A DNA stretch of 40,142 nucleotides from Candidatus Liptonbacteria bacterium (GTDB taxonomy: Bacteria; Patescibacteriota; Minisyncoccia; UBA6257; 2-01-FULL-56-20): contig JACQKU010000016.1 in NCBI GenBank assembly GCA_016204335.1, positions 1 to 40,142 on the forward strand, written 5' to 3'. A program made the position numbers and the translations under genes. Positions within the stretch are counted from its first letter, which is position 1. The number at the start of each line of letters is the position of its first letter. This document shows positions 1 through 40,142 of the stretch, piece by piece. The notes beneath the pieces were generated by a model that was not told where the DNA came from, searched no databases, and saw nothing but the letters and a program-made list of their open reading frames with translations.

Positions 1-2
1 GG

Positions 3-356
3 GTCAGCCGCTCGCAGGTAAAAGTTGAACGGGTTATGGCGTGGGGATTGGTCGGCATCGGCGCGTATCTTTTTCAATATCTGCCCTTTAAGATGGCATT
101 CTGGGAAGGTTCAATTTTCCATGTCATGTGGAATGATATTGTAATGAGAACTTTGCCAAGCATAGCAGAGAGCGAAAAGATTGAAGAATTACTGAACATT
201 CAAGGGGGCACTGCCACCATTTTGCCGTGGATATTTATCGGGCTTATGGTCGGAGCGGTGATTATTTGGGACGCATTTGTTCAGCGCAAAAAGTTAACAC
301 CCCATACCATCGCTTCCAGCGAGCTACGGGGCAGGCAAAATCAAGTCATACAATGA
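3..356 (+). CDS. Hypothetical membrane protein, 3' part of a gene that enters from upstream (frame open from base 3)
   Basis: Open frame from the window edge to TGA at 354-356; two hydrophobic segments; stop overlaps the next ATG (ATGA). Confidence 0.5.
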   Translation, partial: VSRSQVKVERVMAWGLVGIGAYLFQYLPFKMAFWEGSIFHVMWNDIVMRTLPSIAESEKIEELLNIQGGTATILPWIFIGLMVGAVIIWDAFVQRKKLTPHTIASSELRGRQNQVIQ

Positions 357-523
357 ACACAAAGTTTTCAATAATCCAAGTCGCTTACGCCCACGAAGAA
401 GGGGCGACTACTGTAACCGCCGACAATACCCTCGGCCCCATTTTAGCGTTAGCAATTATCATCTTGGCCATAGTCGTAGCCAAGCGTATTAAAAGTAAAA
501 AAGAAAATAATTATGGAAAATAA
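353..523 (+). CDS. Small single-TM hypothetical protein (MNTKFSIIQVAYAHEEG...)
   Basis: Internal ATG of ORF 227..523, translationally coupled to the previous ORF, with a C-terminal hydrophobic helix. Confidence 0.45.
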   Translation: MNTKFSIIQVAYAHEEGATTVTADNTLGPILALAIIILAIVVAKRIKSKKENNYGK

Positions 524-782
524 AATTAACATGACCCTCGTTACTCGCGAGGGGTGCGTGCATTGCGCGCAAACAAAAGAGCTCTTAAAAAAGATACAGC
601 CCGAGTATCCCGATCTTGTCGTTGAAGAAATAGATATGACAACGCCGCAAGGGCAAGAACTCATCAGCAAATATGGCATTATGTCGAGTCCCGGGATCAT
701 AATTAACGGAGAGCTATTCTCTATGGGCGGAACGACAGAAAAAGAACTGAGGGCCGAACTCGCAAAATTAATCAAGAAATGA
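513..782 (+). CDS. Glutaredoxin/thioredoxin-like protein
   Basis: CxxC-type motif REGCVHCAQTKELL, later cis-Pro segment SSPGIIINGELF. Confidence 0.75.
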   Translation: MENKINMTLVTREGCVHCAQTKELLKKIQPEYPDLVVEEIDMTTPQGQELISKYGIMSSPGIIINGELFSMGGTTEKELRAELAKLIKK

Positions 783-851
783 CAATATCAACGCAGGCGG
801 GGTCCAGTCAGTTCCGTTCGGATATTTTCAAACAGACACCGCAGAAGAAAC

Positions 852-1103
852 TTATACAATCTCAAACACTTTCTTTTTTGACGAAAAACCGGAGACGAGA
901 CGGACGCGTGAGCGGGGTATGCCAAAGTGCCGGGCAAGAACTTTCACAATTGCTTCATTCGCCTTGCCGTCTCGTGGCGGTTCTTTAACTGCAACCGCGA
1001 AACTCGTTTCGCTTTTTTCTCCCCATAGGGTCGGCGAAGACGGACTTACTTGTTCGATTTTTTCCCTTTTAGAATTAGGTTTTGCCTTCACGAAAATTTT
1101 CAT
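852..1103 (-). CDS. DUF167 (YggU-like) family protein
   Basis: Sequence MKIFVKAKPNSKREK...AVKEPPRDGKANEAIVKVLARHFGIPRSRVRLVSG is characteristic of DUF167. Confidence 0.85.
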   Translation of the reverse strand: MKIFVKAKPNSKREKIEQVSPSSPTLWGEKSETSFAVAVKEPPRDGKANEAIVKVLARHFGIPRSRVRLVSGFSSKKKVFEIV

Positions 1104-1165
1104 ATTGGATTTATTCCTTATTCAATATAATCCATTTTCTCAATCTGTGCTATAATCTTCCAGTT

Positions 1166-2731
1166 ATGCCTCTTATTAAAAAACTTATTGCCAACAAAAT
1201 AGTCATCGGAATCGTCGCGGCGGCCATAGTCGGCATAGGTTCGTACAAATTTTTTTCTAAAAAACCTGCGCATCAGCTTATTTCTGTGTTGCGCGGCGAC
1301 ATCGCGGAACAGGTAATCGTCACCGGCAGTACGAAGCCGGTGCGGAATATCGACCTAGCGTTCGAACGGACGGGGAAAATCGTCCGCGTGAATTTCGGCG
1401 TGGGCGCGACTGTAAAAACCGGAGCGGTGCTTGCGGAACTCGGACATGGCGAACTCTCCGGACAATTGAAAGAAGCCGAAGCGAATGTCGCGGCGGCGCG
1501 CGCAAAACTTGACGCGCTGAAGCGCGGCGCTCGGCAGGAAGACATTCAGATTACCCGGACGCAGTTGAATAAAGCCGAGCAGGATTTGGCGAACGACTAC
1601 GACGGCGTGCTTTCGATTTTGAGCGATGCCTATTCGAAATCGGACGATGCGGTGCGGAATCAGGTAAGCGCTCTTTTTTCAAACGCCGATACGACAACGC
1701 CGCAACTTACTTTCGGCGTGAACGATTCACAGATGCAAATTGACCTGCAGGCTCAGCGCGCAACCGCGGGGATAGAATTGAACGCCTGGAAAAATGAAAT
1801 TGCCGCGCTGAATGCCGCGGCGCCGTCAAACTCCGCAAAAACTCTCGAACAGGGGCTCAAAAACGGACAATCCCATTTGGCGGTCGTTCTCGCGTTCCTC
1901 AATAAAACCATGGATGCGATTGTGGCGGCGCCGTCTTTAAGTTCGGCGACTGTCACCGCATACAAAACAAGCGTGACGACCGCGCGCGGGGAAGTGAATA
2001 CGGCAATCAATAATGTCAACGCGGGCAGTCAGGAAATTGCCTCGCAGAAATTCGTCGTGAATCAGAACAAAGACCAGTTGGCGTCCCAGACAGCAGGCTC
2101 AACCGCGGAAGATATACGCGCGCAGGAAGCGAGCGTGGCGCAAATGGAAGCGGGCGTGACCGTCGCTGAAGCGCAATTGAACCAGACGGTTATGATTTCT
2201 CCCATCAACGGAACCGTGACGAGGCAGGACGCGAAAGTCGGGGAAATCGCGGCGGCGAATAAATCGCTTGTTTCAGTCATTTCAGCCGACAATCTTGAAA
2301 TTGAAGTTAATATTCCCGAAGTTGACATCGTAAAAATTATTCTTCAAGACAAAGTCGATATTACGTTCGATGCGTTCCAGGGGGAAAAATTTTCCGGCAG
2401 AGTCGTAAAAATAGACCCGGCGGAAACAGTCGTCGACGGCGTCGTGAACTTCAAAGTGACGGTGGCGTTCGACAAGCCCGACGGGCGGATAAAAAGCGGA
2501 CTTACGGCGAATCTCGGCATAGAGACCGTGAAAAAATCGGGCGTCCTCATTTTGCCGCAGGTGGCAATCGTCCAGAACGACCGGGGCGCGTTCGTCAGAA
2601 AATACGAACGGGGGAGTACGAAGGATTATCCCGTGAAAATCGGAATCCGCGGACAGGACGGCAATGTGGAAATACTTTCCGGAGTGAGCGAGGGCGACAG
2701 CGTCGTGAATGTCGGAATCAAGGCACAATAA
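1166..2731 (+). CDS. HlyD/MacA-type efflux periplasmic adaptor subunit
   Basis: N-terminal TM, RGDIAEQVIVTGSTKPVRNIDLAFERTGKI, long coiled coil, C-terminal adaptor domain; followed by ABC ATPase and MacB permease. Start chosen at internal ATG (MPLIKKLIANK). Confidence 0.85.
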   Translation: MPLIKKLIANKIVIGIVAAAIVGIGSYKFFSKKPAHQLISVLRGDIAEQVIVTGSTKPVRNIDLAFERTGKIVRVNFGVGATVKTGAVLAELGHGELSGQLKEAEANVAAARAKLDALKRGARQEDIQITRTQLNKAEQDLANDYDGVLSILSDAYSKSDDAVRNQVSALFSNADTTTPQLTFGVNDSQMQIDLQAQRATAGIELNAWKNEIAALNAAAPSNSAKTLEQGLKNGQSHLAVVLAFLNKTMDAIVAAPSLSSATVTAYKTSVTTARGEVNTAINNVNAGSQEIASQKFVVNQNKDQLASQTAGSTAEDIRAQEASVAQMEAGVTVAEAQLNQTVMISPINGTVTRQDAKVGEIAAANKSLVSVISADNLEIEVNIPEVDIVKIILQDKVDITFDAFQGEKFSGRVVKIDPAETVVDGVVNFKVTVAFDKPDGRIKSGLTANLGIETVKKSGVLILPQVAIVQNDRGAFVRKYERGSTKDYPVKIGIRGQDGNVEILSGVSEGDSVVNVGIKAQ

Positions 2732-2819
2732 AAAGTTATTACGTTATTCGGTTATTAAGTTATTATGACAGGCTTAATAACTCAATAACCTATTTGCTTA
2801 ATAGCGGGTTCAAAAGATA

Positions 2820-3530
2820 ATGATCTCTCTTAAAAATCTCGGCAAAATTTATTCCGATGACGACACCGATACAACAGCGCTTCAGGATATTTCTTTCGAA
2901 ATCAAAAAAGGGGAATTTGTGTCCGTAATGGGGCCTTCGGGTTCGGGGAAATCAACGCTTCTCCATATTTTGAGTTTTCTCGACCGGCCTACCTCCGGCT
3001 CGTACACGTTTTCTGGAAAAAGCATCAATGATTTGAGCGATATCGAACTTGCCCGTATCCGAAACAAGGAAATGGGATTCGTGTTTCAGGCGTTCAATCT
3101 TCTTTCGCGCGCCTCGGTGTATGAAAACGTGGAGATGCCGCTTATTTATTCCGTTGACCTTCCGGCGGGCGAACGGGCGGAGCTTGTCCGCAAAGCGATT
3201 GAGGCAGTGGGACTGAAAGAAAAAACATTTGTTGAAGCCGGACGGCTCTCCGGCGGGCAGAAACAGCGCGTTGCAATCGCGCGCGCGCTCGTGAACGACC
3301 CAAATGTAATCTTTGCAGACGAGCCAACAGGGAATCTTGATTCCAAATCCGGCGCGCAGATTATGGAAATTCTCGACGACTTGCACAATGCCGGCCGCAC
3401 TATTATTTTAGTCACCCACGAGACATACACCGCGGAGTTCGCCGACCGGCGCATACAATTGAAAGACGGACTCGTCGAAGTCGATGAGGCGACGAAACAC
3501 GACGGAAACAGGAAAGAATTTTTTAAATAG
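2820..3530 (+). CDS. ABC transporter ATP-binding protein (LolD/MacB family)
   Basis: Walker A GPSGSGKST, signature LSGGQKQRVAIARAL, Walker B VIFADEPTGNLD. Confidence 0.95.
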   Translation: MISLKNLGKIYSDDDTDTTALQDISFEIKKGEFVSVMGPSGSGKSTLLHILSFLDRPTSGSYTFSGKSINDLSDIELARIRNKEMGFVFQAFNLLSRASVYENVEMPLIYSVDLPAGERAELVRKAIEAVGLKEKTFVEAGRLSGGQKQRVAIARALVNDPNVIFADEPTGNLDSKSGAQIMEILDDLHNAGRTIILVTHETYTAEFADRRIQLKDGLVEVDEATKHDGNRKEFFK

Positions 3531-3634
3531 AGTATCGATGCGAATATACTAATTTACTAATAATACGAATTAAAGCCCGGATTCATTAGTATAAATAGTA
3601 CCATTCGTATATTGGCCTCGATAAAAATAAAGAA

Positions 3635-4879
3635 ATGAAAATAAAAGATTCAATTCAAACAGCGACGCGGGGATTGAACCACGCGAAATTGCGTTCGCTT
3701 TTAACGATGCTCGGGATTGTCATCGGCATCGCGTCCGTGATTCTTCTGATGTCCATCGGTTCGTCGGCGCAGAGCTTGATTCTCGACCAGGTGAAAGGAA
3801 TCGGCTCAAATCTTATTTTCGTCGTGCCCGGAGCTACAAAGGGAAGCCGTTTCTCGTCGCCGGCATCCACGCAGGGCATTATCATAAAAACGCTGGTCGA
3901 GGGCGATGTGGACGCCCTCCGGCGTGAAGCGGTTGCCGCGAAGGTCACCGCCGAGGTGCGAGGCCAAGCGAAGGCCGTGTATGAAAATAACGACGCCACG
4001 GTTACATACGAAGGAATAACCGCCGAATTTTTTCCGATGAGAAATTTTTCCACCGTGAAAGGATTTTCCTTCACCAACAACGACGTCGCTTCGTTCAATC
4101 ACGTGGCGGTGCTGGGGCAGGCGATTGCAGAGACGCTTTTCGGCGACATTGATCCTGTCGGGAAATTATTCCGTTTGCGCGACGTGCAATTCCGAGTCAT
4201 CGGCGTTCTTGAAAAAAAAGGGCTGGGCCCGTTCGGCATTGACCAGGACGCTCTCGTTCTCATTCCGATTACGGTCGCGCGAAAACAGCTTCTCGGGATT
4301 GACTACTATAACGCCATCACGGTTCAGGCGAGCGACGCGTATAATATCGAGTTTGCAAAATCGAGAATCTCCGACGTGTTGCGGCAAAGCCACCGTATCA
4401 CGAATCCGGACAAAGACGATTTTACGATTCGCACACAGGAAGACGCGCTCTCCCTTCTCGGCAACATCACTTCAATTCTCAAAATATTTTTGACCGCCAT
4501 CGCTTCCATTTCACTTATCGTCGGCGGCATCGGCATTATGAACATTATGTTCGTGTCGGTCGTCGAACGGACGCGCGAAATCGGGCTGCGGAAGGCAGTC
4601 GGCGCGACAAACTCCGATATTTTGCAGCAATTCCTTTGGGAAGCGGTTATTCTTACGTTTATTGGAGGATTGGTCGGAATTTTTATCGGGTCGTTATTTA
4701 CCGTCCTTACTTATTTTGCCGTCACGCGGTTCGCCGGCATCGACTGGGTTTTTTCCCTGCCGATTTCGGCTGTTCTTCTCGCGGTCGCGGTCTCAACCGT
4801 CATCGGAGTCGTGTTCGGCATTTATCCGGCGTACCGGGCTTCGCGCTTGAATCCGACGGAGGCGTTGAGGTATGAGTAG
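3635..4879 (+). CDS. MacB/FtsX-family ABC transporter permease
   Basis: MLGIVIGIASVILLMSIGSSAQ N-terminus, C-terminal FtsX domain GGIGIMNIMFVSVVERTREIGLRKAVGA. Confidence 0.93.
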   Translation: MKIKDSIQTATRGLNHAKLRSLLTMLGIVIGIASVILLMSIGSSAQSLILDQVKGIGSNLIFVVPGATKGSRFSSPASTQGIIIKTLVEGDVDALRREAVAAKVTAEVRGQAKAVYENNDATVTYEGITAEFFPMRNFSTVKGFSFTNNDVASFNHVAVLGQAIAETLFGDIDPVGKLFRLRDVQFRVIGVLEKKGLGPFGIDQDALVLIPITVARKQLLGIDYYNAITVQASDAYNIEFAKSRISDVLRQSHRITNPDKDDFTIRTQEDALSLLGNITSILKIFLTAIASISLIVGGIGIMNIMFVSVVERTREIGLRKAVGATNSDILQQFLWEAVILTFIGGLVGIFIGSLFTVLTYFAVTRFAGIDWVFSLPISAVLLAVAVSTVIGVVFGIYPAYRASRLNPTEALRYE

Positions 4880-5216
4880 CGCTCGAATATCTTTTTCGGG
4901 AACCGGCGTCAAAATTTCTTTCCTTCGACAGTGAGCTCGGGACAGTCGAACTGCAGCGGAAATTTTTTGTTGCAATGATATTATGTATCACTATGATAAC
5001 TTACGATCGTAAGATATAATAGTAAGTGTTCGGTTGCGCAATTTTGACATACTGTTTCCGACGGCTCCTGCCACTATGCTATAGCGACTTAAGGAGACCA
5101 ATGCCGTCGAGACTCCGATAACTTCCCAAAAAAGATATCCTCGCGCTTATTGGGAGAAATTCTTTTCTAAGCGTGCGTAGGATTGGACGATGTTCGAACG
5201 GTGTTAATAGAGGTAA

Positions 5217-5750
5217 CTATTTCTTGAAATGGGTATATTCTTCAGGATACTCTATATCAAATTTTTCACATAACGCAGAGACAGCCTCCAAATATTTCTC
5301 CGGCCATTTATGTATCCAAGGGGCAAGGAACTTAACCTGATATTTAGGCAAGATACATCTCACGGTATGACCATTTATTGTCCCTGTTCCGGTCAAGGAT
5401 TCTGCCGGGTACATAATTCCTTTCACTATATTTCCTTTATCGTCATAAATAAATGCGTGAACATCAATTTCGTGTCCTTTATCATCGGCTAAAACAAAGT
5501 TCCATTGGCTATACTCTCTAACTTGTTTATATCCTTGCACGGTTAACACTTCGCGCAAGCTCGATACATCTTTCCATTGGATAGCAATATCTAAATCTTT
5601 ATGAGGTCGCAGCTGTTTGCCTAACAGCGCATCAACGCTCCATCCGCCGTCTACCCAAATTCCGATACCCATATTTTCCAGTTGGATATAAAAATCAACA
5701 ACATCTTTTGAGGTCATAAATTTTTCTAGAACAACTTTTTCTTCTGACAT
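5217..5750 (-). CDS. Nucleotidyltransferase of the aminoglycoside/lincosamide adenylyltransferase type
   Basis: Motif GIWVDGGWSVDALLGKQLRPHKDLDIAI resembles Lnu(A)/ANT(2'')-type nucleotidyltransferases. Confidence 0.7.
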   Translation of the reverse strand: MSEEKVVLEKFMTSKDVVDFYIQLENMGIGIWVDGGWSVDALLGKQLRPHKDLDIAIQWKDVSSLREVLTVQGYKQVREYSQWNFVLADDKGHEIDVHAFIYDDKGNIVKGIMYPAESLTGTGTINGHTVRCILPKYQVKFLAPWIHKWPEKYLEAVSALCEKFDIEYPEEYTHFKK

Positions 5751-5773
5751 TTTTTATTCTAGCGAAAGTTCTT

Positions 5774-5860
5774 TGGTGCCCGGGGTCGGGGTCGAACCGA
5801 CACGCTCTTGCGAGCGGCAGATCTTAAGTCTGCTGCGTCTGCCAATTTCGCCACCCGGGC
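5774..5860 (-). tRNA. tRNA-Leu (anticodon TAA), with encoded CCA
   Basis: Minus strand GCCCGGGTGGCGAAATTGGCAGACGC...CAGACTTAAGATCTG...GGTTCGACCCCGACCCCGGGCACCA; class II variable arm. Confidence 0.93.
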
Positions 5861-5866
5861 GCAGGT

Positions 5867-6064
5867 TTACTTTAACAGCTTGTCGATGAATTTTTCAAGC
5901 GGAGTTCGCCAGTCGGTTTCCAATTGAGAGTAAAGCAGCTTAATCAATTTTTCTTCTTCGCGAGATAACTTTTTCCCCGATAATTTTTTAAGCTTGCGAA
6001 AGATACGGCGGTCTTGAGGTTTGGACAAGACGTAAGGAGTTTTCGGTTTTGGAGGAAATTTCAT
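5867..6064 (-). CDS. Small basic hypothetical protein
   Basis: 65-aa ORF (MKFPPKPKTPYVLSKPQDRRIFRKLKKL...), between two tRNAs, coding-like composition. Confidence 0.5.
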   Translation of the reverse strand: MKFPPKPKTPYVLSKPQDRRIFRKLKKLSGKKLSREEEKLIKLLYSQLETDWRTPLEKFIDKLLK

Positions 6065-6070
6065 TGTTTG

Positions 6071-6142
6071 AGGCCTGGGCGGGAATCGAACCCGCGTATA
6101 AAGGTTTTGCAGACCTTCGCTTTACCACTTAGCAACCAGGCC
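6071..6142 (-). tRNA. tRNA-Cys (anticodon GCA)
   Basis: Minus strand GGCCTGG...GGTCTGCAAAACC...GGGTTCGATTCCCGCCCAGGCCT; U73 discriminator; no encoded CCA. Confidence 0.9.
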
Positions 6143-6144
6143 GT

Positions 6145-6480
6145 TCAGCTATTATCTTCCTCTAAGAGGGCTTTTTCAACTCCGGCGGCGTGCTCGGGGC
6201 CGCGGTCGAGTTCGAACCATATATTCGGCATCGGCCTGATGTTTAGTTTTTTGAAGAGCGCCGTTTGGAGGAAATTGCGCGCTTTATTGAGCGCGTTCAG
6301 CGCGTCTTTCGATTTTTCGGCGGGCCAGACGCTAATTCTCGTTTTCGCGGTTTCGAGTTTTTTGTCAACTTCGACTTCGGTGATGGTGACAAGAATATTC
6401 TCGAATTCCAATTCTCTCGCGATGATGCCGCTTAATTGTTCCCGTATTAATTTTCCGACTCGTTCCGGACGATGGTTCAT
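6145..6480 (-). CDS. rbfA: Ribosome-binding factor A
   Basis: MNHRPERVGKLIREQLSGIIARELEFENILVTITEVEVDKKLETAKTRISVWP typical of RbfA; adjacent to infB. Confidence 0.85.
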   Translation of the reverse strand: MNHRPERVGKLIREQLSGIIARELEFENILVTITEVEVDKKLETAKTRISVWPAEKSKDALNALNKARNFLQTALFKKLNIRPMPNIWFELDRGPEHAAGVEKALLEEDNS

Positions 6481-6599
6481 CCCGTTAGAGACAGGTCGCC
6501 TTGGGCGACCGTAAATAAGCCGGTTTTGCAACGCCGGACCTTTTTGCCTGCAAGTTGAAGTTTAGTTTGGAAATCATAGGCTGGTTGTCTCTAACTGGA
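6481..6599. repeat. Inverted-repeat hairpin element at the rbfA start codon
   Basis: CCCGTTAGAGACA (6481) pairs with TGTCTCTAACTGG (ends 6598); internal hairpin GGTCGCCTTGGGCGACC; flanked by TTCAT direct repeats at 6476-6480 and 6600-6604 (ATGAA on the gene strand). Confidence 0.7.
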
Positions 6600-6636
6600 T
6601 TCATTTTAGAAAGGCATCCGCCATTTTGGGGGGAAG

Positions 6637-6666
6637 GCAGGCGGTATGCTATAGCATACCGCCTGC
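6637..6666. terminator. Perfect 30-bp palindrome downstream of infB, possible terminator/REP-like hairpin
   Basis: GCAGGCGGTATGCTATAGCATACCGCCTGC is its own reverse complement. Confidence 0.6.
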
Positions 6667-6687
6667 TTATTTATGAAAAAGTGAATG

Positions 6688-8148
6688 TTATAACTTTGGT
6701 TTGGCTTGGATAAGAAGATTGTCGCCTGTTTTCAAAAGTATTTCCGAATTGACTAAAAGACCCGCTTCTTTGCCTTCGGTTACTTCGGTCGCGTCTTTTT
6801 TCTGCTGTTGAAGATTTAGCGTTCTGCCGGAGCCGACAATGATTCCGTCGCGCTCTATTTCAAAAACCGCTTTATTTTTGAAAACTCCGGATTCGACTTT
6901 GCCTCCCACAACCTGTTTCTGCGGGCTTGACTGGTTGAATACCGCGAGAATTTTCAAAATTCCCGTCGGCTTCGGCGCTTCGAGTTCTTTCAAAAATTCT
7001 TCGGCGGCTTTTAAAAGTTCGTAGATGATTTCCGAAGAAATGATTTTTATGCCGTTTATTTCCGCGAGATTTTTCGACGTTTTGTCGGCGCGGCTTTTGA
7101 ACGCGAGTATGATTGCCTTTGATGAAATCGCGAATTTCACGTCGTTGTCGTTCACGTCACCGACCGATTCACCGAGAACTCTGAGGACCGGTTTTTCTTT
7201 CGCTAAAGATTTGACGATTTCCGAAAGCGCTTCGAGCGAACCGCCGTCGGACGCTTTCAAAATCAAGCGGAGCCCGAGGAATTCTTCTCCGGGTTTTTCG
7301 CGTGGAGATGTTTTGGAAGATTCGCCTTGGACAGTTTCTTTCAACGCTTCAATCACGGAAAACGCTTCGCCGGCCTGCGGCAGTGTTTCAAATCCGATGA
7401 CGAGCGCCGGAGCAGACGGCGCGATTTCTTTAATCGGCTCGCCGAGAAAATTTTCAAGAATTTTTATTTTGCCTTGTATCGTTGGCGTAGAAATGAAATC
7501 GCCGGCGCGCAGAGTCCCGTTTTTTACTATCAACGTCGCTTCCAGGCCGCGCTGCCGGTCAACTTTCGCTTCGAGCACATAGCCGGTCGCGGGGGTCGCC
7601 GGTTCGCATGTCAGATGTTCCACTTCCGCCGTCAGGAGAATCAAATCCAGAAGTTCGTCAATGCCATCGCCGGTTTTCGCGGAAACCGGCTGGTAGCTTA
7701 TTTGTCCGCCGTACCCTTCGAGAAAAACGCCTGCGGCGGACAATTCGTTTTTTACGCGTTCGATGTCGGCATTCGGTTTGTCGGTTTTCGTAAGCGCCAC
7801 GACAAACGGCGTTTTTGTTTCTCCAAGGATTTTTACGGATTCTTTGGTTTGTGGTTTGATACCTTCGTCCGCGGCCACGACGAGAATCGCGAGGTCCGCG
7901 ATATTCGCTCCGCGCGAGCGCATTTTCATGAACGCTTCGTGTCCGGGCGTGTCTATAAATGTGATTAGTTTTTCATTATGTGTTACTTGATACGCGCCAA
8001 TAGATTGCGTAATGCCGCCGGCTTCGCGCGATGCGAGGGTTGTTTTTCTGATATAGTCGAGCAGAGTGGTTTTGCCGTGGTCGACGTGACCCATTACCAC
8101 AACGATAGGGGAACGATTTATTCTATTTCTATTCTGATTCTCAATCAT
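6688..8148 (-). CDS. infB: Translation initiation factor IF-2 (short form)
   Basis: PIVVVMGHVDHGKTTLLDYIRKT, IDTPGHEAF, TKTDKPNAD; domains II-IV present, long N-terminal region absent. Confidence 0.96.
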   Translation of the reverse strand: MIENQNRNRINRSPIVVVMGHVDHGKTTLLDYIRKTTLASREAGGITQSIGAYQVTHNEKLITFIDTPGHEAFMKMRSRGANIADLAILVVAADEGIKPQTKESVKILGETKTPFVVALTKTDKPNADIERVKNELSAAGVFLEGYGGQISYQPVSAKTGDGIDELLDLILLTAEVEHLTCEPATPATGYVLEAKVDRQRGLEATLIVKNGTLRAGDFISTPTIQGKIKILENFLGEPIKEIAPSAPALVIGFETLPQAGEAFSVIEALKETVQGESSKTSPREKPGEEFLGLRLILKASDGGSLEALSEIVKSLAKEKPVLRVLGESVGDVNDNDVKFAISSKAIILAFKSRADKTSKNLAEINGIKIISSEIIYELLKAAEEFLKELEAPKPTGILKILAVFNQSSPQKQVVGGKVESGVFKNKAVFEIERDGIIVGSGRTLNLQQQKKDATEVTEGKEAGLLVNSEILLKTGDNLLIQAKPKL

Positions 8149-8202
8149 TTTGGTCTTGTAAAGCTAACAGAAATCATGCATAATTACAAGAAATTTTAGT
8201 TT

Positions 8203-8291
8203 GGAGGCGTGTCTGAGTGGCTTAAAGAAGCGGTTTGCTAAACCGTTGTACGGGTAAAACCGTACCGAAGGTTCGAATCCTTCCGCCTCCG
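8203..8291 (+). tRNA. tRNA-Ser (anticodon GCT)
   Basis: GGAGGCGTGTCTGAGTGGC...GCGGTTTGCTAAACCG...GGTTCGAATCCTTCCGCCTCCG, long variable arm. Confidence 0.93.
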
Positions 8292-8338
8292 CAAACGTTT
8301 TTGCGGCTCTTTTCGATACTTTCCCGGAAATTTCCAAC

Positions 8339-8713
8339 ATGTCCAACAACAAAAAAAAGCGCGCCGTTATTTTTAATGTAGAAGGCGCGGTAGAGCGTGG
8401 AAATAAAAAGGGGAAGGAACTCGGATTCCCAACGGCGAATATTCCTTGCGATTCCTCAATACCGGGCGGCATCTACGCGGGAGAAGCGGTTTGGAACGGG
8501 AATATCTATCAAGCGGCGCTTTATAAGGAAGATAAGAAAGACATTGTCGAGGCGCATCTGCTCGATTTTTCAGGAGACCTTTACGGAGAAAAGCTGGCTG
8601 TTCTGGCGCATAAGAAAGTGAGGGATGTCAGAATGTTCGCAGAGAGAGAAGAACTCATCGCGGCTATTTTAAAAGACATCGCGGATATCAGAAAATTATG
8701 TTCACGGGAATAA
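8339..8713 (+). CDS. Riboflavin kinase-domain protein (RibF C-terminal-like)
   Basis: GNKKGKELGFPTANIPCDSSIPGGIYAGEAVW plus DLYGEKLAVLAHKKVRDVRMFAEREEL. Confidence 0.85.
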   Translation: MSNNKKKRAVIFNVEGAVERGNKKGKELGFPTANIPCDSSIPGGIYAGEAVWNGNIYQAALYKEDKKDIVEAHLLDFSGDLYGEKLAVLAHKKVRDVRMFAEREELIAAILKDIADIRKLCSRE

Positions 8714-9294
8714 TCGCGGCGCTGGGAAAAGTGCGGGATGCTTCGGCGCGCGGCGGAAGCGTTTACGTCCTGATTCAAAAGCCCGCGGGATGGAAAGTTA
8801 AAAAAGGAGAGAGTATCAGCGTTGACGGCATCTGCTCGACCGTGAAAGGCCTTCGCGGCAATTCATTCGAAGTGGAATATATGCCCGAGACGGTTAAAAA
8901 AACCGCCGCCAAACTTCTGAAGAAAGGGATGTGCGTGAATATGGAGCGCTCGCTTCGCCTAAACGACCGGCTCGACGGCCATCTGGTGCAGGGGCATGTG
9001 GATACGACCGGAGACATCAGGGAAATCGGGAAAATAGGTAATTCGGTTATTTTGAAAATCGGTTTTCCGGGTCGGTATAGGAAGTTTATCGCCGAGAAGG
9101 GCTCGATTTCCGTGAACGGCGTGAGTTTGACCGTCGTTGCCGGCGGCGGAAATTGGTTCACTGTTTCGCTCGTCAGCTACACGCTTGAGCATACGAATTT
9201 GCGTAATCTCAAAAAAGGAGATAAGGTCAATCTCGAAACGGATGTTCTCGCGCGTTATCTTCAGGCGCCGAGGAGTAATCGCGAATATCGCTAA
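8698..9294 (+). CDS. ribE: Riboflavin synthase (alpha chain)
   Basis: MFTGIIAALGKV start; two lumazine-binding repeats; DGHLVQGHVDTTG and VSLTVV...FTVSLVSYTLEHTNL. Confidence 0.93.
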   Translation: MFTGIIAALGKVRDASARGGSVYVLIQKPAGWKVKKGESISVDGICSTVKGLRGNSFEVEYMPETVKKTAAKLLKKGMCVNMERSLRLNDRLDGHLVQGHVDTTGDIREIGKIGNSVILKIGFPGRYRKFIAEKGSISVNGVSLTVVAGGGNWFTVSLVSYTLEHTNLRNLKKGDKVNLETDVLARYLQAPRSNREYR

Positions 9295-9384
9295 TAAAAG
9301 CAAATATCGCGAATTTAAATTTCATACATTGTAAATAAACATTCGCATTATTTTGCCCACATTCGCATTATTCGCGACTACTTT

Positions 9385-9849
9385 ATGGAAAGAAAAAACC
9401 GTACAAAAAAAATTATATTGCCGGATGGTTCGCGCTTGCGGATAGGCATCGTGGTTTCGGAGTTTCACAAAGACATTACGGACGGCCTTCTCAAAGGGGC
9501 GCTGGAAGCGCTTGGCGCGTGCAAGGTAAAGAAAAATAATATTCGCATACTGCGCGTTCCGGGAAGTTTCGAGATACCGTTCGGTTGTCTTTCTCTTCTT
9601 GGACGGAAAAAATATGACGCGCTTGTCGCTCTCGGATGCATTATAGAGGGCGAGACGAGCCATTACGTCTACATTGCTTCGGCGGTTTCCCAGGGGATTA
9701 TGAATCTTTCGATTGAGCGTAATGTGCCGATAAGTTTCGGCGTGATTACAACGGACAATCTCGCGCAGGCAAAGGAACGCTCTGCAAAAAAGAGAAACAG
9801 GGGAAAAGACGCGGCGCTCGCCGCGGTGTCGATGGCGCTACAATATTAA
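9385..9849 (+). CDS. ribH: 6,7-dimethyl-8-ribityllumazine synthase
   Basis: RIGIVVSEFHKDITDGLLKGALEAL, VPGSFEIPFG, ALGCIIEGETSHYVYIASAVSQGIMNLS. Confidence 0.93.
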   Translation: MERKNRTKKIILPDGSRLRIGIVVSEFHKDITDGLLKGALEALGACKVKKNNIRILRVPGSFEIPFGCLSLLGRKKYDALVALGCIIEGETSHYVYIASAVSQGIMNLSIERNVPISFGVITTDNLAQAKERSAKKRNRGKDAALAAVSMALQY

Positions 9850-9874
9850 CATTAGCGGAGAATTAATTACTTTA

Positions 9875-10759
9875 ATGATGAACGGCAATTTCCGCCGCCA
9901 GCGCGCGCAAAAAGGGCTCATCATACTCGCGGTTCTTGCCGGAACCGGCGCTTTTTTGTATTGGTATTTTTTCCACTCGCTTTCACTTAAGGAATTATTC
10001 AGCATCCGGCATTTTTCCGAAAATTTTTCAACGGCGGAAATCAGAAGATATATTTCGGCTCCGCCTCCGCTCCGCCGCGAAGAATCTGCCGCGTCATCTC
10101 CGCTTACCCCCTCGGGCATCATAGCGAATACCAATATTCAAAGGAATCGACAGGCCGGTTTGCCTGCGTTATCGGAAAATCCCGCGCTTGACGATATAGC
10201 GGGATTGCGCCTAGATGATATGTTTCGGAAACAGTATTTCGCCCATACGGCGCCTGACGGTGGAAACGCGGAGATGGCCGCCGGAACAGTCGGCTACGAT
10301 TATATCGCTATCGGCGAGAATCTCGCGCTGGGACGTTTTGCCGGAGACAAAGGCGTGGTCGCGGGGTGGATGAACAGTCCTGGACATCGCGCGAATATTT
10401 TGAGCGCCCAGCTTACCCAAATCGGCGCCGCCGCGCGCGAAGGGATGTTTAACGGAGAATATATTTGGATTGCGGTGCAGGTTTTCGGGAGGCCGGCTTC
10501 CGAGTGTCCTCTTTTGAGCGCGGGCCTCAAAACGCAGATAGACAATTCGAAAAATCGGTTATCGCTGATGGAGACGGAGATTCAGGCAATGCGAGCCGAG
10601 TTGGGAGGCATGAAACAGAAGTACGGGCCGGCGTATAACCAGAACGCGCGAAAATATAATCAACTTATAGACCAATATAACGCCCTTCTTGCCGAAACAA
10701 AGGCGGATGTCTTTGAATACAATCAGGAAGTTACGGCATTCAACCAATGTCTCGGCTAG
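9875..10759 (+). CDS. CAP (SCP/PR1)-domain protein, membrane anchored, with C-terminal coiled coil
   Basis: N-terminal TM; LDDMFRKQYFAHTAPDGGN...AIGENLALG...GWMNSPGHRANIL. Confidence 0.85.
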   Translation: MMNGNFRRQRAQKGLIILAVLAGTGAFLYWYFFHSLSLKELFSIRHFSENFSTAEIRRYISAPPPLRREESAASSPLTPSGIIANTNIQRNRQAGLPALSENPALDDIAGLRLDDMFRKQYFAHTAPDGGNAEMAAGTVGYDYIAIGENLALGRFAGDKGVVAGWMNSPGHRANILSAQLTQIGAAAREGMFNGEYIWIAVQVFGRPASECPLLSAGLKTQIDNSKNRLSLMETEIQAMRAELGGMKQKYGPAYNQNARKYNQLIDQYNALLAETKADVFEYNQEVTAFNQCLG

Positions 10760-10958
10760 CGGCTACAGCCGGTTCTCAAAAATCGAAAATCGGAGCGCCT
10801 TGACTCTTTTCGCGATACGGCGTAGCATTTCAGAGTAAGGTTCTTATTTCTTTAATCCCTTTCCGGCGCATTGGCGTATTCGGAAAGACAGAATAAGACG
10901 GCGGTCGACTCACTTTCTTGATATTAAAATACATCGAGGAAAAATAATTTAGAGACAG

Positions 10959-11300
10959 ATGGCAAAGAAATTATACGTGGGAGGGTTGTCTTACGACACC
11001 ACCCAAGAAGGCCTGAAAGACGCGTTCTCGAAAGCGGGAACCGTTGTGTCAGCCAACGTCATCACCGACAGAATGTCGGGCCGCTCGCGCGGATTCGGTT
11101 TCGTGGAAATGTCCACGGATGAAGAGACAGACGCGGCGATTGAAATGATGAACGGCAAAGAGCTTGACGGCCGGACTCTGACTGTGAACGAAGCCAAACC
11201 GCCGGAGTCGCGTCCCCGCGACGGGGGCGGATTCCGGAATGACCGCGGTGGAAGCCGTGGCGGATTCGGCGGAGGCAACGATCGCAGAAAGAGCTGGTAA
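10959..11300 (+). CDS. RNA-binding protein with RRM domain and Gly-rich tail
   Basis: KLYVGGLSYDTTQEGLKDAF...RSRGFGFVEM...RGGFGGGN. Confidence 0.95.
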   Translation: MAKKLYVGGLSYDTTQEGLKDAFSKAGTVVSANVITDRMSGRSRGFGFVEMSTDEETDAAIEMMNGKELDGRTLTVNEAKPPESRPRDGGGFRNDRGGSRGGFGGGNDRRKSW

Positions 11301-11312
11301 AAACGGCTTACG

Positions 11313-11339
11313 AAAAATCCCCCGCACAGGGGGATTTTT
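11313..11339 (+). terminator. Rho-independent terminator
   Basis: AAAAATCCCCC GCACA GGGGGATTTTT directly after the RRM gene. Confidence 0.85.
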
Positions 11340-11437
11340 GTTTGCTTTTTATGGTGTTTTAGCCGGTTGCGAATCCGACGGTTTTTATGGTAAAATGAGT
11401 CCACTTGGCCGAAGCAAAAGGGCTATTTATTTTTGAA

Positions 11438-13579
11438 ATGGCGAAAAAAATCAAAGAAAAACCGGCGGCGCAAAATCCGGCTGAAAATGGCCAGCCTTCG
11501 TACACAGCGAAGGATATTTATGTTCTTGAAGGGCTTGAGCCTGTGCGTAAACGGCCTGGAATGTACATCGGTTCGACCGGGACCGACGGACTTCATCATC
11601 TTATTTGGGAGGTGGTGGACAACTCGATTGACGAGGCGATGGGCGGTTACGCAAAAAATATTACAATTGAACTTTTGCCGAAAAATCAGGTAAGCGTGAC
11701 CGACGACGGCCGCGGCATTCCGGTCGAGATTCATCAGCATACGAAAAAATCCGCGCTCGAAACCGTGATGACGACTTTGCACGCCGGCGGAAAATTCGGG
11801 GGAGAATCGTATAAAGTTGCGGGCGGACTCCACGGCGTCGGCGTGTCGGTGGTGAACGCGCTTTCCGAATGGCTGCGCGTGGAGGTTTGCCGGGATGGAG
11901 GGTTGTACGCGCAGGAATACGAGCGCGGGAAACCCAAGGCGAAAGTTAAAAAAGATGGGAGTTCGAAAACAACCGGAACTAAAGTTATTTTTTCCCCCGA
12001 CCCGCAGATTTTTTCAACCATAGAATTCAACGAAAAACGAATCGCGGACCATCTCCGCCAGCAGGCGTATCTGACCAAAGGCATTCGGCTAAATTTTTTC
12101 GACCGCCGGAAATCGCCGCAGTCGCTCTACGGATTTTATTTCGAGGGCGGCGTGCTGTCATTCGTGAAATTTCTTTCGCGGAACGAAAAATCGCTTCAGG
12201 ACGAGATTTTTTACGTTCAAAAGCAGGCGGACCCTTCGACTGAAGGCTCAGGGCGGGGAAAAGTGGAAGTTGAGGTCGCGTTCGCGTATGTTGATGATTT
12301 TGATACTAAGGAGATGAGTTTCGCGAATAATATCTACACTCCGGACGGCGGAATGCATCTGACGGGATTTCGTTCGGCGCTGACGCGGACATTGAACGGT
12401 TACGCGCGGAGCGAATCGTATCTTAAGGAAAAAGACGAAAATCTGACGAGCGAAGATATGCGCGAGGGGCTGGTTGCGGTTGTCTCATTGAAGCTAAGGG
12501 AGCCGCAGTTCGAGGGCCAGACAAAAGCGCGACTTGGAAATCCGGAAGCGAGAACCGCCGTTGAAGCCGTTGTCAACGAAGCGCTTAAGGAATTTTTGGA
12601 AAAACGGCCGAGTGAAGCAAGAAAAATCATCGAGAAAGTGATGCTCGCCGCGAAAGCGCGAATGGCCGCGAAAGCCGCGAAAGACACCGTGCTTCGAAAA
12701 GGCGCGCTTGAAGGCTTGACGTTACCTGGCAAGCTTGCCGACTGCTCATCGCGCCATCCCGAAGAATCAGAGCTCTTCATTGTTGAGGGTGACAGCGCAG
12801 GCGGTTCATGCAAATCGGGGCGCGACCGGCGCACTCAGGCAATCCTTCCGCTCAAAGGAAAAATTTTGAATGTCGAAAAAGCGCGGCTTGACAAGATGCT
12901 TGCGAATATCGAGATTCGCTCGCTCGTGATTGCTCTCGGCACCGCTATCGCGGAAAATTTCGATTTGGAAAAACTCCGCTATCATAAAATTATTTTGATG
13001 AGCGACGCGGACGTTGACGGCGCGCACATCAGGACGCTTTTCCTGACGCTTTTTTACCGCTACTTCCCGCAGATTATTGAGAAAGGACATCTTCTTATCG
13101 CTCAGCCGCCGCTTTATCGTATTCAGTCCGGCAAAGAAGTTCGTTACGCGTACAACGATGCCGAGAAAAACAGGATTGTTACGGAGATTCAAAGAGTCAA
13201 GGGTCAAAAATCGAGCGACAAGCGACCCGCCTCCGCTAAAGCTTCCACCGATGCCAAGGCTTTGGCGGACAGGTCGGCGGGCAAGCAAACGTCAAGCGTC
13301 GCTGGAGAAGAAAAAGCGGAAGAGTTGGAAACCGGAGAAACCGGCGAAACAAAACCCTCCGGCGTTTCAATACAACGTTACAAGGGTCTCGGCGAAATGA
13401 ATCCTGAACAGCTTTGGGAGACGACGATGAATCCCGAGAACAGGATTTTGAAACGTGTTATGGTTGAAGACGCGGAAAAAGCTGACCGTTTGTTCAATAT
13501 TTTGATGGGTGATTTGGTTGAGCCGAGAAAACAGTTTATTCAGGCATACGCGACCGGAGTGAGGAATCTTGACATTTAG
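11438..13579 (+). CDS. gyrB: DNA gyrase subunit B
   Basis: VLEGLEPVRKRPGMYIGSTG, GVGVSVVNALS, FIVEGDSAGGSCKSGRDRRTQAILPLKGKILNVEKAR, RYKGLGEMNPEQLWETTMNP. Contains an in-frame repeat insert near codon 600. Confidence 0.96.
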   Translation: MAKKIKEKPAAQNPAENGQPSYTAKDIYVLEGLEPVRKRPGMYIGSTGTDGLHHLIWEVVDNSIDEAMGGYAKNITIELLPKNQVSVTDDGRGIPVEIHQHTKKSALETVMTTLHAGGKFGGESYKVAGGLHGVGVSVVNALSEWLRVEVCRDGGLYAQEYERGKPKAKVKKDGSSKTTGTKVIFSPDPQIFSTIEFNEKRIADHLRQQAYLTKGIRLNFFDRRKSPQSLYGFYFEGGVLSFVKFLSRNEKSLQDEIFYVQKQADPSTEGSGRGKVEVEVAFAYVDDFDTKEMSFANNIYTPDGGMHLTGFRSALTRTLNGYARSESYLKEKDENLTSEDMREGLVAVVSLKLREPQFEGQTKARLGNPEARTAVEAVVNEALKEFLEKRPSEARKIIEKVMLAAKARMAAKAAKDTVLRKGALEGLTLPGKLADCSSRHPEESELFIVEGDSAGGSCKSGRDRRTQAILPLKGKILNVEKARLDKMLANIEIRSLVIALGTAIAENFDLEKLRYHKIILMSDADVDGAHIRTLFLTLFYRYFPQIIEKGHLLIAQPPLYRIQSGKEVRYAYNDAEKNRIVTEIQRVKGQKSSDKRPASAKASTDAKALADRSAGKQTSSVAGEEKAEELETGETGETKPSGVSIQRYKGLGEMNPEQLWETTMNPENRILKRVMVEDAEKADRLFNILMGDLVEPRKQFIQAYATGVRNLDI

Positions 13580-13732
13580 TCGCTACGAAATACGAATTTC
13601 TTACGAAAATACGAAAACGGCTGGATTTGAGATTTGTATATTCGCTTGCCTGCCGGCAGGCAGATACATTTTTAATGTTTTGTAGCCCGATATTGCTTTT
13701 CCTCGTGTCTTTTGCTATGGTAGTGGAACTAA

Positions 13733-13924
13733 ATGATTGACAAGATTAAGAAATTTTTCGAGGAAACACGGTTGGAATTCCGCCATGTCAATTGGCCCAG
13801 CCGGAACGAGGCGGCGCGGCTGACCATGGTTGTCGTGATTCTTTCGCTTTGTCTTGCGGCGTTTCTCGGCGCGTTCGATTATCTTTTTACGTATCTATTG
13901 AGAATTTTTGTGGTAAAAACTTAA
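13733..13924 (+). CDS. secE: Preprotein translocase subunit SecE
   Basis: Short single-TM protein FFEETRLEFRHVNWPSRNEAARLTMVVVIL directly before nusG. Confidence 0.9.
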   Translation: MIDKIKKFFEETRLEFRHVNWPSRNEAARLTMVVVILSLCLAAFLGAFDYLFTYLLRIFVVKT

Positions 13925-14476
13925 ATGAACGAACTTCAAAAAACAGATAATGCGAAGCATTGGTACGCGGTTCACACATATTCCGGATATGAAGAGGCGG
14001 TTGCGCGCTATCTCAAACAGAGGATAGAATCGCTTTCGATGGACGATAAAATTTTCGACGTCATCATTCCGAAAGAAAAAAAGATAAAAGTGAAAGACGG
14101 GAAGCGGGAATTTATCGAGGATAAATTGTATCCCGGCTATGTGCTCGTGAATATGGTTTTGACCGAGGATTCGTGGTATGTCGTCAGAAATACGCCGCGG
14201 GTCACGGGGTTCGTAGGTCCGGATAACACGACTCCTACGCCGCTTTCCGAGGAAGAAGTGAACGCGCTTCTCGGCAGAATGTCGAAAGACGAGAGTTCGT
14301 TCAAAGTTGATTTGCGGGTCGGCGACGCGGTCAAGATTATTGACGGACCGTTCAAGGATTATGAAGGGAAAATCGTGGAGGTCGACGAGGAAAAAGGAAG
14401 AATTAAGGCGCTGGTGGCGATATTCGGCCGCGACACTTCACTTGATTTGGATTCCTTGCAGGTTAAAAAAATCTAA
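13925..14476 (+). CDS. nusG: Transcription termination/antitermination protein NusG
   Basis: KHWYAVHTYSGYEEAVARYLKQRIESL, LYPGYVLVNM, VTGFVG, KOW motif. Confidence 0.95.
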   Translation: MNELQKTDNAKHWYAVHTYSGYEEAVARYLKQRIESLSMDDKIFDVIIPKEKKIKVKDGKREFIEDKLYPGYVLVNMVLTEDSWYVVRNTPRVTGFVGPDNTTPTPLSEEEVNALLGRMSKDESSFKVDLRVGDAVKIIDGPFKDYEGKIVEVDEEKGRIKALVAIFGRDTSLDLDSLQVKKI

Positions 14477-14562
14477 AAGTATCAAGTATCATGCGTCACG
14501 TATCAAGATAAAAAATTCTAAAACTTTCTTGACGCTTGATACCTGACACTTGACACAGAACA

Positions 14563-14985
14563 ATGGCCAAACCAATAAAAACAACGATAAAACTTCAAAT
14601 CGCGGCGGCGGCCGCGAATCCCGCGCCGCCCATCGGTCCCGCGCTCGGCCAGCACGGCGTGAACATCCAGGAGTTCTGCAGACAGTTCAACGAGGCGACC
14701 AAGGAAATGGCGGGCGATATTATTCCAGCCGAAATAACTATTTTCGAAGACCGTAGTTTTACGTTCAAACTGAAAACTCCCCCGACTTCGGCGCTTCTCA
14801 AAAAAGCGGCAGGCATTGAGAAGGCATCCGGCAATCCTTTGAAAATCAAAGTTGGAAAAGTGAGCAAAGCAGACGTAAAAGCTATTGCCGAACGGAAAAT
14901 GATTGACCTGAACACGGATAATCTTGATGCCGCGATAAAGATTGTGGAGGGAACGGCGCGTTCGATGGGAATAGAGGTAGGATAA
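14563..14985 (+). CDS. rplK: 50S ribosomal protein L11
   Basis: [36 protein letters not shown]. Confidence 0.96.
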
Positions 14986-15001
14986 GCGTAAAAATCTTTT
15001 C

Positions 15002-15040
15002 TCCCCGGTGGGTTTTTTTGAATCTGCGGGGTTTTTGCTT
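15002..15040 (+). terminator. Putative terminator hairpin with T runs after rplK
   Basis: ccccggtgggtttttttgaatctgcggggttttt. Confidence 0.5.
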
Positions 15041-15069
15041 GTTGAAGCTTTTGATGTAAACTTAAGGTA

Positions 15070-15681
15070 ATGCATAAAAATCCTTACCTGGGGAAATTTA
15101 TCGTGTTTGAAGGCCTGGACGGTTCCGGGGAAACAACGCAGGTTTCTCTTTTTGGAGCGTATGTAGAAAACCTCGGTTCAAAAGTTTTCATTACCAAGGA
15201 ACCGACCAAAAACAGCGAATACGGAAAAGAGATAGAGGATATTTTAAAACACAGAAAAACCGCCGAGGGCGTCGAGCTCCAGAAACTTTTTGCGAAAGAC
15301 CGGAACGAGCACCTGGAAAAAGAAATCATTCCGGCGCTCAAAGAGGGAACAAACGTCATTTCCGACCGTTATTTTTTTTCGAGCTTCGCGTTCGGTTCGA
15401 TTGATTGTGATTTGGAATGGCTCATCGAACTCAACGACGATTTTATTCTGCCCGATGCGACATTTGTTTTGATGGTTAAGCCCGAAACGGCGGTTGAGCG
15501 CATAAAAAAGCGAGGACTCGAAACCACTTTTTTTGAAGAGCTGGAGAAATTGAAAAAAGTTATCAAAAATTATGAATCCCTCCGCGGCCGTTTTGAAAAT
15601 CTCTTTTTTATCGACGGCGAACGCTCCATCGAGGAAGTGCACAAGGAGATTGTCGAAAAAGCCCGCAATTTTCTAAAATAG
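15070..15681 (+). CDS. tmk: Thymidylate kinase-like protein with Walker A Lys replaced by Glu
   Basis: FIVFEGLDGSGETTQVSLF, ISDRYFFSSFAFG. Confidence 0.75.
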   Translation: MHKNPYLGKFIVFEGLDGSGETTQVSLFGAYVENLGSKVFITKEPTKNSEYGKEIEDILKHRKTAEGVELQKLFAKDRNEHLEKEIIPALKEGTNVISDRYFFSSFAFGSIDCDLEWLIELNDDFILPDATFVLMVKPETAVERIKKRGLETTFFEELEKLKKVIKNYESLRGRFENLFFIDGERSIEEVHKEIVEKARNFLK

Positions 15682-15684
15682 GGT

Positions 15685-17223
15685 ATGGATTACTTGCCGA
15701 CCATCGGTCTTGAAATACATGCAGAGTTGAAGACCAAGACCAAGATGTTCTGTGATTCGTTAAACGATCCGGATGAGAAGCGTCCGAACGTGAACGTATG
15801 TCCGGTTTGTCTCGCGCATCCCGGGGCTATGCCGGCGATTAACAAAAAAGCGGTGGAAGCGGTTATCAAAGTCGGCCTCGCGCTCGGCGGCATAATCAAT
15901 CCGGTCAGCAAATTCGACAGAAAAAATTATTTCTATCCCGACTTGCCGAAAGGATATCAGATTTCGCAGTATGACCAGCCGTTGGTGGTCGGCGGGGAGC
16001 TTTTAGGAGTTAATTTAACAAGGATTCATCTTGAAGAGGATACGGGGACGCTGATTCATGCGACAAGCGACAAGGGGCAAGAGACAAGTTTGGTCGATTT
16101 TAACAGAGCGGGAATACCGCTAATGGAACTGGTTACCGACCCCGATATCAAAACCGCCGAACAAGCAGTCAGTTTCGGGAAAGAACTCCGGCTCATTTTA
16201 CGCTACCTCGGGGTTTCCGATGCCGATATGGAAAAAGGCCAGATGCGCCTCGAAGCCAATATTTCGCTTCGCGAAATCGCGGACATACGCGGACTTCGCG
16301 CGGACCAACGCGGAAAGTTGGGAACCAAGGTGGAGGTGAAAAACATCAATTCTTTCAAGGCGCTTAGTTCCGCAATCCAGTATGAAATCAAACGCCAGGC
16401 GGAAGTTTTGGACAGCGGCGTCAAGGTTACGCAGGAAACTCGCGGATGGGACGACGCGAAGCAGAGGACTTTTTCCCAGCGATTGAAAGAAGAGGCGCAC
16501 GATTACCGCTATTTCCCGGAACCGGATTTGCCGCCGTTCGAGCCGATAAAAGTTTTTGATATTGAGGATATGAGGCGGCATCTTCCGGAACTGCCGACGC
16601 AAAAACGCGAGCGGTTTCAAAAAGAATTCGGCCTGTCTTCCGAGCAGGCGGAGTTTCTCGTCGAAGATAAAAGACAGGCGGATTTTTTCGAGGCCGCGGC
16701 GAGCGAACTTGAAGAGGAAGAGAAGGAAGAAGTTTCGAGTATTGAGAAAAAACCGCGCGAAATTCTTTTCAACTATCTGACAAGCGACCTTGCCGGACTT
16801 ATGAATGAATCGGGAATAAAGTTTGATAAAATGTCCGCCATAGGCGGATCCCCGCCTGACGGACGGGCAGGCGCCTCGGGCGGAAAAATAAATCCGGAAC
16901 AGCTGGCTCATCTCGTTGATTTAATCGTTGACGGCAAAATAATGAGCCGACAGGCGAAAGACATATTGAAGAAAATGTTTGAAACGGGAAGCGACCCCGA
17001 AGAAATTCTCGAATCCGAGAGTTTACACACGGTTTCCGGAGAAGAGGATTTGAAAAAGATTATTTTGGAGATATTTAGGGAAAATCAAAAAGCTGTTGAC
17101 GACCTCAAAAAAGGCAAAGTCGCGAGCCTGGAATTTTTGGTGGGCAAGACAATGGCGAAACTCCGCGGCAGGGGAAATCCGGAAACCATCAGAGGTATTA
17201 TTTCGGCGGAATGTACAAAATAG
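15685..17223 (+). CDS. gatB: Asp/Glu-tRNA amidotransferase subunit B
   Basis: PTIGLEIHAELKTKTKMFC, FDRKNYFYPDLPKGYQISQYD, DFNRAGIPLMELVTDPD, C-terminal YqeY-like domain. Confidence 0.95.
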   Translation: MDYLPTIGLEIHAELKTKTKMFCDSLNDPDEKRPNVNVCPVCLAHPGAMPAINKKAVEAVIKVGLALGGIINPVSKFDRKNYFYPDLPKGYQISQYDQPLVVGGELLGVNLTRIHLEEDTGTLIHATSDKGQETSLVDFNRAGIPLMELVTDPDIKTAEQAVSFGKELRLILRYLGVSDADMEKGQMRLEANISLREIADIRGLRADQRGKLGTKVEVKNINSFKALSSAIQYEIKRQAEVLDSGVKVTQETRGWDDAKQRTFSQRLKEEAHDYRYFPEPDLPPFEPIKVFDIEDMRRHLPELPTQKRERFQKEFGLSSEQAEFLVEDKRQADFFEAAASELEEEEKEEVSSIEKKPREILFNYLTSDLAGLMNESGIKFDKMSAIGGSPPDGRAGASGGKINPEQLAHLVDLIVDGKIMSRQAKDILKKMFETGSDPEEILESESLHTVSGEEDLKKIILEIFRENQKAVDDLKKGKVASLEFLVGKTMAKLRGRGNPETIRGIISAECTK

Positions 17224-17224
17224 G

Positions 17225-17253
17225 TTGACAAGATAGATAAAATTTGTTATATA
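17225..17253 (+). promoter_or_regulatory. Putative sigma70-like promoter for the MraZ/AbrB-like gene
   Basis: TTGACA (17225-17230), 17-bp spacer, TATATA (17248-17253). Confidence 0.6.
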
Positions 17254-17383
17254 TCTTTAAGCTGTACTTGAAATCCAGCGCGACCAGGTCGCGCGACTAT
17301 ATAATCAAGAATCGAATAGTTAGAGAACGAAGCTCACTCAAGTTAAGGTGTCTCCGCAGAGAGCGGAGGGAAAGGATTCAGAA

Positions 17384-17713
17384 ATGAGAGTCCGTGGACA
17401 ACGTGACATTACTGTCGACAAGAAAGGGCGCTTGGTTCTTCCACGCGAGCTTAAGGAAGAACTTAGTGCTCATGTCGTGCTGTCGTTGGCGGAAGACAGC
17501 TGTATCCGGATTGATGTATTGCCATTTACCCACGAGGCCGACCTATCGGCTGTTCTGGTTTCTGTTGAGAAGGACTATTACTCGGGCCCGAGGGTTTGTA
17601 TCCCAAAGGTCCTACGCCAAAAGTCGGTTTCGTTTTTCTACGGGCGAACAGTCACTCTTGTCGGGAAGGGTGACTACCTTGAAGTTTGGCCTCGACCGAA
17701 CTCGTCCAAGTGA
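17384..17713 (+). CDS. MraZ/AbrB-like DNA-binding protein (two SpoVT-AbrB-like halves)
   Basis: GQRDITVDKKGRLVLPRELKEEL and RVCIPKVLRQKSVSFFYGRTVTLVGKGDYLEVW. Confidence 0.55.
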   Translation: MRVRGQRDITVDKKGRLVLPRELKEELSAHVVLSLAEDSCIRIDVLPFTHEADLSAVLVSVEKDYYSGPRVCIPKVLRQKSVSFFYGRTVTLVGKGDYLEVWPRPNSSK

Positions 17714-17900
17714 TTTTCGGCTAAGCATCACGAGGCGTCCCAGCGCAATGCTACGGGCGCCTCAGCTGTTTTTTGGCGAGAAATTTTTTGACCAGCGCAA
17801 GCGTTTCTTTTTCATTTTTTACCTCCACGCCAATTTTTAAAATAGATATCCTTTACAGTTTTACAACTGCGATACTTAATGGAATTTGAACTTCACTTAT

Positions 17901-17928
17901 ACAGTGTTATGACGCGTCATAACACTGT
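17901..17928. terminator. Perfect 28-bp palindrome between convergent genes (bidirectional terminator or protein site)
   Basis: ACAGTGTTATGACGCGTCATAACACTGT is its own reverse complement; the 18-bp core recurs at 20602-20619. Confidence 0.6.
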
Positions 17929-17951
17929 ACCTTGCGCATAGGATTAGGCCG

Positions 17952-19031
17952 TCAATTACTTCTCAAAAATTTTTTACAAAGCCGCATAACTTTTTTCAAT
18001 CCGTAATTGGTGTGGGGATGTATCCACACAATTTCTTCATCTTTTTTGAACCACGTCATTTGCCGCTTCGCGAACGCCCAAGTATTCTTTTTGACGAGGT
18101 CAATCGCTTCGTCAAAAAGCGCGGACTCGCGCAGAATTTTTTGTCCGCGTAAATCCGCGTTCAGTCCGCGTTGTTCCGCGCTCTTTCCTGCGTACAGGAA
18201 AGTGATGATCTCGCGATAGCCGATGGCGTCGAACGCAACTTGTTTATCCCCGTATTTTCTTATTAACCCTTTCACCTCATTTACCAATCCGTCTTTCACC
18301 ATTTCATCAACCCGAGTTTCAATCCGTTTACGAAGTTTTTCCGGCGGAAGCGCAACGCCGATTTTCAGGACGTCAAAAAGCGGTTCCCCTTTTTTTCTTT
18401 GCGCCGAAAAAGGTTTTTTCGTCGTGAACGCGATTTCGAGCGCGCGAATCACGCGCCGCGGGTTTTTTCCGTCAACGATATACGCGGCTTCGGGGTCTTG
18501 TTCGACAAGCTCGCGGTATACGGTCGCCAACCCTTCTTTCTTAATTCTCATTTCTAATTTCTTCCGCAGCGCCGGATTTGGTCTGACTTCAGGGATTTCA
18601 AGATTTTCCACAACGGCTTTCACATAAAGACCGGTACCGCCGACAAGAATCGGCAGTTTGCCCTTTTTTATAATTTCTTCGATTGCCTTGATTGCGCCTT
18701 TTTTGTAATCGGCAACCGTGTATTCTTCGTTCGGATTTTTTATGTCTATGAGATGATGTTTAATGCCTTCTGCGTATACAGGCGTTGCTGCCCCGCCCTT
18801 TTCCAAAAGAGGCGGGGCGCTCGATTTCGCATCTGCTCGCCTTCGGCTCGCAGGCGAAATCGGCGGCTTTGCCGTCCCGATATCCATTCCACGGTAAATC
18901 TGCCGCGAATCGGCGGAAACTATTTCGCCGTTTAACTTTCGCGCAATCTTAATCGCAAGCGCGGATTTTCCGCTCGCCGTTGGTCCGACAATGACGATAA
19001 GTTTTGGCTTTGTGGGTAACAATTTTGACAT
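17952..19031 (-). CDS. miaA: tRNA dimethylallyltransferase
   Basis: LIVIVGPTASGKSALAIKIARKLNGEIVSADSRQIYRGMDIGTAKP, PILVGGTGLYVKAV, AFAKRQMTWF. Two in-frame repeat inserts. Confidence 0.94.
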   Translation of the reverse strand: MSKLLPTKPKLIVIVGPTASGKSALAIKIARKLNGEIVSADSRQIYRGMDIGTAKPPISPASRRRADAKSSAPPLLEKGGAATPVYAEGIKHHLIDIKNPNEEYTVADYKKGAIKAIEEIIKKGKLPILVGGTGLYVKAVVENLEIPEVRPNPALRKKLEMRIKKEGLATVYRELVEQDPEAAYIVDGKNPRRVIRALEIAFTTKKPFSAQRKKGEPLFDVLKIGVALPPEKLRKRIETRVDEMVKDGLVNEVKGLIRKYGDKQVAFDAIGYREIITFLYAGKSAEQRGLNADLRGQKILRESALFDEAIDLVKKNTWAFAKRQMTWFKKDEEIVWIHPHTNYGLKKVMRLCKKFLRSN

Positions 19032-19402
19032 TGATTTTCTTTAATTATAATCTTTTTACAGCACGCCTATGAGAGGGGGTGAGGATTACCGCAGATACTA
19101 AAATCAGCGTCATCTTTCTTGTCCCAAGCAAGGCGGCGCGGAGGGTTATACCACCTTCGCGCCGCCTCAAATACTTTTATTACGATAAATTTGTCTTATT
19201 TATGGACCTTTTCTGGATTATACGCTTGTGCATAATTGTACTTGCAAAAACCGATTGATTCTATCATAGTTATTTTTAAGAGCACTCTTGACATTCACCA
19301 TACTACCAAATCGCGAGGACAATACTCGCGTGGAAAGGAGGCGTAGTCCGCAGTTAACGGTCGAGGTGAAAGAAACCCGTTCGGTTTCCGAAAGGAGACC
19401 CC

Positions 19403-19777
19403 ATGAAGCGAATCTTCGCAGTGGCTCTGATGGTCGGCGCGCTCATCGTGACCGCCATCGTTTCCGGTCCGGCCCCGGTCGCGGCTGCCGCCGACGGCTT
19501 CGGCGTGCAGCAGACCCTCATCTGCCCGAGTAGTACCCTGGCCTCGGCCGACCTCATCGGCGGGCCGACCTCGACCTTAGCCGCCGGTTTCATCGACGAC
19601 GTCGCGTTCTCCTACACCACGGCCACGGCGGCCACCACGACGACCTCCGCTACCGCCACTATGCATAGGGGAGGCGGCCTGGTCATCGGCCACCATACTG
19701 TGCCGGCGGCGCACCTGGCCACTCGTGGTCATCCGGCGGGGACGACCGCCGCGAAGACGCTGACCTCTTCGGCCTGA
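19403..19777 (+). CDS. Small secreted Ala/Thr-rich hypothetical protein
   Basis: Signal peptide MKRIFAVALMVGALIVTAIVSGPAPVAAAADG, SD GAAAGGAGACCCC upstream; high-GC codon usage. Confidence 0.5.
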   Translation: MKRIFAVALMVGALIVTAIVSGPAPVAAAADGFGVQQTLICPSSTLASADLIGGPTSTLAAGFIDDVAFSYTTATAATTTTSATATMHRGGGLVIGHHTVPAAHLATRGHPAGTTAAKTLTSSA

Positions 19778-20094
19778 TACTGGGTGTAGTCCGGGCAACC
19801 GCGCGAGCAGGGCTCTCAAAGCGTTGCGATGAACATGCACGCTATGCGAGGTGACCCTCGCTGAGTTCTCGCTCGCGCACTGCAGTAAACGTTCGCAACC
19901 CCGGAGGTGTCTTGGTCAAGTCGAGTCCGCCGGGCTCGTTAGCAGTCGCGTGGCGACAGTAGCGTTCAAGTAGTCGCCGCGCGATCCGGATTTTTCCTTT
20001 CCGCACGACAAATGTCCGACCTAGCAGGTTGGACGACTCGCCCCTGGCGAGTCAGCGTAGCAGGGTCGCCCATCGAGACGACCCAACTGGGGTG

Positions 20095-20168
20095 CGGTGG
20101 ATGTCTTCGGGGCATCCACCGCACCCTACAAATTAGAACCGCCATTCATCGGGCGGCTTTCTTTTTTT
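20095..20168 (+). terminator. Two successive hairpins (ggtgcggtggatg...catccaccgcacc; ccgcc...ggcgg + T tract)
   Basis: Long GC-rich stem, then CCGCCATTCATCGGGCGGCTTTCTTTTTTT. Confidence 0.75.
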
Positions 20169-20320
20169 ATAGGGTTTCAGGATTATTTTTTTGTCGCGAG
20201 AGGTTTTTACGATGAAATATAAAATTTGACATTTTTATAATTTAAAGCGACACTCTTGATAGTTTCACGGCGGATACCGTATTCATTGCAGGAAACCCGA
20301 GTACGAGGAGGTATCTGTTC

Positions 20321-20461
20321 ATGAGTAAACGACACGAGGAGCAGGCGCGCAGAAGACAGGCCCGCCAGGCGCTCCAGTTGGCCGCAGGAATTGCCCGGGC
20401 CCAGAAGAACGCCGCGAAGAACGCCGAAAAGAAGAAATGGAAACGGCGGAGATCCTTCTAG
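20321..20461 (+). CDS. 46-aa highly basic hypothetical protein (MSKRHEEQARRRQARQALQLAAGIARAQKNAAKNAEKKKWKRRRSF)
   Basis: GAGGAGG SD 9 nt before ATG; not in the ORF track because of length; followed by a GC-rich hairpin. Confidence 0.55.
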   Translation: MSKRHEEQARRRQARQALQLAAGIARAQKNAAKNAEKKKWKRRRSF

Positions 20462-20601
20462 GCCAGCTCCCAGTCAGCGGCAAGCGGCGTGGAGGTACCC
20501 AATCCTCCCGCCGCCCCCATTATTTTTCAATCGACTCAAGCCACTCATTATAAGCGGTATTTCTTTTTTATGGGGAGTTCCAAATTATTTCACTATCAGG
20601 T

Positions 20602-20619
20602 GTTATGACGCGTCATAAC
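20602..20619. repeat. 18-bp palindrome GTTATGACGCGTCATAAC, second copy
   Basis: Identical to the core of the palindrome at 17901-17928; also between convergent genes. Confidence 0.7.
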
Positions 20620-20645
20620 GCTCTGTTTCCCCCGCCTAAAAAGGG

Positions 20646-22460
20646 TTAAATCGTCTTATCCCTGATTTCTTTTTCTATTTTCTCAACAAGTTTTTCAATA
20701 TTCATTTCACCTTCCCTGCCCGCCGAAGCGTTAGCGTCAGTGGAAGTATTCGGCGCGAAGGCGGGTTGCTTGCGGCGGTAATGCCGCACGCTCGCGGTGT
20801 TATTTTTTTCTTCCCGTTCGCCGACAACGAGAATATAGGGAATTTTTTGGAGTTCGGCTTCGCGGATTCGTTTCCCGAGCGTTTCATTCGCGTCGCTTAA
20901 TTCTACGCGGATACCGCTATGCCGTAGCATAGCGGTGACGCTCTCGCCGTATTTCATAAATTTCTCGCTCAAAGGCAGAACAATCGCCTGCACCGGCGCA
21001 AGCCAAACCGGAAACGCTCCCGCGAAATGTTCTATGAGCACCGCGATGAAACGCTCGAGTGACCCGTAAATTACGCGATGAATCGCGACAGGAGTTTTTT
21101 TCCTGCCGTCGCTCCCGGCATATTCCAATTTGAACCGCTTCGGCTGCTGAAAATCGAGTTGGATGGTTCCCATCTGCCATTCCCTCCCAAGAGAGTCCTT
21201 CATCATAATATCCACTTTGGGGCCGTAAAACGCGCCCTCGCCTTCCTCGACGAAAAATTCCTTGCCGCTTTTTTTGAGTATATTCGCGAGCGACGCCTCG
21301 GCTTTTTTCCATGTTTTCGGGTCGCCCATAAAACTCTTCGGCCGGGTTCCGAGCCGGAAGCCGTAGGAAATTCCGAAAATCGAGTAAAATCTCTCGACGA
21401 TTTTCAATATTTCTTCGTATTCGGCGGCAATTTGGTTTTCCGTCACGAAACAGTGCGCGTCGTCCTGCTGGAATTCGCGGACTCTTAATAATCCGTTCAG
21501 CGTACCCGAGCGTTCGTAGCGGTGGAGCGTGTCGGTATCGGACAAACGGAGCGGCAGGTCTTTATAGCTCCGCGATTCCGAACCGAAGACCACCATCGCA
21601 TTAGGGCAGTTCATCGCTTTCAGTCCGTATTCTTCGTTTTCTTTTGTTTTGGCAATGAACATTTCCTCCCAATAGTGTTCAAAGTGTCCGGAGGTCGCAT
21701 AGAGTTCTTTTTTGTTCAGAAGCGGAGAAATGATTTCATGGTAATTTCTTTTGCGGTGTTCCTCGCGCCAAAAGTTAATGAGCTCGTTGTAGACGATAAC
21801 TCCGCGCGGCAGCCAGTAGGGCATTCCTGGGGCGGTTTCGTGGAACATAAACAGTTTCAATCGCGCGCCAAGTTTTTTGTGGTCGCGTTTTTCGGCTTCT
21901 TCGCGGAGTTTGAGATAATCTTCCAGTTCCTTTTTATTCCCGAAGCCGATGCCATAGATTCTCTGGAGCTGGGGATTTTTTTCGTCGCCGCGCCAGTACG
22001 CGCCGGCGAGGTGCGTGAGTTTGAAAGCGTCTTGAGCGATTTCTTTGGTGTTCTTTACATGCCCGCCTTTGCACAAGTCAATAAATACGTCGCCCGTAGA
22101 GTAAACCGTGAGATTTTTCCCTTCTTTGCCGAATTCCCTGATAAGGTCGAGTTTGAATCGCTGTTTTGCGAAAAGTTTTTTCGCTCCGGCAAGAGTGATT
22201 TTTTTTCCGCTAATAGGAAGATTCTTGGCGATGAGTTCGCGAATCGTTTTTTCAAATTCTTTCAAGTCATCCGGCGTAAAATGTCCCTGCTTGCCGGCGG
22301 GCAGGCGCGGCAGAAGAAAATCGTAATAAAACCCGTTTTCAATCACGGGCCCGATGCCGAGTTTCGCGTCCGGAAATTTTTTCAGCACTGCGGCGGCCAA
22401 AAGATGCGCCAGCGAGTGGCGGATATTTTCAATATTTTGGCTTTTCGATTGTTTTTGCAT
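20646..22460 (-). CDS. thrS: Threonyl-tRNA synthetase lacking the N-terminal TGS domain
   Basis: Starts MQKQSKSQNIENIRHSLAHLLAAAV; YGIGF, MNCPNAMVVF, RYERSGTLNGLLRVREFQQDDAHCFV, anticodon domain. Confidence 0.93.
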   Translation of the reverse strand: MQKQSKSQNIENIRHSLAHLLAAAVLKKFPDAKLGIGPVIENGFYYDFLLPRLPAGKQGHFTPDDLKEFEKTIRELIAKNLPISGKKITLAGAKKLFAKQRFKLDLIREFGKEGKNLTVYSTGDVFIDLCKGGHVKNTKEIAQDAFKLTHLAGAYWRGDEKNPQLQRIYGIGFGNKKELEDYLKLREEAEKRDHKKLGARLKLFMFHETAPGMPYWLPRGVIVYNELINFWREEHRKRNYHEIISPLLNKKELYATSGHFEHYWEEMFIAKTKENEEYGLKAMNCPNAMVVFGSESRSYKDLPLRLSDTDTLHRYERSGTLNGLLRVREFQQDDAHCFVTENQIAAEYEEILKIVERFYSIFGISYGFRLGTRPKSFMGDPKTWKKAEASLANILKKSGKEFFVEEGEGAFYGPKVDIMMKDSLGREWQMGTIQLDFQQPKRFKLEYAGSDGRKKTPVAIHRVIYGSLERFIAVLIEHFAGAFPVWLAPVQAIVLPLSEKFMKYGESVTAMLRHSGIRVELSDANETLGKRIREAELQKIPYILVVGEREEKNNTASVRHYRRKQPAFAPNTSTDANASAGREGEMNIEKLVEKIEKEIRDKTI

Positions 22461-22539
22461 TGTGAGAATTATATCCTCAATATTTCTTTTTTTAAAGGTC
22501 TTAACTCTGGATGAGGAATAGTGTATTATTAAAGCAATG

Positions 22540-22678
22540 CCAGGTAGTGAAAATTCGACTTGTTCGCCGGAGGCGAACAAAAAGAATTACAATCTAAAAT
22601 ATTGCACTCATCTGTCATCCATTGAATCAAAAATAAGTATGGACACCACCAAAGTTAAGTCGAATTTCTACTACCTGG
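22540..22678. mobile_element. MITE-like structured element, copy 1 (139 bp), at the serS start codon
   Basis: CCAGGTAGTGAAAATTCGACTT ... AAGTCGAATTTCTACTACCTGG inverted termini; flanking AATG duplication at 22536-22539 and 22679-22682; internal hairpin TGTTCGCCGGAGGCGAACA. Confidence 0.8.
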
Positions 22679-22679
22679 A

Positions 22680-23912
22680 ATGCTCGACATAAAATTGCTC
22701 CGTGAGGAGCCGGAAAAAGTGAAAAAAGGCGTTGCGGCAAAAGGAGACGACCCCAAACTGGTTGACGAATTTTTGCGATTGGACGAAATTTGGCGGAAGC
22801 TTACGGCCGAAATTGAAAACCTCCGGCACGAGCAAAAGGAACTCGAGGGCGAACGCGATTTTGAAGCGGCGAAAGCGGTGAAGGAGAAAATAAAGGAGAA
22901 AGAAAAAGAACTCGGCATGACAGAGACCGAACGGCGGAACGCGTGGATGTCGATTCCGAATATTCCGTTTGAAGATATTCCCGCGGGCAAGAGCGAAGAG
23001 GATAACCGCATACTCCGCGAAGTCGGCGAAAAACCGGAATTCGATTTCGTTCCCAAAGACCACGCGGAGCTGGGCAAATCGCTCGGTATCATCGATTTCG
23101 AATCTGGTTCGAAAATCGCCGGTTCCGGATTTTACTTTTTGAAAAACGAAGGGGTTTTGCTCGAATTAGCCCTGGTTCGTTACGCACTCGATTTTTTGAC
23201 GGAGAACGGATTCGTTCTTTGGCTTACGCCGGATCTGGCTCGCGACACATTTTATCTCAGCACCGGTTATCATCCGCGAGGACCGGAAGCGCAAACCTAT
23301 ACCATCGAAGGTTCCGATTTGGGACTTATCGCGACTGCGGAAGTGACGCTTGCCGGCATTCATTCGGATGAGATGCTTGAAGAGAGCGCGTTGCCGAAAT
23401 TGTACGCGGGCTACTCGCATTGTTTCCGCCAGGAGGGCGGCGCGTACGGGAAATATTCGAAAGGTCTTTACCGCGTCCACCAGTTTACCAAAGTGGAAAT
23501 GTTCGTTTACTGCAAAGCCGGCGACTCGCCCGAACTGCATCAAAAACTTCTGTGGCTCGAAGAAAAATTATGGCAAGGATTGGGGATACCGTATCGGGTT
23601 CTTGAGATGTGCGCCGGCGATTTGGGCGCGCAGGCGGCGAGAAAATTCGACCTTGAGGCGTGGATGCCCGGCAGAGGCGACTGGGGCGAAGTTACCTCGA
23701 CTTCAAACACGTCTGATTACCAGGCGCGGCGATTGGGTATCAGATTTCGCGGCAAGGACGGCAACGTTGAATTTGCGCACACGTTGAACGGCACTGCCGT
23801 CGCGACTTCGCGCGCCATTGTCGCCATTCTCGAAAATTATCAAACCAAAGAAGGGAAAGTCGCGATTCCGAGCGTCCTTCAGAAATATGTCGGGAAAGAA
23901 ATTATCGGATAA
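22680..23912 (+). CDS. serS: Seryl-tRNA synthetase
   Basis: MLDIKLLREEPEKVKKGVAAKG, LIATAEVTLAG, CFRQEGGAYGKYSKGLYRVHQFTKVEMF, TSTSNTSDYQARRLGIRFR. Confidence 0.96.
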   Translation: MLDIKLLREEPEKVKKGVAAKGDDPKLVDEFLRLDEIWRKLTAEIENLRHEQKELEGERDFEAAKAVKEKIKEKEKELGMTETERRNAWMSIPNIPFEDIPAGKSEEDNRILREVGEKPEFDFVPKDHAELGKSLGIIDFESGSKIAGSGFYFLKNEGVLLELALVRYALDFLTENGFVLWLTPDLARDTFYLSTGYHPRGPEAQTYTIEGSDLGLIATAEVTLAGIHSDEMLEESALPKLYAGYSHCFRQEGGAYGKYSKGLYRVHQFTKVEMFVYCKAGDSPELHQKLLWLEEKLWQGLGIPYRVLEMCAGDLGAQAARKFDLEAWMPGRGDWGEVTSTSNTSDYQARRLGIRFRGKDGNVEFAHTLNGTAVATSRAIVAILENYQTKEGKVAIPSVLQKYVGKEIIG

Positions 23913-25014
23913 GCCGGATTTTGAATGTCCGCCCGGCGTCAGGACATGGATTGAGCTTGATGCCAATGCATGCCGGCGCAATGTCAGGACATTCCGGCGT
24001 TTGGTCGGTCCCAAAGTTAAACTCTGGGCAGTCGTGAAATCAAACGCGTACGGCCACGGACTCTCGACTTTTTCAAAGGTTATCGATTCGACGGACATTG
24101 ACGGGTTTTGCGTTGACAGCATTCTTGAAGGATTGCGCCTCCGGAAAGATGGCATCAGGAAACCGATTTTGGTTTTGGGTTTTACGCTGCCGGCATTTTT
24201 CGAAAAAGCGGCTTCAAATGATATTGCCGTGACGATTTCAAGTTTTGATTCACTGCGGGCGTTTGATAGAACAAAGCGAAAGCCGTTTTTTCATTTAAAA
24301 ATTGACACTGGCATGCACCGCCAGGGATTTCAAGAAGAGGAAATGCGGAGAGCGATTGATTTTTTGAAAAAACGGAAATTGCGCCCGGAAGGGGCGTATT
24401 CCCATCTGGCGTTTCCAGAAAGCAAGAAATCGTCGTTGAATCAGCAGAAAGTTTTTGAGCGGTGTTTGGAATTTTTCAAAAGCGGCGGCATTCGTCTCAA
24501 ATGGATTCATTTAAGCGGAACCGGCGGCGTTTGCGAGAGAAGGCCTTTTTACAATATGGTTCGCGTCGGCTTCGGACTTTACGGCTACTTCCGCCGTCCG
24601 TTCCGGAATAAATTTCTCCATCCGGTTATGAAATGGAAAACAGTCGTCACAGAAGTGAAGCGGACTAAAAAAGGCGGGAGAATAGGCTATGATTTCACGG
24701 AACGATTCAAACGCGACTCAACAATCGCTATTTTGCCGGTCGGCTACTGGCACGGCGTTGACCGCGGTTTATCGGGTGTCGGAGAAGTTCTGGTTCGCGG
24801 GTGCCGGGCCCGAATCATGGGCAGGGTTTCTATGGATATGATTGCGATTGATATTACCGATATTCGCGGTGTTCGAATCCGGGACGAAGTTGTGCTTATC
24901 GGCGGGCATGGGAAAGAGTTTATCGGAGCCGATGAAGTGGCGGAGAAAATCGATACCACGGCTTACGAAGTGCTGACGCGAATCAATCCGCTTATCCAAA
25001 AAATCGTCGTTTAA
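23887..25014 (+). CDS. alr: Alanine racemase
   Basis: TWIELDANACRRNVRTFRRLV...LWAVVKSNAYGHGL, HLKIDTGMHRQGF, GRVSMDMIAIDIT. Start overlaps the serS end. Confidence 0.93.
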   Translation: MSGKKLSDKPDFECPPGVRTWIELDANACRRNVRTFRRLVGPKVKLWAVVKSNAYGHGLSTFSKVIDSTDIDGFCVDSILEGLRLRKDGIRKPILVLGFTLPAFFEKAASNDIAVTISSFDSLRAFDRTKRKPFFHLKIDTGMHRQGFQEEEMRRAIDFLKKRKLRPEGAYSHLAFPESKKSSLNQQKVFERCLEFFKSGGIRLKWIHLSGTGGVCERRPFYNMVRVGFGLYGYFRRPFRNKFLHPVMKWKTVVTEVKRTKKGGRIGYDFTERFKRDSTIAILPVGYWHGVDRGLSGVGEVLVRGCRARIMGRVSMDMIAIDITDIRGVRIRDEVVLIGGHGKEFIGADEVAEKIDTTAYEVLTRINPLIQKIVV

Positions 25015-25020
25015 GCAATG

Positions 25021-25151
25021 CCAGGCAGTGAAAATTCGACTGGTCGCCGCAGGCGACAAAGAATAACGGCTAAACCCTAAATTATCCAACAACATAATGC
25101 CAATGCAAAAGTCGAGATTATAGATAGTCAAGTCGAATTTCTACTGCCTGG
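25021..25151. mobile_element. MITE-like structured element, copy 2 (131 bp), at the ftsQ-like start codon
   Basis: CCAGGCAGTGAAAATTCGACT ... AGTCGAATTTCTACTGCCTGG; flanking AATG at 25017-25020 and 25152-25155; hairpin GGTCGCCGCAGGCGAC. Confidence 0.8.
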
Positions 25152-25152
25152 A

Positions 25153-26082
25153 ATGGCTAACAAAAAAAGTTCTTTTTCGCTGTCGGATGTGTACAAAAAA
25201 GAAAATCGGCGCCGGCGCCGCGTCATTCTCGGCGTAATCGTGTTTCTCATTTACGGCGTTTTTCTCGGAGGGGCGTGGCTGGTTGTCCGCTCGCCGCTTT
25301 TTCGGATTCAAAAAATCGAAGTCGGCGGCAATCAAATGGTTTCGGGCGGCGATATACTCGCGCTTGTAAATCGGAGAATGTCGGACGGCTCTTTTTTGAA
25401 ACGATTGCTCGGAGCAAAGAACATTCTTGCCTGGCCGGAAACGCTTTCATTAGACGATTTAAAATTTAATCCGGAATTGAAAGGTCTTTCAATAAAAAAG
25501 GACTATAAAAAAAGAAGCGTTGTCGTCACAGTTGAAGAGAGGCGGCCGTTCGGCGCGTGGTGTCTCATGAAACCGCAGATTAACGCGGATGAAACGCTGA
25601 TAAACGCGGATGCGAGCAACGGTAATATCAGCGAAAATCTGCGTAGTAATCTGCGTGAATCCGCATCTTCATGTTGGTGGTTTGACGACAGCGGAACGCT
25701 TTTTGCGAAAGCCATGCATGTCGAAGGCAATCTCATCGCTGTCGTTGACGACTACTCGCAGAAAAATCTCGGATCGGGCTCAAACATTTTGCCCGGTGAA
25801 TTCATTCCGAACATATTTTCCATTTTTAAAGTGATTTCGGGCGGCGAGTTGAGCGTTAAGGAGATTCGACTCAACGATATAAATCTTCAGGAAATTGAAG
25901 TTGATACGTATGCGGGCTTGCCCGCCGGAGCTTTAGCGAAGGAGGGCTTGAAGCTTTATTTCAGTTTGCGGTTTCCGGCCGACAACACTCTTGCCGTCAT
26001 TCAGTCCTTGAAAAATCAGTCCGGATTCGACAAATTCCAGTATCTCGATTTCCGGGTGGAGAATAGGGCGTATTATAAGTAG
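25153..26082 (+). CDS. FtsQ/DivIB-like cell division protein (POTRA)
   Basis: Single N-terminal TM then FRIQKIEVGGNQMVSGGDILALVN; WFDDSGTLFAKA. Contains an in-frame repeat insert. Confidence 0.8.
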   Translation: MANKKSSFSLSDVYKKENRRRRRVILGVIVFLIYGVFLGGAWLVVRSPLFRIQKIEVGGNQMVSGGDILALVNRRMSDGSFLKRLLGAKNILAWPETLSLDDLKFNPELKGLSIKKDYKKRSVVVTVEERRPFGAWCLMKPQINADETLINADASNGNISENLRSNLRESASSCWWFDDSGTLFAKAMHVEGNLIAVVDDYSQKNLGSGSNILPGEFIPNIFSIFKVISGGELSVKEIRLNDINLQEIEVDTYAGLPAGALAKEGLKLYFSLRFPADNTLAVIQSLKNQSGFDKFQYLDFRVENRAYYK

Positions 26083-26129
26083 CTTATTAGCTGATTAGCT
26101 TATTAGTTTTGCTTCGTTAAAATTAGCAA

Positions 26130-27089
26130 TTAAATATTTTTTCTTTCAATTTCAGTCCAGCTAAGTTGCCCCGTAGTAGTACCAAAATCTGGTTTATACA
26201 TTCTCATTTTTGGAGATAAAACTTTATCGTAGGGCAAGTACGTTTGCCGTTTTAATTTTCTTTCTTTTGGCGAAAGTGCATAGTGTTTTAAAGCAGAGCG
26301 ATGAGTATCACCGTAAATAACTACGATCGGACCCTTGATTTCTCTTTTTGATAAATCGTCCAGAGCTTCAGGAACTACCAAATTTCGGTAATCTTGGAGA
26401 TTGTATAAAAATTGTCCAAGAGGATTATCTTTTCTACCAACAAATTTATCAGTTTGTTTATCAAAATAATCTGCTACTTTTGAAAGAGAAACAATACTGC
26501 CGGAAGCCATCGTTCCCAACATGCCTCCAATAAATGCGCGCCGCGAAATTTTTTCCCGCATGAGCTCCCCTATTTTTTTGCGGAGACCAAACGCTATTAA
26601 AGCAATAGGCAGACCGGCTGAAATTAAATTTTTTATATTTTGAACTTGTTCGTCTTTCTCGTTAGATGCGGCGATATCTCTAAAAAATTTTTCTCCTCCT
26701 TCGCCTTCCGAAGGGTCGGCGTTGATGACCAATTTATTTTGGGCGCCAGCCAAAGTACTGATATATTCGTAAAAGTGAAAGAATTCATTTATTTCGTTTT
26801 TCGCTTCTTCATTCAAATCAGCGCCCTCTAAAGCTGAACGCAATGCTATAACATCAGGACCTATTTCCACAACTACCGCCCCCGCCCTCTTAATTGCTGT
26901 TTCTAATTCTTGATGATGAAGTTCTATCGTTTCAGGTTTGTGCCAAACACCATATAACTCAAAATTTTTCGCATTCAATTGAAAACTTTCTTTGTGAAAA
27001 AATTCCTTTGCCATTTCCAACCTTTTTTGACGTTCTGGCGAAGGAGCTTGCTGAAAAATACTTTCTTGTTGAGGACGTTCTTGCTGCAT
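26130..27089 (-). CDS. Hypothetical protein with internal SRRAFIGGMLG segment and C-terminal GPIVVIYGDTHRSALKHY
   Basis: Long ORF; weak resemblance to TraB/ChaN-type folds; only inferred. Confidence 0.5.
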   Translation of the reverse strand: MQQERPQQESIFQQAPSPERQKRLEMAKEFFHKESFQLNAKNFELYGVWHKPETIELHHQELETAIKRAGAVVVEIGPDVIALRSALEGADLNEEAKNEINEFFHFYEYISTLAGAQNKLVINADPSEGEGGEKFFRDIAASNEKDEQVQNIKNLISAGLPIALIAFGLRKKIGELMREKISRRAFIGGMLGTMASGSIVSLSKVADYFDKQTDKFVGRKDNPLGQFLYNLQDYRNLVVPEALDDLSKREIKGPIVVIYGDTHRSALKHYALSPKERKLKRQTYLPYDKVLSPKMRMYKPDFGTTTGQLSWTEIERKNI

Positions 27090-27098
27090 GACCGGTAT

Positions 27099-29180
27099 TT
27101 ATAGTTTATAAATAAATATCGATGTTCCTGCTTTAAAGTCCGGTTCGGGAACATTGCCCATTCCGACTGCCGGTTGCCGGAACGAAGTTAACCAGCGATA
27201 TTCATCATCAGGATTTCTATTCTGGCCCAGAGCAAGGGGTTGCGTTGCGCTTTCCAAAGTATTTATGGAAACCGCGAGCCATTCAATCGCGGATTTTCGC
27301 TGATTGTTGCCCAGATTTTCGCTGATATTATATCCGCGTTTATCCGCGTTTTCATCCGCGTTTATCTGCGTTTGTGAGGGGTTGCCGAGCGAAGACCGCC
27401 AGTCGATTTCTTTTTCTCCGAGATAGTATTTCGGGCTTCCGCCGCCGAAATAATCGACCGCGATTTTGTCGATTTCGGGATGGCTATCCACAAATGTTTG
27501 AAGTCGCAGCAAATCCTGTCCCCAGTCATAGTTTGAGTCCGTGGCGACGCGATACCCGCCCCGCGTGCCGCCGCCGAGTTCGTTGAAATACGACAAAAAG
27601 TACGGCGCCGAAAAAAACGCTTCCAACGGGAGCCAAATAAGGAGAACCGCAAAAATAGCATATCGCGCAAGGAGTTTCGGCAGCGCGGAGAGTGTCATTG
27701 CGAGCCGAAGGCGAAGCAATCCCGGCAGCTTCGGAAGATTGCTTCGGTCGTCCGCCGGCGCGCTTCCTCGCAATGATATTGTTCCAGCCAGCCATCGTTT
27801 CCAGGAACTCGCGGCCAAAATATAAATTAGGGGAATTGTCGGCATGAGATGGCGAAAACCGATGTTGAGCGGACTTTTCATGCTGTAAGCCCAGTAGAAG
27901 AGTATGAACACAATCATCGAGAACTCGGCGAAGTTAAGGCCGAGATAGTCGATGAAAAAATAACTTATAACTTTTAACTTATAACTCTTAACTCTTTTAA
28001 CAATCGCCCAGATGCCGAGAAGGAGCGCGATAAAGACAATGAATAGCGCCGGCAAAGGTTCCTTCAGGAGATATGTGACAGGAAAGTAAAGCCGTGTGCC
28101 GGTAGAGGACACTTCTCCGAGGAAATAATTCGTGTTTCCGCCGGACGCGCGCTGTGTCACCATCAGAACGCCGAGGAGATATTCGGCGAACGGCCGCGTA
28201 ACCGGATTTTTGCTCATCCATATGTCAAAATCCGCGACGCATCGCAGAGGTTTGCAGAACTTGCCCGCGGCAGGGGGCCCGTCGGCAAACGAAGCAAGAG
28301 TAAATTCCGTGTCGCTTACTTGTTTTTGAATCGGATAGTTGAGCGTGAAAAGGAAATAGAGAGGATAAACGACCAGGAAATAACCGATAAGAAAAACGGC
28401 GATGACCGAGCGGAAATACCGCCACGCGCGGACTGAAAATCTTTTCAGGCGCGCGCTCGAATCGGTTTCTTTCCAGTCGCGGGCGACTGTCGAGGCGAAA
28501 AAGAACGCGATGAGTATGAAAAAATACGGTATGAGAAGCACCACGGAGAATTTCATCAGTTGCGCCATGCCGAACGCGATGCCGGCAAAAAAAAGATTCC
28601 GTTTTGACGGCGCAAAGAGAAATTTGAGGAAAAAATAAGTTCCCGAAAGGATGCCCAAAGCCGCGCCGATATCGGTTGTGACGTAATGGCCGTGGGCGAG
28701 AATGGTCGGCGAAAAAGCGGCGAGAAGAGCGGGCAGAAGCGCCCATCGGTTTCCCAAAAGCTCCCGTGACCAGAAGTAAATCAGAATAATAAGTAGGAGC
28801 GTGAGAAGAATCGGTCCCATTCTTGCGGCGCGGACAATCAGGTTTGCGTCGTTGCCGGATTCATAGAGGAATTTCGCGCCCATTGTCCACTGTCCGTTGA
28901 TGTCTTTCGTCCAGGCGGAATCGTTTGTCGGGAAATTCGGATTCAGAAAAAGAAGCGGCAGAGCGGCAAGCGCTTTTACGAGCGGCGGATGTTCGGGGTT
29001 GAGCCGGTAGTCGAGATTATGAACATAGCCGTAGCCGGCCGGAATATGGGCGAGTTCGTCCATAATCGCCGAGTCGCCGAACGACGCCCAAAGCATAAGC
29101 GAAAAAGCCACCGCGCAGATGAGAGCGAGCGCGAGCAGAGGGAAAAGCAAAGGCGATTTTTCTCCAAGGAACCGCATCAT
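27099..29180 (-). CDS. GT39/PMT-like membrane glycosyltransferase
   Basis: MDELAHIPAGYGYVHNLDYRLNPEHPPLVKALAALPLLFL, many TM helices; carries three in-frame repeat inserts. Confidence 0.8.
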   Translation of the reverse strand: MMRFLGEKSPLLFPLLALALICAVAFSLMLWASFGDSAIMDELAHIPAGYGYVHNLDYRLNPEHPPLVKALAALPLLFLNPNFPTNDSAWTKDINGQWTMGAKFLYESGNDANLIVRAARMGPILLTLLLIILIYFWSRELLGNRWALLPALLAAFSPTILAHGHYVTTDIGAALGILSGTYFFLKFLFAPSKRNLFFAGIAFGMAQLMKFSVVLLIPYFFILIAFFFASTVARDWKETDSSARLKRFSVRAWRYFRSVIAVFLIGYFLVVYPLYFLFTLNYPIQKQVSDTEFTLASFADGPPAAGKFCKPLRCVADFDIWMSKNPVTRPFAEYLLGVLMVTQRASGGNTNYFLGEVSSTGTRLYFPVTYLLKEPLPALFIVFIALLLGIWAIVKRVKSYKLKVISYFFIDYLGLNFAEFSMIVFILFYWAYSMKSPLNIGFRHLMPTIPLIYILAASSWKRWLAGTISLRGSAPADDRSNLPKLPGLLRLRLAMTLSALPKLLARYAIFAVLLIWLPLEAFFSAPYFLSYFNELGGGTRGGYRVATDSNYDWGQDLLRLQTFVDSHPEIDKIAVDYFGGGSPKYYLGEKEIDWRSSLGNPSQTQINADENADKRGYNISENLGNNQRKSAIEWLAVSINTLESATQPLALGQNRNPDDEYRWLTSFRQPAVGMGNVPEPDFKAGTSIFIYKL

Positions 29181-29324
29181 TATTATTGTAGCAAATTAAA
29201 ATGATTTTGAGTTTTTATTGCGAACCGTTAGAATACAAGAGTAATCGCGAATGGCGCGAATAGTAGCAAATAATGCTAATATAATTCGCATTATTAATCG
29301 AGATTAGCGTCATTCGCGATTACT

Positions 29325-31427
29325 TTGATGAAACGCAAAGTTCCCAAGAAAAATATCTCCCAGCGCATAGCCGACATTGAAAAACGGGACGGGAAAGGGT
29401 ATCGGCGAATTCCGCCCGGAGTTTTTTTCGATGATTCAATCAAAGGAGAAGCCGCGCAGAGATTTCTTAAAAACGGCGGGAGTGAAAACCGCGGAAAGGA
29501 AATCAGCCGGGACTCCGCCTCCTTTAAAACGGTGCCGCTCAAAAAGTTTTTTATCGCGTTTCTTGTTTCGAGTTTATTTATTGTCGGCTGGTTCGGGTTC
29601 CAAACCTATAAAAAATGGAACAACGCGCTGACGTTATTTTCGTCCGCCGGAGAACGGCTGGGGAAATTTACGGGCGCGGCGGAGCAGGAAGGGTTGAACA
29701 AGACAGACGGGCAGAAATCATTCTTAGACGGCTTTGACTTCGCGAAAGTAAAAATTTTGTTCGGTGGCGCGGGCGACGCGTACGGAAGTTTTCAGGCAAT
29801 TTCGGCGGCGGCGCTCGATTTAGCCGGCGAACTCGATATTCTTCAAAACGAATGGCCGAATTTTATCTTCGGAAATAAAGGAGAACAGCTCATTGGCCAT
29901 CTCAAAAAAATAAAAAGCGACCTTGCCGCGGTAAGCGAAGCGGACAAAAAACTTGCCGCGGCCCGCGTTGACCTGGGAAGTTTTTTTTCGGACGCGGGCG
30001 GTTCGCAATTATCGCTTCAGTACGATATCACCCGAATCGGCAATTTTTTGGATGCTTTGCTCCGTTGGCTTGAGTCGGCAAACGAGCATCATATTCTCGT
30101 TCTTTTTCAAAATTCTTCGGAGATAAGGCCCGGCGGGGGATTTCTCGGCAGTTATGCCGATGTGATACTCAAAAACGGAAACATTGAGAATATCGAAGCG
30201 CACGATATTAACGACGCCGACCGCGAACTCGATGCAAAGATTGTGCCGCCGAAACCGCTCCAGGCGATTGTCACGCGCTGGCGGGCGGCTGACGCGAACT
30301 GGTTTTTCGATTATTCCCTTTCTTCGAAAAAAATAATTCAGTTTATGGAGGCGTCAAAAAAATACGGCGCCGGTTCCATAAAATTCGACGGCGCAATCGC
30401 GATTTCACCGAAAGTAGTAAGCGATATGCTCGCGCTAACCGGGCCGGTTCAACTGGCGGGGCGGACCGCGGCAATAGATAAAGATAATTTTTTGTTTGAA
30501 ATCCAGAAAGAAGTGCAGGCGGGGCAGGCTCCTTCGGCAGGCTCAGGACTGGGGCAGAGCAAAACTCCGAAAAAAATTCTTGAGGAGCTAACCCCGGTTC
30601 TCCTTGATAAACTGGTCGAACTTCAAAGCAATGAAAAGAAAATGCTTTTTCAGAAATTCGGAGAATGGCTTGCCGGCAAGGATTTGGCGCTTTACTTCAA
30701 AGAACCCGCTTTTCAGACCTTTTTCGATTTTTATAACGTTTCGGGCAAAGTGTTCGAATTGCCGAAAAATTTCAACGGCGATTATCTTGCGGTTGTGAAC
30801 GCGAACATCGGCGGCGGCAAAACCGATTTATTCATAAAGCAAAAAGTATTTTTCAAAACCCAGCTTAATCTGGACGGCACCGCGAGCGACCATCTGGCGA
30901 TTACGCGCGAGCACCAAGGAAACAAGTCAAATTCGTGGTGGTATCGCTTGCAGAATCAGAATTATCTCGAAGTGTTCACTTTGCCCGGCGCGGCGCTCTC
31001 GAATTTCGGCGGAGGATGGGACAGGAAAATTTATCCGAAAATAAATTACAAAACTTCCGGGTACGAAGTCGACCCGTTGGTGGCTCAAATCGAATCCGGA
31101 ATGAAAAAGGATTTTAACTTTCCGTTAGTGAGCGTGTTTGAGGAGTCCGGCAAAAATGTGTTCGCAATATGGGTAAAAACGGACGCAGGAAAAACGAGCG
31201 TAATTTCGTTCGACTATAAAGTCCGGCTGTTCGCTCCGCCGGGGGATAGTCAATCGTATCAGTTCGTTTTTGAAAAACAGGCGGGCAGTACCGGAGAATA
31301 TCAGTTTGAGTTGTACGCGCCGGTCGGTTTCCGCTGGAAGGAAAATAATCTGCCGGTGTTTGAATATAAAACAGACAATCCTTCTGGCCGTCTGAACATC
31401 AACTTGACATTTGAGAAGGCGTTGTGA
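29325..31427 (+). CDS. DUF4012 domain-containing protein
   Basis: HHILVLFQNSSEIRPGGGFLGSYADVILKNGNIENIEAHDI and C-terminal GGGKTDLFIKQK...; typical CPR family. Confidence 0.85.
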   Translation: MMKRKVPKKNISQRIADIEKRDGKGYRRIPPGVFFDDSIKGEAAQRFLKNGGSENRGKEISRDSASFKTVPLKKFFIAFLVSSLFIVGWFGFQTYKKWNNALTLFSSAGERLGKFTGAAEQEGLNKTDGQKSFLDGFDFAKVKILFGGAGDAYGSFQAISAAALDLAGELDILQNEWPNFIFGNKGEQLIGHLKKIKSDLAAVSEADKKLAAARVDLGSFFSDAGGSQLSLQYDITRIGNFLDALLRWLESANEHHILVLFQNSSEIRPGGGFLGSYADVILKNGNIENIEAHDINDADRELDAKIVPPKPLQAIVTRWRAADANWFFDYSLSSKKIIQFMEASKKYGAGSIKFDGAIAISPKVVSDMLALTGPVQLAGRTAAIDKDNFLFEIQKEVQAGQAPSAGSGLGQSKTPKKILEELTPVLLDKLVELQSNEKKMLFQKFGEWLAGKDLALYFKEPAFQTFFDFYNVSGKVFELPKNFNGDYLAVVNANIGGGKTDLFIKQKVFFKTQLNLDGTASDHLAITREHQGNKSNSWWYRLQNQNYLEVFTLPGAALSNFGGGWDRKIYPKINYKTSGYEVDPLVAQIESGMKKDFNFPLVSVFEESGKNVFAIWVKTDAGKTSVISFDYKVRLFAPPGDSQSYQFVFEKQAGSTGEYQFELYAPVGFRWKENNLPVFEYKTDNPSGRLNINLTFEKAL

Positions 31428-31583
31428 TATAACGAGCTCAGAAAATTGACATAATACTTGCTTGCGATTTCGCCTCGGCGCTTAGGATATTGATTTAGTA
31501 AAGTACTCTAAGCGATGCGGCGAAGAAGCGACCAAACGCCCGCATGGTGCGGACGTTCAAATCCCCGCGGCAGGGAGAATACC

Positions 31584-32000
31584 ATGACGATTTCGGTTGA
31601 GCAACGTTTCTCGCTGTTCGCGAAGCTCGGCGAGAACCTCGATTGGGACTCGCTCACGAAGGAGCAGGTCCAGGTCGGCATCCGCGAGGCGCACACCTTC
31701 GCGGCTCGGGAGTTCGAGGTCTTCATCCGGAACGGTTTCCGGGTTCAGGTCGGCGATTTCTTCCGAGAGACGGGGGAACTGACGATTCAGATCCCCGCGC
31801 TCGCGCGTCCGACCCTGGCGGAACTCCGGGAGAAGTATTCCTGGATCCGCGAAGAGAATGGGATCGAGCGTGATACCTCGCCGACCGAGGCGGTCACGCT
31901 CAAGCTCGGCACCGTGCTCCGCCCCGACGAGGAGCGAATCAACGGTGCAGAGTACGAGCGCCGGCTCGCCCCGAGGTTGGATCTCACACTCAGCTACTAG
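31584..32000 (+). CDS. Hypothetical protein with high-GC codon usage (MTISVEQRFSLFAKLGENLDWDSLTKEQVQ...)
   Basis: Long ORF with SD GGGAG; coding-like sequence continues in the same frame past TAG at 31998. Confidence 0.6.
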   Translation: MTISVEQRFSLFAKLGENLDWDSLTKEQVQVGIREAHTFAAREFEVFIRNGFRVQVGDFFRETGELTIQIPALARPTLAELREKYSWIREENGIERDTSPTEAVTLKLGTVLRPDEERINGAEYERRLAPRLDLTLSY

Positions 32001-32217
32001 CAGGCATGCTGGCTCGTCGAGCATCAGGACGAGTTCCCCGAGTTAGTGGCTCTTCTCGGAAATGTCTACATCGACTTTCCGGGGCTGGTCGTGGTGCGCG
32101 CGGGCGGCGACCGGGGCTTCGCCTACCTCCGCGAGGGCGGCGAGCGGTGAAGCTTGGACTGGGGTTGGGTCAGCGACGGTCTCCGCCGTAGCGGGCGGCT
32201 CGCGGTCTCAAGCAAGT
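32001..32217 (+). pseudogene. In-frame continuation of the preceding ORF interrupted by TAG and TGA
   Basis: Same frame reads ...LSY*QACWLVEHQDEFPELVALLGNVYIDFPGLVVVRAGGDRGFAYLREGGER*SLDWGWVSDGLRRSGRLAVSSK*, similar to the fragment near 32630. Confidence 0.5.
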
Positions 32218-32627
32218 AGCATCAGGTTCTTGTGGCCTTGGTCTTTCCGGCTTCGGCCGCTCGGACCCTCGGTCGCCCAAAGGGCGGCGAGAGCATACGG
32301 GCTCCTTCGACAAGCGATTGTCGTCGGAGCCCGTTCTAATTTTGTGATATTATGAATACGGATAGTAGATAATGCGCGCGCGGCTACGGTTGCGCGCGGT
32401 CGAATTCCGCGATGGCATTTGCCGGAATGAGGGCGGATACGTTTTCTCTCAGCGCGCGGTGTCCATACGCATACATACTGTTGCTACTTGGTGCGAGGAG
32501 CCAGGGAATTATAGATTCCGCATACGATACAATCCCGAGAGTATTCATCCTTCGGTTTACTCAGGATGACTCTGAGCGAAGTCGAAGCAGTCAAAGGATA
32601 GTGGCGCGGGCGGCTTTTCGCACATTC

Positions 32628-32807
32628 GTAGTGAACGCGGACGGCAACCGGAACTTCGCCTACCTCAACAAGGGCGGCAAGCGGTTTTTCTCGTGCCTTC
32701 GCGAAGATCTCCAACCCTGGGAGCCGTACTGGATCCGGATTGGACTCGGCATCGACTTTGGTCAGAGCGATCGGATCGCCGTTTCCGCTCCACTCCACGG
32801 TTCATAG
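32628..32807 (+). pseudogene. C-terminal fragment paralogous to 32001-32217
   Basis: VVNADGNRNFAYLNKGGKRFFSCLREDLQPWEPYWIRIGLGIDFGQSDRIAVSAPLHGS resembles VVRAGGDRGFAYLREGGER...RLAVSSK. Confidence 0.45.
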
Positions 32808-32824
32808 CCTCGTAAGTTCCCGCA

Positions 32825-32867
32825 GCCTCCTGCACAGCTTGTCTCGTGCAGGAGGCGCTTCGTTTTT
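32825..32867 (+). terminator. Rho-independent terminator
   Basis: GCCTCCTGCAC agcttgtctc GTGCAGGAGGC gcttcgTTTTT. Confidence 0.8.
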
Positions 32868-32892
32868 GAAACTATAACTATATTTTCTGGTC

Positions 32893-32930
32893 TTCTCTAC
32901 AAACTCTACGATCGTATAAGTTGTAGAGAA
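32893..32930. promoter_or_regulatory. Concentric double palindrome (operator-like), copy 1
   Basis: TTCTCTACAA (32893-32902)/TTGTAGAGAA (32921-32930) around TACGATCGTA (32907-32916), same centre 32911.5; overlaps a -35 (TTGTAG) 17 bp from TATAGT (32944-32949). Confidence 0.75.
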
Positions 32931-32970
32931 TAAGTTTTATTGCTATAGTAAATAGTATAAAGTTCATGCA

Positions 32971-33492
32971 ATGAACATCATTGACGACCTCCTCATTATT
33001 TTGGGGAGTTACAGCGGCGGATATAAGTTGATGCGGAAAAGAATTCGCGGCTATACGGGGCCGGCAAAATTTCGAAACATTAGGGAACATCTTGACGCGA
33101 AAGACGCTACCATCAGCAATACGCTGTATCGACTTAGAAAAAGAGGATTGGTCGAACAAAGTAATAACCTATGGCATATCACTAAAAAGGGTACGGAGTA
33201 TCTTGCTGAGCGCATATCCGCGTTTAAAAAATATCCCCGCCGCAAGCATGATCATACACGCCCGCGCAAGAAAGAAAAAAATATGGTGATTGCGTTCGAT
33301 ATTCCCGAAAAGTACCGTAAGAGGCGGGATTGGTTGAGAACGGAGTTGAATACGCTAGGATTCATCCCGCTCCAGAAGAGCGTGTGGTTCGGCCCGGCGC
33401 CGTTGCCTAAAGAATTCATTGACACTCTAGTAGAGTTTAATGTCACAGAATTTATGAAATTTTTTGAAGCCAAAGAATACGAAATTGTTTAG
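32971..33492 (+). CDS. PaaX-like regulator: winged-helix N-terminus and Cas2-like (ferredoxin fold) C-terminus
   Basis: ISNTLYRLRKRGLVEQSNNLWHITKKGTEYL (wHTH) and MVIAFDIPEKYRKRRDWLRTELNTLGFIPLQKSVWFGP. Confidence 0.75.
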   Translation: MNIIDDLLIILGSYSGGYKLMRKRIRGYTGPAKFRNIREHLDAKDATISNTLYRLRKRGLVEQSNNLWHITKKGTEYLAERISAFKKYPRRKHDHTRPRKKEKNMVIAFDIPEKYRKRRDWLRTELNTLGFIPLQKSVWFGPAPLPKEFIDTLVEFNVTEFMKFFEAKEYEIV

Positions 33493-33503
33493 GATAATGA
33501 GGG

Positions 33504-33541
33504 TTCTCTACACTTCTTACGATCGTAGAAAATGTAGAGAA
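33504..33541. promoter_or_regulatory. Concentric double palindrome (operator-like), copy 2
   Basis: TTCTCTACA (33504-33512)/TGTAGAGAA (33533-33541) around TACGATCGTA (33518-33527), same centre 33522.5. Confidence 0.75.
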
Positions 33542-33596
33542 GCAGGCACAAAGCGCAAAAGATTATAAAGTTGAAAGGAGTATAAATTTAAGAGGT

Positions 33597-35912
33597 ATGA
33601 GCAATATCAGAAATTTTGTAATAATTGCGCATGTGGACCACGGCAAGTCCACACTCGCCGACAGGTTTTTGGAGTTGACCGGCACGGTCGAGGCGCGCAA
33701 GATGGAGCCGCAGTATCTTGACAGGCTTGACCTTGAGCGGGAGCGGGGGATTACCATCAAGATGGCCCCAGTGCGGATGCACTGGAGGCCATCTCGCGGA
33801 TTATCGCAGATAGATACGCGGATTGACGCGGATAGCGGAAAGTTATTGTACGAGGATATTACGTACAAACTGAGAGGAGCGTTTTTCGCGGTTTATAATG
33901 CTTTAGGGCCTGGCCACAAAGAAGCGGTGTATCAAAATGCGCTTGAATTAGAATTTAAAAAATTAAATCTCTCATTTGAGAGAGAAAAGAGGATTGATGT
34001 GATATACGAGGATAAGAAAGTAGGTCTATATCAACCGGATTTTGTCATCGAAAGTAAAATCATTCTTGAACTTAAAGCTTTACCTTTTCTTGCCGAGCCG
34101 CCAAAGAAGCAGGCGTGGCATTATCTCAGAGGGTCAGAATATCGTTTGGCACTTCTGGTGAATTTCGGCAAGAAACTTGAGATTGAACGAATCGTCTATG
34201 ACAACATCCGCGAACATCCGCGTCCTGATCCGCGTGAATCCGCGCAGGTTGAGGAGTACATCCTCAACCTGATTGATACGCCCGGCCACTCTGATTTTTC
34301 CTACGAGGTTTCGCGCGCGCTCGCGGCGGTTGAAGGCGCGATTTTGTTGGTGGACGCGACCAAAGGCATTCAGGCGCAGACACTTTCCAATTTCAGGATG
34401 GCGCGGAACGCAGGGCTAAAAATAATCGGCGCGATAAATAAGGTGGACTTGAATCCGCCGGATGCGGAAAAAGTAAGAGGGCTTCTCGCCGATTTGTTAG
34501 ATGTTCCGAAAGAGGAAATTTTCCGGATTTCCGGGAAAACGGGCGAGGGCGTATCCGACTTGCTTCGGGCAATTGTCGAGAAGATGCCCTCGCCCTCGCA
34601 GATTGAATCCGCGATGCCCGCGAGGGCATTGATTTTCGATTCGCTCTACGACGACCACAAAGGCATCATCGCGTTTGTGCGGGTGTTTGACGGGGAATTC
34701 AAAGCGGGGGATGATGTCCGATTTGTCGCCGCGGACAACGAGCTGAAAATAAAAGAAGTCGGCTATTTCGCGCCCGAGCTGAAATCCGCGTCAAAACTTT
34801 CGGCAGGGGAAATGGGATATATCGTGACGGGCATCAAAGAACCGGCGCTCGTCAAAATAGGCGACACAGTAATTGCGAATCCACGCGAAATTTCTACGCG
34901 AAAAGATGCGAACAGTATTAGCAAAGTTTCGCCTACCAATTCGCGAGGTTTCGCGTCGTGGGCTCTGCCCGGTTACAAGGAGCCGGCGCCTGTAGTGTTC
35001 GTTTCTTTTTATCCGGACGGAAAAACGAAATTCGAGGATTTGAAGCGCGCGTTCGAGCGGTTGAGACTGACAGATTCGTCTTTAAGTTTCGAGCCGGATT
35101 CGAGCGAAGCGCTTGGCAGGGGACTCAAAGTCGGATTTCTCGGCCAGCTTCATTTTGAAATCGCCGGAAGCCGACTCGAACGGGAATTCGGTTTGAGTTT
35201 TTTGACGAGTTTTCCTTCGATAGCGTACCGGGTATCCGCCAAAGGCGGATCCGCCTCGGGCGGAAAAGAAACATTGATAACCGTGAAAGACGCACATGAA
35301 TTTCCAGACGACCCGGAAGCGGTTTTCCAGCCGATGATTAACGTGGAAATTTTCACGCCGCCGGCTTACGTAAGCCAGATTATGATTTTGAAAGAACCGT
35401 TTTATCTCGAAATAGGGGATATCAAGAATATCGGCGATAATGTTTTGATTCAGGCGAAAATGCCTCTCGCGGAGCTGATGAGGGATTTTGACGACAAGCT
35501 GAAATCCGCGTCTGCCGGATTCGCTTCGTTCAGTTACGAACTTGCCGGAGAGGAATTGGCGGATGTGGAGAAGCTCGAGATTTTGATAAACGACGAGCCG
35601 GTGCCGGCGCTCACGAGAATCGTTTTCAGGGCGGAAGCGGAGAGAGAAGGAAGGGCCTCCGTGGAGCGGCTCAAAGAGCTTTTGCCGGGTCAGCAATTTT
35701 ATCAGGCGCTTCAGGCGCGGGTGCGCGGCAGAATAGTCGCCCGCGAGACGATTCCGGCGCTCAGGAAAGACGTGACGGGATATTTATACGGCGGCGACAG
35801 GACGAGGAAAATGAAACTTTGGAAAAAGCAGAAAGAAGGCAAGAAAAAATTACAGGAATCGTCGCGCGTGAGTTTGACTCCGGAAGTGTTCAGGGAGCTT
35901 TTGAAAAAATAG
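33597..35912 (+). CDS. lepA: Elongation factor 4 (LepA) with an in-frame GxxExxY-like domain insertion
   Basis: NIRNFVIIAHVDHGKSTLADRFLELTGTV, LERERGITIK, then after the insert YILNLIDTPGHSDFSYEVSRALAAVEGAILLVDA; C-terminal LepA domain GRIVARETIPALRKDVTGYLYGGDRTRKMKL. Confidence 0.93.
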   Translation: MSNIRNFVIIAHVDHGKSTLADRFLELTGTVEARKMEPQYLDRLDLERERGITIKMAPVRMHWRPSRGLSQIDTRIDADSGKLLYEDITYKLRGAFFAVYNALGPGHKEAVYQNALELEFKKLNLSFEREKRIDVIYEDKKVGLYQPDFVIESKIILELKALPFLAEPPKKQAWHYLRGSEYRLALLVNFGKKLEIERIVYDNIREHPRPDPRESAQVEEYILNLIDTPGHSDFSYEVSRALAAVEGAILLVDATKGIQAQTLSNFRMARNAGLKIIGAINKVDLNPPDAEKVRGLLADLLDVPKEEIFRISGKTGEGVSDLLRAIVEKMPSPSQIESAMPARALIFDSLYDDHKGIIAFVRVFDGEFKAGDDVRFVAADNELKIKEVGYFAPELKSASKLSAGEMGYIVTGIKEPALVKIGDTVIANPREISTRKDANSISKVSPTNSRGFASWALPGYKEPAPVVFVSFYPDGKTKFEDLKRAFERLRLTDSSLSFEPDSSEALGRGLKVGFLGQLHFEIAGSRLEREFGLSFLTSFPSIAYRVSAKGGSASGGKETLITVKDAHEFPDDPEAVFQPMINVEIFTPPAYVSQIMILKEPFYLEIGDIKNIGDNVLIQAKMPLAELMRDFDDKLKSASAGFASFSYELAGEELADVEKLEILINDEPVPALTRIVFRAEAEREGRASVERLKELLPGQQFYQALQARVRGRIVARETIPALRKDVTGYLYGGDRTRKMKLWKKQKEGKKKLQESSRVSLTPEVFRELLKK
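33791..34247 (+). mobile_element. GxxExxY-type (PD-(D/E)xK-like) domain bounded by inverted cgcggat-type repeats, inserted in frame into lepA
   Basis: ITYKLRGAFFAVYNALGPGHKEAVYQNALELEFKKLNLSFEREKRIDVIYEDKKVGLYQPDFVIESKIILELKAL...LALLVNFGKKLEIERIVYDN; boundaries cgcagatagatacgcggattgacgcggat / atccgcgtcctgatccgcgtgaatccgcg. Confidence 0.8.
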
Positions 35913-35937
35913 TATTTTGGCGTATCCTAAAGCAGTA

Positions 35938-36222
35938 ATGACGAAGATTATCGCCGCAATCGTTTTGGGACTTTTGATTGTCGTGCTCGGCAACGAGATA
36001 TATTTTTTTTGGAGCAAGAACAGGGCGGCGGAAACGCGGTATCGGGAATTGAAAATCGGACTCGACAAAGCCAAAGCGGATTACGGCCGTCTGGAGGAGG
36101 ATTTTAAGTATTACCTCAATCCGGCGAATCTCGAGAAAGAACTGCGCGCCCGCTTCAACTACCGCCAGCCCGGCGAGAATCTGATTATCATCGTTCCAAA
36201 GGCATCTTCAACCAACGAATAA
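35938..36222 (+). CDS. FtsB/DivIC-like septum formation initiator
   Basis: N-terminal TM, short coiled coil, DFKYYLNPANLEKELRARFNYRQPGENLIIIV. Confidence 0.8.
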   Translation: MTKIIAAIVLGLLIVVLGNEIYFFWSKNRAAETRYRELKIGLDKAKADYGRLEEDFKYYLNPANLEKELRARFNYRQPGENLIIIVPKASSTNE

Positions 36223-36264
36223 ATATTCCGGCTTTCACTGTCGAGTATAATTTACAGAATAATA

Positions 36265-36834
36265 ATGAAGTATAAACCGTATATCGTTTTTCTTTTGATT
36301 GCCAGCGTCGCTCTCTTTGTTATTCTTCTGATTTCTTTCGGCTATTATCCGATTGCCGCTGTGAACGGCCGGTTAATCAGCAAGCGGACATTTTTGAAGA
36401 ATTACGGAGCTGCTGCGGCGTACTATCAGAATGTTCTGAAAACGTATCAGCAAAATTCTCTTACGGAGAAAACCGCGAGCTCGGACGATATTCAGCGTTC
36501 GGTGCTGACCCAGCTTATTGAGAACGGCATCGTGGAAGCCGGAGCGCGAAAAGAAGCCGGGGCGGATTTAAACGCATTAGTTGAAGAAAAAATCAGTCAG
36601 GCGAGCAAAGAGCCGGGTTTCGACAAAGCGGTGCAAACGCTCTACGGAATGAATCTGGATGACTTCAAAAAAGAAATTCTAGCGCCGCAGGCGGAACGCG
36701 ACATTCTGACCGGACGGCTATTTCTCAAAGGCGGGAACATAGACGACTGGCTTCGTGACGCGAAAAAATCGGCGAAAGTTATTATTTTCTCGCCGCAGTT
36801 TCGTTGGAACGGAGATATTGTGGAGATGAGATGA
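36265..36834 (+). CDS. SurA-N-like (peptidyl-prolyl isomerase-type) membrane-anchored protein
   Basis: TM, then IAAVNGRLISKRTFLKNYGAAAAYYQNVL and helical SurA-N-like segment. Confidence 0.6.
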   Translation: MKYKPYIVFLLIASVALFVILLISFGYYPIAAVNGRLISKRTFLKNYGAAAAYYQNVLKTYQQNSLTEKTASSDDIQRSVLTQLIENGIVEAGARKEAGADLNALVEEKISQASKEPGFDKAVQTLYGMNLDDFKKEILAPQAERDILTGRLFLKGGNIDDWLRDAKKSAKVIIFSPQFRWNGDIVEMR

Positions 36835-37012
36835 AAATGGAAGTATGATGTTATAAGAACCAATGCGGGCGTAGTACCCGCCTGCGCGGGAGCTTCGGCG
36901 GGCAGGCGGTGGCTATACGTTAGCCCGCCTACCGGCAGGCAAGTTCCCAAGCCCCGCGCTAAAACAAGATTAATGCGAGATTAGTACAGTGGCAGTACGA
37001 TTGCTTCCCAAG

Positions 37013-37144
37013 CCGGGTAGTGAAAATGCGGTGGAAAATTTTGCAGGTGTAGTATAGTGGCAGTACGCGACCTTCCCAAGGTTGTGGCGTGGGTTCGATT
37101 CCCATCACCTGCTCTGCAAGAGCAATCGCATTTCTACTACCCGG
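37013..37144. mobile_element. MITE-like structured element, copy 3 (132 bp), inside the tRNA-Gly gene and carrying a whole tRNA-Gly
   Basis: CCGGGTAGTGAAAATGCG ... CGCATTTCTACTACCCGG; flanking CAAG at 37009-37012 and 37145-37148. Confidence 0.8.
37043..37113 (+). tRNA. tRNA-Gly (anticodon CCC), nested inside the element
   Basis: GCAGGTGTAGTATAGTGGCAGTACGCGACCTTCCCAAGGTTGTGGCGTGGGTTCGATTCCCATCACCTGCT, complete cloverleaf. Confidence 0.92.
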
Positions 37145-37370
37145 CAAGCAATAGACGCGAGTTCGATTCTCGTATCTCGCTCATTTCTTCGCTCATCACG
37201 GAGTTGCGAAACACATACCCGACAGACAAAAGATTAGTTTTACATTTTGGAATGCGTAGAGTCGGTAAGCGAAGAAGCGCGCTCCGTAATTCGAAAAGCG
37301 AAAGCGGGCCACAATGACAAAAATAAATTATACTTAACGCATGCTTTGAATGGCAGGCATAAATATATTT

Positions 37371-37850
37371 ATGAACCCGGAAAAATCAAATAAACCGCCG
37401 TTTCATTACCGTCTTCTTTGGGGAATTGTTTTGATTTTGGCGGCGATTAATGTTGCGCTTATTGTTATTTTGTTCAGATTTAAAAATCAGGTTGCCGATT
37501 CCGCAATGCAAGCGGCGAATATATTGCGACAGGCACAAGCGCTGTCATCGGATATTACGCTCGCCACCGACATAATGATTGATGATAAATTCAATATTCC
37601 AATCAAAACCGTCATCCCGATTAAAACAACCGTGAACATACCGGTGGCGATACCAATTATCGGCCAAACCGTAATTCTAAAAGTTCCCATAGATACAACC
37701 GTACCGATAGACATAGCCGTCAATATTCCCGTAAAAAAATCCGTACCCCTAAACGTTAAAATCAGCAATATGCCGTTCAACGGTATCTTAAACCAATTTC
37801 AAGATTGGTTGGCGGCGCTGGCGATTCGTTTTGGTTCCGGCGGAAAATAG
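37371..37850 (+). CDS. Membrane-anchored hypothetical protein with Pro/Ile-rich beta-like repeats
   Basis: TM then NIPIKTVIPIKTTVNIPVAIPIIGQTVILKVPIDTTVPIDIAVNIPVKKSVPLNV. Confidence 0.6.
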   Translation: MNPEKSNKPPFHYRLLWGIVLILAAINVALIVILFRFKNQVADSAMQAANILRQAQALSSDITLATDIMIDDKFNIPIKTVIPIKTTVNIPVAIPIIGQTVILKVPIDTTVPIDIAVNIPVKKSVPLNVKISNMPFNGILNQFQDWLAALAIRFGSGGK

Positions 37851-38035
37851 ACGCCGGCGCCGCCATCCGGAGGCCAAAACTATGCCCCGATATTCGGGGT
37901 GAACGGCTCAAATACCGGTAAATGAGCCGTTAGATAGTGAAATAAGAGAGAGCTTGTATCGCGAAATCGTGTCGGGGCGGGTTGTTTTAATGAGTCCGGT
38001 TTTCCATTTCAACTTCAATCTGTTAAAATCAAACG

Positions 38036-39079
38036 ATGAAAATTGATGGAGAGAGCGTCAGAAAATCGGCCTTGGAGGAGATAAAAAAAGCATCAATCCC
38101 TCAAGAGTTTGAAACAATAAGGATTAAATATCTGGGCCGGAAAGGGGCGCTGGCGGCGTTATTCGGCTCGCTCAAGGATTTTACGTTAGAGGAACGGCGG
38201 ACAGTCGGACCGAAATTGCAGGCGTTGAAAAATGAACTGGAAGAATTGGTGAACAAGAAACAAGAAACAAGAGACAAGAGACAAGGAGTAAGCGATATTG
38301 ACTTAAGCGCGCCGGGGAAGCGCGTGGAACGGGGGCATCTTCATCCGTTGACGCTTGTAGAGCGGGAAATCAGAAAAATTTTTCTCGGAATGAATTTTTC
38401 CATAATCGAGGGCCCCGAAGTTGAAAGCGAGTATTATAATTTTGACGTTTTAAATGTTCCGGCGAATCATCCGGCGCGGGAAATGTGGGACACGTTTTGG
38501 CTGAAACCGCGACCCGAAAAATCCGAATTCCATCCGAATGACCCGAATAAAACTTATAAACTTGCAAACGTATCAACTCATAAACTTTTGTTGAGAACGC
38601 ACACGAGTCCGATGCAGGTTCGTTATATGGAAACGCATAAACCGCCGTTCCAAATTCTGGTGCCGGGGCGGGTTTTCCGTTATGAAGCCACCGATGCCAG
38701 CCACGAAACGAATTTTTATCAGTTGGAAGGATTAATGGTGGGTAAAAATATAACGCTCGCCAATTTCAAATTCGTCGTTGAAGAGTTTTTCAAAAAGTTT
38801 TTTGCCGGACAAAAAATAGAATTCCGATACAGACCGAGCTATTTTCCGTTTGTCGAGCCGGGACTCGAGGTTATCGTTAAACTTGAAGGAAAATGGCTTG
38901 AAATGATGGGCGCGGGCATGGTGCACCCGAATGTGTTCGAACATGCCGGCTACAATCCCCGCGACTGGCAAGGGTTTGCTTTCGGAATGGGACTTGACCG
39001 CCTCGCGATGGTTAAGCACAAAATTCCCGACATACGGCTTTTTTACTCGGGCGATTTGAGGTTTATCCGCCAGTTTTAG
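38036..39079 (+). CDS. pheS: Phenylalanyl-tRNA synthetase alpha subunit
   Basis: IRIKYLGRKGALAALF, HPLTLVEREIRKIFLGMNF, LLRTHTSPMQVRYM, GRVFRYEATDASHETNFYQLEG, GMGLDRLAMVKHKIPDIRLFYSGDLRF. Confidence 0.96.
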   Translation: MKIDGESVRKSALEEIKKASIPQEFETIRIKYLGRKGALAALFGSLKDFTLEERRTVGPKLQALKNELEELVNKKQETRDKRQGVSDIDLSAPGKRVERGHLHPLTLVEREIRKIFLGMNFSIIEGPEVESEYYNFDVLNVPANHPAREMWDTFWLKPRPEKSEFHPNDPNKTYKLANVSTHKLLLRTHTSPMQVRYMETHKPPFQILVPGRVFRYEATDASHETNFYQLEGLMVGKNITLANFKFVVEEFFKKFFAGQKIEFRYRPSYFPFVEPGLEVIVKLEGKWLEMMGAGMVHPNVFEHAGYNPRDWQGFAFGMGLDRLAMVKHKIPDIRLFYSGDLRFIRQF

Positions 39080-39602
39080 TTAAGTTATAAGTTCATAAGT
39101 TGGTAAGTTTTGAAGTTTAAGTTTGCAAATTAATCCAATGGCGACCGGACTAGATAATTTAAAAATTTATAAGATGGCAGAAGAACTTGAATTGAAAGTT
39201 TTTAATTTAACGAAGTTATTTCCCCGCGATGAAAAATTCAGGAGCGTTGATCAATTAAGAAGATCGTCATCATCTGTTACAAATAATATTGCGGAGTCCT
39301 ATAATAAGCGTTCGCTAAAAGAGAAAATTAGGATACTGCATGATATAGCAAAAAGCGAAGCAGAAGAAACAAAACGTAATTTAGCCATTTGCATAAAGAA
39401 AGAATTTCACAGCGATGATAGAATCGTAGAGGATTACACAGAGCTAATTAAAGCAATAAGCGGTTATGTTAGATTTCTTAAGAATACAGATCAATCTAAA
39501 AAAATTTATAGGTTAATAAGTTTGTAAGTTTTATGGAAGAATTTGGAAGTTCATTATTGTAACAAACTTTCTAACTTAAAAACTGAAAAACTTAAAAACT
39601 AA
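39078..39602 (+). mobile_element. Four-helix-bundle gene bounded by inverted aagttataagtt-type arrays, inserted between pheS and pheT
   Basis: Left array gttaagttataagttcataagttggtaagtttt; right array ends aactttctaacttaaaaactgaaaaacttaaaaact (opposite orientation). Confidence 0.55.
39138..39527 (+). CDS. Four-helix-bundle protein (23S rRNA intervening-sequence protein type)
   Basis: LDNLKIYKMAEELELKVFNLTKLFPRDEKFRSVDQLRRSSSSVTNNIAESYNKRSLKEKIRILHDIAKSEAEETK. Confidence 0.88.
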   Translation: MATGLDNLKIYKMAEELELKVFNLTKLFPRDEKFRSVDQLRRSSSSVTNNIAESYNKRSLKEKIRILHDIAKSEAEETKRNLAICIKKEFHSDDRIVEDYTELIKAISGYVRFLKNTDQSKKIYRLISL

Positions 39603-39603
39603 T

Positions 39604-40137
39604 ATGAAGTTTTCCTATCCGCTCATCAAAAAACTTTTATCCGAAGCGCCGCCGAAAGCGAAACTTGCTGACGGCTTGAATTCCCATTCGCTTGAAACCG
39701 AAAATCTTGACGGCGATCTCTTCGATATCAGTTTGCCTTCGAACCGTTATTCGGACGCGGCGTCGCACCTTGGCATCGCCCGCGAGGTTGCGGCGATTTT
39801 CGGCTCAAACCCCCACACCAAATTTGGTGTGGGGGTAAAACTGAAAAATCCGGTAAAAACAATCGTGGACCCGCCGACCGACAGAGGATTTCTCGAAGTG
39901 AAGGTTGAAGACGGAAATTTTTGTCCCCGTTATGCGGCGAGGTATTTTGAAAATGTGAAAATAGGCAATTCGCCGGCGTGGATGCGGGAAATTCTCCATA
40001 CCTGCGGCCTGAAGCCGATTAACAACGTCGTCGATTTGATGAATTTCGTGATGCTTGAAGTTGGACAAGCACTGCATGCTTTTGACTTCGATAAAGTCAA
40101 ATGCATTATATTCAAAAATCAAATATCAAAAATCTAA
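39604..40137 (+). CDS. pheT: Phenylalanyl-tRNA synthetase beta subunit, N-terminal part; ORF closes prematurely near the window edge
   Basis: MKFSYPLIKKLL..., LPSNRYSDAASHLGIAREVAAIFG, NNVVDLMNFVMLEVGQALHAFDFDKVK then IIFKNQISKI*. Confidence 0.85.
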   Translation: MKFSYPLIKKLLSEAPPKAKLADGLNSHSLETENLDGDLFDISLPSNRYSDAASHLGIAREVAAIFGSNPHTKFGVGVKLKNPVKTIVDPPTDRGFLEVKVEDGNFCPRYAARYFENVKIGNSPAWMREILHTCGLKPINNVVDLMNFVMLEVGQALHAFDFDKVKCIIFKNQISKI

Positions 40138-40142
40138 ATTAA

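Follow-up and report, generated by a model that had tools for sequence, protein, structure and literature searches.

A 131-nt hairpin element, bracketed by two copies of AATG, separates alr from an ftsQ-like gene in the window, the whole 40,142-nt stretch of DNA analysed here. We consider it quite probable that this element derives, as a non-autonomous, MITE-like form, from a small DNA transposon that encodes a GIY-YIG nuclease and targets start codons. Mobile elements usually harm what they insert into. As the present one inserts at start codons and its duplication re-creates the start, it can precede rpoB, serS, dnaA and ribosomal protein genes in genomes that are among the most reduced in bacteria. 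Should the GIY-YIG protein be the mobiliser, a fold known from bacterial homing and repair would drive transposition alone, as an enzyme of ~90 residues. The abundance of small GIY-YIG genes in Patescibacteria, and the unexplained short rRNA insertions of the phylum, may be due in part to the element.

The copy at the ftsQ-like gene and its companions

The window contains the following features:

25017..25020, + strand: AATG, left member of the 4-bp target duplication, where the start codon formerly lay
25021..25151, + strand: mobile hairpin element of 131 nt, read as non-autonomous and MITE-like
25021..25041, + strand: left arm, AGTGAAA type; G25030 and A25031 lie opposite T25142 and C25141
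25043..25057, + strand: inner small hairpin, GTCGCC-GCA-GGCGAC
25131..25151, + strand: right arm, TTCTACT type
25152..25155, + strand: right copy of AATG, whose ATG (25153-25155) is the start of the downstream gene
25153..26082, + strand: ftsQ-like gene, 309 aa, an ORF opened by the second ATG
22536..22682, + strand: second copy (AATG, element 22540-22678 of 139 nt, AATG), at the serS start
22680-23912: serS, with Pfam domains Seryl_tRNA_N and tRNA-synt_2b
37009..37148, + strand: third copy (CAAG, element 37013-37144 of 132 nt, CAAG), splitting a tRNA-Gly(CCC) gene

The preliminary description, which had placed an AATG-hairpin-AATG insertion between alr (stop at 25014) and the ftsQ-like gene, proved correct to the base. 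The termini of the element, CCAGGCAGTGAAAATTCGACT...AGTCGAATTTCTACTGCCTGG, form an imperfect inverted repeat, and the predicted RNA fold of 25010-25165 reaches -50.3 kcal/mol, compared with -27.7 +/- 3.7 in shuffled sequences (z = -6.2; 0/200 shuffles as low). The inner hairpin is kept in other copies with changed pairs, such as GTTCGCC/GGCGAAC and CTCCGAC/GTCGGAG. Pfam confirmed the identities of serS and alr; the ftsQ-like product has no Pfam match and only a sub-threshold NCBIfam match to FtsQ (E = 0.00057), and its homologues are present in 35 of the 38 genomes of the window's family.

The same description had proposed that the element is mobile and duplicated a start-codon tetranucleotide on insertion, to be checked at empty sites in relatives and against the alternative of a fixed leader. 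The proposal was borne out: within the family, paired arms occur at none of the 29 other ftsQ homologue loci inspected and likewise at none of the 29 other serS homologue loci inspected, so that these relatives lack both copies and the ftsQ copy is a lineage-specific insertion.

The serS and tRNA-Gly copies, also cited there, are both real. At the latter, the gene halves (36975-37012 and 37149-37182), when rejoined with a single CAAG, restore the fold of an intact tRNA-Gly(CCC), and the loop of the element holds a complete, different tRNA-Gly(CCC) (37043-37114), an apparent replacement for the gene broken by the element (window 36975-37182). The right-arm pattern matches five times in the window, against 0.28 expected. 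Across the window's own genome (0.7 Mb, 23 contigs), arm matches number 17 + 17 versus 1 + 1 for a reversed control pattern. This genome has about 17 copies, and the host genes include rpoB, rplT, prs, serS, a T2SSE-type ATPase and an M23 peptidase. One 74-nt copy lies in frame inside uvrC (L006; own genome C2:16596-16669) and is read through, in the context GVYIFYG-[GPGSENATARQRRAKNSKKVAFLLPG]-KKPLYIGKAS, between the two strands of the GIY-YIG domain.

Mobility, start-codon landing and folded form

The exact left-end pattern matches 84 stretches in 85,488 genomes, all 84 of them in Patescibacteria (Parcubacteria, Portnoybacteria, Yanofskybacteria, Nealsonbacteria, Gottesmanbacteria, Berkelbacteria, Doudnabacteria and others), and has no match in viral contigs. 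The family is thus, so far as seen, confined to this phylum. We parsed 131 paired-arm copies, which fall into size classes of about 58-78, 100-157 and 300-325 nt, and most of them show identical left and right flanks. The 4-bp duplication is mostly TATG, with AATG, CATG, CTTG, CAAA, TTAG, TTGA and CAAG also found; CATA marks copies in reverse orientation.

Movement by insertion follows from nested copies and from filled and empty orthologous sites. Copies of 71 nt sit within the left arm of another copy, between AAAA/AAAA duplications. For empty sites, LBYG and MFTO were too divergent to serve as a genome pair, and two Portnoybacteria species were used: rpmH reads TATG[141]TATG in one and a single TATG in the other, rpmE and a neighbouring gene are reciprocally filled and empty, and the dnaA copy occurs with and without a nested copy. 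On these sequence comparisons, we regard the family as mobile. The arms are much better conserved across copies than the interiors, which differ strongly even within one genome; constant arms around divergent interiors are unusual and count against a recently spread MITE. RNAalifold, run for one conserved inner RNA structure, recovered only the arms. Long copies (L052-L130, LBYG contigs) share the small hairpin GTTCGCC/GGCGAAC, several have a TCTGG/CCAGA helix, and their AGAAATTCGA could pair with the right arm in place of the left arm.

The excess of landings on start codons is overwhelming: 83 of the 85 NATG-duplicating insertions lie at an ORF start, compared with 25% of intergenic NATG sites (p about 2e-47, although the rows are not all independent, as a few copies are orthologous or nested). 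Beyond the window's genome, the hosts named by reading N-termini are dnaA, rpmH, ndk, rpmJ and others. A start-codon copy was seen at ndk in three species (L066, L089, L110) and at serS in two (the window, L126), which are possible hot genes for insertion. Other sites are also used, namely within another copy, uvrC, tRNA and between genes; 17 loci of non-start copies contained no rRNA insertion.

Two further suggestions of the preliminary description, an upstream 8-mer as insertion target and a Shine-Dalgarno signal cut off from its start, did not hold. The 8-mer AAGCAATG is common to two sites only and, judged from the flanks, is a coincidence: the consensus of 74 start-codon insertions consists only of (T)ATG after an A/T-rich stretch, with T before the ATG at 77% of insertion sites versus 44% of control genes. 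Shine-Dalgarno-like 4-mers precede 4% of the insertion sites and 15% of other genes at the same loci. Insertion at starts would be tolerated since the ATG is re-created by the duplication and the hosts show no Shine-Dalgarno signal that could be lost. We do not claim targeting of leaderless promoters, as enrichment of TATAAT-like hexamers 4-9 nt upstream of the ATG is only mild (28% vs 16%).

At the ftsQ-like gene, translation would proceed from the second ATG, whether or not the hairpin is trimmed from the mRNA. Simple initiation there is the default, since the gene keeps its ATG and no Shine-Dalgarno signal was lost. Trimming by RNase III is plausible, and removal of the hairpin from the RNA is not required because the duplication preserves the start codon. 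The potential leader peptide MPGSENST was rejected as a mere consequence of the arm sequence, its frame relative to the host gene not being kept.

Analyzing the arms, we further noted a fixed asymmetry, in which one arm reads AGTGAAA and the other, as reverse complement, AGTAGAA. In linear DNA both arms are fully paired; G.T and A.C are opposed only when the element is folded. In a scan left open at both positions, this tandem G.T/A.C mismatch was present in 108 of 109 copies and none was symmetric. At the ndk starts of two species the mismatch lies on opposite sides, with the orientation of the interior unchanged. Covariation is also seen at the other positions of the arms (0.894 Watson-Crick; re-dealt arms reach 0.846 at most). 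Conservation of the mismatch in 108/109 copies argues that the folded hairpin is the functional form; mismatch and covariation together are as expected if an enzyme reads a hairpin or cruciform. REP hairpins and their transposase offer a known case of an obligatory bulge (PMC8266576).

The coding element and its nuclease

Copies of 306-325 nt carry, within the same arms, one ORF of ~90 aa, whose product is a GIY-YIG nuclease (Pfam E = 2.3e-17). Six further arm-borne nucleases are 68-81% identical to the first, and in the parsed copies that reach about 300 nt no other protein was found between the arms. One copy of 125 nt (L056/L047) retains the coding sequence for TNQGSRLLKRMLKEYFYLDK, the C-terminal 20 residues of the nuclease; thus, deletion derivatives exist. 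In 13 of the 15 arm-borne nuclease copies, the element stops at the start codon of an ORF that runs in the same direction, and the nuclease stop codon mostly lies about 22 nt before the element end.

Among 389 Patescibacteria genomes, an arm-blind profile search with the nuclease proteins gave matches in 21. Of the 12 best protein matches, nine have inverted arms just outside the ORF, delimiting elements of 308-331 nt whose arms are diverged in sequence (CCGGGTAGTGAAACTTCGAG, CCCCGTAGAGAAATTTAGGA) and share the same core; most of the more distant GIY-YIG genes have no such arms. In a tree, the arm-borne nucleases are not cleanly one clade, and support is weak. The structure model (pLDDT 83) has UPF0213 and Slx1, a branched-DNA nuclease, as its nearest solved structures. 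No nuclease of the arm-borne clade was found at the cut-off used in the window's own genome, which is 93% complete. The ftsQ copy is therefore classed as non-autonomous, and the copies in this genome may be stranded.

Together, these observations suggest a mechanism in which the GIY-YIG nuclease probably drives movement. A structure-specific, Slx1-like nuclease would recognise the element as a folded hairpin or cruciform and cut at the hairpin base; it would also cut the target at (T)ATG with a stagger of 4 nt, and gap filling would duplicate the tetranucleotide. GIY-YIG homing enzymes are not known to produce 4-nt target duplications, which counts against this explanation. We give an even chance to a bolder reading, namely a new prokaryotic transposon superfamily with a structure-specific GIY-YIG nuclease as sole mobility enzyme, a mismatched hairpin as mobile form and start-site recognition, possibly by way of the initiation region or of the RNA made from it. 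The GIY-YIG clades bordered by different palindromes would then be sister families. The element is of a new kind only if the nuclease is the mobiliser, and with a passenger nuclease it would be a MITE-type element. In open papers, we found no description of GIY-YIG transposons, of start-codon insertion or of the present element.

Further small GIY-YIG clades occur in these genomes. Several (L136, L137, L138, L153, L162, L168, L096) adjoin or sit in tRNA genes, and the palindromes at their borders are of other kinds, notably CCTTCGACAAGCTCAGG-type repeats; L138 shows a duplicated tRNA 3' end. Another clade (L149, L152) has arms of its own (CACCTATTTAAGAC/GTCTTAAATAGGTG; a GCACC-type pair in L152), which suggests sister families.

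Related systems and rival explanations

MITEs resemble the present copies in being short and multi-copy, with inverted ends, target duplications and no gene of their own, and in being deletion derivatives of a coding element. In agreement, we found the terminal inverted repeats, the target-site duplication and a coding parent with the same ends that mark a MITE and its DNA transposon. However, the parsed coding copies carry only the GIY-YIG ORF, so that the parent encodes this nuclease and not a DDE transposase; the arms here also keep a fixed mismatch, and insertion is on start codons. Rickettsia palindromic elements are likewise mobile palindromic repeats of about 70-150 nt, and the uvrC copy is read in frame as theirs are. 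In contrast to their rule of in-frame insertion within coding sequences, of which uvrC is our one case, nearly all copies here stand before a gene, on its start codon, and there is a coding parent and a clear 4-bp duplication. REP/REPIN sequences, moved by RAYT (TnpA-REP), and IS200/IS605 elements share the folded hairpin with a conserved internal mismatch, and the arms here contain a GTAG core, as in REP (PMC8266576). Unlike those systems, which make no target duplication and use an HUH/Y1 enzyme, the present element duplicates 4 bp, has no such ORF inside its arms, and its coding copies carry GIY-YIG.

GIY-YIG homing elements of the I-TevI type, whether intron-borne or free-standing, are also selfish elements encoding a GIY-YIG nuclease that probably cuts DNA, and the catalytic domain is indeed present here. 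Yet there is no intron; instead of a single homologous site or one allele, many unrelated sites with target duplications are occupied, and the ~90-aa protein resembles UPF0213/Slx1. The closest published trace of the element is a remark on CPR rRNA genes, whose GIY-YIG insertions are not introns and do not look like homing; these genes also contain many short (<200 bp) non-intron insertions, and RNase III fragmentation was proposed for some (PMC11270868). Those insertions share the phylum, the GIY-YIG insertions not like introns and the short ORF-less forms with our family, and differ in being sited in rRNA genes. A Cas12a-repeat origin, considered because the right arm contains AATTTCTACT, was rejected, as the window's own genome has no PF18516 match.

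One alternative is that the GIY-YIG gene is a passenger and the arms are moved by another enzyme, from the host or absent from the assemblies. The gene is indeed missing from many copies, the window's genome lacks that clade, and other GIY-YIG clades of these genomes sit in different palindromes; yet no other protein was seen in the parsed copies of some 300 nt and longer, and the nuclease leads to arms phylum-wide, with the arm sequence changing along with it. We hold the passenger reading to be unlikely. Somewhat less likely still, in our view, is that the start-codon copies are domesticated cis-regulatory RNA leaders, whose hairpin, placed immediately before the AUG, controls translation of essential genes, selection on regulation keeping arms and position. 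The arms, far better conserved than the interiors, would fit, as would the compensatory changes in inner hairpins, the ndk and dnaA copies kept by both Portnoybacteria, and the concentration at starts of most copies above about 100 nt while many of 58-78 nt lie elsewhere. Against this reading stand the unrelated host genes (rpoB, rplT, serS, prs, the T2SSE-type ATPase and the M23 peptidase), the absence of the ftsQ and serS copies in family relatives, and the same arms in nested, intergenic, tRNA and uvrC copies. Regulatory use by some hosts is nevertheless possible, the ndk and dnaA copies persisting in two species.

The insertions might also be silent because the hairpin is removed from the transcript, by RNase III as in 23S rRNA intervening sequences or as a spliced intron. 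At about 20 bp, the stem has a length that suits RNase III, the CPR rRNA insertions (PMC11270868) provide a precedent of short non-intron and GIY-YIG type, and the tRNA-Gly copy would be harmless only if its flanks were joined. That broken tRNA-Gly(CCC), however, is accompanied by an intact one inside the element; a splicing element would be expected inside many coding sequences, where only the uvrC copy was confirmed, read through in frame; and Rfam gave no group I/II intron in the window, nor any Rfam family or intron in it or in 17 further loci. Removal from the RNA appears improbable. The most doubtful reading by far is a programmed bypass, in which the ribosome starts at the first ATG and skips the hairpin to land on the second, in the manner of phage T4 gene 60 or yeast mitochondrial byps. 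Matched codons do flank the hairpin, but direct initiation at the second ATG is enough, the duplications CTTG, TTGA and CAAA are not codon pairs, and tRNA, nested and intergenic copies are left unexplained.

The window also holds repeats of other families. GCGGAT-rich direct and inverted repeats (ATCCGCGTT/AATCTGCG; 25571-25664 and 27289-27373) lie within the ftsQ-like gene region and beyond it and form a separate family. A further short repeat family is represented by inverted 39-nt repeats, CTTCTCTACA...ACGATCGTA, at 32892-32930 and 33504-33542, relatives of which were found near uvrC.
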